Part shown: piece after piece, positions 1-49,761 of the stretch
How the letters are laid out: each line of letters starts with the position of its first letter
Numbering within the stretch: position 1 is the stretch's first letter
DNA from: Thermovirgaceae bacterium
GTDB lineage: Bacteria; Synergistota; Synergistia; Synergistales; Thermovirgaceae
DNA: 49,761 nucleotides
Reading direction: 5' to 3'
NCBI GenBank assembly: GCA_030656095.1
Contig: JAUSOU010000009.1
Coordinates: 1-49,761 of the forward strand
The notes under the pieces: generated by a model
What the model was told of the DNA's origin: nothing
Databases searched by the model: none
The model's input: only the letters and a program-made list of their open reading frames with translations
Position numbers and translations under genes: made by a program

Positions 1-49
1 GATTTTTTCATCTATTCAGTTACGCCAAGTGCGCTCAACCGCATTTATT

Positions 50-208
50 TCAGCCCTTGCCGCATTCAGGAACCTGCGCCCTCGACTCGACCCAGCCGGA
101 TTCAAAATCGTCCATAAGGTCGCGGAGGGGCTGTGCATCAAACTCGACCATCGTGCAGAGATCCGATGTACATGCAAGGTTGGTGATGATAACGTTGTCC
201 TTCTTCAT
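50..208 (-). CDS. Small hypothetical protein (52 aa)
   Basis: A 52-residue reading frame begins with ATG at 208, preceded by a good Shine-Dalgarno GGAGG about 8 bases upstream, and ends in TGA at 50-52. The protein starts MKKDNVIITN, is acidic (VEFDAQPLRDLMDDFESGW) and carries three cysteines (C13, C18, C49). It has no signal peptide or membrane segment. I do not recognise a family. It lies downstream of the etf/FAD-dehydrogenase genes on the same strand but is separated from them by about 117 bases, so co-transcription is possible but not shown. The call rests on the ribosome site, the ATG and the biased amino acid content. Confidence 0.5.
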   Translation of the reverse strand: MKKDNVIITNLACTSDLCTMVEFDAQPLRDLMDDFESGWVESRAQVPECGKG

Positions 209-325
209 GCGAAACTCCTCCAAACTGGAATAATTATATCTATTTGAATTTTACAGCAACATCATCATACCATCAACACCGATGCCCGGCAATGAGGCAG
301 GGTCTTTTGTGCAGAGTCTTTTTGC

Positions 326-1756
326 TCAATCGACGATCTTTCCCGGATTAAGAATACCCAGAGGATCAAATGCCTTTTTTATCCTCCTGATGAGGCCGAT
401 CTGAGCCTCATCAAGGAATATGGTCATGTATTTTTTCCGCTTGAGGCCGATGCCGTGCTCCCCTGAAAGGGTCCCGCCAAGCCGCGCCGTAACGCTGTAA
501 AGCTCCATCCGGGCGGATTCGATGACGCTTTTCCAATCGGGCCGGTCCTCCTCCATCAGCAGGTTCACATGTATGTTGCCGTCACCGACATGTCCGTAGT
601 TGACACCCTCGAGCCCGTAGTGTTCGCAGATGCGGTCGACCTCCCTCATAAGCTCCGGCACTTCGCTTGTCGGAACGACCACGTCCTCCTTGGCGTAGCG
701 GGTGTAGAAAGCCATCACCGCTTCGGCGACACTCTTGCGAGCCTTCCAGAGGCGATCCCTCGAATTGCGGTTGTCTGCGACGAAGACCTCCAGAGCTCCT
801 GAGGAGAGACAGGCCTGACCCAGGCGTTCGTAATCATCGGCAAGAGAATCAGGATCGTTCCCCTCCAACTGGATTATCAGATGTGCCCCCGCCTCCTCGA
901 ATGGAAGGGATGACCCAATATATCGCGACACTATCTTTAGCGAATTTTTGTTCATGCATTCGATGGAGGCAGGAACGATGCGGCTTTCCGTCAGTATCTT
1001 GGGGACAAAGGATATCGCCTCCTCCATCGTGGAGAAGGGAACCAGCAGGTCGACGATGCAGGAAGGAAGGGGAACGAGTTTTACGATCACCTTCGTAATA
1101 AGGCAGAGGATCCCCTCGGAACCGGCTACAAGATGCACCAGGTCAAGGCCCGTGACATCCTTGCGCCGCTTGCCCCCGAACCAGGTGACCTCTCCCGAGG
1201 GAAGTACCACCTCAAGCCCCAGAACATTGGCACCCGTGGCCCCGTACTTGATGACCTTGTTCCCGCCGGCGTTCTCTGCGACATTGCCCCCTATGAAAGA
1301 GGCGTCGCCGCTGCATGGATCGCCCGCGTACTGAAGGCCGTATGGCATCGCCGCTCTGCATATCTCTGCTGTGATAACTCCCGGTTCAACGGTCGCGGTG
1401 AGGTTAACCGGATCGCACTCGAGGATGCGGTTCATCTTCTCAAAAGAGACGACTATGCCGCCGAACGCCGGAACGGCACCCCCCGAAAGCCCCGTGCCGG
1501 CACCCCTGGGAGTGACGGCTATAACCTTCCGTGATGCCAAACGCATCAACGCAGAGACCTGCTCCGTGTTGCGGGGGAAGACGACAACTTCGGCAAGGTA
1601 GTCGCTCTCCCAGAACTGTCCGCCCACTTCGTCACGGGAATAGACCCTTATCTTGTCAGGGTCGAACGATACGTTTTCGGAACCCATGATCTCAGTCAGT
1701 TCCCCGATTACCCCTGAGTCAACCGGGGAATACTTCCCATCCTTTATCAAGCTCAC
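326..1756 (-). CDS. FAD-linked 2-hydroxyacid dehydrogenase (GlcD/D-lactate dehydrogenase family, EtfAB partner)
   Basis: A 476-aa protein of the glycolate oxidase subunit D / D-lactate dehydrogenase family. The N-terminal PCMH-type FAD domain shows PRGAGTGLSGG and NAGGNKVIKYGATG. The C-terminal FAD-oxidase domain shows VNYGHVGDGNIHVNLL and SGEHGIGLKRKKY. The start is a GTG at 1756 that overlaps the etfA stop in a GTGA four-base overlap, with GGGAG about 8 bases upstream, so it is translationally coupled to etfA. The order etfB-etfA-dehydrogenase matches lctBCD of Acetobacterium woodii, where lactate oxidation to NAD+ is driven by confurcation with reduced ferredoxin. By inference this enzyme oxidises lactate or a similar 2-hydroxyacid and passes electrons to the Etf. 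The exact substrate cannot be read from sequence. Confidence 0.88.
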   Translation of the reverse strand: MSLIKDGKYSPVDSGVIGELTEIMGSENVSFDPDKIRVYSRDEVGGQFWESDYLAEVVVFPRNTEQVSALMRLASRKVIAVTPRGAGTGLSGGAVPAFGGIVVSFEKMNRILECDPVNLTATVEPGVITAEICRAAMPYGLQYAGDPCSGDASFIGGNVAENAGGNKVIKYGATGANVLGLEVVLPSGEVTWFGGKRRKDVTGLDLVHLVAGSEGILCLITKVIVKLVPLPSCIVDLLVPFSTMEEAISFVPKILTESRIVPASIECMNKNSLKIVSRYIGSSLPFEEAGAHLIIQLEGNDPDSLADDYERLGQACLSSGALEVFVADNRNSRDRLWKARKSVAEAVMAFYTRYAKEDVVVPTSEVPELMREVDRICEHYGLEGVNYGHVGDGNIHVNLLMEEDRPDWKSVIESARMELYSVTARLGGTLSGEHGIGLKRKKYMTIFLDEAQIGLIRRIKKAFDPLGILNPGKIVD

Positions 1757-2751
1757 TTTTCTGTCTCCCTTTTTACAGCCTCGATCATCTTCGGGACGAT
1801 CTCGAAGAGGTCCCCGCAAAGTGCGAGATCCGCCACCCGGAATATGGAAGCGTCGGGATCTTTGTTGACGGCAACGATGTATCCAGCGGTCTGAATGCCC
1901 GCAAGGTGCTGGACCGAACCGGAGATTCCGGCCGCGATATAGACCTTCGGCGAGACCGCCTTGCCGGAGAGCCCGACCTGGTGAGGATATCCGATCCAGC
2001 GGTTGTCGACCGCCGCCCGGCTGGCTCCTATACCGCCACCCAGAAGAGAGGCCAGTTCATGGAGCATACCGAAGGATTCCGTGCGTGCCATCCCCTTGCC
2101 CCCGGAGACGACCACGTCCATGTCCTGTATGTTGGATCCTTCGCCCTCCTGGATCTCGATCCCCATCGGAAGGACCCGGCTCTGTAAAATTTCCGGAGGC
2201 ACATCCAGCCGCTCGGCCTTCCCTTTCCTCTTTTGATCAGGATCCGGGATCGGAAAGGTTCTCGGGCGAACCGTGGCCATCTGGGGACGGTGATCCGACG
2301 TCCGGATCGTTGCCATGACGTTGCCGCCTATGGCCGGACGAGTCTGGAGCAGGTCCCCGTTCTCAGGGTCTATTTCCAGTCCAGTGCAGTCGGCAGTAAG
2401 TCCCGTCCCGATCACGGCAGCCGCGGCGGGCATGATCGTCCTTCCGGCGGAGGTTGCAGAGGCCAACACTATCGCGGGCCTGATCTTTTCGATCAGGTGG
2501 ACCACCGTCCTGTATTGAATATCCTGGTTGAAGAGCCCAAAAGCCGGGGCGCAGGCGAAGACCACGGTATCGGCCCCGTATCCGATGCACTCTTTTGGGT
2601 CTGAGACGATATCGTCAAACATCAGCAGTGTCGTGACTTTGGATCCATCGGCATCGGCAAGCACTCTCGCCTTTGCTGTCAGCTCCATGGTCGCGGGCTG
2701 GATGGCACCAGACCTGACCTCTCCGATCACGAGGATCCCTCTCCAGGACAT
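1753..2751 (-). CDS. etfA: Electron transfer flavoprotein alpha subunit
   Basis: A 332-aa EtfA. The start chosen is the ATG at 2751, giving MSWRGILVIGEV, 6-7 bases after GGGAGGTGA, which also contains the etfB stop. An upstream in-frame start would overlap etfB and lacks support. The N-terminal Rossmann-like domain (residues 1-190) holds GYGADTVVFA and LASATSAGRTIMP. The C-terminal FAD-binding domain shows VVSGGKGMA, GASRAAVDNRWI, HQVGLSGKAVSPKVYIAAGISGS split over residues about 225-290, and the closing VNKDPDASIFRVADL region. With EtfB it forms the heterodimer that exchanges electrons with the FAD dehydrogenase encoded immediately downstream. There is no extra N-terminal ferredoxin domain. 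Confidence 0.95.
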   Translation of the reverse strand: MSWRGILVIGEVRSGAIQPATMELTAKARVLADADGSKVTTLLMFDDIVSDPKECIGYGADTVVFACAPAFGLFNQDIQYRTVVHLIEKIRPAIVLASATSAGRTIMPAAAAVIGTGLTADCTGLEIDPENGDLLQTRPAIGGNVMATIRTSDHRPQMATVRPRTFPIPDPDQKRKGKAERLDVPPEILQSRVLPMGIEIQEGEGSNIQDMDVVVSGGKGMARTESFGMLHELASLLGGGIGASRAAVDNRWIGYPHQVGLSGKAVSPKVYIAAGISGSVQHLAGIQTAGYIVAVNKDPDASIFRVADLALCGDLFEIVPKMIEAVKRETEK

Positions 2752-2755
2752 GACC

Positions 2756-3547
2756 TCACCTCCCAATAAGAGAGCGCTCCCTGAGCGCCTCAACAAAACG
2801 GCCGACCCCGGAATCGATCTCCTTGCCGGAAAATAATTCCGTCTTCCTCGTCACCTTCGGATAGAAGATCCGCACGACCCTTGTCGGCGATCCGGAAAGC
2901 CCCACCGTGGAAGGGTCGAGGCCGAGAGAACCAGCGTCCATCTCCCGGATATGCGCACGGCGGGCGCGCATCTTTCCCGAAAGCGCAGGCATGGACGGCT
3001 CGTTGATATCCCGCAGAACCGTAAGAAGACACGGAAGTGGAAGTTGCTGGGTCTCGATGCCGTCCTCGACCGTTCGCCGGACGGTGACCGAATCATCTGA
3101 TACGCTGAAAAAACTCACGTATGTGCTAAAAGGCAATTTGCACATCACTGCTGTCTCCGGACCTACCTGCCCGGTCTCACCGTCGGTGGCCTTTTCACCG
3201 GCAAGAATGAGATCGTACGGACCGGAAGCGGAGAGCGCAGTCGAGAGGGCCCTTGCCGTGGCCCAGGTGTCGGACCCCGCAAAGGACGGATCACAAAGAA
3301 GGATGGCGTCATCGGCTCCAAGTGCAAGGGCCTCTCTGAGCGCCACGTCGGCCTGGGAAGGTCCCATGGTGAGAGCAGTGACGGAAACACCTCGCGAGCG
3401 TTTGAGGAGCAGGGCCGCTTCAAGGGCATGAAGATCGAGCGGGTTGATGATCGTCCCCAATCCCTCCCGGACAAGCACACCCTTTGTCTCATCGATCCTG
3501 ACCTCGTCGGTATCAGGGACCTGCTTGAGAAGAACCGCTATCCTCAT
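2756..3547 (-). CDS. etfB: Electron transfer flavoprotein beta subunit
   Basis: A 263-aa EtfB starting MRIAVLLKQVPDTDEVRID, with the family signatures NPLDLHALEAALLLK, ALALGADDAILLCD and ATDGETGQVGPETA. The ATG at 3547 follows GGAGG by 7 bases. It is the first gene of a tight three-gene operon, with 4 bases to etfA and a 4-base overlap to the dehydrogenase. In confurcating complexes EtfB binds a second FAD and NAD(H). The TDGETGQVGP segment fits a nucleotide-binding role, but assignment to the confurcating class is inferred from the operon rather than proved here. The divergent 91-base gap to the PAS-HD-GYP gene must hold both promoters; it is AT-rich, but I see no clean -35/-10 pair. Confidence 0.95.
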   Translation of the reverse strand: MRIAVLLKQVPDTDEVRIDETKGVLVREGLGTIINPLDLHALEAALLLKRSRGVSVTALTMGPSQADVALREALALGADDAILLCDPSFAGSDTWATARALSTALSASGPYDLILAGEKATDGETGQVGPETAVMCKLPFSTYVSFFSVSDDSVTVRRTVEDGIETQQLPLPCLLTVLRDINEPSMPALSGKMRARRAHIREMDAGSLGLDPSTVGLSGSPTRVVRIFYPKVTRKTELFSGKEIDSGVGRFVEALRERSLIGR

Positions 3548-3638
3548 CGGGCACCTCCAGAAATTAAGCGTGTTTATTAAAAAGCATGATAAAATAAGAA
3601 ATCATTCCAGTTGCAACCATTGGCAGGAGGACCTTTAC

Positions 3639-5009
3639 ATGATACCCGGAGTCAACCACGAGTACGCCGTTTTTTTTGAAAAACTCTTCGATAACTCTCC
3701 TGAAGGGGTCGTGATCCAAGAGATTGATGGTACTGTCAAAAAGGCAAACGCGGCATTCTGCGAGATGTTTGGCTACTCTCATGATGAGATCATCGGCCGC
3801 GACCTTGACACACTTGTGGGCAAGGACCCGGAGGTGCATGATGAGGCTTCCTCCTACACCGGCAAGTGCGTTATGGGGGAAGAGTTTTCCTTCGAATCTG
3901 TCCGGCAGAGAAAGGACGGATCAAGGTTCCACGTGACCGCTTTCGGGATCCCCATCTCCAAAGAGGGGAAAGTCGTGGCTATCTACGGAATGTACCGTGA
4001 TATCACCGACCGCAAGGATGCTGAGGAGGCGATCCGGCAGAGCGAGGAACGCTACCGGGCTATCGTCAATCAGCAACAGGATCTGATCGTCAGGTTCTCC
4101 CCCGATTGGCGTGTGTCTTTCGCAAATCAGGCTTACTGCAGTTATTACGAAAAGAGCCCCGAAAGAGTCATCGGTATATCCATTCTTGATCACGTCCCCG
4201 ACGACAAGAGAGAGATTACCATAAATCACCTGAAAAACATCACCAGGGAGGACCCGACAAGGACATCCGAGGAGGAGACGGTGCTTCCCTCGGGAGAGGT
4301 CCGATGGCTGCAGTGGGTCGACACAGCGCTTCTCGACAAGAATGGGAACATCCTCGAGTACCAGTCAGCGGGGCGCGACATTACCGACCGCAAGGTTATG
4401 GAAGAGACCCTCAGGCTGAGCGGAGAAAAACTGGAGAGAGTCCTGGACGATACCGTAAAACTCCTGGCCGGGACAATGCGGATACGCGACGTTTACACCG
4501 CGGACCACCAGGAGAATGTTGCCAGGCTGGCAAAGGCTATCGCCGAAGACATGGGCCTTTCCGTGGACAGATGCAAAGGGTTATGGGTAACAGGGATGAT
4601 ACACGACATCGGGAAACTTCACATCCCCGGCGAGATCCTCAACAAACCCACATCCCTCTCGGCGCTCGAGTACGAGATAGTCAAACGCCACGCAGAGGTT
4701 GGCGCGGAGACCCTGAGGGGAGTCTCCTTCCCATGGCCTATTGCAAATATCATCGCCCAGCATCATGAGCGCCTCGACGGCTCGGGATACCCCAGGGGTT
4801 TGAAGGGCGTACAGATCATTGAGGATGCGCGGATCCTTTCGGTGGCCGACGTCATAGAGGCGATGTGTTCACACAGACCGTTTCGTGCCGCACACGGCCT
4901 TGAAGCGGCTCTTGAGACAGTGCGAAGCGGCACCGGAACCCTTTTCGACGAGAAGGTCGTTCAGTCTTGCTTCAGGGTATTTGAAAAAGGGTTCGGGTTT
5001 GTGAAGTAA
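3639..5009 (+). CDS. PAS-PAS-HD-GYP cyclic-di-GMP phosphodiesterase
   Basis: A 456-aa cytosolic signalling protein. Residues about 7-125 form a PAS domain (NSPEGVVIQEIDGTVKKANA, then YRDITDRKDAEEA). Residues about 135-265 form a second PAS (FSPDWRVSFANQAY, AGRDITDRKVMEE). Residues about 285-456 form an HD-GYP phosphohydrolase, with the HD pair in MIHDIGKLHIP near 321 and HHERLDGSGYPRGL near 380. Both catalytic signatures are intact, so it should hydrolyse c-di-GMP under PAS control. The start is the ATG at 3639, 8 bases after AGGAGG; in-frame sequence upstream belongs to the divergent etfB promoter. It may oppose the diguanylate cyclase at 43.5-45.2 kb. A perfect hairpin lies directly after the stop. 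Confidence 0.93.
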   Translation: MIPGVNHEYAVFFEKLFDNSPEGVVIQEIDGTVKKANAAFCEMFGYSHDEIIGRDLDTLVGKDPEVHDEASSYTGKCVMGEEFSFESVRQRKDGSRFHVTAFGIPISKEGKVVAIYGMYRDITDRKDAEEAIRQSEERYRAIVNQQQDLIVRFSPDWRVSFANQAYCSYYEKSPERVIGISILDHVPDDKREITINHLKNITREDPTRTSEEETVLPSGEVRWLQWVDTALLDKNGNILEYQSAGRDITDRKVMEETLRLSGEKLERVLDDTVKLLAGTMRIRDVYTADHQENVARLAKAIAEDMGLSVDRCKGLWVTGMIHDIGKLHIPGEILNKPTSLSALEYEIVKRHAEVGAETLRGVSFPWPIANIIAQHHERLDGSGYPRGLKGVQIIEDARILSVADVIEAMCSHRPFRAAHGLEAALETVRSGTGTLFDEKVVQSCFRVFEKGFGFVK

Positions 5010-5010
5010 A

Positions 5011-5050
5011 AATGCGTGACGATTGACGCGTCACGCATTACGAGTTACGG
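5011..5050. repeat. Perfect 11-bp stem-loop joined to an ACGAGTTACGG repeat unit
   Basis: AATGCGTGACG at 5011-5021 and its exact complement CGTCACGCATT at 5029-5039 flank a 7-base loop, immediately downstream of the HD-GYP stop. The right arm runs straight into ACGAGTTACGG (5040-5050), a unit found repeatedly between genes in this window. It can act as a 3' hairpin for the upstream gene but has no T-run. It lies just before the next gene and leaves that gene without a visible ribosome site. Confidence 0.7.
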
Positions 5051-5058
5051 CCTTTCCT

Positions 5059-5400
5059 ATGCAGATGGTTATGGTCGCGGCGGGGAACATGTGGCTGGGA
5101 ACATGGTTCGTCTACCGGTTCCTCGCCTGGCCAACGAGGCTATGGCAGCGGAAACTGCACGCAAAGACACCTGCAAGGACACTTTCGGCCGGGGCGGGCT
5201 CGCCGGGTCTTAAGGTATATCTCGGCCTTCTTTCAAGCATTCTTCTTGTAGTTTACGCCTCCGCTGTCTTCAAGGGAGCAGCGATAATGCTGGCCGGGGC
5301 GGTCGACGCGAGCATCCCCTTCTCACTTCTTATAATGGCGGTGATGACCGCCCCGGTGTGGGTGGGAGCAAAAACGTTGATCGTTGAGCGTGAATCGTGA
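5059..5400 (+). CDS. Small integral membrane protein, function unknown
   Basis: A 113-aa hydrophobic protein with three likely membrane segments: residues about 3-22 (MVMVAAGNMWLGTWFVYRFL), 54-74 (VYLGLLSSILLVVYASAVF) and 84-105. A basic stretch, TRLWQRKLHAKTP, lies after the first. The start at 5059 is tentative: no Shine-Dalgarno is visible because the upstream bases are repeat sequence, and an upstream start inside the repeat would add 12 residues. The last codons CGT GAA TCG TGA (5389-5400) closely resemble the CGTAACTCGTGA repeat that ends four other genes here, so the C-terminus (..VERES) may be repeat-derived. No family recognised. Confidence 0.5.
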   Translation: MQMVMVAAGNMWLGTWFVYRFLAWPTRLWQRKLHAKTPARTLSAGAGSPGLKVYLGLLSSILLVVYASAVFKGAAIMLAGAVDASIPFSLLIMAVMTAPVWVGAKTLIVERES

Positions 5401-5433
5401 ATAGCAAGTCGTAAGTCAAAATCTAAATCTTTG

Positions 5434-5493
5434 CACCGCAGACGAAGTGCCCGTTTTTGTCTGTCGCCAAAAACGGGCACTTCGTCTGTGGTG
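5434..5493. terminator. Long hairpin between converging genes (26-bp arms)
   Basis: The arm 5434-5459 (CACCGCAGACGAAGTGCCCG plus TTTTTG) is complementary to 5468-5493, with a single G-U position and an 8-base loop. It sits between the converging membrane gene (ends 5400) and clpB (ends 5500). No long T-run follows on either strand, so it is better described as a very stable bidirectional 3' structure or a palindromic repeat than a canonical intrinsic terminator. The core GTTTTTG...CAAAAACGG..CACTTCGTCT recurs at about 21417-21452. Confidence 0.65.
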
Positions 5494-5499
5494 ATGCTT

Positions 5500-8121
<2,622 letters not shown>

Positions 8122-8176
8122 GTGTTTACCTCCTGAATGCGTAAGAAGTAAGACAAAAAAGCAGAACCTGAAGCAT

Positions 8177-8347
8177 CACCACAGTGGACGCAGAGGACAC
8201 GGACAAAGTGCCCGAGCACAGCGAAGGGTAGAAAATCTTTTGTTTGTTAGAACCAAAAAAATCAAATGAAGTAGTTTTGGTTTTAAACACAGCATATTGA
8301 TTTTTCTCTTTTGACCTTCTCCGTGGTTCTCTGTGTTCTCTGTGGTG
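8177..8347. repeat. Inverted-repeat element in the cbpA-clpB gap
   Basis: The left end CACCACAGTGGACGCAGAGG (from 8177) and the right end ending CTCTGTGTTCTCTGTGGTG (to 8347) are imperfect inverted copies of about 26 bases, roughly 80 percent identical. They bound about 170 noncoding bases. Inside are GTGCCCGAGCACAGCGAAGG, echoed at about 21647-21668 as GTGCCCCGAGCGCAGCGACA, and an AT-rich stretch. The CTCTGTGTTCTCTGTGGTG motif is a type of dispersed intergenic repeat seen in many environmental bacteria. No ORF or promoter is evident. Confidence 0.6.
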
Positions 8348-8370
8348 CAATATTCAGGTTTTGGTTTTCC

Positions 8371-8400
8371 GAGTCACGCGTTACGCGTCACGAGTTACGA
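8371..8400. repeat. TCACGAGTTACG-type repeat forming the cbpA stop codon
   Basis: GAGTCACGCG, TTACGCGTCA and CGAGTTACGA in tandem form alternating GTCACG/GTTACG units. Bases 8388-8399, read on the minus strand, are CGTAACTCGTGA. They encode the last residues Arg-Asn-Ser and the TGA stop of the J-domain protein. Exact copies of this 12-mer end three other genes in the window. Confidence 0.75.
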
Positions 8401-9338
8401 TTTTCCGGTTTAAACTCCGACTCTTTCGCCAGGGCCTCGAAAAGCTCCCGCTCGCGCGGGGAGAGTTTTTTCGGGACGACCATTCTTACGGTCACCAGTA
8501 TGTTCCCCGCGCAATCTCCCCTCCCGGGGAGTCCTTTGCCCTTAAGACGGAGAACCTGCCCGCTCTGAGTGCCGGGCGGTATCTTCATGGTCACGGAGCC
8601 GCCGAGTACGGGAACCTGCACGCTGGCCCCGAGAGCGGCTTCCCAGGGGGTGATGTCCACAGTCGTCCGCAGATCCTGCCCTTCCACTCCAAAACAGGGA
8701 TCCTTCTTTATGTGAACCTCAAGCAGAAGGTCTCCATCCGGCGCGCCGCCGGAGCCTTTCTCCCCCTGCCCCGCCAGACGGATCCTGGAACCATCGCTGA
8801 CTCCGCGCGGGATCGTGACGTCAAGTGATTTTCTACTCCTGTGAGATCTTCCGTCGGCGCCTCTTTCAAGAACATCGAACGCGACCTGTTTCCTGCCCCC
8901 CGCGGCGATCTCCTGAAGCGACAGCTCTATCCTGGACTCCAGGTCCTTGCCCCTGCGGCGCATTGAGCGTCCATGGAAAGACTGCCCGCCCATCGAGCCG
9001 AAGCCTCCCGCCTGGCCGAAGATCGCCTCAAAAAAATCACTGAAGGACCCGGCTCCATCCTGCCCCCCGAAATGGAATGATCCACCCCCACCCGGAGGGG
9101 GGGAGAAGTCCTGACCGTTCTTCCAGTTGGCGCCAAGGGCATCGTATTTCTTCCGTTTCTCCGGATCGCGGAGGACCTCGTAGGCCTCGTTTATCTCCTT
9201 GAACTTCTTTTCGGCGTCGGATGCCTTGTTGACGTCGGGGTGGTACTTCCTTGCGAGTTTCCTGTATGTCTTCTGTATCTCTTCCTGGGACGCGTCCCTG
9301 GAAACACCGATTGTCTCGTAGTAGTCATGAAATTTCAT
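8388..9338 (-). CDS. cbpA: DnaJ-family co-chaperone, CbpA type
   Basis: A 316-aa class B J-protein. Residues 4-70 form the J domain ([19 protein letters not shown], with HPD in RKYHPDVNK). A Gly/Phe-rich linker follows at about 75-125 ([15 protein letters not shown]). There is no CxxCxGxG zinc-finger region. The two C-terminal beta-sandwich substrate domains (about 135-300) include [17 protein letters not shown] and [20 protein letters not shown]. It stimulates the ATPase of DnaK, encoded 75 bases upstream. The ATG at 9338 follows GGAGGGG by 6-8 bases. The last three residues (..ENRNS) and the stop come from the intergenic repeat at 8371-8400, so the native C-terminus has probably been replaced. 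Confidence 0.93.
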
Positions 9339-9413
9339 TCATACCCCTCCACCCCGACGCAGTTACTTCCTGTCTTTTCTGCACTGCCTACGGCATGCTC
9401 TATTTTAGCCGCA

Positions 9414-11300
9414 TCAGCCCTCGTTGAATTCAGCGTCTATTACATCCTCACCATCTTTTTTCTCCGGCTCATCGTCAAGGCTCTCCCCCGGATCGTCAGA
9501 TCCCGAAGGAGCGTGCTGCGATAAGGCGGCCGCGGCCGGTTTCAGATCCTGGGTCATGGACTGGAGGCGGGAAATATCGGCTCCTCCCGATACGGCTTCC
9601 CTGGCCTCACGGATCAACTCCTCGCTCCTGGCCTTTTCGTGCGCGGGAGCCTTGTCTCCCAGCTCCGCAAGCACGCGTTCGACCTGATAGGCCGCAGCCT
9701 CGAGCTCGTTCTTGGCGTCGGCCAATGCGCGCTGCTTTTTATCCTCCTCGGCGTGGATCCGGGCATCTTCCACCATGCGGCTGATCTCACTCTCTTCGAG
9801 ATTGGTCGAGTTGCTTATGGTTATCTTCTGCTCCTTGCCTGTCTCCTTGTCCCTGGCCGATACGTTCAGGATGCCGTTGGCGTCAATATCGAAAGTCACC
9901 TCGATCTGGGGGAGCCCCCTTGGCGCGGGGCGGATGCCCTCCAGTTTGAAGTTGCCGAGCTTGCGGTTGTCCTTTGCCATCTCCCGCTCGCCCTGAAGCA
10001 CCACAACATCGACAGCCGGCTGGTTGTCATCCGCCGTTGAGAAGACCTCCGACCTCCGGCAGGGGATGGTCGTGTTGCGTTCTATGATCTTTGTCATTAC
10101 TCCGCCCAGGGTTTCTATGCCGAGCGAGAGCGGGGTCACGTCGAGGAGAAGAACATCCTTGATCTCTCCCTTTATTATCCCCGCCTGAACCGCCGCACCC
10201 ATGGCGACGACCTCGTCGGGGTTGACGGTCATGTTCAGCGCCTTGCCGCCGGTGAAGCGCTTGACCAGCTCCTGGACTGCCGGGACACGGGTCGAACCGC
10301 CTACCATGATTATTTCGTCTATGTCTTTTACTTCAAGCTTCGCGTCTTTCAGAGCCTGTTCCATGGGCGGCAGGCACCGTTCGACGAGGTGCCGCGTCAG
10401 TTCGTCGAACTTGGCGCGGGTGAGGTTGAACGCAAGGTGCTTTGGCCCGTTCGCGTCTGCGGTGATGAACGGGAGACTGATCTCCGTGGTCGTGCGGCTT
10501 GAAAGCTCGCACTTGGCCTTCTCCGACGCCTCGTAAAGACGCTGGAGAGCCTGTCGGTCCTTTCTGAGATCTATCCCTTCCTGCTTTTTAAACTCTTCAG
10601 CGAGCCAGTCCACGACGCATTTGTCGAAATCGTCCCCCCCGAGGTGAGTGTCCCCGGCCGTTGATCGGACCTCGCAGAGGCCTTCGCCGACGTCGAGGAT
10701 CGAGACATCGAATGTCCCCCCTCCGAGGTCGAAGACCATCACCGTCTCGTTCTTCTTCTTGTCCATTCCGTAAGCAAGCGCTGCGGCGGTGGGCTCGTTG
10801 ATCACACGCAGGACATTCAGACCGGCTATTTTCCCGGCGTTCTTTGTCGCCTGGCGCTGGGAATCGTTGAAGTAGGCCGGGACAGTGATAACCGCCTCTG
10901 TGACCTTTTCTCCCAGCCAGGATGAGGCATCCTGCACCAGTTTGCGGAGCACCTGCGCGCTTATCTCCTCCGGGGCGTATTCCTTACCCTCCACCTGCAC
11001 CTTTACGGAGTTGTTGCTGCCCTGCAGAACGGTGTAAGGAACTATCTTCATCTCTTCTCCGACTTCGTTGTAGTTCCTTCCCATGAAACGCTTGATCGAC
11101 GATACGGTTCCATTGGGGTTCAGTGCTGCCTGGCGCCTTGCAAGTATCCCCACCAGCCGTTCTCCGTCTCTGGTGAACGCCACCACGGACGGCGTCGTGC
11201 GGCTGCCTTCCGCATTGGGTATAACGGTGGGCTGACCGCCCTCAAGAATGGCAACTACCGAGTTGGTTGTTCCGAGGTCTATTCCTACAGTTCGAGACAT
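9414..11300 (-). CDS. dnaK: Molecular chaperone DnaK (Hsp70)
   Basis: A 628-aa Hsp70. The N-terminal ATPase domain begins [18 protein letters not shown] and contains [14 protein letters not shown] and [16 protein letters not shown]. The linker [13 protein letters not shown] leads to the substrate-binding domain (about 390-505) and a helical lid ending [11 protein letters not shown], typical of bacterial DnaK. It refolds and protects proteins with CbpA and ClpB, which follow on the same strand. No grpE is present in this window. The ATG at 11300 follows GGAGGGG by about 6-8 bases. A sigma70-like promoter is visible 80-110 bases upstream, and I found no CIRCE-type repeat (TTAGCACTC-N9-GAGTGCTAA). 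Confidence 0.98.
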
Positions 11301-11380
11301 TGAGTACCCCTCCTGGATCAGACGGATCCCCGGATAATGTTCCGGGAAAGGCCTGACTAATATTGACCATGAACAAGATG

Positions 11381-11408
11381 ATTATATAGGTCAGCATTCA
11401 TCAGGCAA
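11381..11408 (-). promoter_or_regulatory. Candidate dnaK promoter (TTGCCT-16-TATAAT)
   Basis: On the minus strand, TTGCCT (11403-11408) and a perfect TATAAT (11381-11386) are separated by 16 bases. This would give a 5' untranslated leader of about 70 bases before dnaK at 11300. The spacing and -10 are good and the -35 matches 4 of 6. The rest of the 11301-11526 gap is AT-rich with no other gene. Confidence 0.5.
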
Positions 11409-11526
11409 TTCCGTGAGTTGCCATTGTTGGCGTTTACTAATGAATATTTCCAATTTTATGGTATTTTTATGTTATTTTTATCGTATATTGAGTATTTGCG
11501 TCGTTTTTGAGGAATTCTAATGGGCA

Positions 11527-11563
11527 AACAAAAAAATGCGGAGCCGTTTCGGGCTCCGCATTT
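11527..11563 (-). terminator. Intrinsic terminator after the Spy-like gene
   Basis: Read on the minus strand, AAATGCGGAGCC pairs perfectly with GGCTCCGCATTT (11552-11563 with 11534-11545, loop of 6) and is followed by a T-rich tract (TTTTTTTGTTTG). It starts 19 bases after the stop of the 11582-11944 gene. This is a canonical rho-independent terminator separating that gene from dnaK. Confidence 0.9.
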
Positions 11564-11581
11564 GGGGCGGGAGGTGTTTCT

Positions 11582-11944
11582 CTATTTTGAAAGGGTCTCC
11601 AGATATCTCTCGAAACGCCACTTTGAAAGCTCATTCTGAAGCTTCTGCGCTTTTCCGAAAAGAAGCCTTGCCGTGTTGACATCGGGCTTTTCCTTGGTGA
11701 GCGCCAGCCTCATCTCGAGGTTTGTCCGCTGCATCTCCTGCATCTTGTTGCTGATTTCCTTGGGGAACTCGATCGGTTGTGCGTTCCTCTGCATTCTGAA
11801 ACCCCGGTTGCCCATCTTTGGCCCGCAGGATCCGTCAAAATCCATTCCCGGGCCGAAGCCTCCCATTCCTCCACCGAATGCATACGCCGCAGCGCCAGTA
11901 ACCATGATTGCAGCCAACGCAATAAAAACAGCTCTTTTCTTCAT
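11582..11944 (-). CDS. Exported Spy/CpxP-like protein
   Basis: A 120-aa protein with a cleavable signal peptide (MKKRAVFIALAAIMVTGAAA, then YAFGG). A Gly/Met-rich linker (GGGMGGFGPGMDF) follows, then a helical, charged C-terminal half (EISNKMQEMQRTNLEMRLAL, LLFGKAQKLQNELSKWRFER). This layout resembles small periplasmic Spy/CpxP/ZraP-type chaperones and metal sensors, but sequence similarity is limited. The start is the ATG at 11944, 8 bases after GGAGG; an upstream in-frame start would swallow that site. The ribosome site lies in a 9-bp hairpin, which suggests translational control. It is followed by a strong terminator and sits beside the dnaK-cbpA-clpB block, fitting an envelope-stress role. 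Confidence 0.7.
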   Translation of the reverse strand: MKKRAVFIALAAIMVTGAAAYAFGGGMGGFGPGMDFDGSCGPKMGNRGFRMQRNAQPIEFPKEISNKMQEMQRTNLEMRLALTKEKPDVNTARLLFGKAQKLQNELSKWRFERYLETLSK

Positions 11945-11952
11945 TCCTTTCA

Positions 11953-11986
11953 CCTCCATCAGTCGGTCGCTCTATCGCTGATGGAG
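11953..11986 (-). promoter_or_regulatory. Hairpin sequestering the ribosome binding site of the Spy-like gene
   Basis: In the mRNA, CUCCAUCAG (complement of 11978-11986) pairs without mismatch with CUGAUGGAG (complement of 11954-11962), with a 15-base loop. The GGAGG Shine-Dalgarno of the downstream gene (complement of 11953-11957) has four of its five bases inside the 3' arm. Such a structure would block initiation until melted or bound, as in RNA thermometers. Confidence 0.6.
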
Positions 11987-12049
11987 CCATTGTATGGTTC
12001 ATTCTCCAAAGGATTATCGGTAAAACTGCTGATTCTCCGCTCGGCGTAA

Positions 12050-13558
12050 CTACCTGACCCACCGGGCGGTCTGCTCGACGGCCGCATCCGCAGGGAGCTC
12101 GCCGCGGGAACCGTCGGGCTGCCATACCTCGACTATGCCATCTGCAGCTTCGCGCCCCGCGACGATCGTGACTGGAACGCACAGCAGTTCCGCGTCGGAA
12201 AACTTGACGCCAGCGCGCTCGTCCCGGTCGTCGATCAAAACCCTCAAGCCCTTTCCCTCGAGCTTTTCGGCCATAGAATGCCCCAATGCGACCGCGTCAT
12301 CGTTCTGCATGGAGGCAATGACTACATTTACATCAAAGGGCGTAAACTTTGCGGGGATGCGTTCGCCCCCCGCTATGGCGAGGACCAGGGGCATTATGCA
12401 AAGGCTGCCGTCCCAACGGAAAGCAGCGCGGGTGGACCCTCCGTCACCCTGGAACGAAAGGTTCGAGGATCCCGGCTCGACTCCGGCGATCGAAACCCTG
12501 GCAAGATGCGAGGGCTTTATCTCCACACCACATAGCGGGCAGGGGAAGTTCTCCTGCAAGCTCACGATGTCCTCGACATTGTCTGTCTTGAAATCCCGCC
12601 CCCAGCAAGCGTTAAGCAGATGAAACCCGGGCCTGTTGGCTCCGGCCGCAAGGTTGCAACAGCCTTCGACGTGCCGGTCGGCAAATACTCTTATTGCCGG
12701 GGGAAGTCCCACCGGCCCCAGGTATCCGGCAAGATCCCCCACCGCTTCCCTGATCTCCAGAGGATCGGCGAACCGGACAACCCCGCCCCCGAGGACATGA
12801 GACAGTTTGCGGTCGTTTATCTGATGGTCCCCCCTTGCGAGAACGGCGACGATCTCTTTGTTCCCTGCACTTTCGGCCGCGTAAAACATAGTCTTGAGGG
12901 TGCCGGAGGGCCCCACGCCGAGCTGCCGGCAGAGTTCCGCTATGGTATCGGCCCCGGGCGTTTCAACTTCACCGAGAGGCGCCTCTTCCTTCAGAAACGG
13001 CCGGGGAGCGGAAACGGGCGATGCGTCGTCACCGCACCACCCGCACGAAGAACATACAAAACCGCTTCTTCCGTGCCAGGAGCCTTTGTCACAGGGCAGG
13101 GAGACGTACTTCCTGGCCCCGTCCACCGTCTCTCCTTCGAAGAGAGTAAGCCCGGCCATGCGGGCGATCTCAGAGGCGATCCCGAGAAAGTCGTCGCGAA
13201 CGGCAACTGCCGAATCCCTATCCGCAGCAAAACCCGACGCGTTCCATCTTCTGAGATCGCCTCCAAAGAAAGAGAGCGGAAGTTGGCGATAGCTTTTCAC
13301 AAGTTTTTGAGATATCTCCAGCGAGTCCCCGGCAAGGTCCTCAAAACCGACCACATGGAACCCAGCCTCCCTCGCCAGACCTGCAGCCGCCGAAATAACC
13401 CGCTCACAAAGCAGCACACCCATGGGCAACAGGCTGAAGGCTTTCTTCTCCTGATCCGGGATCAGGTACCCGGCCCTGGTGAGTCTGGCAACCGCAGGGT
13501 CGGAGATGCTTTTGGGGGCCTCCCTGGTTGTGGGTATAAGCGTCCTGGAAAAACGCAT
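12050..13558 (-). CDS. Prolyl-tRNA synthetase-like protein lacking recognisable catalytic motifs
   Basis: A 502-aa protein, shorter than bacterial ProRS (about 570 aa). It begins MRFSRTLIPTTREAP, like ProRS. After SYRQLPLSFF the usual motif 2 segment (RFGLMRGREF..MKDAYSF) is missing and replaced by a short unrelated stretch. The GPTHEE-type proline site is absent and the motif 3 region (normally CYGIGVTR) reads RWDGSLCIMPLVLAI. The inserted YbaK-like editing domain (about 205-320) is well kept: TLKTMFYAA, LARGDHQINDRKL, GPVGLP and AAGANRPGFHLL. So is the anticodon-binding domain with LIDDRDERAGVKFSDAELL near the C-terminus. Two CxxC pairs (FVCSSCGWC and PCPLCG) may bind zinc. The ATG at 13558 follows GGAGG by 9 bases. 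By inference it cannot charge tRNA but could edit or bind tRNA-Pro. Confidence 0.82.
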   Translation of the reverse strand: MRFSRTLIPTTREAPKSISDPAVARLTRAGYLIPDQEKKAFSLLPMGVLLCERVISAAAGLAREAGFHVVGFEDLAGDSLEISQKLVKSYRQLPLSFFGGDLRRWNASGFAADRDSAVAVRDDFLGIASEIARMAGLTLFEGETVDGARKYVSLPCDKGSWHGRSGFVCSSCGWCGDDASPVSAPRPFLKEEAPLGEVETPGADTIAELCRQLGVGPSGTLKTMFYAAESAGNKEIVAVLARGDHQINDRKLSHVLGGGVVRFADPLEIREAVGDLAGYLGPVGLPPAIRVFADRHVEGCCNLAAGANRPGFHLLNACWGRDFKTDNVEDIVSLQENFPCPLCGVEIKPSHLARVSIAGVEPGSSNLSFQGDGGSTRAAFRWDGSLCIMPLVLAIAGGERIPAKFTPFDVNVVIASMQNDDAVALGHSMAEKLEGKGLRVLIDDRDERAGVKFSDAELLCVPVTIVAGREAADGIVEVWQPDGSRGELPADAAVEQTARWVR

Positions 13559-13662
13559 GCGGTCCAACCTCCCTGTCCAAAGGAAAATGCGGGTTCATGC
13601 TGCCTGGTACCAGTATAGGCCATGATCTTCCTTACAGGTCCATTTTTTGTTGATTATTGGGG

Positions 13663-13732
13663 TATAATCAAATTTACAAAAACAGGCAGACTGTTTCATC
13701 GGCACTCCCCCGAAGAATGTGGACGGGGGAGT
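13663..13732 (+). promoter_or_regulatory. -10-like TATAAT and a 9-bp palindrome before the 13767 gene
   Basis: TATAAT lies at 13663-13668 without a convincing -35. Downstream, ACTCCCCCG (13704-13712) and CGGGGGAGT (13724-13732) are exact inverted repeats with an 11-base gap. The palindrome falls in the presumed 5' leader of the two-gene unit at 13767-14811. It could be an operator or a leader hairpin; there is no T-run. Confidence 0.4.
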
Positions 13733-13766
13733 ATGTGTTTAATAAAGAAAGAGGACGGTGGTTTCC

Positions 13767-14294
13767 GTGGCATTCAGCCCAGAACCCGATATCGTTAAAG
13801 GATCTCACCCGGGAGACAGCTTTCGAACCGGACTTCTGCAGGATCTGCTTGGCATGCTCTCATCTCTGCAGGGCGAAGGGAAAATCGACGAGTTTTTCAT
13901 CCTCCCCGATTTTGGGTTCGATCTGGGGGTATTCATAAGCAGGGATGGACATACCCGGTCGATATTTTTCAACCTGAAGATGTACATGGGCGCCAGGCCG
14001 AGGGTCGTGGACATTGGGGACCAGAACGGTTCCGGGGCGGAGATGGAACTGCTGCAGCTCAACACCTCCCGGTCGGCAATGGCCGCCGGCGCATTCAGAT
14101 GGATCCTCGTCGACATCACCAAGCCGAAGGGCAACCGCCGCTACAGTATCTTCACCACAGACCAGGCCAAGGAAGGCCTGATGGGCGGGATAAACAAAAA
14201 GAAGCAGAACAGCATAAAACTCGGTTCGGTGATGACCTTCTCCCTGACCTGGGACGAACTTTCGGGGAAGATATCCACATTCCTTGCCGAATGA
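13767..14294 (+). CDS. Hypothetical protein (175 aa)
   Basis: I do not recognise this family. The protein is soluble, without signal peptide. Its first half is EFFILPDFGFDLGVFISRDG then FFNLKMYMGARPRVVDIGD; the second half is RWILVDITKPKGNRRYSIF. The pattern Asp-Phe...Asp-Leu-Gly...Asn-Leu-Lys is faintly like PD-(D/E)xK nuclease cores, but that is only suggestive. The start is uncertain: GTG at 13767 has GGTGG 5 bases upstream, while GTG at 13758 would sit too close to GAGGA. The downstream gene follows after 4 bases and is probably co-transcribed. Confidence 0.6.
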   Translation: MAFSPEPDIVKGSHPGDSFRTGLLQDLLGMLSSLQGEGKIDEFFILPDFGFDLGVFISRDGHTRSIFFNLKMYMGARPRVVDIGDQNGSGAEMELLQLNTSRSAMAAGAFRWILVDITKPKGNRRYSIFTTDQAKEGLMGGINKKKQNSIKLGSVMTFSLTWDELSGKISTFLAE

Positions 14295-14298
14295 CCCC

Positions 14299-14811
14299 AT
14301 GGACCCCTTATCGCTTTTCGACAAACTTTTCCGCCGAAAGAAACCCCCTCTTACACAGGAAGAGATGATCAAGAGGGCTCCGCGTCTGGATGACTACTTC
14401 CGCTGGGCGCAGGGAAAACGTCTGCTTGTTTTTGATCCGCCCTTCTGGGGTTTTCACGATCTCTTTGTTGACGCGCGGGGTAATGTCTCGCTGATATGTC
14501 TCAAGGCGGAGGGAGAGGCCTTCGCCTTCCTGGGCGATGAGCGCGGGGCGCACCGGATGTTCAAATTCGGCTCAGGACCTCGGCTTAACGCCGAGGAGGA
14601 TCTCGACCCCGGTATTCTGGAGTGGGTCATTTACGATGACTACATCGTCTACAAGGGACCATTTTTCCCCCTGAGCCGCAGCCCCTACTACCTCGGAAGG
14701 ATCGCCGCGACATTCCCCTTTGAAGAACCGACCGACAAAACCCTGATCTCCGAAAAGGTCTCAATGCTTTTCGAATGGTACCGCACCCACGAAAAGAGGC
14801 GTAACTCGTGA
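14299..14811 (+). CDS. Hypothetical protein (170 aa), repeat-derived C-terminus
   Basis: A soluble protein of unknown family: MDPLSLFDKLFRRKKPPLTQ at the N-terminus, then an aromatic-rich core (LLVFDPPFWGFHDLFVDARG, WVIYDDYIVYKGPFFPLS). It begins 4 bases after the preceding gene; the ATG at 14299 lacks a clear Shine-Dalgarno, and a TTG at 14284 overlapping the upstream gene is an alternative. The final codons and stop (14800-14811) are exactly the CGTAACTCGTGA repeat, so the protein ends ..KRRNS like three unrelated proteins here. The pair 13767/14299 probably forms one functional unit, since they are tightly spaced and share no homology to neighbours. Confidence 0.6.
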   Translation: MDPLSLFDKLFRRKKPPLTQEEMIKRAPRLDDYFRWAQGKRLLVFDPPFWGFHDLFVDARGNVSLICLKAEGEAFAFLGDERGAHRMFKFGSGPRLNAEEDLDPGILEWVIYDDYIVYKGPFFPLSRSPYYLGRIAATFPFEEPTDKTLISEKVSMLFEWYRTHEKRRNS

Positions 14812-14817
14812 CTCGGA
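14800..14817. repeat. CGTAACTCGTGACTCGG repeat at a gene end
   Basis: The 12-mer CGTAACTCGTGA at 14800-14811 provides Arg-Asn-Ser-stop to the upstream gene and continues as CTCGG. A partial copy (CTCACGAGTTTTTCCG) lies about 55 bases further on, just before the convergent DUF3800 gene. Confidence 0.7.
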
Positions 14818-14884
14818 AGGCGGGATCGCCCCGAATTTGATTTTGCCCTTGAAGTTCCGTCTAACCTCTCACGAGTTTTTCCGT

Positions 14885-15700
14885 TCACCTTCTCAAAACC
14901 TCCGGTGCCAGATCCCAGAAAAGGGCGCAAGAACCTTCGGGACGGCGATCAGGATACCGCAGATCAAAGGGCAGGGACATGCCCAGTATTCTGACCGCCC
15001 ATTCCTCGATCTGTTCCCTCTCACCGGGGTAGCTCTCCTGCGAAAGCCCCTCCTGGAGTTCAGCGTGAAAGCGAAGCAGGTAGGCGACCATATCGGCAAC
15101 CTGGATGAGCAGGACCAGGCGCGAGTCTGCAAATAGCGGGGCCTCGAGAAGGGTATCGAGCGGCGCGGTGTCCCTGGGAAGACCGTAAAATTCACGTGAC
15201 CAATCGGGTGGATCCTTTATCAGTTCGCTGAAGCGGTCCTCCTCCGCAACCTCCCTGTCGAAGATAAGAACCGTCTGCCGTCTTGAGCCTTTCAGCTCCT
15301 GGTGTGCCCGCTGCAACGTCAGAACGCAGTGGAAGGCCGCGGCACTCCAGGGTGTTCCAAGATCTTTGAGGCGGGGGTCTGTCCGTGCGCTCTCAAAGCG
15401 GCTCTTCAGAATGGCACTGAACGTGATCCTGTGGCGACGGACTGCAAGCCAGTCAAGGATGGCGGAGATCACCTCGGCCCGCTCATTCCCGTTGATCGTC
15501 CGGGAGAGGCGGTTCCCCCTGTAGAAGTTCCTTGTATGGAACTCATCTACGGGCCGCCCCGTCCTGAGGGAGAGGGATTCGAGAAAATCCGCCCAGTCCT
15601 TCCTTGTGGTGCGCATCCGGCTGGCATCAACATCTATCCCGGCAACCACCAGGACGGGCTCGTCTCCCATTCCGCTTTCATCGAAATAGCAGAATTTCAT
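14885..15700 (-). CDS. DUF3800 domain protein
   Basis: A 271-aa protein. The N-terminus MKFCYFDESGMGDEPVLVVAG carries the DUF3800 hallmark Asp-Glu-Ser-Gly at residues 7-10. Further acidic positions typical of the family are in VLIFDREVAEEDRF and LVLLIQVADMVAYLLRF, giving an RNase-H-like pattern of acidic residues. The family's function is not established; members are often found near mobile or defence genes. The ATG at 15700 follows GGAGG by 8 bases; a longer in-frame extension upstream lacks a ribosome site. It converges on the two unknown genes at 13767-14811, and the repeat-rich region 15701-16148 lies upstream. Confidence 0.8.
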   Translation of the reverse strand: MKFCYFDESGMGDEPVLVVAGIDVDASRMRTTRKDWADFLESLSLRTGRPVDEFHTRNFYRGNRLSRTINGNERAEVISAILDWLAVRRHRITFSAILKSRFESARTDPRLKDLGTPWSAAAFHCVLTLQRAHQELKGSRRQTVLIFDREVAEEDRFSELIKDPPDWSREFYGLPRDTAPLDTLLEAPLFADSRLVLLIQVADMVAYLLRFHAELQEGLSQESYPGEREQIEEWAVRILGMSLPFDLRYPDRRPEGSCALFWDLAPEVLRR

Positions 15701-15831
15701 GGCATGGGCCTCCATAAGGTCAGTAAAGGTCATTGGTTTCTTCGCTTTTTATTTTCAGATGGCCAAATCCATCCTCCGGAATCGGTCTTCCTGTATTATA
15801 GCCTTAGATAAAAGGAGGCAGGGAAACCCTA

Positions 15832-16138
15832 AGTGCATAAATGGTGAATGGCACCCTGTACCCTTGCACCCTGGCCAAAAACGCCGGGCATACCCTTCAC
15901 TCTCCTCCAGACAGGCTGAAGAACTTCACGCTCGGGTAGAGCGAAAGCCTCCCCGATGCTTTTTTCGGGGACTTCGTCTACGACCTGCGGCGGGCACCTG
16001 GTCTACGATAAACAGCGAACAGAAAAGGCAATTGAAAACCAGATCCGCCAACTCAAATATCGGGTTCGGAATAACAGGTATTTGTTATCCTTATCAAGTG
16101 TTTCGCCGTTCGCCGTTCACAATTAACGCATTTCAAAC
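15832..16138. repeat. Noncoding repeat block bounded by inverted ends
   Basis: The 448 bases between the DUF3800 and acetyltransferase genes contain no supportable ORF. Near 15834 is TGCATAAATGGTGAATGG; near 16138, read on the other strand, is TGCGTTAATTGTGAACGG (14 of 18 identical). These are like terminal inverted repeats of a small nonautonomous element. Inside, about 15880-15985 is homologous in inverted orientation to 21510-21580: both hold CGAAGTCCCCGA, TCGGGGAGGCT and a TGCCCGGCGTT..TT..GCCAGGGT segment, with an internal deletion in the 21.5 kb copy. Confidence 0.5.
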
Positions 16139-16148
16139 CAGGAGGGGC

Positions 16149-16661
16149 ATGGCATTGACAACAAAAAGCCGCAGGGCTATCGAAGATTTCAGCATCAGGA
16201 AGGGACGTCAGGAGGATATTCCCTTGATCTTGCGGTTCAACAAAGAGCTGGCGGAATACGAAGGAATTGCAGACAGGGTAACCGCGACGGAGGAGGATCT
16301 TCTTGAGACACTTTTCGGGGGAGGCCCGCCGGCCGAAACCGCGCTGGCGTTCATTGGCGAAGAACCTGTCGGCTTCGCTGTCTTCTATCACACTTTTTCC
16401 ACTCTGCTGGGCAAAAGGGGTTTGCATCTTGACGACCTTTACATCCGTCCCGGATGGAGAGGAAACGGGCTGGGAACGAAGATGCTGGCATGGCTGGCTT
16501 CTTTGGCGGTGGAAAGAAAGTGCGGAAGATTCGAGTGGTGGTGTCTGAAGGACAACACTCCTGCTCTTGATTTCTATCAAAAGATCGGCGCAAAAACACT
16601 GGATGAAGTTTTCATACTCCGGCTTGAGGGAAAAGACATAGCTGATTTCGCCAAAGAGTAA
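16149..16661 (+). CDS. GNAT acetyltransferase, spermidine/diamine N-acetyltransferase type
   Basis: A 170-aa GNAT protein resembling SSAT-type polyamine or thialysine acetyltransferases. Family traits are ILRFNKELAEYEGI with TEEDLLETLFGG near the N-terminus, GFAVFYHTFSTLLGKRGLHL then DDLYIRPGWRGNGLGTKML (the acetyl-CoA pyrophosphate loop RxxGxG) in the middle, and WWCLKDNTPALDFYQKIGA near the end. It should transfer acetyl from acetyl-CoA to an amine; the substrate is inferred. The start ATG at 16149 has GGAGG only 3-4 bases upstream, a short spacing, but the frame upstream is repeat sequence. It is probably monocistronic, converging on the 16723 gene. Confidence 0.85.
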   Translation: MALTTKSRRAIEDFSIRKGRQEDIPLILRFNKELAEYEGIADRVTATEEDLLETLFGGGPPAETALAFIGEEPVGFAVFYHTFSTLLGKRGLHLDDLYIRPGWRGNGLGTKMLAWLASLAVERKCGRFEWWCLKDNTPALDFYQKIGAKTLDEVFILRLEGKDIADFAKE

Positions 16662-16722
16662 AGGCGCCGCCTCAGCAGACGGCTTGGTTCAATGGAACCC
16701 GTGCATGCCTGCTGGTTAAGGT

Positions 16723-17193
16723 TTACTCCCGGACCCCGGCCATCCGCATGCTGATGGCCTGCGCCAGCCCCTCGGAGTCGTCTGAACCAATGATAAAGCG
16801 TTTACCGTTCTTCATAACGATATCGACACCGCCGGACACGGCAACGCTGTAAAGCCACCCGCCGGAGACCTTTTTGAAACCAACAGAGTGCCAGGGTATG
16901 ACAACCTTTCCTATCGAGGCTATCTCGGGAATGGCTATTCTTTTTCTGATCAGCTCCAGCCCCATGGATATCTCGATGTCACCCTCGTCCACGGTCACCG
17001 TCATAACAGTGAATACCAGGACCGCCAGGGCGAGAATGATGCCGGCTGCCAGCAACGGCCAGAATTCGGACGATTCGGAGATCCCGTTCCAGGAACCAGC
17101 CCTGAGCCTGGCCCTGTACAGGAGAAAGACGAAAGCGCCCATGAGAATACCCCTGAGTCCCCAACCGGTCTGGGTGCGAACATACCATGACAT
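16723..17193 (-). CDS. Membrane protein with bacterial PH-like domain
   Basis: A 156-aa protein with two N-terminal membrane helices (about 11-29 and 46-66, LLAAGIILALAVLVFTVMTV). A beta-rich C-terminal half follows (VDEGDIEISMGLELIRKRIA, KVSGGWLYSVAVSGGVDIVM, KRFIIGSDDSEGLAQAI) with the layout of bacterial PH-like membrane proteins. The ATG at 17193 follows GGGAGG by 7 bases. It is the last gene of a minus-strand run starting with htpG, and its role is unknown. Confidence 0.65.
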   Translation of the reverse strand: MSWYVRTQTGWGLRGILMGAFVFLLYRARLRAGSWNGISESSEFWPLLAAGIILALAVLVFTVMTVTVDEGDIEISMGLELIRKRIAIPEIASIGKVVIPWHSVGFKKVSGGWLYSVAVSGGVDIVMKNGKRFIIGSDDSEGLAQAISMRMAGVRE

Positions 17194-17214
17194 CGAAAAA
17201 CCTCCCCGCGGCGA

Positions 17215-17631
17215 TCATGAACCACCGACGATCTGTTTTGAACCGCGATCCCGAAGCCATCGCTCCGCCCGCTCTGATACATCCCCCTGCAGCACAATGA
17301 CACCTTCCTCGACACGGGCCCCGCAGCCAAGACCTTTCCTGAGCGCCTTCACAAGGGGCTCCATCTGGTTCGCCGCAAGTCCGGAGCCTGAAAGGATCGT
17401 TACCGTCTTTCCGCCCCTGCCCTTTCGCTGTACCCTGAGGACGATCTTGCCGGCGCGGGCAAAGTCGGGCAGGGAAACGGCAGCGGTCGGCTTTACAGGA
17501 TTCACTGCCGGAACATCTCTCCGGGGTTCGGCATCTCCCGCAAGACCGCTCTCCCGCAGGAGATCCCCCAGAACGGTATTCACCGCTTTTTCGGCGGTTC
17601 CATCTACGGGTATCTTGTTCCTCTTCGCCAT
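17215..17631 (-). CDS. yciH: SUI1-domain translation factor, YciH family
   Basis: A 138-aa protein whose C-terminal 75 residues form a SUI1/eIF1-like domain: IVLRVQRKGRGGKTVTILSG, QMEPLVKALRKGLGCGARVE and IVLQGDVSERAERWLRDRG. The N-terminal 60 residues form a basic, low-complexity arm (MAKRNKIPVDGTAEKAVNTV). E. coli YciH has a similar SUI1 domain and influences initiation fidelity under stress. The start is the ATG at 17631. It lies 18 bases downstream of the 17650 gene and 21 upstream of the PH-like gene, so it is probably co-transcribed with both. Confidence 0.9.
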   Translation of the reverse strand: MAKRNKIPVDGTAEKAVNTVLGDLLRESGLAGDAEPRRDVPAVNPVKPTAAVSLPDFARAGKIVLRVQRKGRGGKTVTILSGSGLAANQMEPLVKALRKGLGCGARVEEGVIVLQGDVSERAERWLRDRGSKQIVGGS

Positions 17632-17649
17632 GAGATCACTCCGATAATG

Positions 17650-18018
17650 CTAGGGTACGGGGGTGAAGTTGGTAGCGTAAACGACCATGCCCTCGCTGAC
17701 AAAACCTATATCGAGGTCTATACTCCTGCCCCTGAAGCGAAGGGCTCGGTCGACCCAGAGCAGAATACCATGTCCCTCCACAAGCCTGTATTTTCCCGTA
17801 TCATCCGGCGCGCCGCCCCGAACCACGGCGACAGTCGCATCTCCCCAGCTGCTTGGGATGGGAACAGCTGACAGCGTTACATCATTTCCCATTTCAGCTA
17901 TGGCGATCTCGGCCTCCGGGGTCATTGTCAAGACATCGACCTGACGCGCGAACGACATGTAGCCAAAAGAAAGAGCAGCTATCAAAAAAACCGCTACTAT
18001 AAGGATCGACCTCTTCAT
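17650..18018 (-). CDS. Membrane-anchored or exported hypothetical protein
   Basis: A 122-aa protein with one N-terminal hydrophobic segment (MKRSILIVAVFLIAALSFGY) and an extracytoplasmic beta-rich body (VLTMTPEAEIAIAEMGNDVT, YRLVEGHGILLWVDRALRFR, DIGFVSEGMVVYATNF). No family recognised. The start is ambiguous: ATG at 18018 lies 11 bases after GGAG, while a TTG at 18024 lies closer. It sits between the J-domain membrane protein and the YciH gene. Confidence 0.6.
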   Translation of the reverse strand: MKRSILIVAVFLIAALSFGYMSFARQVDVLTMTPEAEIAIAEMGNDVTLSAVPIPSSWGDATVAVVRGGAPDDTGKYRLVEGHGILLWVDRALRFRGRSIDLDIGFVSEGMVVYATNFTPVP

Positions 18019-18074
18019 TCTCAACTACTCTCCTCTCTCTTTCAGGAACATCTGTGAGGCAACAGGATCCGTGA

Positions 18075-18464
18075 TCAAACAAAACCCCTGGACCTGCGAA
18101 TCTCTTCGTAGGCCTCCTGGATCTCCTGAAATCTTCTCGCCGCCAGATCTATGAACTCCTTGTCGAGTTGGAGCCCGATGAATTTATCAGGGTGATATCT
18201 GGCCACAAGTTTGCGATACGTCTTCCTTATCTTCTCGTCAGGGTCGCGTGGAGAACACCCCAGGACCACGTAAGGATCGCGAAAGGAGTTTCTCCCTGGA
18301 GGCGGAGGGGGGGCGTAACCGGGTCCGTTCCCGGAGTATGACCCTCCTCCATGGCGCCTTCCCTGGCCCAGCCACCCGTAGAACAATCCGGAAAATGTCC
18401 TGATAAGCAGAAAACCCAGCACAAGCGGGAGCAGAAAACGGAAAAGGCGGACGAAAATAAGCAT
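18075..18464 (-). CDS. Membrane-anchored J-domain protein
   Basis: A 129-aa protein. Residues 1-30 (MLIFVRLFRFLLPLVLGFLL) form a membrane helix, followed by a Gly/Pro-rich linker (GYAPPPPPGRNSF). A C-terminal J domain follows (DPYVVLGCSPRDPDEKIRKT, then RKLVARYHPDKFIGLQ with the HPD motif, and FQEIQEAYEEIRRSRG). This is the inverse arrangement to CbpA and resembles DjlA-like or other membrane J-proteins that recruit DnaK to the inner membrane. The ATG overlaps the stop of the preceding gene by one base (TAATG), showing translational coupling to the 88-aa coiled-coil gene upstream. Confidence 0.85.
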   Translation of the reverse strand: MLIFVRLFRFLLPLVLGFLLIRTFSGLFYGWLGQGRRHGGGSYSGNGPGYAPPPPPGRNSFRDPYVVLGCSPRDPDEKIRKTYRKLVARYHPDKFIGLQLDKEFIDLAARRFQEIQEAYEEIRRSRGFV

Positions 18465-18730
18465 TAACCTGCATCCCCCACTTCTGCCCCGCCTGTCCCG
18501 GGTGAAGCAAGATCCTCGAGGGTCTTGCGGGTGCGTTCGATATCCGCTCGAGTCTCGAGAACCCATTTCATCCTGAGGGCCTGATCCATGGAATCGACCT
18601 TTGGGTCCGATTCGAGAAAGGCCAGCTTTTTCTCCTGTATCCTGAGCCAGTCCCGCAGTTTTCTTTCGTGTTCAATGATCTCACGGTTCAGCAGGGCTTC
18701 GCTGTCCTCGTCTATGAAAGCCCTGGACAC
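18464..18730 (-). CDS. Small coiled-coil hypothetical protein
   Basis: An 88-aa, highly charged helical protein (EALLNREIIEHERKLRDWLR, IQEKKLAFLESDPKVDSMDQ, WVLETRADIERTRKTLEDLA) that probably forms a coiled coil. The start chosen is GTG at 18730, 8 bases after GAGGGGG; GTG at 18739 would abut the Shine-Dalgarno. It is coupled by a one-base overlap to the membrane J-domain gene, so the two products may act together, possibly as adaptor and co-chaperone. No family recognised. Confidence 0.6.
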   Translation of the reverse strand: MSRAFIDEDSEALLNREIIEHERKLRDWLRIQEKKLAFLESDPKVDSMDQALRMKWVLETRADIERTRKTLEDLASPGTGGAEVGDAG

Positions 18731-18815
18731 GTAGTCCACCCCCTCGATGAATTATCGAAAACTCCCTTTTCCAGGCAGACAATCATTATAACTGCTCCGG
18801 CCGCGAGTTTCGCTC

Positions 18816-20690
18816 CTACTCCGCCAGCAGATCCGCAACCTCACGACTGAAAGCAGTCGGGTCGTCGATCCTGCCGCCTTCGGAAAGCGCCGCCAAACCA
18901 AAAAGAATGCGAGCAAACCTTGCCACCCTCGGATCCGAAGGCTCCTCTTCGTAGATCTTCCTCAGCTTCCCCACAAGCGGGTGAGAAGGGTTGATCTCCA
19001 GGTTCCTGCGGACCTTGAGGACATCCTGTCCCGCCGCCCTCAACAGTGCTTCCATCTGCGGCGAAAGGTCGAAATCCTCTCCCACCAGGCATGACGGCGA
19101 AGCCTTCAGCCGCCCGGATATCCGGACCTCCTTCACCTCATCTTCAAGGGTCTTTCCGAGATACTTGAGTAGGGCGTCCAGGCCTTCATCCGAGGGTTTT
19201 TCGTTTTCTGCGCCGGATTTTCCGGATTCATCAAGATCGACAAGCCCCCTGGCCACCGAAGTGAATTTTTTGCCCTTGTACTCCGTAACGGCCGGAGTCC
19301 AGATCTCATCAACAGGATCTGCAAGAATAAGAACCTCGCGCCCCTTTGAGGCAAATGCCTCGAGATGGGGGCTGTTTTTCCCGACCGTCAGGGTCGGAGC
19401 CGTGACGTAGTAGATCTCATCCTGCTCCCCCGGCATCCGTCCAACGTATTCATCAAGGGTGGCAAGGCCATCGGGCCCGGTCGTCTCGAACAGTGCTACT
19501 TCCAGGATCCTTTCCCGGTTCCTGGCGTCGGAAAAGAGGCCTTCCTTGAGGACCTTTCCGAACTCCTGCCAGAATGAAACGTATGCTTCCCTGGTATCTT
19601 TAAGCATCGAGGCGAGGCTATCAAGCACCTTTCGAGTAACGCTCTTTCGGATCGTCTCGACCTGGCGGCTCTGCTGTAGCATTTCCCGGGAAATATTCAA
19701 TGGAAGGTCCTCGGAATCCACGAGTCCCCTGAGAAACCTGAGGTATTCCGGGACAATATCCCTGCAGTCGTCCATGATGAAGATCCTTCGGATATAGAGC
19801 TGGATCCCCCGGGCCATATCCCTGATGAACATGTCCAGAGGGGCCTTGGAAGGGACGTAAAGAAGAGCCCGAAACTCCATGCCGCCCTCCGCTTTGAAGA
19901 ATATCATCCTTGCCGGCTTGTTCCAGTCGTGGGTAATGTGCCTGTAGAACTCCTTGTGCTCTTCTTCGGTGATCTCACTCTCGGGCCTTGTCCAGAGGGC
20001 CTTCATGGAGTTCAGCGCGGCTTCTGCTCCGTTCTCGTCCTTCATCCGGATGGGCCAGGCGACAAAATCCGAGTACCTGCGGATGATCTCCCTTATAATC
20101 TCAGGATCCGAGTAGTCCCTGAATGAACCCTCTTCCTCTTTTGGTTTGAGGAAAAGAGTCACAGTCGTACCCTGCTCCTGACGGGCATCCTCTTCAAGCG
20201 TGTACGTGCCGTCTCCCGGGGATTCCCACTTCCAGGCCTTCTCTTCACCGGCCCTGCGTGTGACAATGGTCACTCTGCCTGCGACCATGAAGGAAGAGTA
20301 AAAACCGATGCCGAACTGACCGATCAGCTCCTCCGGCAGCGAGCCGGAACCCTTTTCCCGCAGCAGTTTCACATATTCTTTTGTGCCGGAGCGGGCGATC
20401 GTGCCGATGAACTCAACAAGCTCATCCCGGTTCATGCCTATTCCGTTGTCGGATATGGCCAGCGTCCTGTCGGCGGGCACTGTCGCTATCTGAATGTGCA
20501 GATCGCCTGTGAGACCGGAAAGGGATTCGTTAGTCAGGGCCTCGAAGCGTAGTTTGTCCAGTGCGTCCGACGCGTTGGAGACAAGCTCCCGCAGGAAAAT
20601 ATCGGGGTTGGAGTAAACCGAATGGATCATCAGGTCGAGGAGCTGTCTGGCCTCTGCCTGGAATGTGAATGTCTGTCTGCTTTCGGGCAT
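18816..20690 (-). CDS. htpG: Chaperone HtpG (Hsp90)
   Basis: A 624-aa Hsp90. The N-terminal GHKL ATPase domain has [33 protein letters not shown] and [15 protein letters not shown]. The middle domain includes [30 protein letters not shown] and [14 protein letters not shown]. The C-terminal dimerisation domain ends at about 624. The start is the ATG at 20690 ([20 protein letters not shown]), 8 bases after AAGGAGG. Immediately upstream is a repeat relic (GCCGTAAATCGTAAACGGC at about 20712-20730, itself palindromic). It heads a minus-strand series of small genes including a J-domain protein. Confidence 0.97.
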
Positions 20691-20816
20691 GGCTGGGACC
20701 TCCTTAATTAAAGCCGTAAATCGTAAACGGCAAGGGCGACGGAGGTGGCCGCCGCCCGAAGATTGTAACTTATTCAGCAATTTTCGGGTATCTGCCTGCG
20801 CTATTCTCCTTTGATC

Positions 20817-20885
20817 TCAAGAATCCAGCCCTGGATAGCGGGCGGCGATAGGCATATCCAGAAGGCAACCTTCATCACGCTGCAT
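20817..20885 (-). pseudogene. Truncated HEPN (DUF86) toxin remnant
   Basis: An ATG at 20885 overlaps the end of the nucleotidyltransferase gene by 11 bases and opens a frame of 22 codons, MQRDEGCLLDMPIAARYPG, ending in TGA at 20817. The first 16 residues match the usual N-terminus of DUF86/HEPN toxins (MQRDxxSLLDILxAAR). The rest of the about 110-aa domain, including the RX4-6H RNase motif, is missing. The gene order and overlap are those of MNT-HEPN toxin-antitoxin pairs, so this is read as a deleted toxin. Confidence 0.65.
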
Positions 20886-21180
20886 AAACCGTCTCCCGAG
20901 ATTCCAGAATTTCCTTGCGGCGAATGAAGTTTCTGCTGTTTTCAACGGCGGCCCGGTCGACAAGGTCAACTTTCCGGCCGAAAATCGATTCAAGCTCCTC
21001 CTTCAAACGGGATAGCGCAAAAAGCCCGTATTCTGCCGACGGAGAAAAACTAACCATTACATCAACATCGCTGTCCTCACGGAAATCATCCCGCAGGACA
21101 GAGCCGAAAAATGAAAGTTCCACAATATCCCAGTGTTGGCAGAGTTCTTCAATCTCTTTTTTACTGAAAAAAAACTTCAT
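20875..21180 (-). CDS. MNT-domain nucleotidyltransferase (antitoxin type)
   Basis: A 101-aa minimal nucleotidyltransferase: VELSFFGSVLRDDFREDSDV carries the GS motif, followed by the Dx[D/E] pair in DSDVDVMVSF, and KVDLVDRAAVENSRNFIRR follows. In intact MNT-HEPN systems this protein AMPylates and neutralises the HEPN RNase. Here the HEPN partner is reduced to its first residues directly downstream, so this is an orphan antitoxin. The start at 21180 (MKFFFSKKEIEEL) follows a GGTGGTGAAGCA stretch, a moderate ribosome site. Confidence 0.88.
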   Translation of the reverse strand: MKFFFSKKEIEELCQHWDIVELSFFGSVLRDDFREDSDVDVMVSFSPSAEYGLFALSRLKEELESIFGRKVDLVDRAAVENSRNFIRRKEILESRETVYAA

Positions 21181-21674
21181 TGCTTCACCACCTCTGTAAA
21201 TGGCTTGAACAACATTCTACAACAAACCGCTCATTCAAATCGTAAAAATTGCAGGAAATCATCTCCATCCACCGGCAGGCATGAATCTCAGGGAAAGTAA
21301 CAGGAACAAACCGGATTTCCTTCGGTAGGCGGACAAAGAATCTGTATTTGATGTCACCCTGAGTCCGCCAATCGGTGGGCGAAGGATCTGGTTTTCAGAA
21401 ACAGATCCCTAACCTGTTTTTGACAACGTCAAAAACGGTCACTTCGTCTCCGCCAGCAGGCGGACTCGGGATGACAAAGGCCTTTGGTTCTTCAAGTTGC
21501 AAGTTACGAGTTACGAAGTCCCCGATCAAATCTTCGGGGAGGCTAACGCTCTGCCCGGCGTTCTTTGCCAGGGTACTCCTTACGGTCTTTAGAGTTCCGG
21601 TTCTTCGCCCCTGGTTTTCTGCCTTTTCAAGTCACGAGTTACGAGGTGCCCCGAGCGCAGCGACAGGGTACGAG
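21181..21674. repeat. Repeat-mosaic intergenic region without genes
   Basis: I see no supportable gene in these 494 bases. They contain several repeat types: GGCGAAGGATCTGG near 21375, GTTTTTGACAACGTCAAAAACGG then CACTTCGTCT at about 21417-21452 (an inverted repeat echoing 5451-5486), and AAGTTACGAGTTACGAAGTC at about 21502. Also present are a CCCCGA/TCGGGG hairpin with GCCCGGCGTTCTTTGCCAGGG (21520-21572, homologous in inverted orientation to 15880-15985), TCACGAGTTACGAGGTGCCC at about 21632, and TCACGAGTTACG at 21675-21686, which forms the end of the next gene. The region lies behind the damaged MNT-HEPN locus. Confidence 0.65.
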
Positions 21675-23066
21675 TCACGAGTTACGGTTTTTCAGTATCC
21701 CCCTCGCGGCGACGATGCCGCTGGCGGAGGACTGGATCACTCCCCTTGTAACGCCCGCTCCGTCGCCGGAGGCGAACAGGCCGGGGATGCTTGTCATAAG
21801 GTCTTTATCCAGGACAAGTTTGAGGCTGTAGAACTTGACCTCCACCCCATAGAGGAGGGTGTTCTTGCCGTTTATGCCTGGCATTATCGTGTCCAGGGCC
21901 TGGATCATCTCGAGGATGCCCTTCAGATGCCTGTAGGGAAGGACAAATGAAAGGTCGCCGGGCTCGGCGGTCTTGAGCGTCGGCTCAACGAGTCCCCTCG
22001 CTATCCGGCTTGGCGTGGAACGCCTTCCGTGCTTGAGATCCCCCAGCCGCTGGACCAGAACCCCTCCGCCGAGCATGTTCGCGAGCCTGGCAATATGACT
22101 GCCGTAACCGTTGGGATCCTTGAAGGGTTCGGTGAAATCGGTCGATACGAGGATCGCGAAGTTGGTATTGTCGGTCTGGCCGTTCCCGTCGCGGTTGCTG
22201 TGCCCGTTGACGGTCAGTATGTCGTGCTGGGCGAGGTACTCCGTGGTCACCTCTCCGCGGGGGCACATGCAGAAAGTCCTTACCTGGTCGTCAAAGGTCG
22301 GGGTGTCCAGAATGGCCTTGACCTCGTAGAACTGGTCGGTGATGGCTTCCGCCAGACCGGCTGGGATCTCCACGCGGACTCCTATGTCCACAGGCAGCGA
22401 CTGGATCTTTAGACCCAGCGACTTTACCGTCTTCTCCATCCAGAAGGAGCCCTCGCGGCCGGGAGCAAGCAGTACCGCTTCCGATTCCAGAGTCCTTCCG
22501 TCCGCAAGCATTACCCCGGTTGCCTTCCCGTCCCTTGTGACAACGGATTCCACCATCGTGTCCATCATGACGTCGCAGGACGCAGATATTTCCAGGTACA
22601 TGCTGTGAAGTATCTCGCGCGACCTGTCCGTCCCCATGTGGCGTATCGTCGCGGGGATTATCCGAAGCCCCGCCACACCGGCCCTGATGGCTATGTCGCG
22701 CGCGAATTCAGGATCCGGAGAGAAGACTTTCGTGCTGGCGCCGTGCCTCAGGAACTCTTCATCTACGGTTTTTATCAGCTCCAGCAATGCCTTCCGTCCA
22801 ATGTAATTCTCAAGGTTTCCACCGAACTCGGGCGTCAGGGTCAGCTTTCCGTCGCTGTAGGAACCCGCGCCGCCCCAGCCGCAGATGACATTGCAAGGCT
22901 TGCAGTGGGCGCACGTCTTTGTCCTGCCCTCCTTGAGCGGGCAGCTGCGTTCGCTGATCTTCTTTCCCTTGTCGATAATGGCTACCTTTTTGCCGTTCGC
23001 TATCAGTTCGCGGGCCGCAAAAAGGCCTGACGGCCCGGCGCCTACGATCACTACGTCGTATTTCAT
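21675..23066 (-). CDS. FAD-dependent dehydrogenase (COG2509 type)
   Basis: A 463-aa flavoprotein. The N-terminal dinucleotide fold MKYDVVIVGAGPSGLFAARE binds FAD. A cysteine-rich stretch follows at about 45-65 (RSCPLKEGRTKTCAHCKPC, then CGWGGAGSYSDGKLTL), which is characteristic of the uncharacterised COG2509 dehydrogenases. Later motifs are APGREGSFWMEK, FCMCPRGEVTTEY, VNGHSNRDGNGQTDNTNFAI and, near the end, GLFASGDGAGVTRGVIQSSA. The physiological substrate is unknown. The start is the ATG at 23066; the upstream AAATGA..GAGG region gives a weak ribosome site. The protein ends ..KNRNS because bases 21675-21686 are the CGTAACTCGTGA repeat. Confidence 0.9.
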   Translation of the reverse strand: MKYDVVIVGAGPSGLFAARELIANGKKVAIIDKGKKISERSCPLKEGRTKTCAHCKPCNVICGWGGAGSYSDGKLTLTPEFGGNLENYIGRKALLELIKTVDEEFLRHGASTKVFSPDPEFARDIAIRAGVAGLRIIPATIRHMGTDRSREILHSMYLEISASCDVMMDTMVESVVTRDGKATGVMLADGRTLESEAVLLAPGREGSFWMEKTVKSLGLKIQSLPVDIGVRVEIPAGLAEAITDQFYEVKAILDTPTFDDQVRTFCMCPRGEVTTEYLAQHDILTVNGHSNRDGNGQTDNTNFAILVSTDFTEPFKDPNGYGSHIARLANMLGGGVLVQRLGDLKHGRRSTPSRIARGLVEPTLKTAEPGDLSFVLPYRHLKGILEMIQALDTIMPGINGKNTLLYGVEVKFYSLKLVLDKDLMTSIPGLFASGDGAGVTRGVIQSSASGIVAARGILKNRNS

Positions 23067-23203
23067 TTCCTCACCTCTTGTGATTTCTTCCGCTCTTTCA
23101 CCGGGATATTATAACCCAGAGCGTCTCGCGGCACGCGGGGCCGGGCTTTTGCTACAATGAACAGATGCCGGGTTAGTTTACGGCACCGGAAGGAGTGAAA
23201 CCG

Positions 23204-24217
23204 ATGAAAGCCATATCGATGGATTCAACCGGCGGACCCGGGGTACTTGCGATTCGCGATATTGCCAGGCCCTCGCCAGGCCCGAACGAGGTCCTGGTAA
23301 GGCTCCGGTTCGCGGCCCTCAACCACCTGGATATCTGGGTACGGATCGGCAACGTACCGGCGAAGCTCCCGCTGATACCTGGTTCCGAAGGGGCCGGGGT
23401 CATAGAGGCAGTCGGATCGGATGTTTTGGGCTTTTCCACCGACCAGGAGGTTGTGGTGACCCCCTGGATATACCCCGGAGGTCACACCAACCAGCCGATA
23501 AACGCCTACACCGAGGCCCTGGGAGTGGCCCGCGACGGCTGCTACGCGCAATACGTCACAGTGCCCGCAATCTGCGTCACTCCCCTTCCCAAAACCCTCT
23601 CCATGGAGGAGGGGGCGGGGTTTACCCTTGTCGGCGCGACAGCCTATCACATGACGATCACGCGCGGCGGCCTGCGCCCCGGAGAGAATGTCTTCGTGAT
23701 GGGGGCCACAGGCGGGGTGGGGATCGCGGCGATCCAGATCGCGAGAGCATCCGGAGCCATAGTTTTTGCCGCCACCAGGGACAAAGAGAAGCGTAAACTC
23801 CTTAAGGAGACGGGCGCCCATGAGGTTTTCGACACGGCGGGCGATTACCCCGCTCTGGTCAGGGAGGCGACCGGCGGAATTGGCGTGGACCTGGTCGTAG
23901 AGACAGTCGGAAAGGCCACCTGGGACAAGAGCCTCTCCCTACTCCGCCCCGGCGGCAGACTGGCCTTCTGCGGATCAACATCCGGCGCGGAATATCCTAT
24001 CAACCTGCAGCGCATCTACCGGAACGAGATCTCCCTGCTGGGCTGCTACGCCGCGACGCCCGCCGAGATAAAATTTCTTTTCGGGTTGTCCGAGGCAGGA
24101 CTGGTGCGCCCTGTCATAGACAGTATTTTCCCTCTCGACAAGGCGGGGGAGGCTCAGGAGCGCATGGAGCGGAGCAGGCATTTCGGAAAGATATTGCTCG
24201 AAATGGAAATCAGTTGA
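23204..24217 (+). CDS. MDR-superfamily quinone/alcohol oxidoreductase
   Basis: A 337-aa medium-chain reductase/dehydrogenase. The catalytic domain begins MKAISMDSTGGPGVLAIRDI and holds AALNHLDIWVRIG and PGSEGAGVIEAVG. The four-cysteine structural zinc loop of classical alcohol dehydrogenases is not seen. The NAD(P)-binding Rossmann part has VFVMGATGGVGIAAIQIA and LVVETVGKATWDKSLSLLRP. It probably reduces a quinone, enone or aldehyde; the substrate is unknown. The start ATG at 23204 lies 8 bases after GGAG. The next gene, a nitroreductase, starts 23 bases after its stop, so the two likely form an operon. Confidence 0.9.
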   Translation: MKAISMDSTGGPGVLAIRDIARPSPGPNEVLVRLRFAALNHLDIWVRIGNVPAKLPLIPGSEGAGVIEAVGSDVLGFSTDQEVVVTPWIYPGGHTNQPINAYTEALGVARDGCYAQYVTVPAICVTPLPKTLSMEEGAGFTLVGATAYHMTITRGGLRPGENVFVMGATGGVGIAAIQIARASGAIVFAATRDKEKRKLLKETGAHEVFDTAGDYPALVREATGGIGVDLVVETVGKATWDKSLSLLRPGGRLAFCGSTSGAEYPINLQRIYRNEISLLGCYAATPAEIKFLFGLSEAGLVRPVIDSIFPLDKAGEAQERMERSRHFGKILLEMEIS

Positions 24218-24240
24218 ACAATTCAGGGAGGGAAGATCCT

Positions 24241-24834
24241 ATGGAAAGACGCGCAAAGACAACTCACCCGGTCCTGGAGATCATTGCACGGAGATGGAGC
24301 CCCCGGGCTTTTGCTCCGGATCTCCCCTCGAAGGATGAACTAGCCTCCATCTTCGAGGCCGCAAGGTGGGCCCCTTCGTGCTTCAACGGCCAGCCGTGGC
24401 GGTTCATCGTGACTACAAAGGATGACGCCGGTTCTTTCCAAAAGGCCCTGTCATGCCTCAGAGAGCAGAACATAATATGGGCGCAGAACGCCCCAGTCCT
24501 TGCTTTCCTGGTCGCGGGAGAGAACTTCGAGCACAACGGAAAACCCAACCCCTGGTCCGATCTCGACTGCGGGCTCGCGATGGGTCAGCTGATCCTTCAG
24601 GCGGAGTCGATGGGGTGGTCGGCACACGTAATGGCCGGATTCCACCCCGACAAAGTCAGGGAAGCCTTCAAAGTCCCTGAAGGGTTCGACCTCCTCGCCG
24701 CCTTTGTCATCGGGAAAGCCGGGGATCCCGAAACCCTTCCGGAAGATCTCAAGGAGAGAGAGACCGCCTCGAGAGAGCGCAAACCACTCTCAGGGACTGT
24801 CTTTTCAGGTAACTGGGGCAGGAGCATGTTCTAA
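24241..24834 (+). CDS. Nitroreductase-family FMN protein
   Basis: A 197-aa nitroreductase-fold protein. It shows IIARRWSPRAFAPDLPSKDE, then EAARWAPSCFNGQPWRFIVT (FMN-binding Arg and Asn), DCGLAMGQLILQAESMGWSA and PEGFDLLAAFVIGKAGDPE near the C-terminus. It should use NAD(P)H and FMN to reduce nitro, quinone or related substrates. The start is the ATG at 24241, 7-8 bases after a GGGAGGGAAG site; a TTG at 24214 would overlap the upstream stop and lacks its own site. Co-transcribed with the MDR gene upstream. Confidence 0.9.
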   Translation: MERRAKTTHPVLEIIARRWSPRAFAPDLPSKDELASIFEAARWAPSCFNGQPWRFIVTTKDDAGSFQKALSCLREQNIIWAQNAPVLAFLVAGENFEHNGKPNPWSDLDCGLAMGQLILQAESMGWSAHVMAGFHPDKVREAFKVPEGFDLLAAFVIGKAGDPETLPEDLKERETASRERKPLSGTVFSGNWGRSMF

Positions 24835-25093
24835 AAACGGGGGGCGCGAAAGGCCCTCTTTCACCTGGGCCCTGAGCGCATCACCTCCTTCATGCCGGAG
24901 CCCCCGGCAATGGAACACGTTTACCCGGAGTTTCACTCATCATTGATGAGCTTTGTCTCCTCCCTTTCCCGGCTGGGTCCCTCCAAAGGACCCCGGAATC
25001 CCTTCAAAACCCCGGAAATGCTCCTTTATCTCCTCCGGGATAACTGTTTTTCAGAGATAAACAGGGTTTTGACTGAATATCTGGACTGCTCTC
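24835..25093. other. Intergenic region with no supportable gene
   Basis: The space between the nitroreductase and ddh genes has one short open frame (24892-25137), but it lacks a ribosome site and runs through the ddh promoter. GGCCC/GGGCC arms at about 24854-24874 might form a weak 3' hairpin for the upstream operon. Nothing else is recognised. Confidence 0.5.
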
Positions 25094-25122
25094 TTGACGG
25101 TTCGGCACCTCAAGGGTATATT
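25094..25122 (+). promoter_or_regulatory. Promoter for ddh (TTGACG-17-TATATT)
   Basis: TTGACG (25094-25099) and TATATT (25117-25122) are separated by 17 bases, matching the sigma70 consensus at 5 of 6 positions each. Transcription would start near 25129. This makes the ATG codons at 25134-25142 improbable starts and supports the TTG start at 25173. Confidence 0.7.
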
Positions 25123-25172
25123 TTCATTGCTCAGTGATGATGAATGGAAGACCCGATAAGGAGCTGAAAATA

Positions 25173-26078
25173 TTGGGAAAGATCCGTGTAGCAGTAACGG
25201 GATACGGAAACGTCGCAAAAGAAGCCGTAAACGCCGTCAACTCCGCTCCTGATATGGAGATGGCCGGCATAGTAATTCGCGACCCCGATAAGATAAAAAA
25301 AACGGAAAAAGAGAGCGGACTTCCGGTCGTTCTCGATCCATCAATGCTTGAAAAGATAAACGTGACCGTTCTTGCCATAGCGAGTCGCGCTGTCCCCCAG
25401 GTGGCTCCTGCATATCTTGAGCAGGGCATCTGCACCGTGGACTGCTACGATATCCACGGCGATTCGATGATGGGGCTTAGGCACTCGCTCAATGCAAGCG
25501 CCCTCAAAGGCAGCTCCGCCGCCCTGGTTGGTGCGGGGTGGGACCCAGGCACGGATTCCCTCTTCCGCGGGATATTCGAGATCATTACTCCCCGGGGAAT
25601 TACCTATACCGATTTCGGACCAGGCGTCAGCATGGGGCACACGGTTGCGGTAAAAAACATCCCCGGAGTAAAGAACGCCGTTTCCATTACCCTTCCCGCA
25701 GGACAGGGCAAACATCGGCGGGCAGTATATGTAGAGGTGGCCGAAGGCCACAGCATCGACGCTATCCGCCGGGCCATTTTTGAAGACAACTACTTCCGGC
25801 ACGACGAGACCACCATCGAGGCCGTGGATGACGTCGAGCAGCTCATCGACCTCGGTCACAGCGTGCACGTGGAGCGCAAAGGCGCTGCCGCATCCTCCTG
25901 CAACCAGCGGATGTTCCTTGAGATGTCCATTATGAATCCGTGTGCGACGGCTCAGGTGATGGTCTCCGCAGCACGAGGCATTGTGCGTCAGAAACCGGGT
26001 TGCTATACCATGCTCGAAATACCCGTCGCCGATTGTCTCCCCGGAGACCGGGAGACCATCCTGAAACGACTTGTCTGA
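25173..26078 (+). CDS. ddh: Diaminopimelate dehydrogenase, type II (D-amino acid dehydrogenase-like)
   Basis: A 301-aa NADP-dependent dehydrogenase beginning (TTG)GKIRVAVTGYGNVAKEAV. The TTG start has AAGGAG 8 bases upstream and lies 44 bases after the predicted transcription start. Signatures are TVDCYDIHGDSMMGL, VGAGWDPGTDSLFRGIFE, YTDFGPGVSMGHTVAVKNIP and QKPGCYTMLEIPVAD. Length and sequence fit the shorter type II enzymes (as in Symbiobacterium) rather than the about 320-aa type I of Corynebacterium. The reaction is reversible oxidative deamination at the D-centre of meso-diaminopimelate, and type II members can accept other D-amino acids. It precedes a ThDP enzyme by 34 bases, so the pair may act in amino acid catabolism or lysine/peptidoglycan metabolism. 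Confidence 0.93.
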   Translation: MGKIRVAVTGYGNVAKEAVNAVNSAPDMEMAGIVIRDPDKIKKTEKESGLPVVLDPSMLEKINVTVLAIASRAVPQVAPAYLEQGICTVDCYDIHGDSMMGLRHSLNASALKGSSAALVGAGWDPGTDSLFRGIFEIITPRGITYTDFGPGVSMGHTVAVKNIPGVKNAVSITLPAGQGKHRRAVYVEVAEGHSIDAIRRAIFEDNYFRHDETTIEAVDDVEQLIDLGHSVHVERKGAAASSCNQRMFLEMSIMNPCATAQVMVSAARGIVRQKPGCYTMLEIPVADCLPGDRETILKRLV

Positions 26079-26112
26079 TATGCTATTTCTCCCTGAGAGA
26101 GGATGTTTCTGA

Positions 26113-27816
26113 ATGAACTCGGCCCGCGCACTGCTGGAAATGCTCCGCCGGTACGGAGTGGAATACGTCTTTGGACTTCCCGGGGAGACGACCCTCGGGC
26201 TTTACGATGAATGGACGCGCTTTGAAGGGATCACCCACGTGATGGCACGTGACGAGAGGCATGCGGTCTTCATGGCCGACGGCTACGCCCGCGTCAGCGG
26301 CAGACCCGGCGTCTGCGAGGGTCCCAGCGTCGGAGCAACCCACATGATCCCAGGTGTTATTGAGGCTCTGAAATCCTCTATCCCACTTATCGTCATGACA
26401 AGCGATATCCCCCTCCACATGGAGAGGCACAACATGCTCACGGGATTCGACCAGACAGCCCTCTTCTCTCCCTTCGTAAAAGAAAGCCTCACGGCGTTCA
26501 AGGGTGAGGATATCCCCTTCCTCGTCCGGAGAGCCTTCAGGGTCGCCGTATCTGGGTGCCCCGGTCCTGTTCACCTGAGGCTCCCCATGGATGTCCTGGC
26601 CGAGGAGATAGCGGGGCCGCTCCCCCCGGCGCAGGAGCGCTTTTCGTCGTGTCCCGGAACCCGCCCCACGGCCGAACCGGAGTCCGTTCTCGAAGCGGCC
26701 CGCAGCCTTGCCTCATGCAAAAAAGGGGTCATGGTATGCGGCCAGGGAGTGCTGACGTCAAGGGCCTGGAAAGAGGCCGAAAAGACGGCTGAGAGATTCG
26801 GCCTGGCCACAGGTACGACCATAAACGGCAAGGGGAGCATTTCGGAGCTCCACCCCCTCTCCATCGGCGTTACCGGAGCCAGGGGGAGCACCGAATTCTC
26901 GAACTCCTTCCTGAAAAACGCCGACCTGGTCTTCTTTGTCGGCAGCAGCACGGATTCAGTGGGGACGAACGGCGGACAGCTCCCGCCGGCCTCAGCGAAT
27001 ATCCACTTCATCCACCTCAATATCAGCGAGAAGGAGTTGGGCAACGCCTTCGGTGACGCCGTTTTGCTGCACGGAGACGTCAAAAGCACGCTCCAGGCGA
27101 TCCTTGATGCCGCAGAACATCTCGGGCTCGTATCCAGCGGGAAACAGGAGGATGCGGTGAAACAGAGGCGGGCTGTCGTCAGAACCGAATTCTGCGGGGG
27201 CACTCCCCTCGACCCCAGGACCGCCACAAACCGGATCACTGCGGCCATGCCTCCGGATTCCGTGATAGTCGCCGATCCGGGCATGAGCGCAGTCTATCCG
27301 GCGGCCTTCTACAAGCTTCCCAAAGCCGGCCGGTTCTTCGTCTGCAACTTCTCCATGGGGGCGCTGGGTTACGGCCTGCCCGCCGCACTGGGGGCTTCCT
27401 TCGCCCTGCCGGAAGACAGCACGGTCCTCAACTTCATGGGAGACGGAAGCTTCGGATTTGTTGCCGGAGAGCTTGAAACAGCCGCCCGGCTCGGGAAGAA
27501 CGTCAAGATCATCCTCTTCAACAACAGAAGTTTCGGCTGGATACGAGCTACAAATCATTTCAGCTTCGGAGGGCCGAACTTCGCGACGGATTTCGGAAAC
27601 GTCGACTACGTCGGCCTTGCCAAAAGCTACGGCATCAGGGCATTCCGGGCAGCTTCGGAACTAGAACTCAAGACCGTGCTCCCGGAAGTTTTCGCCCAAA
27701 AGGGCCCGGCCCTGCTCGAACTGGTCGTTCCTTCCGGGGAAGAATGCGTTCCGCCAGTACCCGAATGGGCGGAAAAAGCGAAAGAAAACGGGAAAAATTG
27801 CTCCTACTGGGGATAA
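26113..27816 (+). CDS. Thiamine diphosphate-dependent 2-oxoacid enzyme (acetolactate synthase-like)
   Basis: A 567-aa ThDP enzyme. The N-terminal PYR domain has FGLPGETTLGLYDEW with the catalytic glutamate near residue 26, and ARDERHAVFMADGYARVSGR. The central FAD/DHS-like domain (about 190-330) includes GVMVCGQGVLTSRAW and ADLVFFVGSSTDSVG. The C-terminal PP domain has the ThDP-Mg motif FMGDGSFGFVAGELETA..NNRSFG. It resembles acetolactate synthase, benzoylformate decarboxylase and similar enzymes, but no regulatory small subunit is nearby. The substrate is not readable. Its position 34 bases after ddh suggests it works on a 2-oxo acid produced by amino acid deamination. The ATG at 26113 has a moderate AGAGAGG site. 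Confidence 0.88.
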   Translation: MNSARALLEMLRRYGVEYVFGLPGETTLGLYDEWTRFEGITHVMARDERHAVFMADGYARVSGRPGVCEGPSVGATHMIPGVIEALKSSIPLIVMTSDIPLHMERHNMLTGFDQTALFSPFVKESLTAFKGEDIPFLVRRAFRVAVSGCPGPVHLRLPMDVLAEEIAGPLPPAQERFSSCPGTRPTAEPESVLEAARSLASCKKGVMVCGQGVLTSRAWKEAEKTAERFGLATGTTINGKGSISELHPLSIGVTGARGSTEFSNSFLKNADLVFFVGSSTDSVGTNGGQLPPASANIHFIHLNISEKELGNAFGDAVLLHGDVKSTLQAILDAAEHLGLVSSGKQEDAVKQRRAVVRTEFCGGTPLDPRTATNRITAAMPPDSVIVADPGMSAVYPAAFYKLPKAGRFFVCNFSMGALGYGLPAALGASFALPEDSTVLNFMGDGSFGFVAGELETAARLGKNVKIILFNNRSFGWIRATNHFSFGGPNFATDFGNVDYVGLAKSYGIRAFRAASELELKTVLPEVFAQKGPALLELVVPSGEECVPPVPEWAEKAKENGKNCSYWG

Positions 27817-27832
27817 AAATCATAAACCCCAA

Positions 27833-28056
27833 CTGCGTGAATGGTGAACGGTAGAAAAATATAGAGACAGCAGACAAGCGGCAAGAAGGCGAAAGCCTGA
27901 ATCGTGAGAAATCAGAAGTAAGAAGTTGGATGCAAGGGCGAAAATTCTGTCGTCCCGAGAGGTTTTTCCCGAGGGATCTGTTCTTGACTTTGTTGCCCTT
28001 GCCTCTCCGTCTCTTTTCTCACGTTCTTGAATTATTCGCCGTTCACAATTTTGCAT
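27833..28056. repeat. Noncoding block bounded by TGCGTGAATGGTGAACGG / CCGTTCACAATTTTGCA
   Basis: The 332-base gap after the ThDP gene has no supportable ORF. Near its left end is TGCGTGAATGGTGAACGG; near its right end is TTCGCCGTTCACAATTTTGC, which read on the other strand is a related inverted copy. The same pair of ends bounds the block at 15832-16138, although the interiors differ apart from GCGAAAGCCT. A diverged TCGTGAGAAATC unit and a CCCGAGAGGTTTTTCCCGAGG stretch lie inside. Confidence 0.5.
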
Positions 28057-28063
28057 TTGCTTA

Positions 28064-28128
28064 TTGACAAACGGAGACATAAAGATAAACTGTTGTCGAC
28101 ACGCCGCTCATCAGTGGTGAACGGCGTG
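28064..28128 (+). promoter_or_regulatory. Promoter and 29-bp palindromic operator of the winged-helix/FCD regulator
   Basis: TTGACA (28064-28069) and TAAACT (28086-28091) are 16 bases apart. Just downstream, 28100-28128 is a near-perfect palindrome centred on G28114: CACGCCGCTCATCA / TGGTGAACGGCGTG, with 12 of 14 positions complementary. It would overlap +1 to +30 of the transcript, the expected place for an autorepression operator. Confidence 0.55.
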
Positions 28129-28148
28129 ATTCTTCCGGGAGGTCTTCT

Positions 28149-28916
28149 ATGGTCCAGGAGTTCTCTGAACAGGAGTATTTCGTCCTTCATCTTCTTTCGG
28201 TCTCAAGCGAGCCTCTGGGCGCGGGATCTATCCGCGAGGAGCTGGCCCTCAACGGCATGGAACTGAGCGAGGCCTCCGTCGGTCGTTTTATTCGTGATCT
28301 GGACATCCGGGGAATTACATCCCGCGTCGGGTTTCAGGGGCGTGTTCTCACCTCCCCGGGGGAGGAGCGCCTTTGTGAACTAATGTCGGAAAGGGAGAAA
28401 ATAGTCTCGACGGGGGCTTTCCTCGAGGCGGTCAAATCCCGCGAGAGGGAGATGCTCCTTGAGATCCTGGTGGCGCGCAGAGCGATAGAGCGCGAGATGG
28501 CAGCCCTCGCGGCCGACTCCCGGACCAGGGGCGATATCGCTTCCTTGAGGGAGATACTCGACAGGCAGAACGCCCTCCTGGCCAAGGGTGAACCCATGGC
28601 TTCGACAGATCCCGAGTTCCACGAGGAGGTAGCCCGCATTTCGGGCAACAAGGTCCTGCAGTCCGCCGTAGAGATCATACGCAGGAGCGGCGAGGGAGCC
28701 TCGTTCTTCGAATACATAAGGACAAAGGTCGGAAGCGCCGTCGGTGCAGACCATGAGGCCGTCTTCGAAGCTATAGCCGCGGGTGATCCGGAAGCGGCAG
28801 CAGCCTCAATGGCCAGCCACATAGACAACATCATCAGGGATGTCCGGACGTACTGGAAGGAGCACATGAGGGATCTTTCAGGGAAAACGTCCGGCAAAAG
28901 GAAAGAACATAGATAG
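28149..28916 (+). CDS. NrpR-like winged-helix / FCD transcriptional regulator
   Basis: A 255-aa regulator with an uncommon architecture. Residues 1-78 form a winged helix of the HTH_12 type seen in NrpR (LLSVSSEPLGAGSIREELAL, LSEASVGRFIRDLDIRGITS, FQGRVLTSPGEE), not the GntR wing usual for FCD proteins. Residues about 95-235 form the FCD effector domain (EILVARRAIEREMAALAA). Its likely metal ligands are in EFHEEVARISGNK, DHEAVFEAIAAGD and ASHIDNIIRDV. FCD domains bind metal and organic acids. The ATG at 28149 follows GGGAGG by 6 bases. It is read towards livJ, 162 bases away, and has a palindromic operator in its own leader. A clear paralog follows livF. Confidence 0.85.
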   Translation: MVQEFSEQEYFVLHLLSVSSEPLGAGSIREELALNGMELSEASVGRFIRDLDIRGITSRVGFQGRVLTSPGEERLCELMSEREKIVSTGAFLEAVKSREREMLLEILVARRAIEREMAALAADSRTRGDIASLREILDRQNALLAKGEPMASTDPEFHEEVARISGNKVLQSAVEIIRRSGEGASFFEYIRTKVGSAVGADHEAVFEAIAAGDPEAAAASMASHIDNIIRDVRTYWKEHMRDLSGKTSGKRKEHR

Positions 28917-29078
28917 GAACCAGGGAGATCAGAGGGGAATTGGATCTTAAACTGGAGGGGGGTGGCCCCTGGAAAAGATCGTAAGCCCTGAAAGCGGAGA
29001 AATACCTGAAACAGCCCTCCGCGCAGCAATGTTGAGTCCGGGGGGAAATTGACAGAATTTCAAGGAGGTTAAGAAGAG

Positions 29079-30233
29079 ATGAGAAAAATTATCGCCGTTT
29101 TGGGAGTGCTGCTTCTGCTTGCCCTTGCCGGTTCGGCTTTCGCCGCCGATGTCATCAAGATAGGCCATACGGTCTCCCTTACCGGGGGCGCCTCCATGTG
29201 GGGGCAGTCAGAGGCTCGGGCCCTTGATATGCTGGCGAAGAAAATAAACGCCGCCGGCGGAGTTCTCGGAAAACAGATCGAATTCGTCCGGTACGACAAC
29301 CGCAACGACGCGGTTGAAGCCGTGAACGTCGCCAGACGCCTCGTCTCCGACGGGGTCATCGCGGTCATCGGTCCCGCCCAGAGCGGGAACTCCATCGCCA
29401 GCGCTCCAGTTCTGGAAAAGGCCAAAATACCGATGGTCGTCACAACAGCCACGAACCCTTACGTGACCATCGACCAGAAAACGGATAAGGTCCGCCCCTT
29501 CGCCTTCCGCCCCTGCTTCATCGACCCGTTCCAGGGAACAGTGGCGGCCCGTTTCGCCATCACGGACCTCGGCGCGAAGAAGGGCGCTATCCTCTATGAC
29601 GTTGGTTCCGACTACGGACAGTGGCTTGCCAGATACTTCGAGGAAGCTTTTGTCGCCAAGGGCGGAACCATCGTCGCCAAGGAGGCTTTCCGCAGCGAAG
29701 AGCTTGATTACCGCGCCCAGCTCGGCAAGATGAAGGACCTCGCTCCCGACGTAATCTTCATCCCCACCAGCCAGAAAGAGGCCGCCATGGCCGCCAAGCA
29801 GGCAAGGGATCTCGGCATCAAGGCGATCCTCCTGGGCACTGACAACTGGGGAAGCCCCGACCTCATCGAACTCGGCGGCAGCGCCATCGACGGCGGATAT
29901 TTCGTGAACCTCGCCGACCTTGCCGACCCCGACATCCAGGGTTTCGTGGCTGAGTACAAGGCCCTCTACGGCGAAGATCCCGTTCTTCCCAACCCCGTCA
30001 TGGCCCAGGATGCCCTGATAATGATCGTAGAGGCACTGAAGAAGGCCGGAACCACCGACGGAACAAAGCTCGCCGACGCCCTTGCGAACCTCAAAAACAT
30101 CAAGGTCACCAGCGGCGTTCTCACCATCGACCCCGAGAACCACAACCCGCTTGACAAACCCGCTGTGATCCAGCAGGTTGACGTAGCCAACAAGACGTTC
30201 AAGTTCGTCAAGAAATTCGTCTCCGTGGAATAA
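29079..30233 (+). CDS. livJ: Amino acid ABC transporter substrate-binding protein (LivJ family)
   Basis: A 384-aa periplasmic binding protein. The signal peptide MRKIIAVLGVLLLLALAGSA ends at AFA-AD with no lipobox cysteine, so it is secreted free into the periplasm. The mature part shows IKIGHTVSLTGGASMWGQSE, AVIGPAQSGNSIASAPVLEK, DYGQWLARYFEEAF and APDVIFIPTSQKEAAMAA, all type I bilobed-fold features. It captures branched-chain or other amino acids for LivHMGF encoded directly downstream. GGAGG lies 10 bases before the ATG. A stem-loop after the stop may protect its mRNA and set its excess over the membrane subunits. Confidence 0.95.
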   Translation: MRKIIAVLGVLLLLALAGSAFAADVIKIGHTVSLTGGASMWGQSEARALDMLAKKINAAGGVLGKQIEFVRYDNRNDAVEAVNVARRLVSDGVIAVIGPAQSGNSIASAPVLEKAKIPMVVTTATNPYVTIDQKTDKVRPFAFRPCFIDPFQGTVAARFAITDLGAKKGAILYDVGSDYGQWLARYFEEAFVAKGGTIVAKEAFRSEELDYRAQLGKMKDLAPDVIFIPTSQKEAAMAAKQARDLGIKAILLGTDNWGSPDLIELGGSAIDGGYFVNLADLADPDIQGFVAEYKALYGEDPVLPNPVMAQDALIMIVEALKKAGTTDGTKLADALANLKNIKVTSGVLTIDPENHNPLDKPAVIQQVDVANKTFKFVKKFVSVE

Positions 30234-30254
30234 AAGAAAAACAGGTTCGTCCCG

Positions 30255-30289
30255 GCCGGGGAGATCCCTTAGTCCTGGAACTCCCCGGC
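30255..30289 (+). terminator. Intercistronic stem-loop between livJ and livH
   Basis: GCCGGGGAG (30255-30263) pairs exactly with CTCCCCGGC (30281-30289) around a 17-base loop. No T-run follows, so it is a leaky attenuator or 3' protective hairpin rather than a full terminator, as is common after binding-protein genes. Confidence 0.65.
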
Positions 30290-30356
30290 TTCACGACCCG
30301 TCCGGCAACAGGGAACCCGGAGGAGGCTGTCTCATTCCCAAATATGCTCAAAGGAT

Positions 30357-31241
30357 GTGTGGGCCGGTTTGTTTCTTCAAACTCTCATAACGGGCCTCTC
30401 CATAGGGGGAATCTACGCCCTGATGGCTGTGGGTTATTCCCTCGTCTTCAGCGTGCTTAACTTCAGCAACTTCGCGCACGGCGCCGTGATCATGCTCGGC
30501 GCATACGTGGGGCTCGCTCTGGCGACGAAACTCAGCCTGGGATTCGGCCTCGTCCTGGCCGGGAGCATCGCCGGCGCGGGGATCATCGCCGTGCTCAACG
30601 AGCGCCTTGCCTATTCCAGCCTTCGCAGGCGGAAAGCCCCATCCCTGTATCTCATGATCAGCGCTATGGGATGCGCCGTCTTCCTGGAAAATCTTGTTTA
30701 TGCCACCATCGGTTCGCGTTTTTACGCCTTTCCCGAGTTCTTCGGCAGGCAAGTGGTAACCCTCGGAGGCAGCAGCATCAGCCTCCTCGATGTGGGGGCC
30801 TTTCTTTTTGCCCTTGCCGCAATTCTGGGGCTTCATCTCTTCATTAACCGGACCCGTACAGGTATAGCCATTCGCGCGGGAGTTTCGGACATGACCATGT
30901 GCTCCCTCATGGGGGTCGATCTGGACAGGCTCATCGCCATCGTATTCCTTCTCGCCGGAGGATTCGCCGGCGTCGCGGGGGTCTTTCTTGGAGTGAAGTA
31001 TCTTGTCTACCCCACCATGGGGTGGGTGACCAACAAGGCCTACATCGCCGCCGTCATCGGAGGGCTGGGGAGCCTTCCCGGTGCGCTTGTCGGAGGTCTC
31101 CTTCTGGGAATTGTGGAGACTTTCGTATCGACATACGTGTCCAGCGTGCTTCGGGATGTTTTCAGTTTCAGCATGCTGATCGCCTTCCTCATCTGGAGAC
31201 CCAACGGTCTCCTTGGCCGCGACAGCGAGGAGAAGGTGTAG
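30357..31241 (+). CDS. livH: Branched-chain amino acid ABC permease LivH
   Basis: A 294-aa permease with about eight membrane helices, starting WAGLFLQTLITGLSIGGIYA. It contains LNFSNFAHGAVIMLGAYVGL, near the N-terminus as in LivH, and the cytoplasmic coupling loop GVDLDRLIAIVFLLAGGFAG, ending SMLIAFLIWRPNGLLG. It forms the translocation pore with LivM. The start GTG at 30357 is the best in-frame choice but has only a close AAGGA before it; a better GGAGGAGG site at about 30320 lies too far upstream. livM follows after two bases. Confidence 0.93.
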   Translation: MWAGLFLQTLITGLSIGGIYALMAVGYSLVFSVLNFSNFAHGAVIMLGAYVGLALATKLSLGFGLVLAGSIAGAGIIAVLNERLAYSSLRRRKAPSLYLMISAMGCAVFLENLVYATIGSRFYAFPEFFGRQVVTLGGSSISLLDVGAFLFALAAILGLHLFINRTRTGIAIRAGVSDMTMCSLMGVDLDRLIAIVFLLAGGFAGVAGVFLGVKYLVYPTMGWVTNKAYIAAVIGGLGSLPGALVGGLLLGIVETFVSTYVSSVLRDVFSFSMLIAFLIWRPNGLLGRDSEEKV

Positions 31242-31243
31242 CC

Positions 31244-32107
31244 ATGGACTATATTCTTTCAATTGTGGTCCTTGCGTGCATCAACATGATCGCCGTTCTG
31301 GGTCTTTCCATCTTTACGGGTTTTACGGGACTCTTCTCCTTTGGCCATGCCGCTTTCGTGGCCGTGGGGGCCTATACTTCCGCCATCCTCACCTACTACT
31401 ACTCCGTCTCCTTTCCTATCGCCCTTATCGCGGGAGCGGCGGCGGCAGGGCTCGTTAGCCTTGTCATCGGCATCCCCACCCTTCGCGCCAAGCTCCGGAG
31501 CGACTACTTCGCAATAGCCATTCTCGGTTTCGGAGAAGCTCTTCGGGTGCTCCTGGAAAACTTCGAGATCACGAACGGCGCCAGGGGACTTCCGGGTATC
31601 GACAGCTTCACCACCCTGCCCATCGTTCTTGTATGTCTTGCCGGAGGTGTGCTTATCGCACGGAACTTCCTCCGTTCCCGATGGGGCGCGGCGTGCATCG
31701 CGATCCGCGAAGACCCTATCGCAGCCGAGATGGCGGGAGTGCGCCTCTTCCAGACCCGCCTGCTCTCCCTTGTGGTCAGCGCCGTCTACTGCGGCCTCTC
31801 CGGAGGGCTGCTGGCACACTTCCTCTCCTTCATCCAGCCGGTGATGTTCACGCTCCTTCAGTCAACCCAGCTTCTCGCCGCCGTCATCGCGGGGGGCATG
31901 GGAAGCATCTCCGGGCCCCTGATCGCCTCCTTCGTCTTCATTGCTCTTCCCGAGGCGCTGCGGGTGGCCCAGATGTGGCGGCTTGTAGCCTACGGTCTTC
32001 TTCTGGTCCTCATAATGGTCTACCGCCCCCAGGGGCTCATGGGATATTCGGAACTTTCGTCATTATTCCGCAAAAAAACCGGCGAACAGGGGGGACAGCA
32101 GCGATGA
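31244..32107 (+). CDS. livM: Branched-chain amino acid ABC permease LivM
   Basis: A 287-aa permease starting MDYILSIVVLACINMIAVLG, with GLFSFGHAAFVAVGAYTSAI, RAKLRSDYFAIAILGFGEAL, and the coupling-loop region REDPIAAEMAGVRLFQTRLL, ending LVLIMVYRPQGLMGYSEL. It pairs with LivH. The ATG at 31244 directly follows the livH stop with a GAGGAGAAGG site inside the end of livH. The stop overlaps the livG start (ATGA). Confidence 0.94.
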   Translation: MDYILSIVVLACINMIAVLGLSIFTGFTGLFSFGHAAFVAVGAYTSAILTYYYSVSFPIALIAGAAAAGLVSLVIGIPTLRAKLRSDYFAIAILGFGEALRVLLENFEITNGARGLPGIDSFTTLPIVLVCLAGGVLIARNFLRSRWGAACIAIREDPIAAEMAGVRLFQTRLLSLVVSAVYCGLSGGLLAHFLSFIQPVMFTLLQSTQLLAAVIAGGMGSISGPLIASFVFIALPEALRVAQMWRLVAYGLLLVLIMVYRPQGLMGYSELSSLFRKKTGEQGGQQR

Positions 32108-32907
32108 CGACCGCGCAGGGGCCCCTTTTCTCCGTTAAAGGACTGACAAAGAATTTCGGCGGCATCAGGGCTGTGGACTCTTTCTCCTTTGACGTCGGAG
32201 AAGGATCCATAACCGGGATAATCGGCCCGAACGGAGCCGGAAAGACCACGGTCTTCAACCTCGTCACGGGCATCTACCGCCCCACCGCCGGAACCATGCT
32301 CTTTCGGGGGGAGGAGATCGGCGGGAACCGGCCTGACAGCATCGTTCGGAAGGGTATCGCCAGGACATTCCAGAACATCCGCCTCTTCAACCGGAGAAGC
32401 TGTCTTGAAAATGTTCTCACCCCCCTGCTTCAGCGGGAGAAATGCTCCTTCATAGGCGCCATGCTGGGCACTCCCGGGGCCCGCAGGATCGAGAAGGAGC
32501 TTTACGGCAAGGCCCTGGATCTCCTCTCCGACCTGGGACTGGGAAAATATGCCTCTTACCAGGCGAACACTCTTCCCTACGGGTTACAGCGAAAGCTGGA
32601 GATCGCGAGGGCGCTTGCGACTGACCCAACGCTTCTTCTTCTCGACGAACCGGCTGCCGGCATGAACCCGGAGGAGACTCGGAGCCTGGCCAATATGATC
32701 GCGGAGGTCAGAAAAAAGTTCCATGTCACCATCCTGCTCATCGAACACCACATGGACCTCGTTATGAATATCTGCTCGCCCATAGTTGTAATGAATTTCG
32801 GAACGCTGCTCGCCAAGGGGACCCCCGACGAAGTCCGGGAGAACCCCGAAGTCGTGGCCGCCTACCTCGGGAAAGGGAAGAGAGACAATGAACGCGCTGC
32901 GGGTTGA
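32104..32907 (+). CDS. livG: ABC transporter ATP-binding protein LivG
   Basis: A 267-aa ATPase: Walker A GPNGAGKTTVFNLVTG, Q-loop region RTFQNIRLFNRRSCLENVL, an LSGGQ-equivalent that reads LPYGLQRKLEIARAL as in LivG proteins, Walker B LLLLDEPAAGMNPEET and the switch histidine in LIEHHMDLVMNIC. It powers LivHM with LivF. It is translationally coupled to livM by an ATGA overlap and overlaps livF by 20 bases. Confidence 0.95.
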   Translation: MTTAQGPLFSVKGLTKNFGGIRAVDSFSFDVGEGSITGIIGPNGAGKTTVFNLVTGIYRPTAGTMLFRGEEIGGNRPDSIVRKGIARTFQNIRLFNRRSCLENVLTPLLQREKCSFIGAMLGTPGARRIEKELYGKALDLLSDLGLGKYASYQANTLPYGLQRKLEIARALATDPTLLLLDEPAAGMNPEETRSLANMIAEVRKKFHVTILLIEHHMDLVMNICSPIVVMNFGTLLAKGTPDEVRENPEVVAAYLGKGKRDNERAAG

Positions 32908-33595
32908 GGATCTCAACGTCCATTACGGAACCATCCACGCGGTGCAGGGAGTCTCCTTCTCCGTGAATGAGGGGGAGATCGTCTCGATCGTCGGCTCCAA
33001 CGGCGCCGGGAAATCCACCATCATGTGGACTCTCGCAGGAGTTGTCGCATCCTCCGGGGGCATCGTGGAGATCCTGGGCAGCCCCCTGCCATCAAAACCC
33101 AACGAGGTTGTGGCCAGAGGGCTGGCCCTGGTGCCGGAGCGCCGCCGCCTTTTTTCGGCCCTGACTGTGGAGGAGAACCTTATCATGGGAGCCTACCTCC
33201 GAAAGAACGATCAAAAAGTCAAGGATGAGATGCAGCGGTGCTTCCAGCTCTTCCCCATACTGAGGGAGCGACTGAAACAGCGGTCGGGCACCCTTTCCGG
33301 AGGAGAACAGCAGATGCTCGCCATCTCCAGGGCTCTCATGGGCAACCCGAAGATCCTGCTGCTGGATGAGCCGACCCTGGGACTTGCCCCCCTCATTGTC
33401 GAGACGGTCATGGAGACCATCCTCCGCATACGGAAAGAAGGCATGACGGTGCTGCTGGTGGAACAGAATGCGACCCGGGCTCTGGAGATCAGCGACAGAG
33501 GATACATCCTGGAGGCGGGACGATTCCTGAAAAGCGGCCCGGGCCCCGAACTCGCACGGGACCCGGAGATCCAGAAGGCCTATCTGGGGGGGTAG
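32888..33595 (+). CDS. livF: ABC transporter ATP-binding protein LivF
   Basis: A 235-aa ATPase: Walker A GSNGAGKSTIMWTLAG, PERRRLFSALTVEENLIMGA, signature LSGGEQQMLAISRALM, Walker B ILLLDEPTLGLAPLIVE and switch VEQNATRALEISDRGYILE, all typical of LivF. The ATG at 32888 lies inside the 3' end of livG. The paralogous winged-helix/FCD regulator follows after 25 bases and is probably in the same transcript. Confidence 0.95.
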   Translation: MNALRVEDLNVHYGTIHAVQGVSFSVNEGEIVSIVGSNGAGKSTIMWTLAGVVASSGGIVEILGSPLPSKPNEVVARGLALVPERRRLFSALTVEENLIMGAYLRKNDQKVKDEMQRCFQLFPILRERLKQRSGTLSGGEQQMLAISRALMGNPKILLLDEPTLGLAPLIVETVMETILRIRKEGMTVLLVEQNATRALEISDRGYILEAGRFLKSGPGPELARDPEIQKAYLGG

Positions 33596-33620
33596 ACAGC
33601 GAGTTGGAGGCCTTTAGGGC

Positions 33621-34385
33621 ATGAAGGATCCTGTAACACATAACGACAACATCTTCATGGCACTGCAGGTACTGGGCCGTGCTCCCGATCCTGTTGGTGC
33701 CGGTTGCCTTGCCCGCTCACTGAGGGACATGGGATCCCCCGTTAGCATGGCCACAGCCGGCCGTATCCTCTGGGAACTCGACGAAAAAGGGTACGTGGAA
33801 AAGGTCAGCAACAAGGGACGGATACTTTCCTCCGCCGGGCAAGCATATCTTGAAAAATTGGAGGCTGAGGGCAAGAGCAACACGCTGGCCCAGGAGCTTC
33901 TCGAAGAGCTCTACATGCGCACCCCCCGTGATCTTCTGGATATTCTGGTCGCCCGGAGGGCCATCGAGCGTGAGACCGCACGACTTGCGGCCCTGAAGGC
34001 GACAAAGGAAGATCTGGCCCAGATCAAGGCATTTGCGGAGATCCTCGACGGGGAACGCGGCCAGGTCCCGAGCATCTCCGTCATCGACCGGATGTTCCAC
34101 GAGGCAATAGCCCAGGCAGGCAAGAACAGCGTTCTCATTGCCACGCTCAAGCTTGTCCGCCAGGATATCCATATCCAGCACGCCTTTGCCTATATCCGCC
34201 AGCAGGAAGGCAGCTCCCTGGGCGGGGACCATATGCCCATCTACGAGGCGATCGCCGGAAGAGATCCCGATGCGGCGGAAAAGGCGATGCTGCGTCATAT
34301 CGACAACATTGTCCGGGATGTTGAGCACTACTCCAACGAGGAAAACTTCCCTATTGACGGAGAACGGGGTAAAAAGCGGGAGTGA
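33621..34385 (+). CDS. Second NrpR-like winged-helix / FCD regulator (paralog)
   Basis: A 254-aa protein with the same architecture as the 28149 regulator. The N-terminal winged helix (LGRAPDPVGAGCLARSLRDM, SMATAGRILWELDEKGYVEK, NKGRILSSAGQAYLEKL) is followed by an FCD domain with ILVARRAIERETARLAALKA. Metal-ligand positions are in MFHEAIAQAGKN, DHMPIYEAIAGRD and LRHIDNIVRDV. The near-identical ILVARRAIERE and HIDNI(I/V)RDV segments show recent common origin with the first regulator. GGAGG lies 10 bases before the ATG. Co-transcription with livJHMGF suggests feedback control of uptake by an amino acid or derived acid; this is inference. Confidence 0.85.
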   Translation: MKDPVTHNDNIFMALQVLGRAPDPVGAGCLARSLRDMGSPVSMATAGRILWELDEKGYVEKVSNKGRILSSAGQAYLEKLEAEGKSNTLAQELLEELYMRTPRDLLDILVARRAIERETARLAALKATKEDLAQIKAFAEILDGERGQVPSISVIDRMFHEAIAQAGKNSVLIATLKLVRQDIHIQHAFAYIRQQEGSSLGGDHMPIYEAIAGRDPDAAEKAMLRHIDNIVRDVEHYSNEENFPIDGERGKKRE

Positions 34386-34389
34386 CTGA

Positions 34390-34866
34390 TCAGTCAGGTT
34401 TGGAGATAGGGGCAGGAACGGCTCCGACAGCCCGGGAGAGGCCTTCGGGGTCCAGAAATACCTGTACTCCCCTCGCGCCGGCGCTGACGCAGATGCGGTC
34501 GAATGTGAAAGCGCTTTCGTCGATATATACGGGGTAGGCCTTTTTTGTCCCCAGGGGGGATACGCCGCCCCGAATGTATCCTGTCAGCGGCAGAACCTCC
34601 TTCATGGGAACAAGTTCCGTTTTCTTGTTCCCGGAGGCTGAAGCAAGAGCCTTCAGATCCAGCTCCGCATCTCCCGGAACGCAGGCCAGTATTACCCCCG
34701 TTTTGTCCCCTCTCGCGACGAGGGTCTTGAATATCTGGCCCAGGGGCAGCCCGATCTTTGCCGCCACGGCTTTCGCGCTGACATCGGATGGATCCACTTC
34801 GTAGTTCCAGAGCTCGAAGTCCACACCGATACTTTCCAGAATACGGGCCGCGTTCGTCTTCTTCAT
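34390..34866 (-). CDS. ybaK: YbaK/EbsC-type aminoacyl-tRNA deacylase
   Basis: A 158-aa single-domain editing protein. It has MKKTNAARILESIGVDFELW, KTLVARGDKTGVILACVPGD with the catalytic lysine in IFKTL, LDLKALASASGNKKTELVPM and GYIRGGVSPLGTKKAYPVYI (the GxxxP motif), matching YbaK, which hydrolyses Cys-tRNA-Pro and related mischarged tRNAs. The start is the ATG at 34866; the preceding GGCGGGTGAAGCA gives a weak ribosome site. It converges on the second FCD regulator. The ProRS-like protein at 12050-13558 carries the same fold as an inserted domain. Confidence 0.92.
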   Translation of the reverse strand: MKKTNAARILESIGVDFELWNYEVDPSDVSAKAVAAKIGLPLGQIFKTLVARGDKTGVILACVPGDAELDLKALASASGNKKTELVPMKEVLPLTGYIRGGVSPLGTKKAYPVYIDESAFTFDRICVSAGARGVQVFLDPEGLSRAVGAVPAPISKPD

Positions 34867-34958
34867 TGCTTCACCCGCCTCTCCGGATAAATGATAGAGT
34901 ATTCCTGCGATGTAGGAAACACCCAAGCAAACTGCCGAACAGAACGGAGGTTCATCGG

Positions 34959-36173
34959 ATGATCACTCCAGGATTAGTGGAAACCCTCTTCTCGGCCGCT
35001 TCCATGACCAGGTGGAACGACCACGCAAGGCCGCCGCAGTTCACGGAGCTGGCCAAGCAGGCGCACAAGATGACCATTGCGTGGGCTATCGCCCGATGCG
35101 AAGAGGACGACGGGAAACCGGTTGACTGGGTCTCACTTGTAGAAGGAGGGCTCTTCGGGTTCTTCCAGCGGATCGTACTGACGGACATAAAACCCCCGGT
35201 ATTTCACCGGATGATGCAGGAGCATGGGGCACAACTCAACAGGTGGGTTCTTGAGAAGACGGCTCCGGATCTTTCATCGCTTTCCGGTGGTTTTTCCGAA
35301 CGCTTCCGGCAATATCTTGAGGAACCGGAGTTTTCGGCCCGCGAAAAGCATATCCTGAGAGCCGCGCACTATCTTGCCACGCTCTGGGAGTTCCGCATGA
35401 TATACAACCAGAACAGTCAGCTCTGGGGCATAGACAAGACCCGGAAGGAGATTGAAAGCCAAGTCGAAGAACACCTCGACCTCTCCGGAGTAAGGGAGAT
35501 TCTCATGCGACAGGGAATGGTCAACAAGGGAGTGTTCGCATTCATAGACCTCTGCGGCCAGCTCCGATTCCAGGTCCGTTGGGCGCAGCTTCCGAGGGTG
35601 CCGGCGACATCTGTCTTGGGGCACCTTTTTGTCGTAGCCGCGCTCTCGTACTTCGCCGCCCTTGAGGAGGGGGCCTCTCCCCGGAGGCTTCGCAACGCCT
35701 TCTTCGGGGGGCTCTTTCACGATCTTCCCGAGGTCCTTACCAGGGACATCGTCTCGCCGGTCAAGCGTTCGGTTGGAGGGCTCGAGGATCTCATCAAGGA
35801 GTACGAGCGCGAATCAATGGAAAACCTGCTTCTCCCACTTTTGCCTGAGCCGTGGAGAGAGGAGATACGCTACCTGACCGAGGACGAGTTCTCGAACAGG
35901 GCGCGGAATACCGCCGCAGACAACATTATCACCGGACTTAAACCGGAGGAGATGAACTCACGCTACGACAGCGACGGGTGGGACCCCGTCGACGGACAGA
36001 TCATAGACGCCTGCGACAAACTCGCCGCAATGGCGGAGGCTGCGATTTCGATCCGTTTCGGGATCCGCCCCCCGGCCCTCGAGGAGGGGCGCAGGAGCAT
36101 ATACGATAGCTACAGGGGCTTGGTCATAGGTTCCGTCGATTTCGGGGCCCTCTTCGACGCATTCATGGACTGA
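34959..36173 (+). CDS. HD-domain phosphohydrolase (YfbR-like)
   Basis: A 404-aa cytosolic protein. The C-terminal half (about 215-390) is an HD domain: PATSVLGHLFVVAALSYF (first histidine), GGLFHDLPEVLTRDIVSPVK (HD pair) and QIIDACDKLAAMAEAAIS (distal Asp), as in YfbR-type 5'-deoxynucleotidases. The N-terminal half (1-200) is a helical extension of unknown function, with QAHKMTIAWAIARCEEDDGK and FGFFQRIVLTDIKPPVF. It is much longer than YfbR (about 200 aa), so the substrate could differ. The ATG at 34959 follows GGAGG by 8 bases; an upstream frame extension lies in the divergent ybaK promoter region. Confidence 0.85.
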   Translation: MITPGLVETLFSAASMTRWNDHARPPQFTELAKQAHKMTIAWAIARCEEDDGKPVDWVSLVEGGLFGFFQRIVLTDIKPPVFHRMMQEHGAQLNRWVLEKTAPDLSSLSGGFSERFRQYLEEPEFSAREKHILRAAHYLATLWEFRMIYNQNSQLWGIDKTRKEIESQVEEHLDLSGVREILMRQGMVNKGVFAFIDLCGQLRFQVRWAQLPRVPATSVLGHLFVVAALSYFAALEEGASPRRLRNAFFGGLFHDLPEVLTRDIVSPVKRSVGGLEDLIKEYERESMENLLLPLLPEPWREEIRYLTEDEFSNRARNTAADNIITGLKPEEMNSRYDSDGWDPVDGQIIDACDKLAAMAEAAISIRFGIRPPALEEGRRSIYDSYRGLVIGSVDFGALFDAFMD

Positions 36174-36184
36174 AACGGAGCGGT

Positions 36185-36340
36185 TCACCCCCGCTTTTCG
36201 GCCGACTCGCAAACTTCCTTCCATGCCATCGCAAGACCCTCAAAATCGACATCGATGTCAATCGGCCTCACTGTCGATCCGTTCTCTGTGGATGAAACGC
36301 TGCATTCCTGTCTCTTCTCGGCTTTTTCCCTCTCCTGCAT
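36185..36340 (-). CDS. Small hypothetical protein (51 aa)
   Basis: A 51-residue frame with ATG at 36340, 8 bases after AAGGAGG, and TGA at 36185. It starts MQEREKAEKRQECSVSSTEN and ends DIDVDFEGLAMAWKEVCESA plus five residues. It is charged, without membrane segment. It begins 52 bases after the paaK-like stop on the same strand, so it is probably the last gene of that transcript. No family recognised. The excellent ribosome site is the main support. Confidence 0.6.
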   Translation of the reverse strand: MQEREKAEKRQECSVSSTENGSTVRPIDIDVDFEGLAMAWKEVCESAEKRG

Positions 36341-36392
36341 CTTTCTCTCCTCCTTGCGGATACGTTCTATGCAAACCTCCGTTGCTTCAGGG

Positions 36393-37637
36393 TCATGCCA
36401 CCTTCGTTACCCTGACGGCCTTTCCCGCCGAGCGTTCCAGCGTTCCCGGGGCCAGCAGCCTGAATCCGACCCTTATGCCCAGGTTCTCGTGCAGCTTTTT
36501 CGACGTCTCCTTCTCCATCTTCGCCATCGCCGCCTCTTCGAGTTCACATTCGGACTCACAGAGGACATTCAGCTCCTTCAGGCCGTTCGGTTGAAAGACA
36601 TCCAGGCGGTAGTGAAGGGACAGACCATCGATCTTGCCCAGGACGGCCTCTACCTGGGAGGGAAAAACGTTGACTCCCCTGATTATCAGCATGTCGTCAC
36701 ATCGCCCCTTGATCCTCTCGAGGCGCAGGTCATCCCTGCCGCAGGCGCATCTTCCCTGTATGAACCTCGTCAGGTCACGCGTGCGGTAGCGGATAACGGG
36801 CATGGCCTCCTTGGTCAGGGACGTTATGACCAGTTCGCCCTCATACCCCTCGGGCAGTACGCGGCCGGTGACGGGATCCACTATCTCGAAGAGGAAGTGA
36901 TCCCAGTTCGGGTGAAGCCCCTCCCTGTGAGGGCATTCCATTGCGACACCCGGCCCTATGACCTCCGAGAGGCCGTAGGAGTCGACGGCTATGACCCCGA
37001 GTTCCCATTCTATGCGGTCCCTCATCTCCTCCGTCCAGGCCTCGCCTCCAAGGATCGCGAGGCGCAGGCGCAGTTTGCCTGTGAGACCGTTCTTTCGTAT
37101 TTCCTCGCAGAGGTGCAGGGCGTAGGACGGAGTGCTGGTGAATACGGTGGTCCCGAGGTCCTCCATCAGCATGATCTGACGGTCCGTGAATCCTCCGCCG
37201 GTGGGAACGACCATCGCTCCGAGCCGTTCTGCCCCGTAGTGAAATCCGAGGGCTCCGGTGAAAAGGCCATACCCAAGGATCACCTGGAATATGTCGCCCG
37301 GAACGACACCAGCCGTCCGGAGGCAATTCTCCATGCACTCCTCCCATGTCCTGATATCGTTTCTCGTATAGGGAACAACGGTGGGCTTTCCCGTCGTGCC
37401 GGAAGATGCGTGCACGCGCACGACATCTTCGCTGTCACAGGCAAGGATTCCCATCGGATAGGCGTCCCTGAGGTCACTCTTGGTCATGAATGGGAGCCTG
37501 TGAAGGTCTTCCGCCGAAGCGATGTCTTCGGGGCATATACCCATATCCTCCATGCGGGATCTGTAGAAGGGAACCTTTTCCCACATGGCCTTCACCGTTT
37601 TATTCAAGCCTCTCGACCGCCGCTCCTCTTTCTCCAC
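36393..37637 (-). CDS. paaK: Phenylacetate-CoA ligase family protein
   Basis: A 414-aa ANL-superfamily enzyme: FYRSRMEDMGICPEDIASAE and LPFMTKSDLRDAYPMGILAC near the N-terminus, the P-loop VHASSGTTGKPTVVPYTRND, then ILGYGLFTGALGFHYGAERL, DSYGLSEVIGPGVAMECPHR and YRTRDLTRFIQGRCACGR. It should form aryl- or acyl-CoA from an acid, ATP and CoA; in amino-acid fermenters this family handles arylacetates from Phe/Tyr/Trp breakdown. The GTG start at 37637 has AAGGAG 10 bases upstream. The gene lies directly behind an attenuator with an aromatic leader peptide, which supports a link to aromatic amino acids. Confidence 0.93.
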   Translation of the reverse strand: MEKEERRSRGLNKTVKAMWEKVPFYRSRMEDMGICPEDIASAEDLHRLPFMTKSDLRDAYPMGILACDSEDVVRVHASSGTTGKPTVVPYTRNDIRTWEECMENCLRTAGVVPGDIFQVILGYGLFTGALGFHYGAERLGAMVVPTGGGFTDRQIMLMEDLGTTVFTSTPSYALHLCEEIRKNGLTGKLRLRLAILGGEAWTEEMRDRIEWELGVIAVDSYGLSEVIGPGVAMECPHREGLHPNWDHFLFEIVDPVTGRVLPEGYEGELVITSLTKEAMPVIRYRTRDLTRFIQGRCACGRDDLRLERIKGRCDDMLIIRGVNVFPSQVEAVLGKIDGLSLHYRLDVFQPNGLKELNVLCESECELEEAAMAKMEKETSKKLHENLGIRVGFRLLAPGTLERSAGKAVRVTKVA

Positions 37638-37682
37638 TGCGCCCAGCTCCTTTTATGGAAATGACGAAAAAAAATAAAAAAA

Positions 37683-37712
37683 GGCCGGGGTCCCCTCTTG
37701 GGAACCCCGGCC
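37683..37712 (-). terminator. Attenuator terminator before paaK, with alternative antiterminator
   Basis: On the minus strand, GGCCGGGGTTCCC and GGGGACCCCGGCC pair over 13 positions (one U-G) around AAGA and are followed by TTTTTTTATTTTTTTT (37682 down to 37666). This is a strong intrinsic terminator located between the leader peptide and paaK. The left arm (37700-37714) can instead pair with GTGGGACCCCCTC (37747-37759), which overlaps the leader codons just after the Tyr triplet, forming a competing antiterminator. Confidence 0.9.
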
Positions 37713-37729
37713 TCGGAAAGCATAGACGC

Positions 37730-37822
37730 CTAAGCGTCGGCCCTCAGAGGGGGTCCCACGTTGGCGTAATAATAGGTAAAAGCGAAGCTGGTGCAGGAAG
37801 CATTTGCTGATTTTCTGATCAT
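37730..37822 (-). CDS. Aromatic leader peptide (30 aa) for the paaK attenuator
   Basis: A 30-codon frame with ATG at 37822, 5 bases after GGAGG, and TAG at 37730. It begins MIRKSANASC and its middle reads TSFAFTYYYANVGP, with Phe at 13 and 15 and three consecutive Tyr codons (TAT TAT TAC) at 17-19. A promoter sits just upstream, and the stop lies in a GACGC-TTAG-GCGTC hairpin. This is the standard layout of amino-acid attenuation: ribosome stalling at the Tyr codons would free the antiterminator strand. Read-through into paaK when charged tRNA-Tyr (or tRNA-Phe) is low is inferred. Confidence 0.8.
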   Translation of the reverse strand: MIRKSANASCTSFAFTYYYANVGPPLRADA

Positions 37823-37852
37823 AGTTGCCTCCGAATTTGTGTATTAAAAAAA

Positions 37853-37881
37853 TTTATATCACTTTTTCAGGGACAGGTCAA
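37853..37881 (-). promoter_or_regulatory. Promoter of the leader/paaK transcript (TTGACC-17-TATAAA)
   Basis: On the minus strand TTGACC (37876-37881) and TATAAA (37853-37858) are separated by exactly 17 bases, each matching 5 of 6 consensus positions. The transcript would start near 37846, about 24 bases before the leader ATG. Confidence 0.75.
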
Positions 37882-37899
37882 GGAGAAAGACCGTAACTG

Positions 37900-38076
37900 A
37901 AGAAGGGCCGTAACTCGTTACGCGTTACGCGTGACTCGCAAGACCAAATACACGAGCGTGATTCGTAAATCGTGACTGGAAAGATCAGCAGAAGAACCAG
38001 GTGGCTTGACAGTCTTTTATTTTGAGCTTTTCGATTTTTACCCGTCACGAGTCACGAGTCACGAGTTACGAGTTAC
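37900..38076. repeat. Clustered GTAACTCGT/GTCACGAGT repeats
   Basis: CCGTAACTCGTTACGCGTTA and CGCGTGACTCGC lie at about 37910-37940, GTGATTCGTAAATCGTGACT at about 37959-37978, and CGTCACGAGTCACGAGTCAC then GAGTTACGAGTTACC at 38043-38076. The last tandem runs into the phosphoesterase gene, whose stop codon is in the repeat. No other ORF is seen here. Confidence 0.7.
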
Positions 38077-38811
38077 CATGTCCCCGGCATCGTTCAGCCT
38101 GAGCATCTCCAGGCGGCCGTCGAAGTGCTCAACAAGCGCCGAGCAGTTCTCCACCCAGTCGCCGCAGTTGCAGAAGAGAACATCCCTGATGTCCCTGATG
38201 ACCGGGTTGTGGAGATGCCCGCATATCACGCCGTCCAGACCGGATTTCTTGACCTCTCCGATGATCCTGCCCTCGAAGCCGCTGAAGGCCCCTGCGATCG
38301 CCTTGAATTTCTTTTTCAAATACCCCGCGAGCGAGCGTTTCCTCAACCCCGCAAGGGGAAGGAGTGCGTTGATGCCGGCGTTCACCCAGAGCGCCATATC
38401 GTAAGATCTCTCGGCCAGTGCGTTCAGGGCGCCGGATCTGTGGACAACGAGGTCGAACTCGTCACCGTGGGAGACCAGAAAACGCCTTCCGTCAGCGGTT
38501 CTGTGAAGAGCTCTATCGCGAAGAAGGATCTTTCCAAGGCTTCCGCCAAGGAAACGGTCCATAAAAGCATCGTGGTTGCCGGGAAGGAATGTAACTTTTG
38601 TCTCCCCGGCCAGGGTCCAGAGCCGCCTCAGAACATCCATATGGGAAGCGCTCAGCTGTGACGGACGGGAGACCTTCCATCCGTCGATGACATCCCCCAC
38701 AAGGTAGAGGAAATCGCACTGGACCCTCCCAAGAAATGTCTGGAGCGGTTCGACGCGGCTCCACCTGGTCCCCAGGTGCAGATCGGAAAGGAAAACAGAA
38801 CGGTATTTCAT
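38059..38811 (-). CDS. Metallophosphoesterase, UDP-2,3-diacylglucosamine hydrolase (LpxH)-like
   Basis: A 250-aa calcineurin-like phosphoesterase of the LpxH/COG2908 group. Motifs are MKYRSVFLSDLHLGTRWSRV, FLYLVGDVIDGWKVSRPSQL, VTFLPGNHDAFMDRFLGG, FLVSHGDEFDLVVHRSG and GVICGHLHNPVIRDIRD, providing the two-metal site. LpxH cleaves UDP-2,3-diacylglucosamine in lipid A synthesis, but members of this group also act on other substrates. The start is the ATG at 38811 with GGGGAGAG about 10 bases upstream; an in-frame extension to 39036 would run through the divergent gene. It ends ..MVTRNS through the repeat at 38059-38070. Confidence 0.85.
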   Translation of the reverse strand: MKYRSVFLSDLHLGTRWSRVEPLQTFLGRVQCDFLYLVGDVIDGWKVSRPSQLSASHMDVLRRLWTLAGETKVTFLPGNHDAFMDRFLGGSLGKILLRDRALHRTADGRRFLVSHGDEFDLVVHRSGALNALAERSYDMALWVNAGINALLPLAGLRKRSLAGYLKKKFKAIAGAFSGFEGRIIGEVKKSGLDGVICGHLHNPVIRDIRDVLFCNCGDWVENCSALVEHFDGRLEMLRLNDAGDMVTRNS

Positions 38812-38938
38812 AACATCTTCTCTCCCCTTGTCCTTTGTGCCTTTCAGGAACAGGGTAATTTTAGCCCCAATTACCCCCGGCCGCACACAATGGTACAATT
38901 CCAGTAATTTTGGATATCGGATGAGAGGAAGGTAATTC

Positions 38939-39997
38939 ATGTCTGTTCGTATAATCGTGGCGCGCACCCTTGTTTTCGCGTCGCTCATGTTTTTTCTTCT
39001 CGCAGATGTTTCGTCGGCTCTTGCGGCCGGCTTCACCGTTTCCGGTTCCGGAATCCCGCCCTTCGACCCCGGAGAATCCCGGGTTGCCTCGGGAAGGTTC
39101 TCGGGAGAGAGCGGAGATCTGCTGGCGGTCCTCTATCCAATGGCCCTGCGGATACTCTCTTTTTCCGGAAAGGGTTTTGGGCTCGTGGTACAGACCGTCA
39201 TTCCGGAGGTACCGCCGGATGCCCCGTGGTGCGTCGGTGATTTCGACGGTGACGGAAGGGACGAGATTCTTGTGGCGACAAGGGAAAACCCGACTCTTTA
39301 CAGGCTGAACGGGAAAAGCCTTAAGGCAGTCCCTGTCAACATCGACGGCATCGCCGAAAGCGCCCTGGCGGCGGATATTGACGGTTCCCCCCCGGATGAA
39401 CTGATAATTTTCCGGAAAAACACTCCGTCAAATTCGGAAACTACCCTGATTCTGGAGGTACTCCGCCTTACGGACCCGGATTTTCTCACCGTCTGGTCGG
39501 ATGGAGGGATGACGGGCTTTGAGTCACCGGGCTTCTCTCCTTCTGACGTGCTTTCTGCCGTTGGGGACATCTTCAACACCGGGAAAAAGACCGTACTCGT
39601 AAGGATAGGCCCGTCCGGTGTCTCTCCTTCCAGATATGCCCCCCTCGAGTGGACGGGAGACCGGTTCATACGAAAAGAACCTTTTTGCATTTCCGGGGGA
39701 CGCATTTCGACCGATTTCCGGAAAGAATCTCCTTTTGCCGTTGGAAATCTCCAGCCGTGTGAAGCCGGGAAAAAGACCTTTCTGATGTCTCCTTTTGCAG
39801 GGGAGTCTTTCGAAACCCGGGTATTCTCCATCAGCGGCGACAATATCCGCGATCACGGCCCGGCCGGACAGATAGAACCAGGAGACAAGTGGCTATGGGT
39901 TCGATCAAAGGGGAAAAATCCGGCAATTCTCCACCTGTACCGCGACCTCTCGACCGGAAGAAACCGGTTCAAGGCGTTCACTTTTTCCGGCCAGTAA
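38939..39997 (+). CDS. Exported protein with FG-GAP/VCBS-like repeats
   Basis: A 352-aa secreted protein: signal peptide about 1-30 (LVFASLMFFLLADVSSALAA), then a beta-rich body. Residues about 97-115 read CVGDFDGDGRDEILVATREN, a clear FG-GAP/VCBS calcium-binding repeat. A second, weaker copy is ALAADIDGSPPDELIIFRKN at about 141-160 and a third VGDIFNTGKKTVLVRIGPSG. This suggests a beta-propeller. Function unknown; it may be a surface or periplasmic binding protein. The ATG at 38939 has GAGAGGAAGG 6 bases upstream. It stands alone between the phosphoesterase (divergent) and metF (convergent). Confidence 0.75.
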   Translation: MSVRIIVARTLVFASLMFFLLADVSSALAAGFTVSGSGIPPFDPGESRVASGRFSGESGDLLAVLYPMALRILSFSGKGFGLVVQTVIPEVPPDAPWCVGDFDGDGRDEILVATRENPTLYRLNGKSLKAVPVNIDGIAESALAADIDGSPPDELIIFRKNTPSNSETTLILEVLRLTDPDFLTVWSDGGMTGFESPGFSPSDVLSAVGDIFNTGKKTVLVRIGPSGVSPSRYAPLEWTGDRFIRKEPFCISGGRISTDFRKESPFAVGNLQPCEAGKKTFLMSPFAGESFETRVFSISGDNIRDHGPAGQIEPGDKWLWVRSKGKNPAILHLYRDLSTGRNRFKAFTFSGQ

Positions 39998-40018
39998 GAA
40001 ACGGGTTCGATATCGCCC

Positions 40019-40921
40019 TCAGGCACTCTGATTATTCAGGGGGCTCCTGGTCTTACGCACCGATGTGATGTTCGCCATGATCGAGCGGGCGGCATCGGGG
40101 CGGTTCATGGTGTACAGGTGGATCCCCCGTACCCCCCAGGCGACAAGATCCACTATCTGCTCCGTTGCGTAGGCGATGCCCGCCTGATAGAGAGCTTCCG
40201 GGGAGTGCTCGTAGCGGGCCATGAGCCTGGCGCTTCTCGGGGGTATGGAAGCCCCGCAGAGCGAGACGATGCGGCTGATCTGGCTCACCTTCAAAATCGG
40301 CATTATTCCCGCAGCAAGCGGCGCATTTATGCCTGCTTTGTCCAGCTTCTCCGCGAACCGGAAAAAGATCTCGTTGTCGAAAAAAAGCTGGGACATGAGA
40401 ATATCCACACCGCAGCCGACCTTGCGCTTCAGGTTTTCAAGATCCATTTCGGGCGAGTCGCACTCCACGTGACCTTCTGGATACGCGGCGGCGGCGACAC
40501 AGAACTTTCCCGGAGCCTTTTCGTGAATATGGCCGATAAGGTCGGCCGCATAGCGGAAAGGACCCTCCGCTGCCGGACTGCCGTCTCCGGGAGGATCGCC
40601 ACGAAGGGCAAGGACGTTGCGTATCCCCGCGCCTTCAAGCCTGTCCAGAACACCATCGATCTCCTCCCGCGACGATCCGAGGCAGGTGAGATGAGCCAGG
40701 GGTGCAATACCCCAGCGGCTCTTGAGTTCTGAGGCTATTTCCACGGTCCTTTCCCGGCTGCTTCCTCCCGCTCCGTACGTGACGCTGATGAAGTCCGGCT
40801 TCAGATCGTGGAGCGCATCCACGGTTTCGTAGACTGTGCTCAACGGGTAATCGCGCTTGGGCGGAAAAATCTCGAATGATATCACCGGGTTCCGGTCCGA
40901 ATAAATGTCCCTGATGAACAT
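40019..40921 (-). CDS. metF: Methylenetetrahydrofolate reductase
   Basis: A 300-aa TIM-barrel flavoprotein: SFEIFPPKRDYPLSTVYETV, ISVTYGAGGSSRERTVEIAS, LAHLTCLGSSREEIDGVLDR, NVLALRGDPPGDGS, VDILMSQLFFDNEIFFRFAE and AGIMPILKVSQISRIVSLCG, all typical of MetF. It reduces 5,10-methylene-THF to 5-methyl-THF, the methyl donor for MetH encoded just upstream. The ATG at 40921 is 9 bases after AAGGAGG, which lies within the end of metH; the metH stop is one base away, so translation is coupled. A longer in-frame start inside metH is unlikely. Confidence 0.96.
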   Translation of the reverse strand: MFIRDIYSDRNPVISFEIFPPKRDYPLSTVYETVDALHDLKPDFISVTYGAGGSSRERTVEIASELKSRWGIAPLAHLTCLGSSREEIDGVLDRLEGAGIRNVLALRGDPPGDGSPAAEGPFRYAADLIGHIHEKAPGKFCVAAAAYPEGHVECDSPEMDLENLKRKVGCGVDILMSQLFFDNEIFFRFAEKLDKAGINAPLAAGIMPILKVSQISRIVSLCGASIPPRSARLMARYEHSPEALYQAGIAYATEQIVDLVAWGVRGIHLYTMNRPDAARSIMANITSVRKTRSPLNNQSA

Positions 40922-40922
40922 T

Positions 40923-43352
40923 TCAGCGTGCCTCCTTCCGGGCAACGATGATGCGGGCCACAACTCCCACAGCCGAAACGGCGTCGGAGGCATATCCGGC
41001 GGCCCCGATGGAATCCGCAAAACCCTGCGTCACACATGCGCCTCCGACAATAACGGGAACATCCAGTCCTTCTTCTTCAAGGGCCTGGACGACCCGGCCC
41101 ATTTCAGGCATCGTTGTTGTCATAAGCGCCGAAAGGGCCACAACATCCGGGCTCTTGCTCCGGACAGCTTTCATGATATCCGCAAGAGGTACGCTTCGGC
41201 CCAGATCAACAACCTCAAAGCCGTGGCTGCCAAGTATAGTGCCGACCACATTCTTTCCCAGGTCGTGAAGATCGCCCTCGACGGTTGCCAGGAGGACCCT
41301 GCCGGAGGAAAAACCGGCCATATCGGCATCCATCATTCCGCGTGCGTGATCGCAGACCGTCTGCGCAGCCTGTGCCGCCGACAATAGCTGAGGAAGGAAG
41401 AACTCCCCTCCGTCAAAAAGCAACCCCACTCTTTCAAGTGCAGGAACAACGCCCTCCTGGATCAGTTTCATGGGGGAGAAATCCTGAGCATGCGCCATCT
41501 CCCCTGCTGTCCTCATAGCTCCCCCGGTGTCGCCCGAAACGATCAGGGCTTTCAGTCGGTCCATCGGATCCTTTGGGGTCTCTTCCTGTTTTACCGGAGC
41601 CGTCTGTCCAGCGGTTCCGCTTCTCAGCTTTTCCGCCATCGCGATATATCTCCTGATACCGGGATCCCGGCCCACAAGGGATTCGGACGCCGAAACGGTC
41701 TCCATAAGAGCGGCATCCAGCGGGTCGGCGATAACCGCATCAAGACCCGCACTCATGGCCATGGCAAGAAAAGTCCTGTTAAGCAGCGGCCGACAGGGGA
41801 GACCGTGAGAGACGTTGCTGATGCCGAGTATGGATCGCGCCCCTCTTCTTGCGATCTCACGGATCGTCTCGATCGTCGCAGCCGGTCCATCCTCCACCGC
41901 CCCCGCAGCAAGGGTGAGAGCATCGATGAAGAGCGATCCCACCGGGAAGGAGTGCTGTTCCGCTGCTGAAAGCACCCGTTCTAGGATGCGGATTCTGTCC
42001 CGGGCCGTTTCGGGAATGCCGTCTTCGTCCATGAGAAGGACCGTCAGACATGCTCCGTAGCGGGATGCGAGCCTGAGCCCCCGCTCGAGATGAGCCTCTT
42101 TGGCTGTGACGGAGTTGATGAGAGTTATGCCTGCGGACGATCCCAGCCCCGCTTCAATGACCTCCAGACTGTCGCTGTCCAGAGAAAGGGGAAGGTCCGT
42201 GGCCTGCTGCACGAACCTGGCGGCCTCTCTGACCGCGCTTGCCTGATCTATTCCGGGAAGACCCATGTTGATGTCGATTGCTCCGGCTCCGGCTGCAGCC
42301 TGCTGTGAGGCCTCGTTCCGGACTGCCTCCCACCTGCCCGCGGCAACCTCGTCGCGCAGGGGTGATTTTCGCGACATGTTGATCCGCTCGCCGACGATGA
42401 GAAGAGGGCGGCCAGGTCCGGCAGTAACAACGCGGCTCCTGCTCGAAAGAAAAGTCCCTTCGGGCCGGGATGGCCTCGGAAGTTCAAACCCGTCCAGGGC
42501 CGTCGAAAGAGAACGGATGTGTTCCGGGGTGGTTCCGCAGCATCCGCCGATCACCGAAGCCCCTGCTGCCGCAAGTCGGATAGCGGCTTCCGAAAACAAC
42601 TCCGGATCCCAGAAATCCTCACGCCCGGGAATGCCCGCATTGGGATAAGCAAAAACAGGAAGACCCGAACACCCCGAAAGCGCCTCCGTGACGGAGAGAT
42701 ACGCATCGGGGCCAGCACCGCAATTTGCCCCCACAGCGCATGCCCCGATACTCCGGGCCCAGTGACCCGCCACTTCAGGAGGGGTTCCCGTCACTGTTCT
42801 ACCACGGTTGTCGAACGTGAAGCTCACGGCAAAAGCCAGATCCGGGGCAGCGTCTTTTGCAGCCAGCACCGCTGCCGTTGCCTCGCTGAGGTCGATCATC
42901 GTCTCTATCAGGATAAAATCGACGCCGCCTGCGGCAAGCCCCTCTATCTGCGGCCTGAAGGCGTCCCGGGCTTCCTCGAAGGTCAGAACACCAAAAGGAT
43001 GCAGCAGTTCCCCGAGAGGGCCAACTGAACCGGCAACCAGAGCCTTGCCCGACGAGGCTCTCCGTGCTGTCTCCGCGGCGGAGCGGTTTATCTCCATGGT
43101 GCGCCCGGCCAGACCGCGCAGTGCCATTTTTTTTGAGCTGCCGCCGAACGTGTTCGTCTCGATGATGGAAGCCCCGGCCTCAACATAGGCTTTGTGGATG
43201 GACTCCACAATCTCCGGTGCCTTGAGGTTCATCTCCTCCGGGAGCTCCGGAAGCGACCAGCCTCTCTCCGCGAGAAGGCTTCCCATTCCGCCATCCAGGA
43301 TGCCCACTCTGCCGCGACTCGCCAGCCAGGCCTCAAAGCTCCTGCTGTTCAA
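40923..43352 (-). CDS. metH: Cobalamin-dependent methionine synthase, short form without reactivation domain
   Basis: An 809-aa MetH. Residues about 10-290 form the homocysteine domain (GILDGGMGSLLAERGW, ETNTFGGSSKK, and zinc cysteines in AVGANCGAGPD and VIGGCCGTTPEH). About 310-590 is the pterin (methyl-THF) domain (IVGERINMSRK, GAGAIDINMGLPGID). About 610-800 is the B12 cap and Rossmann domain (EGDLHDLGKNVVGTIL with the Co-coordinating His, SALMTTTMPEMG, IVGGACVTQGF). The C-terminal AdoMet-binding reactivation domain of E. coli MetH (about 1200 aa) is absent, as in other anaerobes. The TTG at 43352 has GAGGTGA at normal spacing; the GTG at 43361 is the alternative but abuts that site. Coupled to metF. 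Confidence 0.95.
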   Translation of the reverse strand: MNSRSFEAWLASRGRVGILDGGMGSLLAERGWSLPELPEEMNLKAPEIVESIHKAYVEAGASIIETNTFGGSSKKMALRGLAGRTMEINRSAAETARRASSGKALVAGSVGPLGELLHPFGVLTFEEARDAFRPQIEGLAAGGVDFILIETMIDLSEATAAVLAAKDAAPDLAFAVSFTFDNRGRTVTGTPPEVAGHWARSIGACAVGANCGAGPDAYLSVTEALSGCSGLPVFAYPNAGIPGREDFWDPELFSEAAIRLAAAGASVIGGCCGTTPEHIRSLSTALDGFELPRPSRPEGTFLSSRSRVVTAGPGRPLLIVGERINMSRKSPLRDEVAAGRWEAVRNEASQQAAAGAGAIDINMGLPGIDQASAVREAARFVQQATDLPLSLDSDSLEVIEAGLGSSAGITLINSVTAKEAHLERGLRLASRYGACLTVLLMDEDGIPETARDRIRILERVLSAAEQHSFPVGSLFIDALTLAAGAVEDGPAATIETIREIARRGARSILGISNVSHGLPCRPLLNRTFLAMAMSAGLDAVIADPLDAALMETVSASESLVGRDPGIRRYIAMAEKLRSGTAGQTAPVKQEETPKDPMDRLKALIVSGDTGGAMRTAGEMAHAQDFSPMKLIQEGVVPALERVGLLFDGGEFFLPQLLSAAQAAQTVCDHARGMMDADMAGFSSGRVLLATVEGDLHDLGKNVVGTILGSHGFEVVDLGRSVPLADIMKAVRSKSPDVVALSALMTTTMPEMGRVVQALEEEGLDVPVIVGGACVTQGFADSIGAAGYASDAVSAVGVVARIIVARKEAR

Positions 43353-43402
43353 ACGCTTCACCTCGCTCTGAAAGGATGCAAAATATATAGTTTCTTATCT
43401 TG

Positions 43403-43491
43403 ACTGCCTCGATAACGGGCAGGCAGTAAAGCATTCAGGAAGTGGGAATGGGGTGAAAACATTTCAGACCCGGGTCCGATGATCACCCGGG
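43403..43491 (-). promoter_or_regulatory. Two hairpins in the metH upstream region
   Basis: ACTGCCT/AGGCAGT (43403-43409 and 43421-43427) and CCCGGGT/ACCCGGG (43469-43475 and 43485-43491) are perfect 7-bp inverted repeats 50-140 bases upstream of metH. They may be operator or leader structures. I could not match them to a SAM or cobalamin riboswitch; the 170-base gap is short for the latter and lacks an obvious B12 box. Confidence 0.35.
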
Positions 43492-43500
43492 GGCATAAAA

Positions 43501-43523
43501 ACCGGACCAGTCGTTGAGCCGGT
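43501..43523 (-). terminator. Weak terminator after the diguanylate cyclase
   Basis: On the minus strand ACCGG (43519-43523) pairs with CCGGT (43501-43505) across a 13-base loop, followed by TTTTATG. The stem is short, but its position 12 bases after the stop and the T-tract fit an intrinsic terminator. Confidence 0.4.
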
Positions 43524-43534
43524 GTTTCTCAGGT

Positions 43535-45199
43535 TCAGCTAAACTTTTTTCTTTGAGGTTTTTTCGCGGCTTTCGCCTCGTACATCAGGCGGTCTGCTTC
43601 GGCAAGAGCGGCTTCGAGTTTGTCGCCCTCTCCCGGTCCAAGATGGCTCCCCCCTATTGAAAGGGTAACGGGGTAACCGAGGATTTCCATACCGGTCTTC
43701 CGCCGCTCGATCTCGGAGAGGATCCGCTGCTTGACGAGTTCCTTTTCGCCGTCCGTCTCGACGAGGACGACAAGGAACTCGTCTCCCCCGTAGCGCACGA
43801 CGCTGTCGATATCGCGCACTGTTTCCGAGAGGAGCCTCGCCACGTCCCTGAGTATGATATCGCCGACATGGTGGCCGAAGGTGTCGTTTATCTTCTTGAA
43901 GCCGTCGATATCCGCCATCAAAAAGGCCACTGGATGATCGTACCGCTGGGACCTTCGGATCTCCTTCTCTATATAATCATTAAAATAGTGACGGTTGAAG
44001 AGCCCCGTCAACTGGTCGTGCCGGGCCATAAAGGCAAGCTCTTCCTCGAGGGCCTTCTGTTCTCTTATGTCGGTGTGGGTGCCCACCATCCTCAGGGGGC
44101 TCCCGTAGGCGTCCCTTGAAACCACTTTGCCCCTGTCAAGTATCCACTTCCAGCTTCCATCCTTTGCCATCAGTCTCTGGGAGGATTCGTACCACTCCGA
44201 TTTTTCCTCGAAGTGTTCCGCCAGAAGCCTCTTCACCTCTTTCTCGTCGTCGGGGTGAAGAAGCTTCTTCCAGGACGAGACATGGGGCTTGATCTCTGCA
44301 AGATCATACCCGAGCATCTCGGCCCATCGGGGGCTGAAGACAACGCTGCCGCTTTTGATATCCCAGTCCCAGAGACCGTCACGGCTGGATTCAAAGACAA
44401 GCCTTAGCCTCTCTTCGCTTCTTTGCAGCTCCTCCCGGACGTGCCTTCTCTCGGTTATGTCCACCCAGTTCGACAGATAGTACTGAAGAACTCCGCCCCT
44501 CCTGACAGGGACGCCTGTCATCTCTATCCAGAAGGGGGTACCGTCATTCTTTTTGAACAGATACTCTATCTTCTCGGCCCCTCTCTCAAAGGAGTCGAGA
44601 AGCAACGTGCGGTTGTATTCGTACCTCTCTTCCGCCCACCAGGGGTAGGGTGTTTTTTCCCCGGCAAGCTCCTCGAGGGTGAAATGCGTCAGTTTCTCGA
44701 AAGCCCTGTTTACGTACCTGATAGAGGTGTCGGGATTGACCACCAGAATGGGGTTGGGGGAGTGTTCGAGCAGCGTGGCGCCGAAAAGCTCGTCCCTCCC
44801 CAAGCTGACGGAGCTCTCGGCGAAACGGTGACGGTAGATGACGAAGTTGAACAATTCGCTGCTCCCGGATGAAAAGGGAATGGCGTGAAGGGAGACGGGA
44901 AAGAGGGTTCCATCCTTCTTTCTGCGAGAGGTGTCAGCAAGCACGCTCTTCCCGGAAGCGGTCGAGGCCGAGAACTGTCTCGCCTCCTCCCGCAGGGCTC
45001 CTCCGGATACCACGATATTGTCTATGTTCTTTCCGACAACCTCCAGGGATGCGTAGCCGAACATCTCCGAAAAAGCCCTGTTCACCCTCAGGATGAACAT
45101 GTTTTCGTCGGTCAGGACAACCGCCTCGGACAGATGGTCAAAGAACTCCTCGAACAGTGTATTGACTATATCCGGGATTTTTTCCGAAGCTTTTCTCAC
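43535..45199 (-). CDS. PAS-PAS-PAS-GGDEF diguanylate cyclase
   Basis: A 554-aa sensor with three PAS/PAC units: residues about 12-125 (LSEAVVLTDENMFILRVNRA), 128-255 (EHSPNPILVVNPDTSIRYVN) and 258-385 (FESSRDGLWDWDIKSGSVVF, then HTDIREQKALEEE). A GGDEF domain at about 390-550 has FNRHYFNDYIEKEIRRSQRY, VVRYGGDEFLVVLVET and the inhibitory site RDID five residues before GGDEF. It should make c-di-GMP with product inhibition. No membrane segments, so it is cytosolic. The GTG at 45199 follows GGAGG by 7 bases. It may be the functional counterpart of the HD-GYP protein at 3639-5009. Confidence 0.94.
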   Translation of the reverse strand: MRKASEKIPDIVNTLFEEFFDHLSEAVVLTDENMFILRVNRAFSEMFGYASLEVVGKNIDNIVVSGGALREEARQFSASTASGKSVLADTSRRKKDGTLFPVSLHAIPFSSGSSELFNFVIYRHRFAESSVSLGRDELFGATLLEHSPNPILVVNPDTSIRYVNRAFEKLTHFTLEELAGEKTPYPWWAEERYEYNRTLLLDSFERGAEKIEYLFKKNDGTPFWIEMTGVPVRRGGVLQYYLSNWVDITERRHVREELQRSEERLRLVFESSRDGLWDWDIKSGSVVFSPRWAEMLGYDLAEIKPHVSSWKKLLHPDDEKEVKRLLAEHFEEKSEWYESSQRLMAKDGSWKWILDRGKVVSRDAYGSPLRMVGTHTDIREQKALEEELAFMARHDQLTGLFNRHYFNDYIEKEIRRSQRYDHPVAFLMADIDGFKKINDTFGHHVGDIILRDVARLLSETVRDIDSVVRYGGDEFLVVLVETDGEKELVKQRILSEIERRKTGMEILGYPVTLSIGGSHLGPGEGDKLEAALAEADRLMYEAKAAKKPQRKKFS

Positions 45200-45317
45200 C
45201 GTTCAGCCTCCATGCCGGCTCAATTAAAAGTTAGCCGAACCCAAATATTTTTACAAAAAAGCCTTTTCTTTGCAAGTATAATGCACGGTACGCCATTCTT
45301 GCCAAGGAGGAGTAAAA

Positions 45318-46235
45318 ATGGAGAACATCCTCAAAGAGGCTGTCGAATCCAGCCGAAGCGTCCTCAAAAAGGGTTCTGTCGCAACCTATATCCCGGAGCT
45401 CGCCAAAGCCGACCCCGAAGCGCTTGCCGCCGCTTTTTGCGGAACGGACGGGGCAATGGCTTCGGCCGGAGACGTCAATACCTCCATCACGGTCCAGTCG
45501 ATATCCAAGGTCGCTTCCCTGGGGCTGGCTCTGCAAATGCTCGGTGAAGATCTCATCTTCTCGCGGGTTGGAGTCGAATCAAGCGCGGACCCCTTCAACT
45601 CGATCATGCGTCTCGAGATGAAGGCACCTCACAGGCCGCTGAATCCAATGATAAACTCCGGGGCCATACTTGTCCTTTCGCTTCTGCCTTTCAAAGAAAG
45701 CGGCGAAAGGCTCCAGGCGGTTCTTGAAACGATGCGTCTTATGACCGCAAACCAGGACCTTGCGATCAACGAAGCGGTGGCCGTATCCGAAAGAGATACC
45801 AGCGACAGGAACAGGTCGCTCGGTTATTTCCTCCGAAGCGTCGGTTCCATGCAGGGAGATGTGGAGAACGTGCTCGACTCCTACTTCCGCCAGTGCGCGA
45901 TCGAAACTACTGTCAAGGATCTTGCCGTGATGGGTGCCACGCTTGCCTCGGGAGGGCGAAACCCTCTCAGCGGAAATTTGATCTTTTCCGAAAGAGTGGC
46001 TCTTATTCTCCGGGCACTTATGGGGACCTGCGGACTATACGACGGATCCGGCGACTTCGCCGTGAGGGTGGGCCTACCCGCCAAAAGCGGCGTGGGAGGC
46101 GGGATCGTGGGCTCGATCGCCGGGCGCGGAGGCATAGCCACGGTGGGACCGGCTCTCGATTCACGAGGAAACTCCATCGGAGGGATCCGGGTACTGGAGC
46201 ACCTCTCCAGATCCATGTCCCTGCGGGTGTTATAA
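45318..46235 (+). CDS. glsA: Glutaminase A
   Basis: A 305-aa glutaminase of the beta-lactamase-like fold. It shows GKADPEALAAAFCGTDG-like spacing at residues 28-45 (AKADPEALAAAFCGTDGAMA), the catalytic Ser-Lys pair in TSITVQSISKVASLGLAL, RPLNPMINSGAILVLSLL, NRSLGYFLRSVGSM, TVKDLAVMGATLASGGRNPL and VGLPAKSGVGGGIVGSIAGR near the end. It hydrolyses glutamine to glutamate and ammonia, fitting an amino-acid-fermenting lifestyle. AAGGAGG lies 7-8 bases before the ATG at 45318. A TATAAT at 45277-45282 is a plausible -10, but I see no good -35. Confidence 0.95.
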   Translation: MENILKEAVESSRSVLKKGSVATYIPELAKADPEALAAAFCGTDGAMASAGDVNTSITVQSISKVASLGLALQMLGEDLIFSRVGVESSADPFNSIMRLEMKAPHRPLNPMINSGAILVLSLLPFKESGERLQAVLETMRLMTANQDLAINEAVAVSERDTSDRNRSLGYFLRSVGSMQGDVENVLDSYFRQCAIETTVKDLAVMGATLASGGRNPLSGNLIFSERVALILRALMGTCGLYDGSGDFAVRVGLPAKSGVGGGIVGSIAGRGGIATVGPALDSRGNSIGGIRVLEHLSRSMSLRVL

Positions 46236-46302
46236 ATGACCGCTTTTCCCGATTTTTTTATTAAAGACCCTGAAGACAGTGGAAAAATATTTTTTTCGTG
46301 AT

Positions 46303-46318
46303 ACCCTATATATAGCGT
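46303..46318 (+). promoter_or_regulatory. Candidate NrdR box upstream of nrdJ
   Basis: ACCCTATATATAGCGT at 46303-46318 matches 14 of 16 positions of the NrdR consensus form ACACTATATATAGTGT, about 70 bases before the RNR gene. A weaker AT-rich half (TTTATATAAG at about 46326-46335) lies two helical turns downstream and could be the partner box. NrdR represses RNR genes in response to dATP/ATP. Confidence 0.55.
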
Positions 46319-46388
46319 TTTATTTTTTATATAAGCCCCATACAAAGCGCTTTTGTGCAAAACGGGCAAAAGGAGACCTCGATAAACC

Positions 46389-49300
46389 ATGTACGAACCG
46401 GAGAAACCGCGCGGAATGGAACTGCCCCTCTCGGAGAACGCGATAAGGGTGCTCAAGGAGAGATACCTCCTTAAAAACGAAGACGGGGCCGTCGTCGAGA
46501 GGCCCGATGAGATGTTCTGGCGCGTGGCAAGGTTCGTGGCCGCCCACGATGATGAGCCTGCGGACGACACTATCGTCAAGATGTTCCACGACATCATGGC
46601 CCGCCTCGATTTCCTCCCCAACAGCCCGACGCTGATGAACGCCGGGCGTAAGGGAGGCCAGCTGGCGGCCTGTTTTGTGCTGCCCGTCGAGGACAGCATG
46701 TCCGCCATATTCGATTCTCTGAAACATATGGCTCTCATCCACAAATCCGGCGGCGGAACGGGTTACAACTTCAGCAAACTCCGCCCCAAAGGCGATGTCG
46801 TCTCCAGCACCAACGGAGTGGCGTCCGGGCCTATCTCATTCATGAGCATGTTCGACCGGGCAACCGAGGTAGTCATGCAGGGAGGTATGCGGCGCGGCGC
46901 CAACATGGGCATACTGAATGCCGACCACCCGGATATTTTCGATTTCATCAGAGCAAAGACAGAGGAGGGCAAGCTCCGGAACTTCAACATCTCCGTAGGC
47001 ACATCGGAGAAGTTCATGTGGGCGGTCCAGAACAACGACAACTGGGATCTGCTGAACCCGCGGACCAGGGAGATCGTGCGTACAGTACGCGCCCGCGAGC
47101 TATTCGACCTTATCTGCGAGATGGCCTGGAAAACGGGCGACCCCGGGATGATCTTCATGGATAAGATAAACAAGGATAACGCCTTGGCGCATTTAGGTGA
47201 AATCACGTCAACAAACCCATGCGTCTGTGGCGACACCCTCGTTCATACTGCGGAAGGTCCCCGGCGCGCAAGAGACCTCTGTGGCAGAAGTATCCCACTG
47301 CTGCTCAACGGCAGGGTCGTATCATCCACGGAGGAAGGGTTCTTTTTGACCGGGGTCAAGCAGGTTTTCCGCCTGGTAACCCGCGAAGGATTCTCCATCC
47401 GCCTTACCGCCGACCACCCCGTGCTCAAGGTTACGGAGAACACCAGGTACAGACATCGGACCGAATGGACCGCGGCCGGAAAGCTTCAGCCCGGAGACGG
47501 CATCATGCTGAACGATCACAGAAAAACCCCTGAGTGGCCAGGCTTCGGCGATATTGATCAGGGCTACCGGATCGGGCTTCTGATCGGCGACGGGACCATC
47601 AAAAAAGACAAGACGGTCCTTTCCGTGTGGGTGCCGGAGGAAAGGGTTTCCGGCGATGAAGAGATGGGGCGGGGACCCCGGGCCGTAATGTCGGAGGCGA
47701 TGAAAGCCGTCTCGACCATGCCCCACAGAAGCGATTTCCAAGGGTGGATACCAGTCAAGGGGAGAAGCGAATACAGGATGGCTTCAGGCGCCCTCAAGTC
47801 ACTGGCATCCTCAATGGGTCTCTCTCCGTCGAACAAGACGATCACTGCACAGATGGAAACATTCAGCTCTTCGGAATTCGCCAGGGGATTCCTTCGGGGC
47901 CTGTTCGACGCGGACGGCTCGGTACAGGGAGATCAGCGAAAGGGGATCAGCATCCGCCTGAGTCAGAGCTCCCTTCCCACCCTGGAAGCGGTTCAGAGAA
48001 TGCTTCTGCGTCTCGGTATCGTCGGCACGATCTACGCAAACCGGCGGGAGGAGAATTCATCACTTCTCCCAGACGGCAGGGGGGGCATGAAGGCCTACGC
48101 TACGAAGGCACAGCACGAGTTGATCATCTCAAAGGAAAATACTCGTATTTTCGCGGAAATGATAGGGTTCGCGGACACCATCAAGCAGACCCGCCTTGAT
48201 GACAGCCTTGGCAGGTACAAGCGCAGCCTTAACAGAGAGCTCTTCATGGCGACGGTAGACGGGATCCTCCCTGATGGAGAAGAGGAGGTTTTCGACGTCA
48301 GGGTTCCAGGAGAACACGCCTTCGACGCCAACGGCCTCGTGGTCCACAACTGTGGAGAGCAACCGCTGCTGCCGTATGAGGCTTGCAACCTGGGGAGCAT
48401 CAACCTGGCGAACATGGTCTCCGGCAAGGACGTAGACTGGGAGAAGTTGCGCCTGACGACAAGGCTTGCGGTTCGTTTTCTTGACAACGTCATAGACGTC
48501 AACCAGTACCCGCTCCCACAGATCGAGGAGATGGTGAGGAAAACCCGAAAGATCGGGCTCGGCATAATGGGATGGGCAGACATGCTCTTCCGGCTGAGGA
48601 TCCCATACGACTCCGATGAGTCGCTGGACCTGGCCCGCAGGGTGATGTCCCTGATAACAGACACCGGCAGGCAGGAGAGCACCGAACTGGCAAGTACCCG
48701 GGGCGAATGTCCCGCCCTTCCCGGTTCCGGGTTGCGGAACGCCACGATCACGACAATTGCCCCCACCGGTTCGCTCTCCATGATCGCCGACTGCTCTTCC
48801 GGCATCGAGCCCGTATTCGCCCTGGAGTTCACCAAGGAGGTTCTCGATGGAAAGAAGTTCTCCTACCGGAACCGCTACTACGAGGAGGCCCTGCAGAGCG
48901 GCGAATCCTCAGGCGTCCTGGAAAGGGTCTTCAAACCCGCCCACGATATCGCCCCGGAGTGGCACGTAAAGATGCAGTCCGCCTTCCAGGAGCACGTGGA
49001 CAACGCCGTCAGCAAGACCATCAATCTCCCGGATACCGCAACTGTGGAAGACGTCGAAAAGGCATACATGCTTGCCTGGCAGACTCACTGCAAGGGGATC
49101 ACCGTCTTCCGCGACGGATGCCGCGCCGCCGGACAAGTCCTTTACGTCGAGAAAAAGGGCCAGCAGCAGACACTTCCGATACCACAGGTCTCCGAGGTCG
49201 AGAGACCGATGGAGCGCCCCTTCATCCTCGGGGGCAAGACGGCGAAGATCCCCACCAGCTACGGCAACCTCTATCTCACCGTCAACGAGGTGAACGGACG

Positions 49301-49655
49301 CCCGGTGGAGGTCTTCGCAACGATGGGAAAATCGGGGCACGAGACGATGGCTTTCACCGAGGCCATGGGTCGCCTCATATCGCTGTCGCTTCGAAGCGGT
49401 GTGAAGATCCACGGGATCGTCAAGCAGATGAAGGGCATCGGGGGGTCGCAGCCTGTCTGGCATGACAACGGGGTCATAATGTCAGTTCCCGATGCCATAG
49501 CTTATGGGCTTTTGAGCATGGGGTATCTCGATCTCGAGGAGAAGGGGATGATGGAGTCCCTCTCGGAGACGGATATGTGCCCTGTCTGCGGCGCGTCGAT
49601 GGCCCGCCAGGAGGGGTGCATCAAATGCCCGGCCTGCGGCTTCTCAAGGTGCTGA
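46389..49655 (+). CDS. nrdJ: Adenosylcobalamin-dependent ribonucleotide reductase (class II) with intein
   Basis: A 1088-codon gene. The extein (277 + 434 = 711 aa after splicing) is a class II RNR. Its features are LPNSPTLMNAGRKGGQLAAC (redox cysteine), IHKSGGGTGYNFSKLRPKGD, the junction STNP/CGEQPLLPYEACNLGSIN with the thiyl-radical cysteine, TTIAPTGSLSMIADCSSGIE, and a C-terminal zinc-ribbon CPVCGASMARQEGCIKCPAC. It reduces ribonucleotides using adenosylcobalamin. The 377-aa intein (codons 278-654) must splice out for activity. The ATG at 46389 is rather far (about 13 bases) from GGAG. A candidate NrdR box lies upstream. The 3' end overlaps the convergent aldolase gene by 35 bases. Confidence 0.96.
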   Translation: MYEPEKPRGMELPLSENAIRVLKERYLLKNEDGAVVERPDEMFWRVARFVAAHDDEPADDTIVKMFHDIMARLDFLPNSPTLMNAGRKGGQLAACFVLPVEDSMSAIFDSLKHMALIHKSGGGTGYNFSKLRPKGDVVSSTNGVASGPISFMSMFDRATEVVMQGGMRRGANMGILNADHPDIFDFIRAKTEEGKLRNFNISVGTSEKFMWAVQNNDNWDLLNPRTREIVRTVRARELFDLICEMAWKTGDPGMIFMDKINKDNALAHLGEITSTNPCVCGDTLVHTAEGPRRARDLCGRSIPLLLNGRVVSSTEEGFFLTGVKQVFRLVTREGFSIRLTADHPVLKVTENTRYRHRTEWTAAGKLQPGDGIMLNDHRKTPEWPGFGDIDQGYRIGLLIGDGTIKKDKTVLSVWVPEERVSGDEEMGRGPRAVMSEAMKAVSTMPHRSDFQGWIPVKGRSEYRMASGALKSLASSMGLSPSNKTITAQMETFSSSEFARGFLRGLFDADGSVQGDQRKGISIRLSQSSLPTLEAVQRMLLRLGIVGTIYANRREENSSLLPDGRGGMKAYATKAQHELIISKENTRIFAEMIGFADTIKQTRLDDSLGRYKRSLNRELFMATVDGILPDGEEEVFDVRVPGEHAFDANGLVVHNCGEQPLLPYEACNLGSINLANMVSGKDVDWEKLRLTTRLAVRFLDNVIDVNQYPLPQIEEMVRKTRKIGLGIMGWADMLFRLRIPYDSDESLDLARRVMSLITDTGRQESTELASTRGECPALPGSGLRNATITTIAPTGSLSMIADCSSGIEPVFALEFTKEVLDGKKFSYRNRYYEEALQSGESSGVLERVFKPAHDIAPEWHVKMQSAFQEHVDNAVSKTINLPDTATVEDVEKAYMLAWQTHCKGITVFRDGCRAAGQVLYVEKKGQQQTLPIPQVSEVERPMERPFILGGKTAKIPTSYGNLYLTVNEVNGRPVEVFATMGKSGHETMAFTEAMGRLISLSLRSGVKIHGIVKQMKGIGGSQPVWHDNGVIMSVPDAIAYGLLSMGYLDLEEKGMMESLSETDMCPVCGASMARQEGCIKCPACGFSRC
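47220..48350 (+). mobile_element. LAGLIDADG intein in nrdJ (377 aa)
   Basis: The intein runs from Cys at codon 278 (CVCGDTLVHT, splicing block A) to Asn at codon 654 (AFDANGLVVHN, blocks F-G), with Cys+1 of the extein next. Block B is SIRLTADHPVLKV with the conserved His. Two LAGLIDADG motifs, YRIGLLIGDGTI and FLRGLFDADGSV, show an embedded homing endonuclease that appears intact. The insertion splits STNP from CGEQPLLPYE, so the C-extein nucleophile is the catalytic thiyl-radical cysteine. Splicing residues Cys1, the block-B His, the penultimate His and the terminal Asn are all present. Confidence 0.93.
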
Positions 49656-49761
49656 CGGCCTCCCTGCAGGCGTTCCCGAAGATAAGGCTGTCCATGCTGT
49701 AGGCAATGTAGCGGAACCCCTCGTCGATGCGGCGTTTCGCCTCGTCGGTCGAGGTGACGAA
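49621..49761 (-). CDS. HpcH/HpaI-family aldolase, C-terminal fragment
   Basis: A minus-strand frame enters from beyond the window end and stops with TGA at 49621-49623. The visible 46 residues include TSTDEAKRRIDEGFRYIAYS, then MDSLIFGNACREAVSTL. The GFR(Y/F)IA..xD..(L/I) pattern matches the C-terminal strand and helix of HpcH/HpaI aldolases (2-oxo-3-deoxy-acid or hydroxy-oxo-diacid aldolases). Only the end is present, so the substrate is unknown. It overlaps the 3' end of nrdJ by 35 bases in opposite orientation. Confidence 0.6.
   Translation of the reverse strand, partial: FVTSTDEAKRRIDEGFRYIAYSMDSLIFGNACREAVSTLRSRRPGI

Follow-up and report, generated by a model that had tools for sequence, protein, structure and literature searches.

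The DNA analysed here (the window) is a stretch of 49,761 nucleotides. The genome that contains it (G000) is a draft of 169 contigs with a completeness of 89%, and its near relatives are Synergistota records. All the features described below lie on the minus strand. A sigma-70-type promoter (37853-37881) is formed by the sequences TTGACC (37881-37876) and TATAAA (37858-37853), separated by a 17-nt spacer. It is followed by a Shine-Dalgarno sequence, GGAGG (37828-37832), with similar GGAGG-type sites being present in most orthologs, and by a leader peptide ORF of 30 codons (37730-37822, ATG at 37822) that encodes MIRKSANASCTSFAFTYYYANVGPPLRADA* and is conserved in 19 leaders of the ligase clade described below. 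The leader peptide contains FAFTYYYANVGPPLRADA, whose aromatic codons lie in the series TTC GCT TTT ACC TAT TAT TAC; the Tyr control codons TAT TAT TAC are located at 37766-37774. An intrinsic terminator (37667-37714), which is kept in the orthologs, consists of a 15-bp stem (37714-37681) and a T-rich tail (37682-37667). The Shine-Dalgarno sequence AGGAG (37647-37651) then precedes a gene encoding a PaaK-like arylacetate-CoA ligase of 414 amino acids (36393-37637, GTG start at 37637), which was assigned on the basis of profile TIGR02155, its PDB relatives and its clade. A preliminary description of this DNA had listed the promoter, the GGAGG sequence, the 30-codon ORF, the terminator and the ligase gene, and each of these elements was recovered at its place.

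Upstream of this promoter, short imperfect repeats of the CGAGTCACGAGTTACG type are present at 37905-37970 and 38040-38078. Repeats of this type are also found upstream in a relative of the same genus (L005).

Alternative structures of the leader RNA

Folding of the leader RNA (196 nt) yields -65.5 kcal/mol, as compared with -48.4 kcal/mol (SD 3.9) for dinucleotide shuffles, which is 4.4 SD better. Besides the terminator, three structural elements can be distinguished. The antiterminator strand GUGGGACCCCCUC (37747-37759) and the 5' terminator arm (37700-37714) are predicted to pair in the nascent RNA; this arm, which was assigned by fold prediction and a pairing permutation test, would be used by both structures. 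A central hairpin, GACGC-UUAG-GCGUC (37725-37738), which is predicted to form over the leader stop codon, is a component of the antiterminator. Finally, an upstream hairpin of the 1:2 type (37733-37762; AACGUGG..CC / GG..CCGACG) competes with the antiterminator, and the two are mutually exclusive. The pairing of 37759-37747 with 37714-37700 proposed in the preliminary description is indeed present, but it extends further than was proposed and includes the central hairpin around the leader stop codon.

Comparison of leaders provided evidence for these pairings. An alignment of 23 leaders gave the upstream hairpin consensus RRCGYGG..CC / GG..CCGRCGYY, and compensatory changes were observed at four of its eight pairs, both U-A/C-G and G-C/A-U, with the change from U-A to C-G occurring in 10 sequences. 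When the partners of the antiterminator duplex were swapped among 21 leaders, the mean energy was -19.2 kcal/mol for mismatched partners versus -25.0 kcal/mol for matched ones, and none of 20000 permutations was as low as the real pairing.

We also predicted the structures of the nascent RNA for different positions of the ribosome. With a ribosome on the control codons, the GGGWCCC.. strand pairs with the 5' terminator arm, enclosing the stop-codon hairpin. For the window, this stalled-ribosome fold has a predicted energy of -33.0, as stable as the terminator (-32.7), and it is predicted to drop to -13.5 with the ribosome at the leader stop codon. A similar stalled fold was obtained for the 14 leaders tried, including leaders of the Ile and Val types described below. 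Prediction and covariation together thus describe an antiterminator that is exclusive with the terminator and is left free by a stalled ribosome. The minimum-energy structure of a plain fold without ribosome is the antiterminator as well; without translation, termination would therefore require that the upstream hairpin form first and would depend on folding kinetics.

The locus combines a translatable leader, containing codons of the regulated amino acid, with an intrinsic terminator in front of a structural gene, and we consider it very probable that it attenuates transcription in response to Tyr. If charged tRNA-Tyr is abundant, the ribosome would pass the codons TAT TAT TAC and reach the stop codon, the antiterminator would be disrupted and the terminator would halt transcription. 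When tRNA-Tyr is uncharged, we infer that the ribosome stalls at the Tyr codons, which would make the antiterminator strand available for pairing with the 5' terminator arm and allow the ligase gene to be transcribed.

Tyr and Phe leaders of paralogous ligases

Orthologs were drawn from 60 relatives, and the regions upstream of the ligase genes were read for the presence of leaders. The 15 ligases of the window's clade that were sampled first are all preceded by an aromatic leader that contains at least two Tyr codons; examples of Tyr-type leaders are FTYYYANVGPPLRADA, VYFYASVGPPLRAGA, FYYFTGVGPPQRFDA, YYYVYGSAGSPGDRSGA and EYYYASEGPHWRASA. A promoter of the form TTGAC(N)/17-nt/TATA(A/C)(A/T) is present upstream of 11 of these 15 leaders; one of the four leaders without it is located on a contig that offers little upstream sequence. 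Four additional Tyr-type leaders were found through the RNA model (see below) alone, bringing their number to 19. Every ortholog examined has retained the alternative stems along with the leader ORF and its Tyr codons, and in 19/19 Tyr-type leaders, the antiterminator strand follows the last aromatic codon at a distance of exactly three codons. The upstream comparison that had been proposed as a check on the preliminary description thus yielded terminator, ORF and Tyr codons together in all 19 cases, and no leader that kept the terminator without the ORF or the Tyr codons. Outside Synergistota, the attenuator leader was not detected upstream of homologs in records of Clostridia, Thermodesulfobacteriota, Proteobacteria, Verrucomicrobia and Bathyarchaeota.

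The window's genome encodes a paralogous ligase (59% identical), which is preceded by a Phe leader, MTKHPHLSAVSNGFFFFTNVGPARRIDG (GFFFFTNVGP). The relatives of this paralog, too, are preceded by Phe leaders, none of which contains more than one Tyr codon. At least two Tyr codons are present in 15/15 Tyr-clade leaders versus 0/13 Phe-type leaders (Fisher 3e-8, a value that overstates independence because the leader sequences are related). Phe codons also occur in Tyr-type leaders. Hence, of the control by Tyr- and Phe-tRNA that was originally suggested for the window's ligase, the Tyr part (possibly Tyr plus Phe) is upheld, but Phe has a paralog of its own.

Two further arrangements were observed. 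On contig C76 of genome G007 (L123:1313-1424 and downstream), the Tyr leader and the terminator are intact and the ligase gene is apparently internally deleted, with the beginning of the protein joined directly to its end (..GLNKTV|RVTKVA), which is either a recent gene loss or an assembly join. Genomes G053 and G049 contain two tandem ligase genes (L022/L023 with L072/L073), each having its own leader, first of the Phe type and then with Tyr-Ser-Tyr; this lineage is apart from the main Tyr clade.

The ligase and its metabolic context

The window's ligase scores 473.4 bits against TIGR02155, below the equivalog cut-off of 646.3. It is homologous over nearly its full length to PaaK1 and PaaK2 (PDB 2y27 and 2y4o), as are the Tyr-leader ligases in general, and judged by its sequence it is a member of the PaaK-type ANL ligase superfamily and a relative of PaaK, not a TIGR02155 equivalog. 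The Tyr-leader ligases group in one clade (support 98/96); 0/500 shuffles were as clustered. The Phe-leader ligases do not constitute a single clade; they are spread over several of the remaining branches.

Fixed differences between Tyr- and Phe-type ligases are found at F117, L121, A129, T167, S168, A200, S220 and I227; the ligase of genome G037, which has a mixed Tyr/Trp/Phe leader, was excluded from this comparison. At position 220, Tyr-leader ligases have Ser, whereas Phe-leader ligases have Ile or Val. Alignment to PaaK1 placed L121 and S220 on Tyr141 and Ile241 (2y27 chain numbering), so that the Tyr-leader ligases differ from PaaK1 at both positions. We take Tyr141 and Ile241 to be aryl-pocket residues, which makes L121 and S220 candidate pocket positions. 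A change from Ile/Val to Ser would suit a hydroxyl-bearing substrate. Published papers confirm that the extent and polarity of the aryl pocket track specificity, and that much only. The L022 and L023 ligases of the separate lineage, which have the Tyr-Ser-Tyr leader (..VYSYP..), share Ser220, T167, F132 and A200.

In a forward test, the RNA model was run over 163 genomes of the order, which yielded five new ligases in four genomes. The four ligases with a Tyr leader have Tyr-type residues everywhere except at position 227, which varies, and the one with a Phe leader has Phe-type residues. Thus, the leader codons predicted the pocket type in 5/5 new ligases.

We then considered the pathways present in these genomes. 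Chorismate synthase is missing in seven Tyr-leader genomes that are at least 91% complete (G002, G005, G033, G047, G065, G066 and G070). In the first four of these, prephenate dehydratase is absent, and prephenate dehydrogenase is absent or has only sub-threshold matches. All three enzymes are encoded in the window's genome, and about 10 other Tyr-leader genomes also have chorismate synthase. An obligate role of the ligase in the window's genome was rejected because the chorismate route is present; the ligase route would there be a second or a salvage route. The alpha profile of the indolepyruvate ferredoxin oxidoreductase (IOR) has matches in 61/61 relatives, being over the curated cut-off in 55, and an aryl-CoA ligase and this oxidoreductase occur in the same genome. 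PaaA and PaaC were absent, by profile cut-offs, from 18/18 ligase carriers, which is different from the setting of PaaK1 and PaaK2, and no benzoyl-CoA reductase B was found above the cut-off in these 18 carriers. Therefore, a known ring-degrading use of the aryl-CoA is not visible.

From these data, the following route can be proposed. The ligase would most likely convert 4-hydroxyphenylacetate to 4-hydroxyphenylacetyl-CoA. An indolepyruvate-type ferredoxin oxidoreductase would then carboxylate this CoA ester, and an aminotransferase would complete the route to tyrosine. The paralog with the Phe leader would serve the same route from phenylacetate to phenylalanine. As far as sequences can tell, a role of the ligase in Tyr synthesis through reductive carboxylation is probable, and 4-hydroxyphenylacetate is reasonably likely to be its specific substrate. 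The reductive carboxylation of arylacetates envisaged in the preliminary description is therefore supported by ligase genomes lacking the chorismate pathway and by the absence of aryl-CoA degradation genes, and we infer the substrates and the direction of flux.

Related leaders in Synergistota and interpretation

A covariance model built from the leaders (R1) was searched against 61 genomes. Matches beyond the ligases carry swapped control codons in the common frame GYGGGWCC...GRCG. Leaders with IIII precede threonine/serine dehydratase genes, a leader with IIIIII precedes a 2-oxoacid:ferredoxin oxidoreductase gamma gene (PorC/KorC subunit), and leaders with VVLVLVLI precede ilvH, including one in the window's genome (contig C23) at a weak E of 0.05. 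A leader with FWYGYYF precedes a sodium:solute symporter gene, and further aromatic leaders precede genes for other membrane proteins. No IOR or aminotransferase gene was encountered among the R1 matches whose downstream gene was read. Rfam 15 gave no match in the window, and the score at the leader itself was sub-threshold noise. Eight related leader loci likewise matched none of its leader and riboswitch families (T-box, Phe_leader, Trp_leader and others), and membership of a known RNA family was rejected on the basis of these Rfam searches.

Several of these loci deserve description. On contig C4 of G037 (L174:2120-5213), the six-Ile-codon leader MLRSLNGNNIIIIIINAAPPRRIGD (L159, 331-438) is located before a three-gene 2-oxoacid:ferredoxin oxidoreductase cluster, in which the two genes after the gamma gene resemble the remaining subunits; this arrangement suggests isoleucine synthesis via reductive carboxylation, in a genome without chorismate synthase. 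The Val/Leu/Ile-rich leader on contig C23 of the window's genome (L167:379-493), SILIVVLVLVLISCGFPPGVPAD, precedes the gene for the small subunit of acetolactate synthase. Trp-Tyr-Phe leaders such as FWYGYYFRCVGPLGRTDV precede the sodium:solute symporter gene at six loci (L136, L138, L139, L140, L150 and L189), making this symporter a candidate aromatic amino-acid transporter. Phe-rich leaders at L162:302-410 and L164:273-376 precede type 3 solute-binding-protein-like genes, which could function in Phe uptake or encode cyclohexadienyl-dehydratase-like enzymes. Taken together, the targets of R1 leaders mostly constitute an amino-acid-starvation regulon and, as they are mostly synthesis and transport genes, their induction upon starvation makes sense. 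Attenuation by aminoacyl-tRNA supply, as first claimed for the window's leader, is thus supported by the paralog-specific codons (Tyr versus Phe), by covariation and by a leader family on amino-acid biosynthesis and transport genes.

These data bear on three other explanations. Strong terminators and short ORFs are common, and a simple terminator scan of the region showed no excess over shuffles, so that the terminator might belong to upstream transcription and the small ORF might be incidental. The dedicated promoter just upstream of the ORF, together with the conservation of ORF, Tyr codons, spacing and stems across several families, contradicts this and leaves it a negligible probability. 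The Pro-Pro in the partly conserved C-terminal tail GPPLRADA raises the idea of a TnaC-type arrest peptide, in which the nascent chain, through its GPP motif, senses an excess of an aromatic compound and induces a catabolic ligase. We consider this very improbable, because the tail varies widely (GSPGDRSGA, GASGRQSGV, GPHWRASA) while the RNA pairing is kept, the control codons change with the target gene, and leaders that share this frame but have Ile or Val codons are found on biosynthetic genes.

The attenuator could also be real and the ligase belong to another starvation response, for instance the recapture of arylacetates leaked from amino-acid fermentation into some other aryl-CoA product, with no Tyr being made. 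A catabolic reading is the usual one for the IOR of amino-acid fermenters, the ordinary route to Tyr is present in the window's genome, and the assigned substrate and product of the ligase are themselves deduced. On the other hand, the leader codons track Tyr and Phe separately, several carriers are devoid of chorismate synthase, the 18 carriers show neither PaaA/PaaC nor benzoyl-CoA reductase B above the cut-off, and the remaining genes with such leaders are mostly involved in amino-acid synthesis or transport, which makes this alternative rather unlikely. The best explanation, in which we have good confidence, is a Tyr-reading, ribosome-mediated attenuator in front of a ligase that would serve reductive aryl-acid synthesis of Tyr. 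As a broader proposal, we lean towards the view that many Synergistota have a dedicated reductive aryl-acid pathway to Tyr and Phe, with paralogous ligases for 4-hydroxyphenylacetate and phenylacetate that are each controlled by their own Tyr or Phe attenuator. This pathway would be the sole means of Tyr and Phe synthesis in lineages without the chorismate pathway, and the Ile-leader oxidoreductase of G037 suggests an analogous arrangement for isoleucine.

The trp, pheA, his and ilv attenuators of E. coli have a leader peptide rich in the regulated amino acid, exclusive antiterminator and terminator structures, and an upstream competing hairpin. The Synergistota leader shares these three features; it differs in phylum, in sequence family and in having an arylacetate-CoA ligase as target, and the GYGGGWCC...GRCG core recurs in the Tyr, Phe, Ile and Val/Leu leaders as well as in those of aromatic transport genes. 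The uORF attenuator candidates of PMC8632094, such as uORFC-8-2 (cysS) and uORFC-13-1 (Phe), were likewise found by comparative genomics, and their amino-acid codons are located close to a terminator or a regulatory stem, but they differ from the Synergistota leader in taxa, genes and sequence. According to the citation of Porat et al. in PMC4162585, aryl acids are precursors of aromatic amino acids in Methanococcus maripaludis and are linked to indolepyruvate oxidoreductase, and Phe synthesis from phenylacetate has been reported in the rumen (PMC7356843). Whereas the former pathway is archaeal and the latter is known as an activity, the genes in Synergistota are bacterial and have Tyr and Phe attenuators of their own. 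Our literature search did not retrieve a paper on attenuation of phenylacetate-CoA ligase genes; an earlier survey by the authors of PMC8632094, which included Synergistetes, was beyond its reach. The mechanism of attenuation is known, but the ligase target, the paired Tyr and Phe ligases and the modular Synergistota leader family appear to be undescribed in the searchable literature.

Phenylacetate-CoA ligases are normally annotated as catabolic. For the PaaK-like ligase studied here, the way in which the cell itself regulates the gene suggests the opposite, biosynthetic direction and indicates which amino acid is the likely product for each paralog, so that the leader codons act as a built-in substrate annotation. 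By swapping control codons, the leader family uses a single RNA frame for Tyr, Phe, Ile and Val/Leu genes and also for genes of aromatic transport. These results provide genes and a testable regulation for bacterial aromatic amino-acid synthesis from arylacetates, and they suggest that genomes called aromatic auxotrophs for want of the chorismate pathway may not be auxotrophs.
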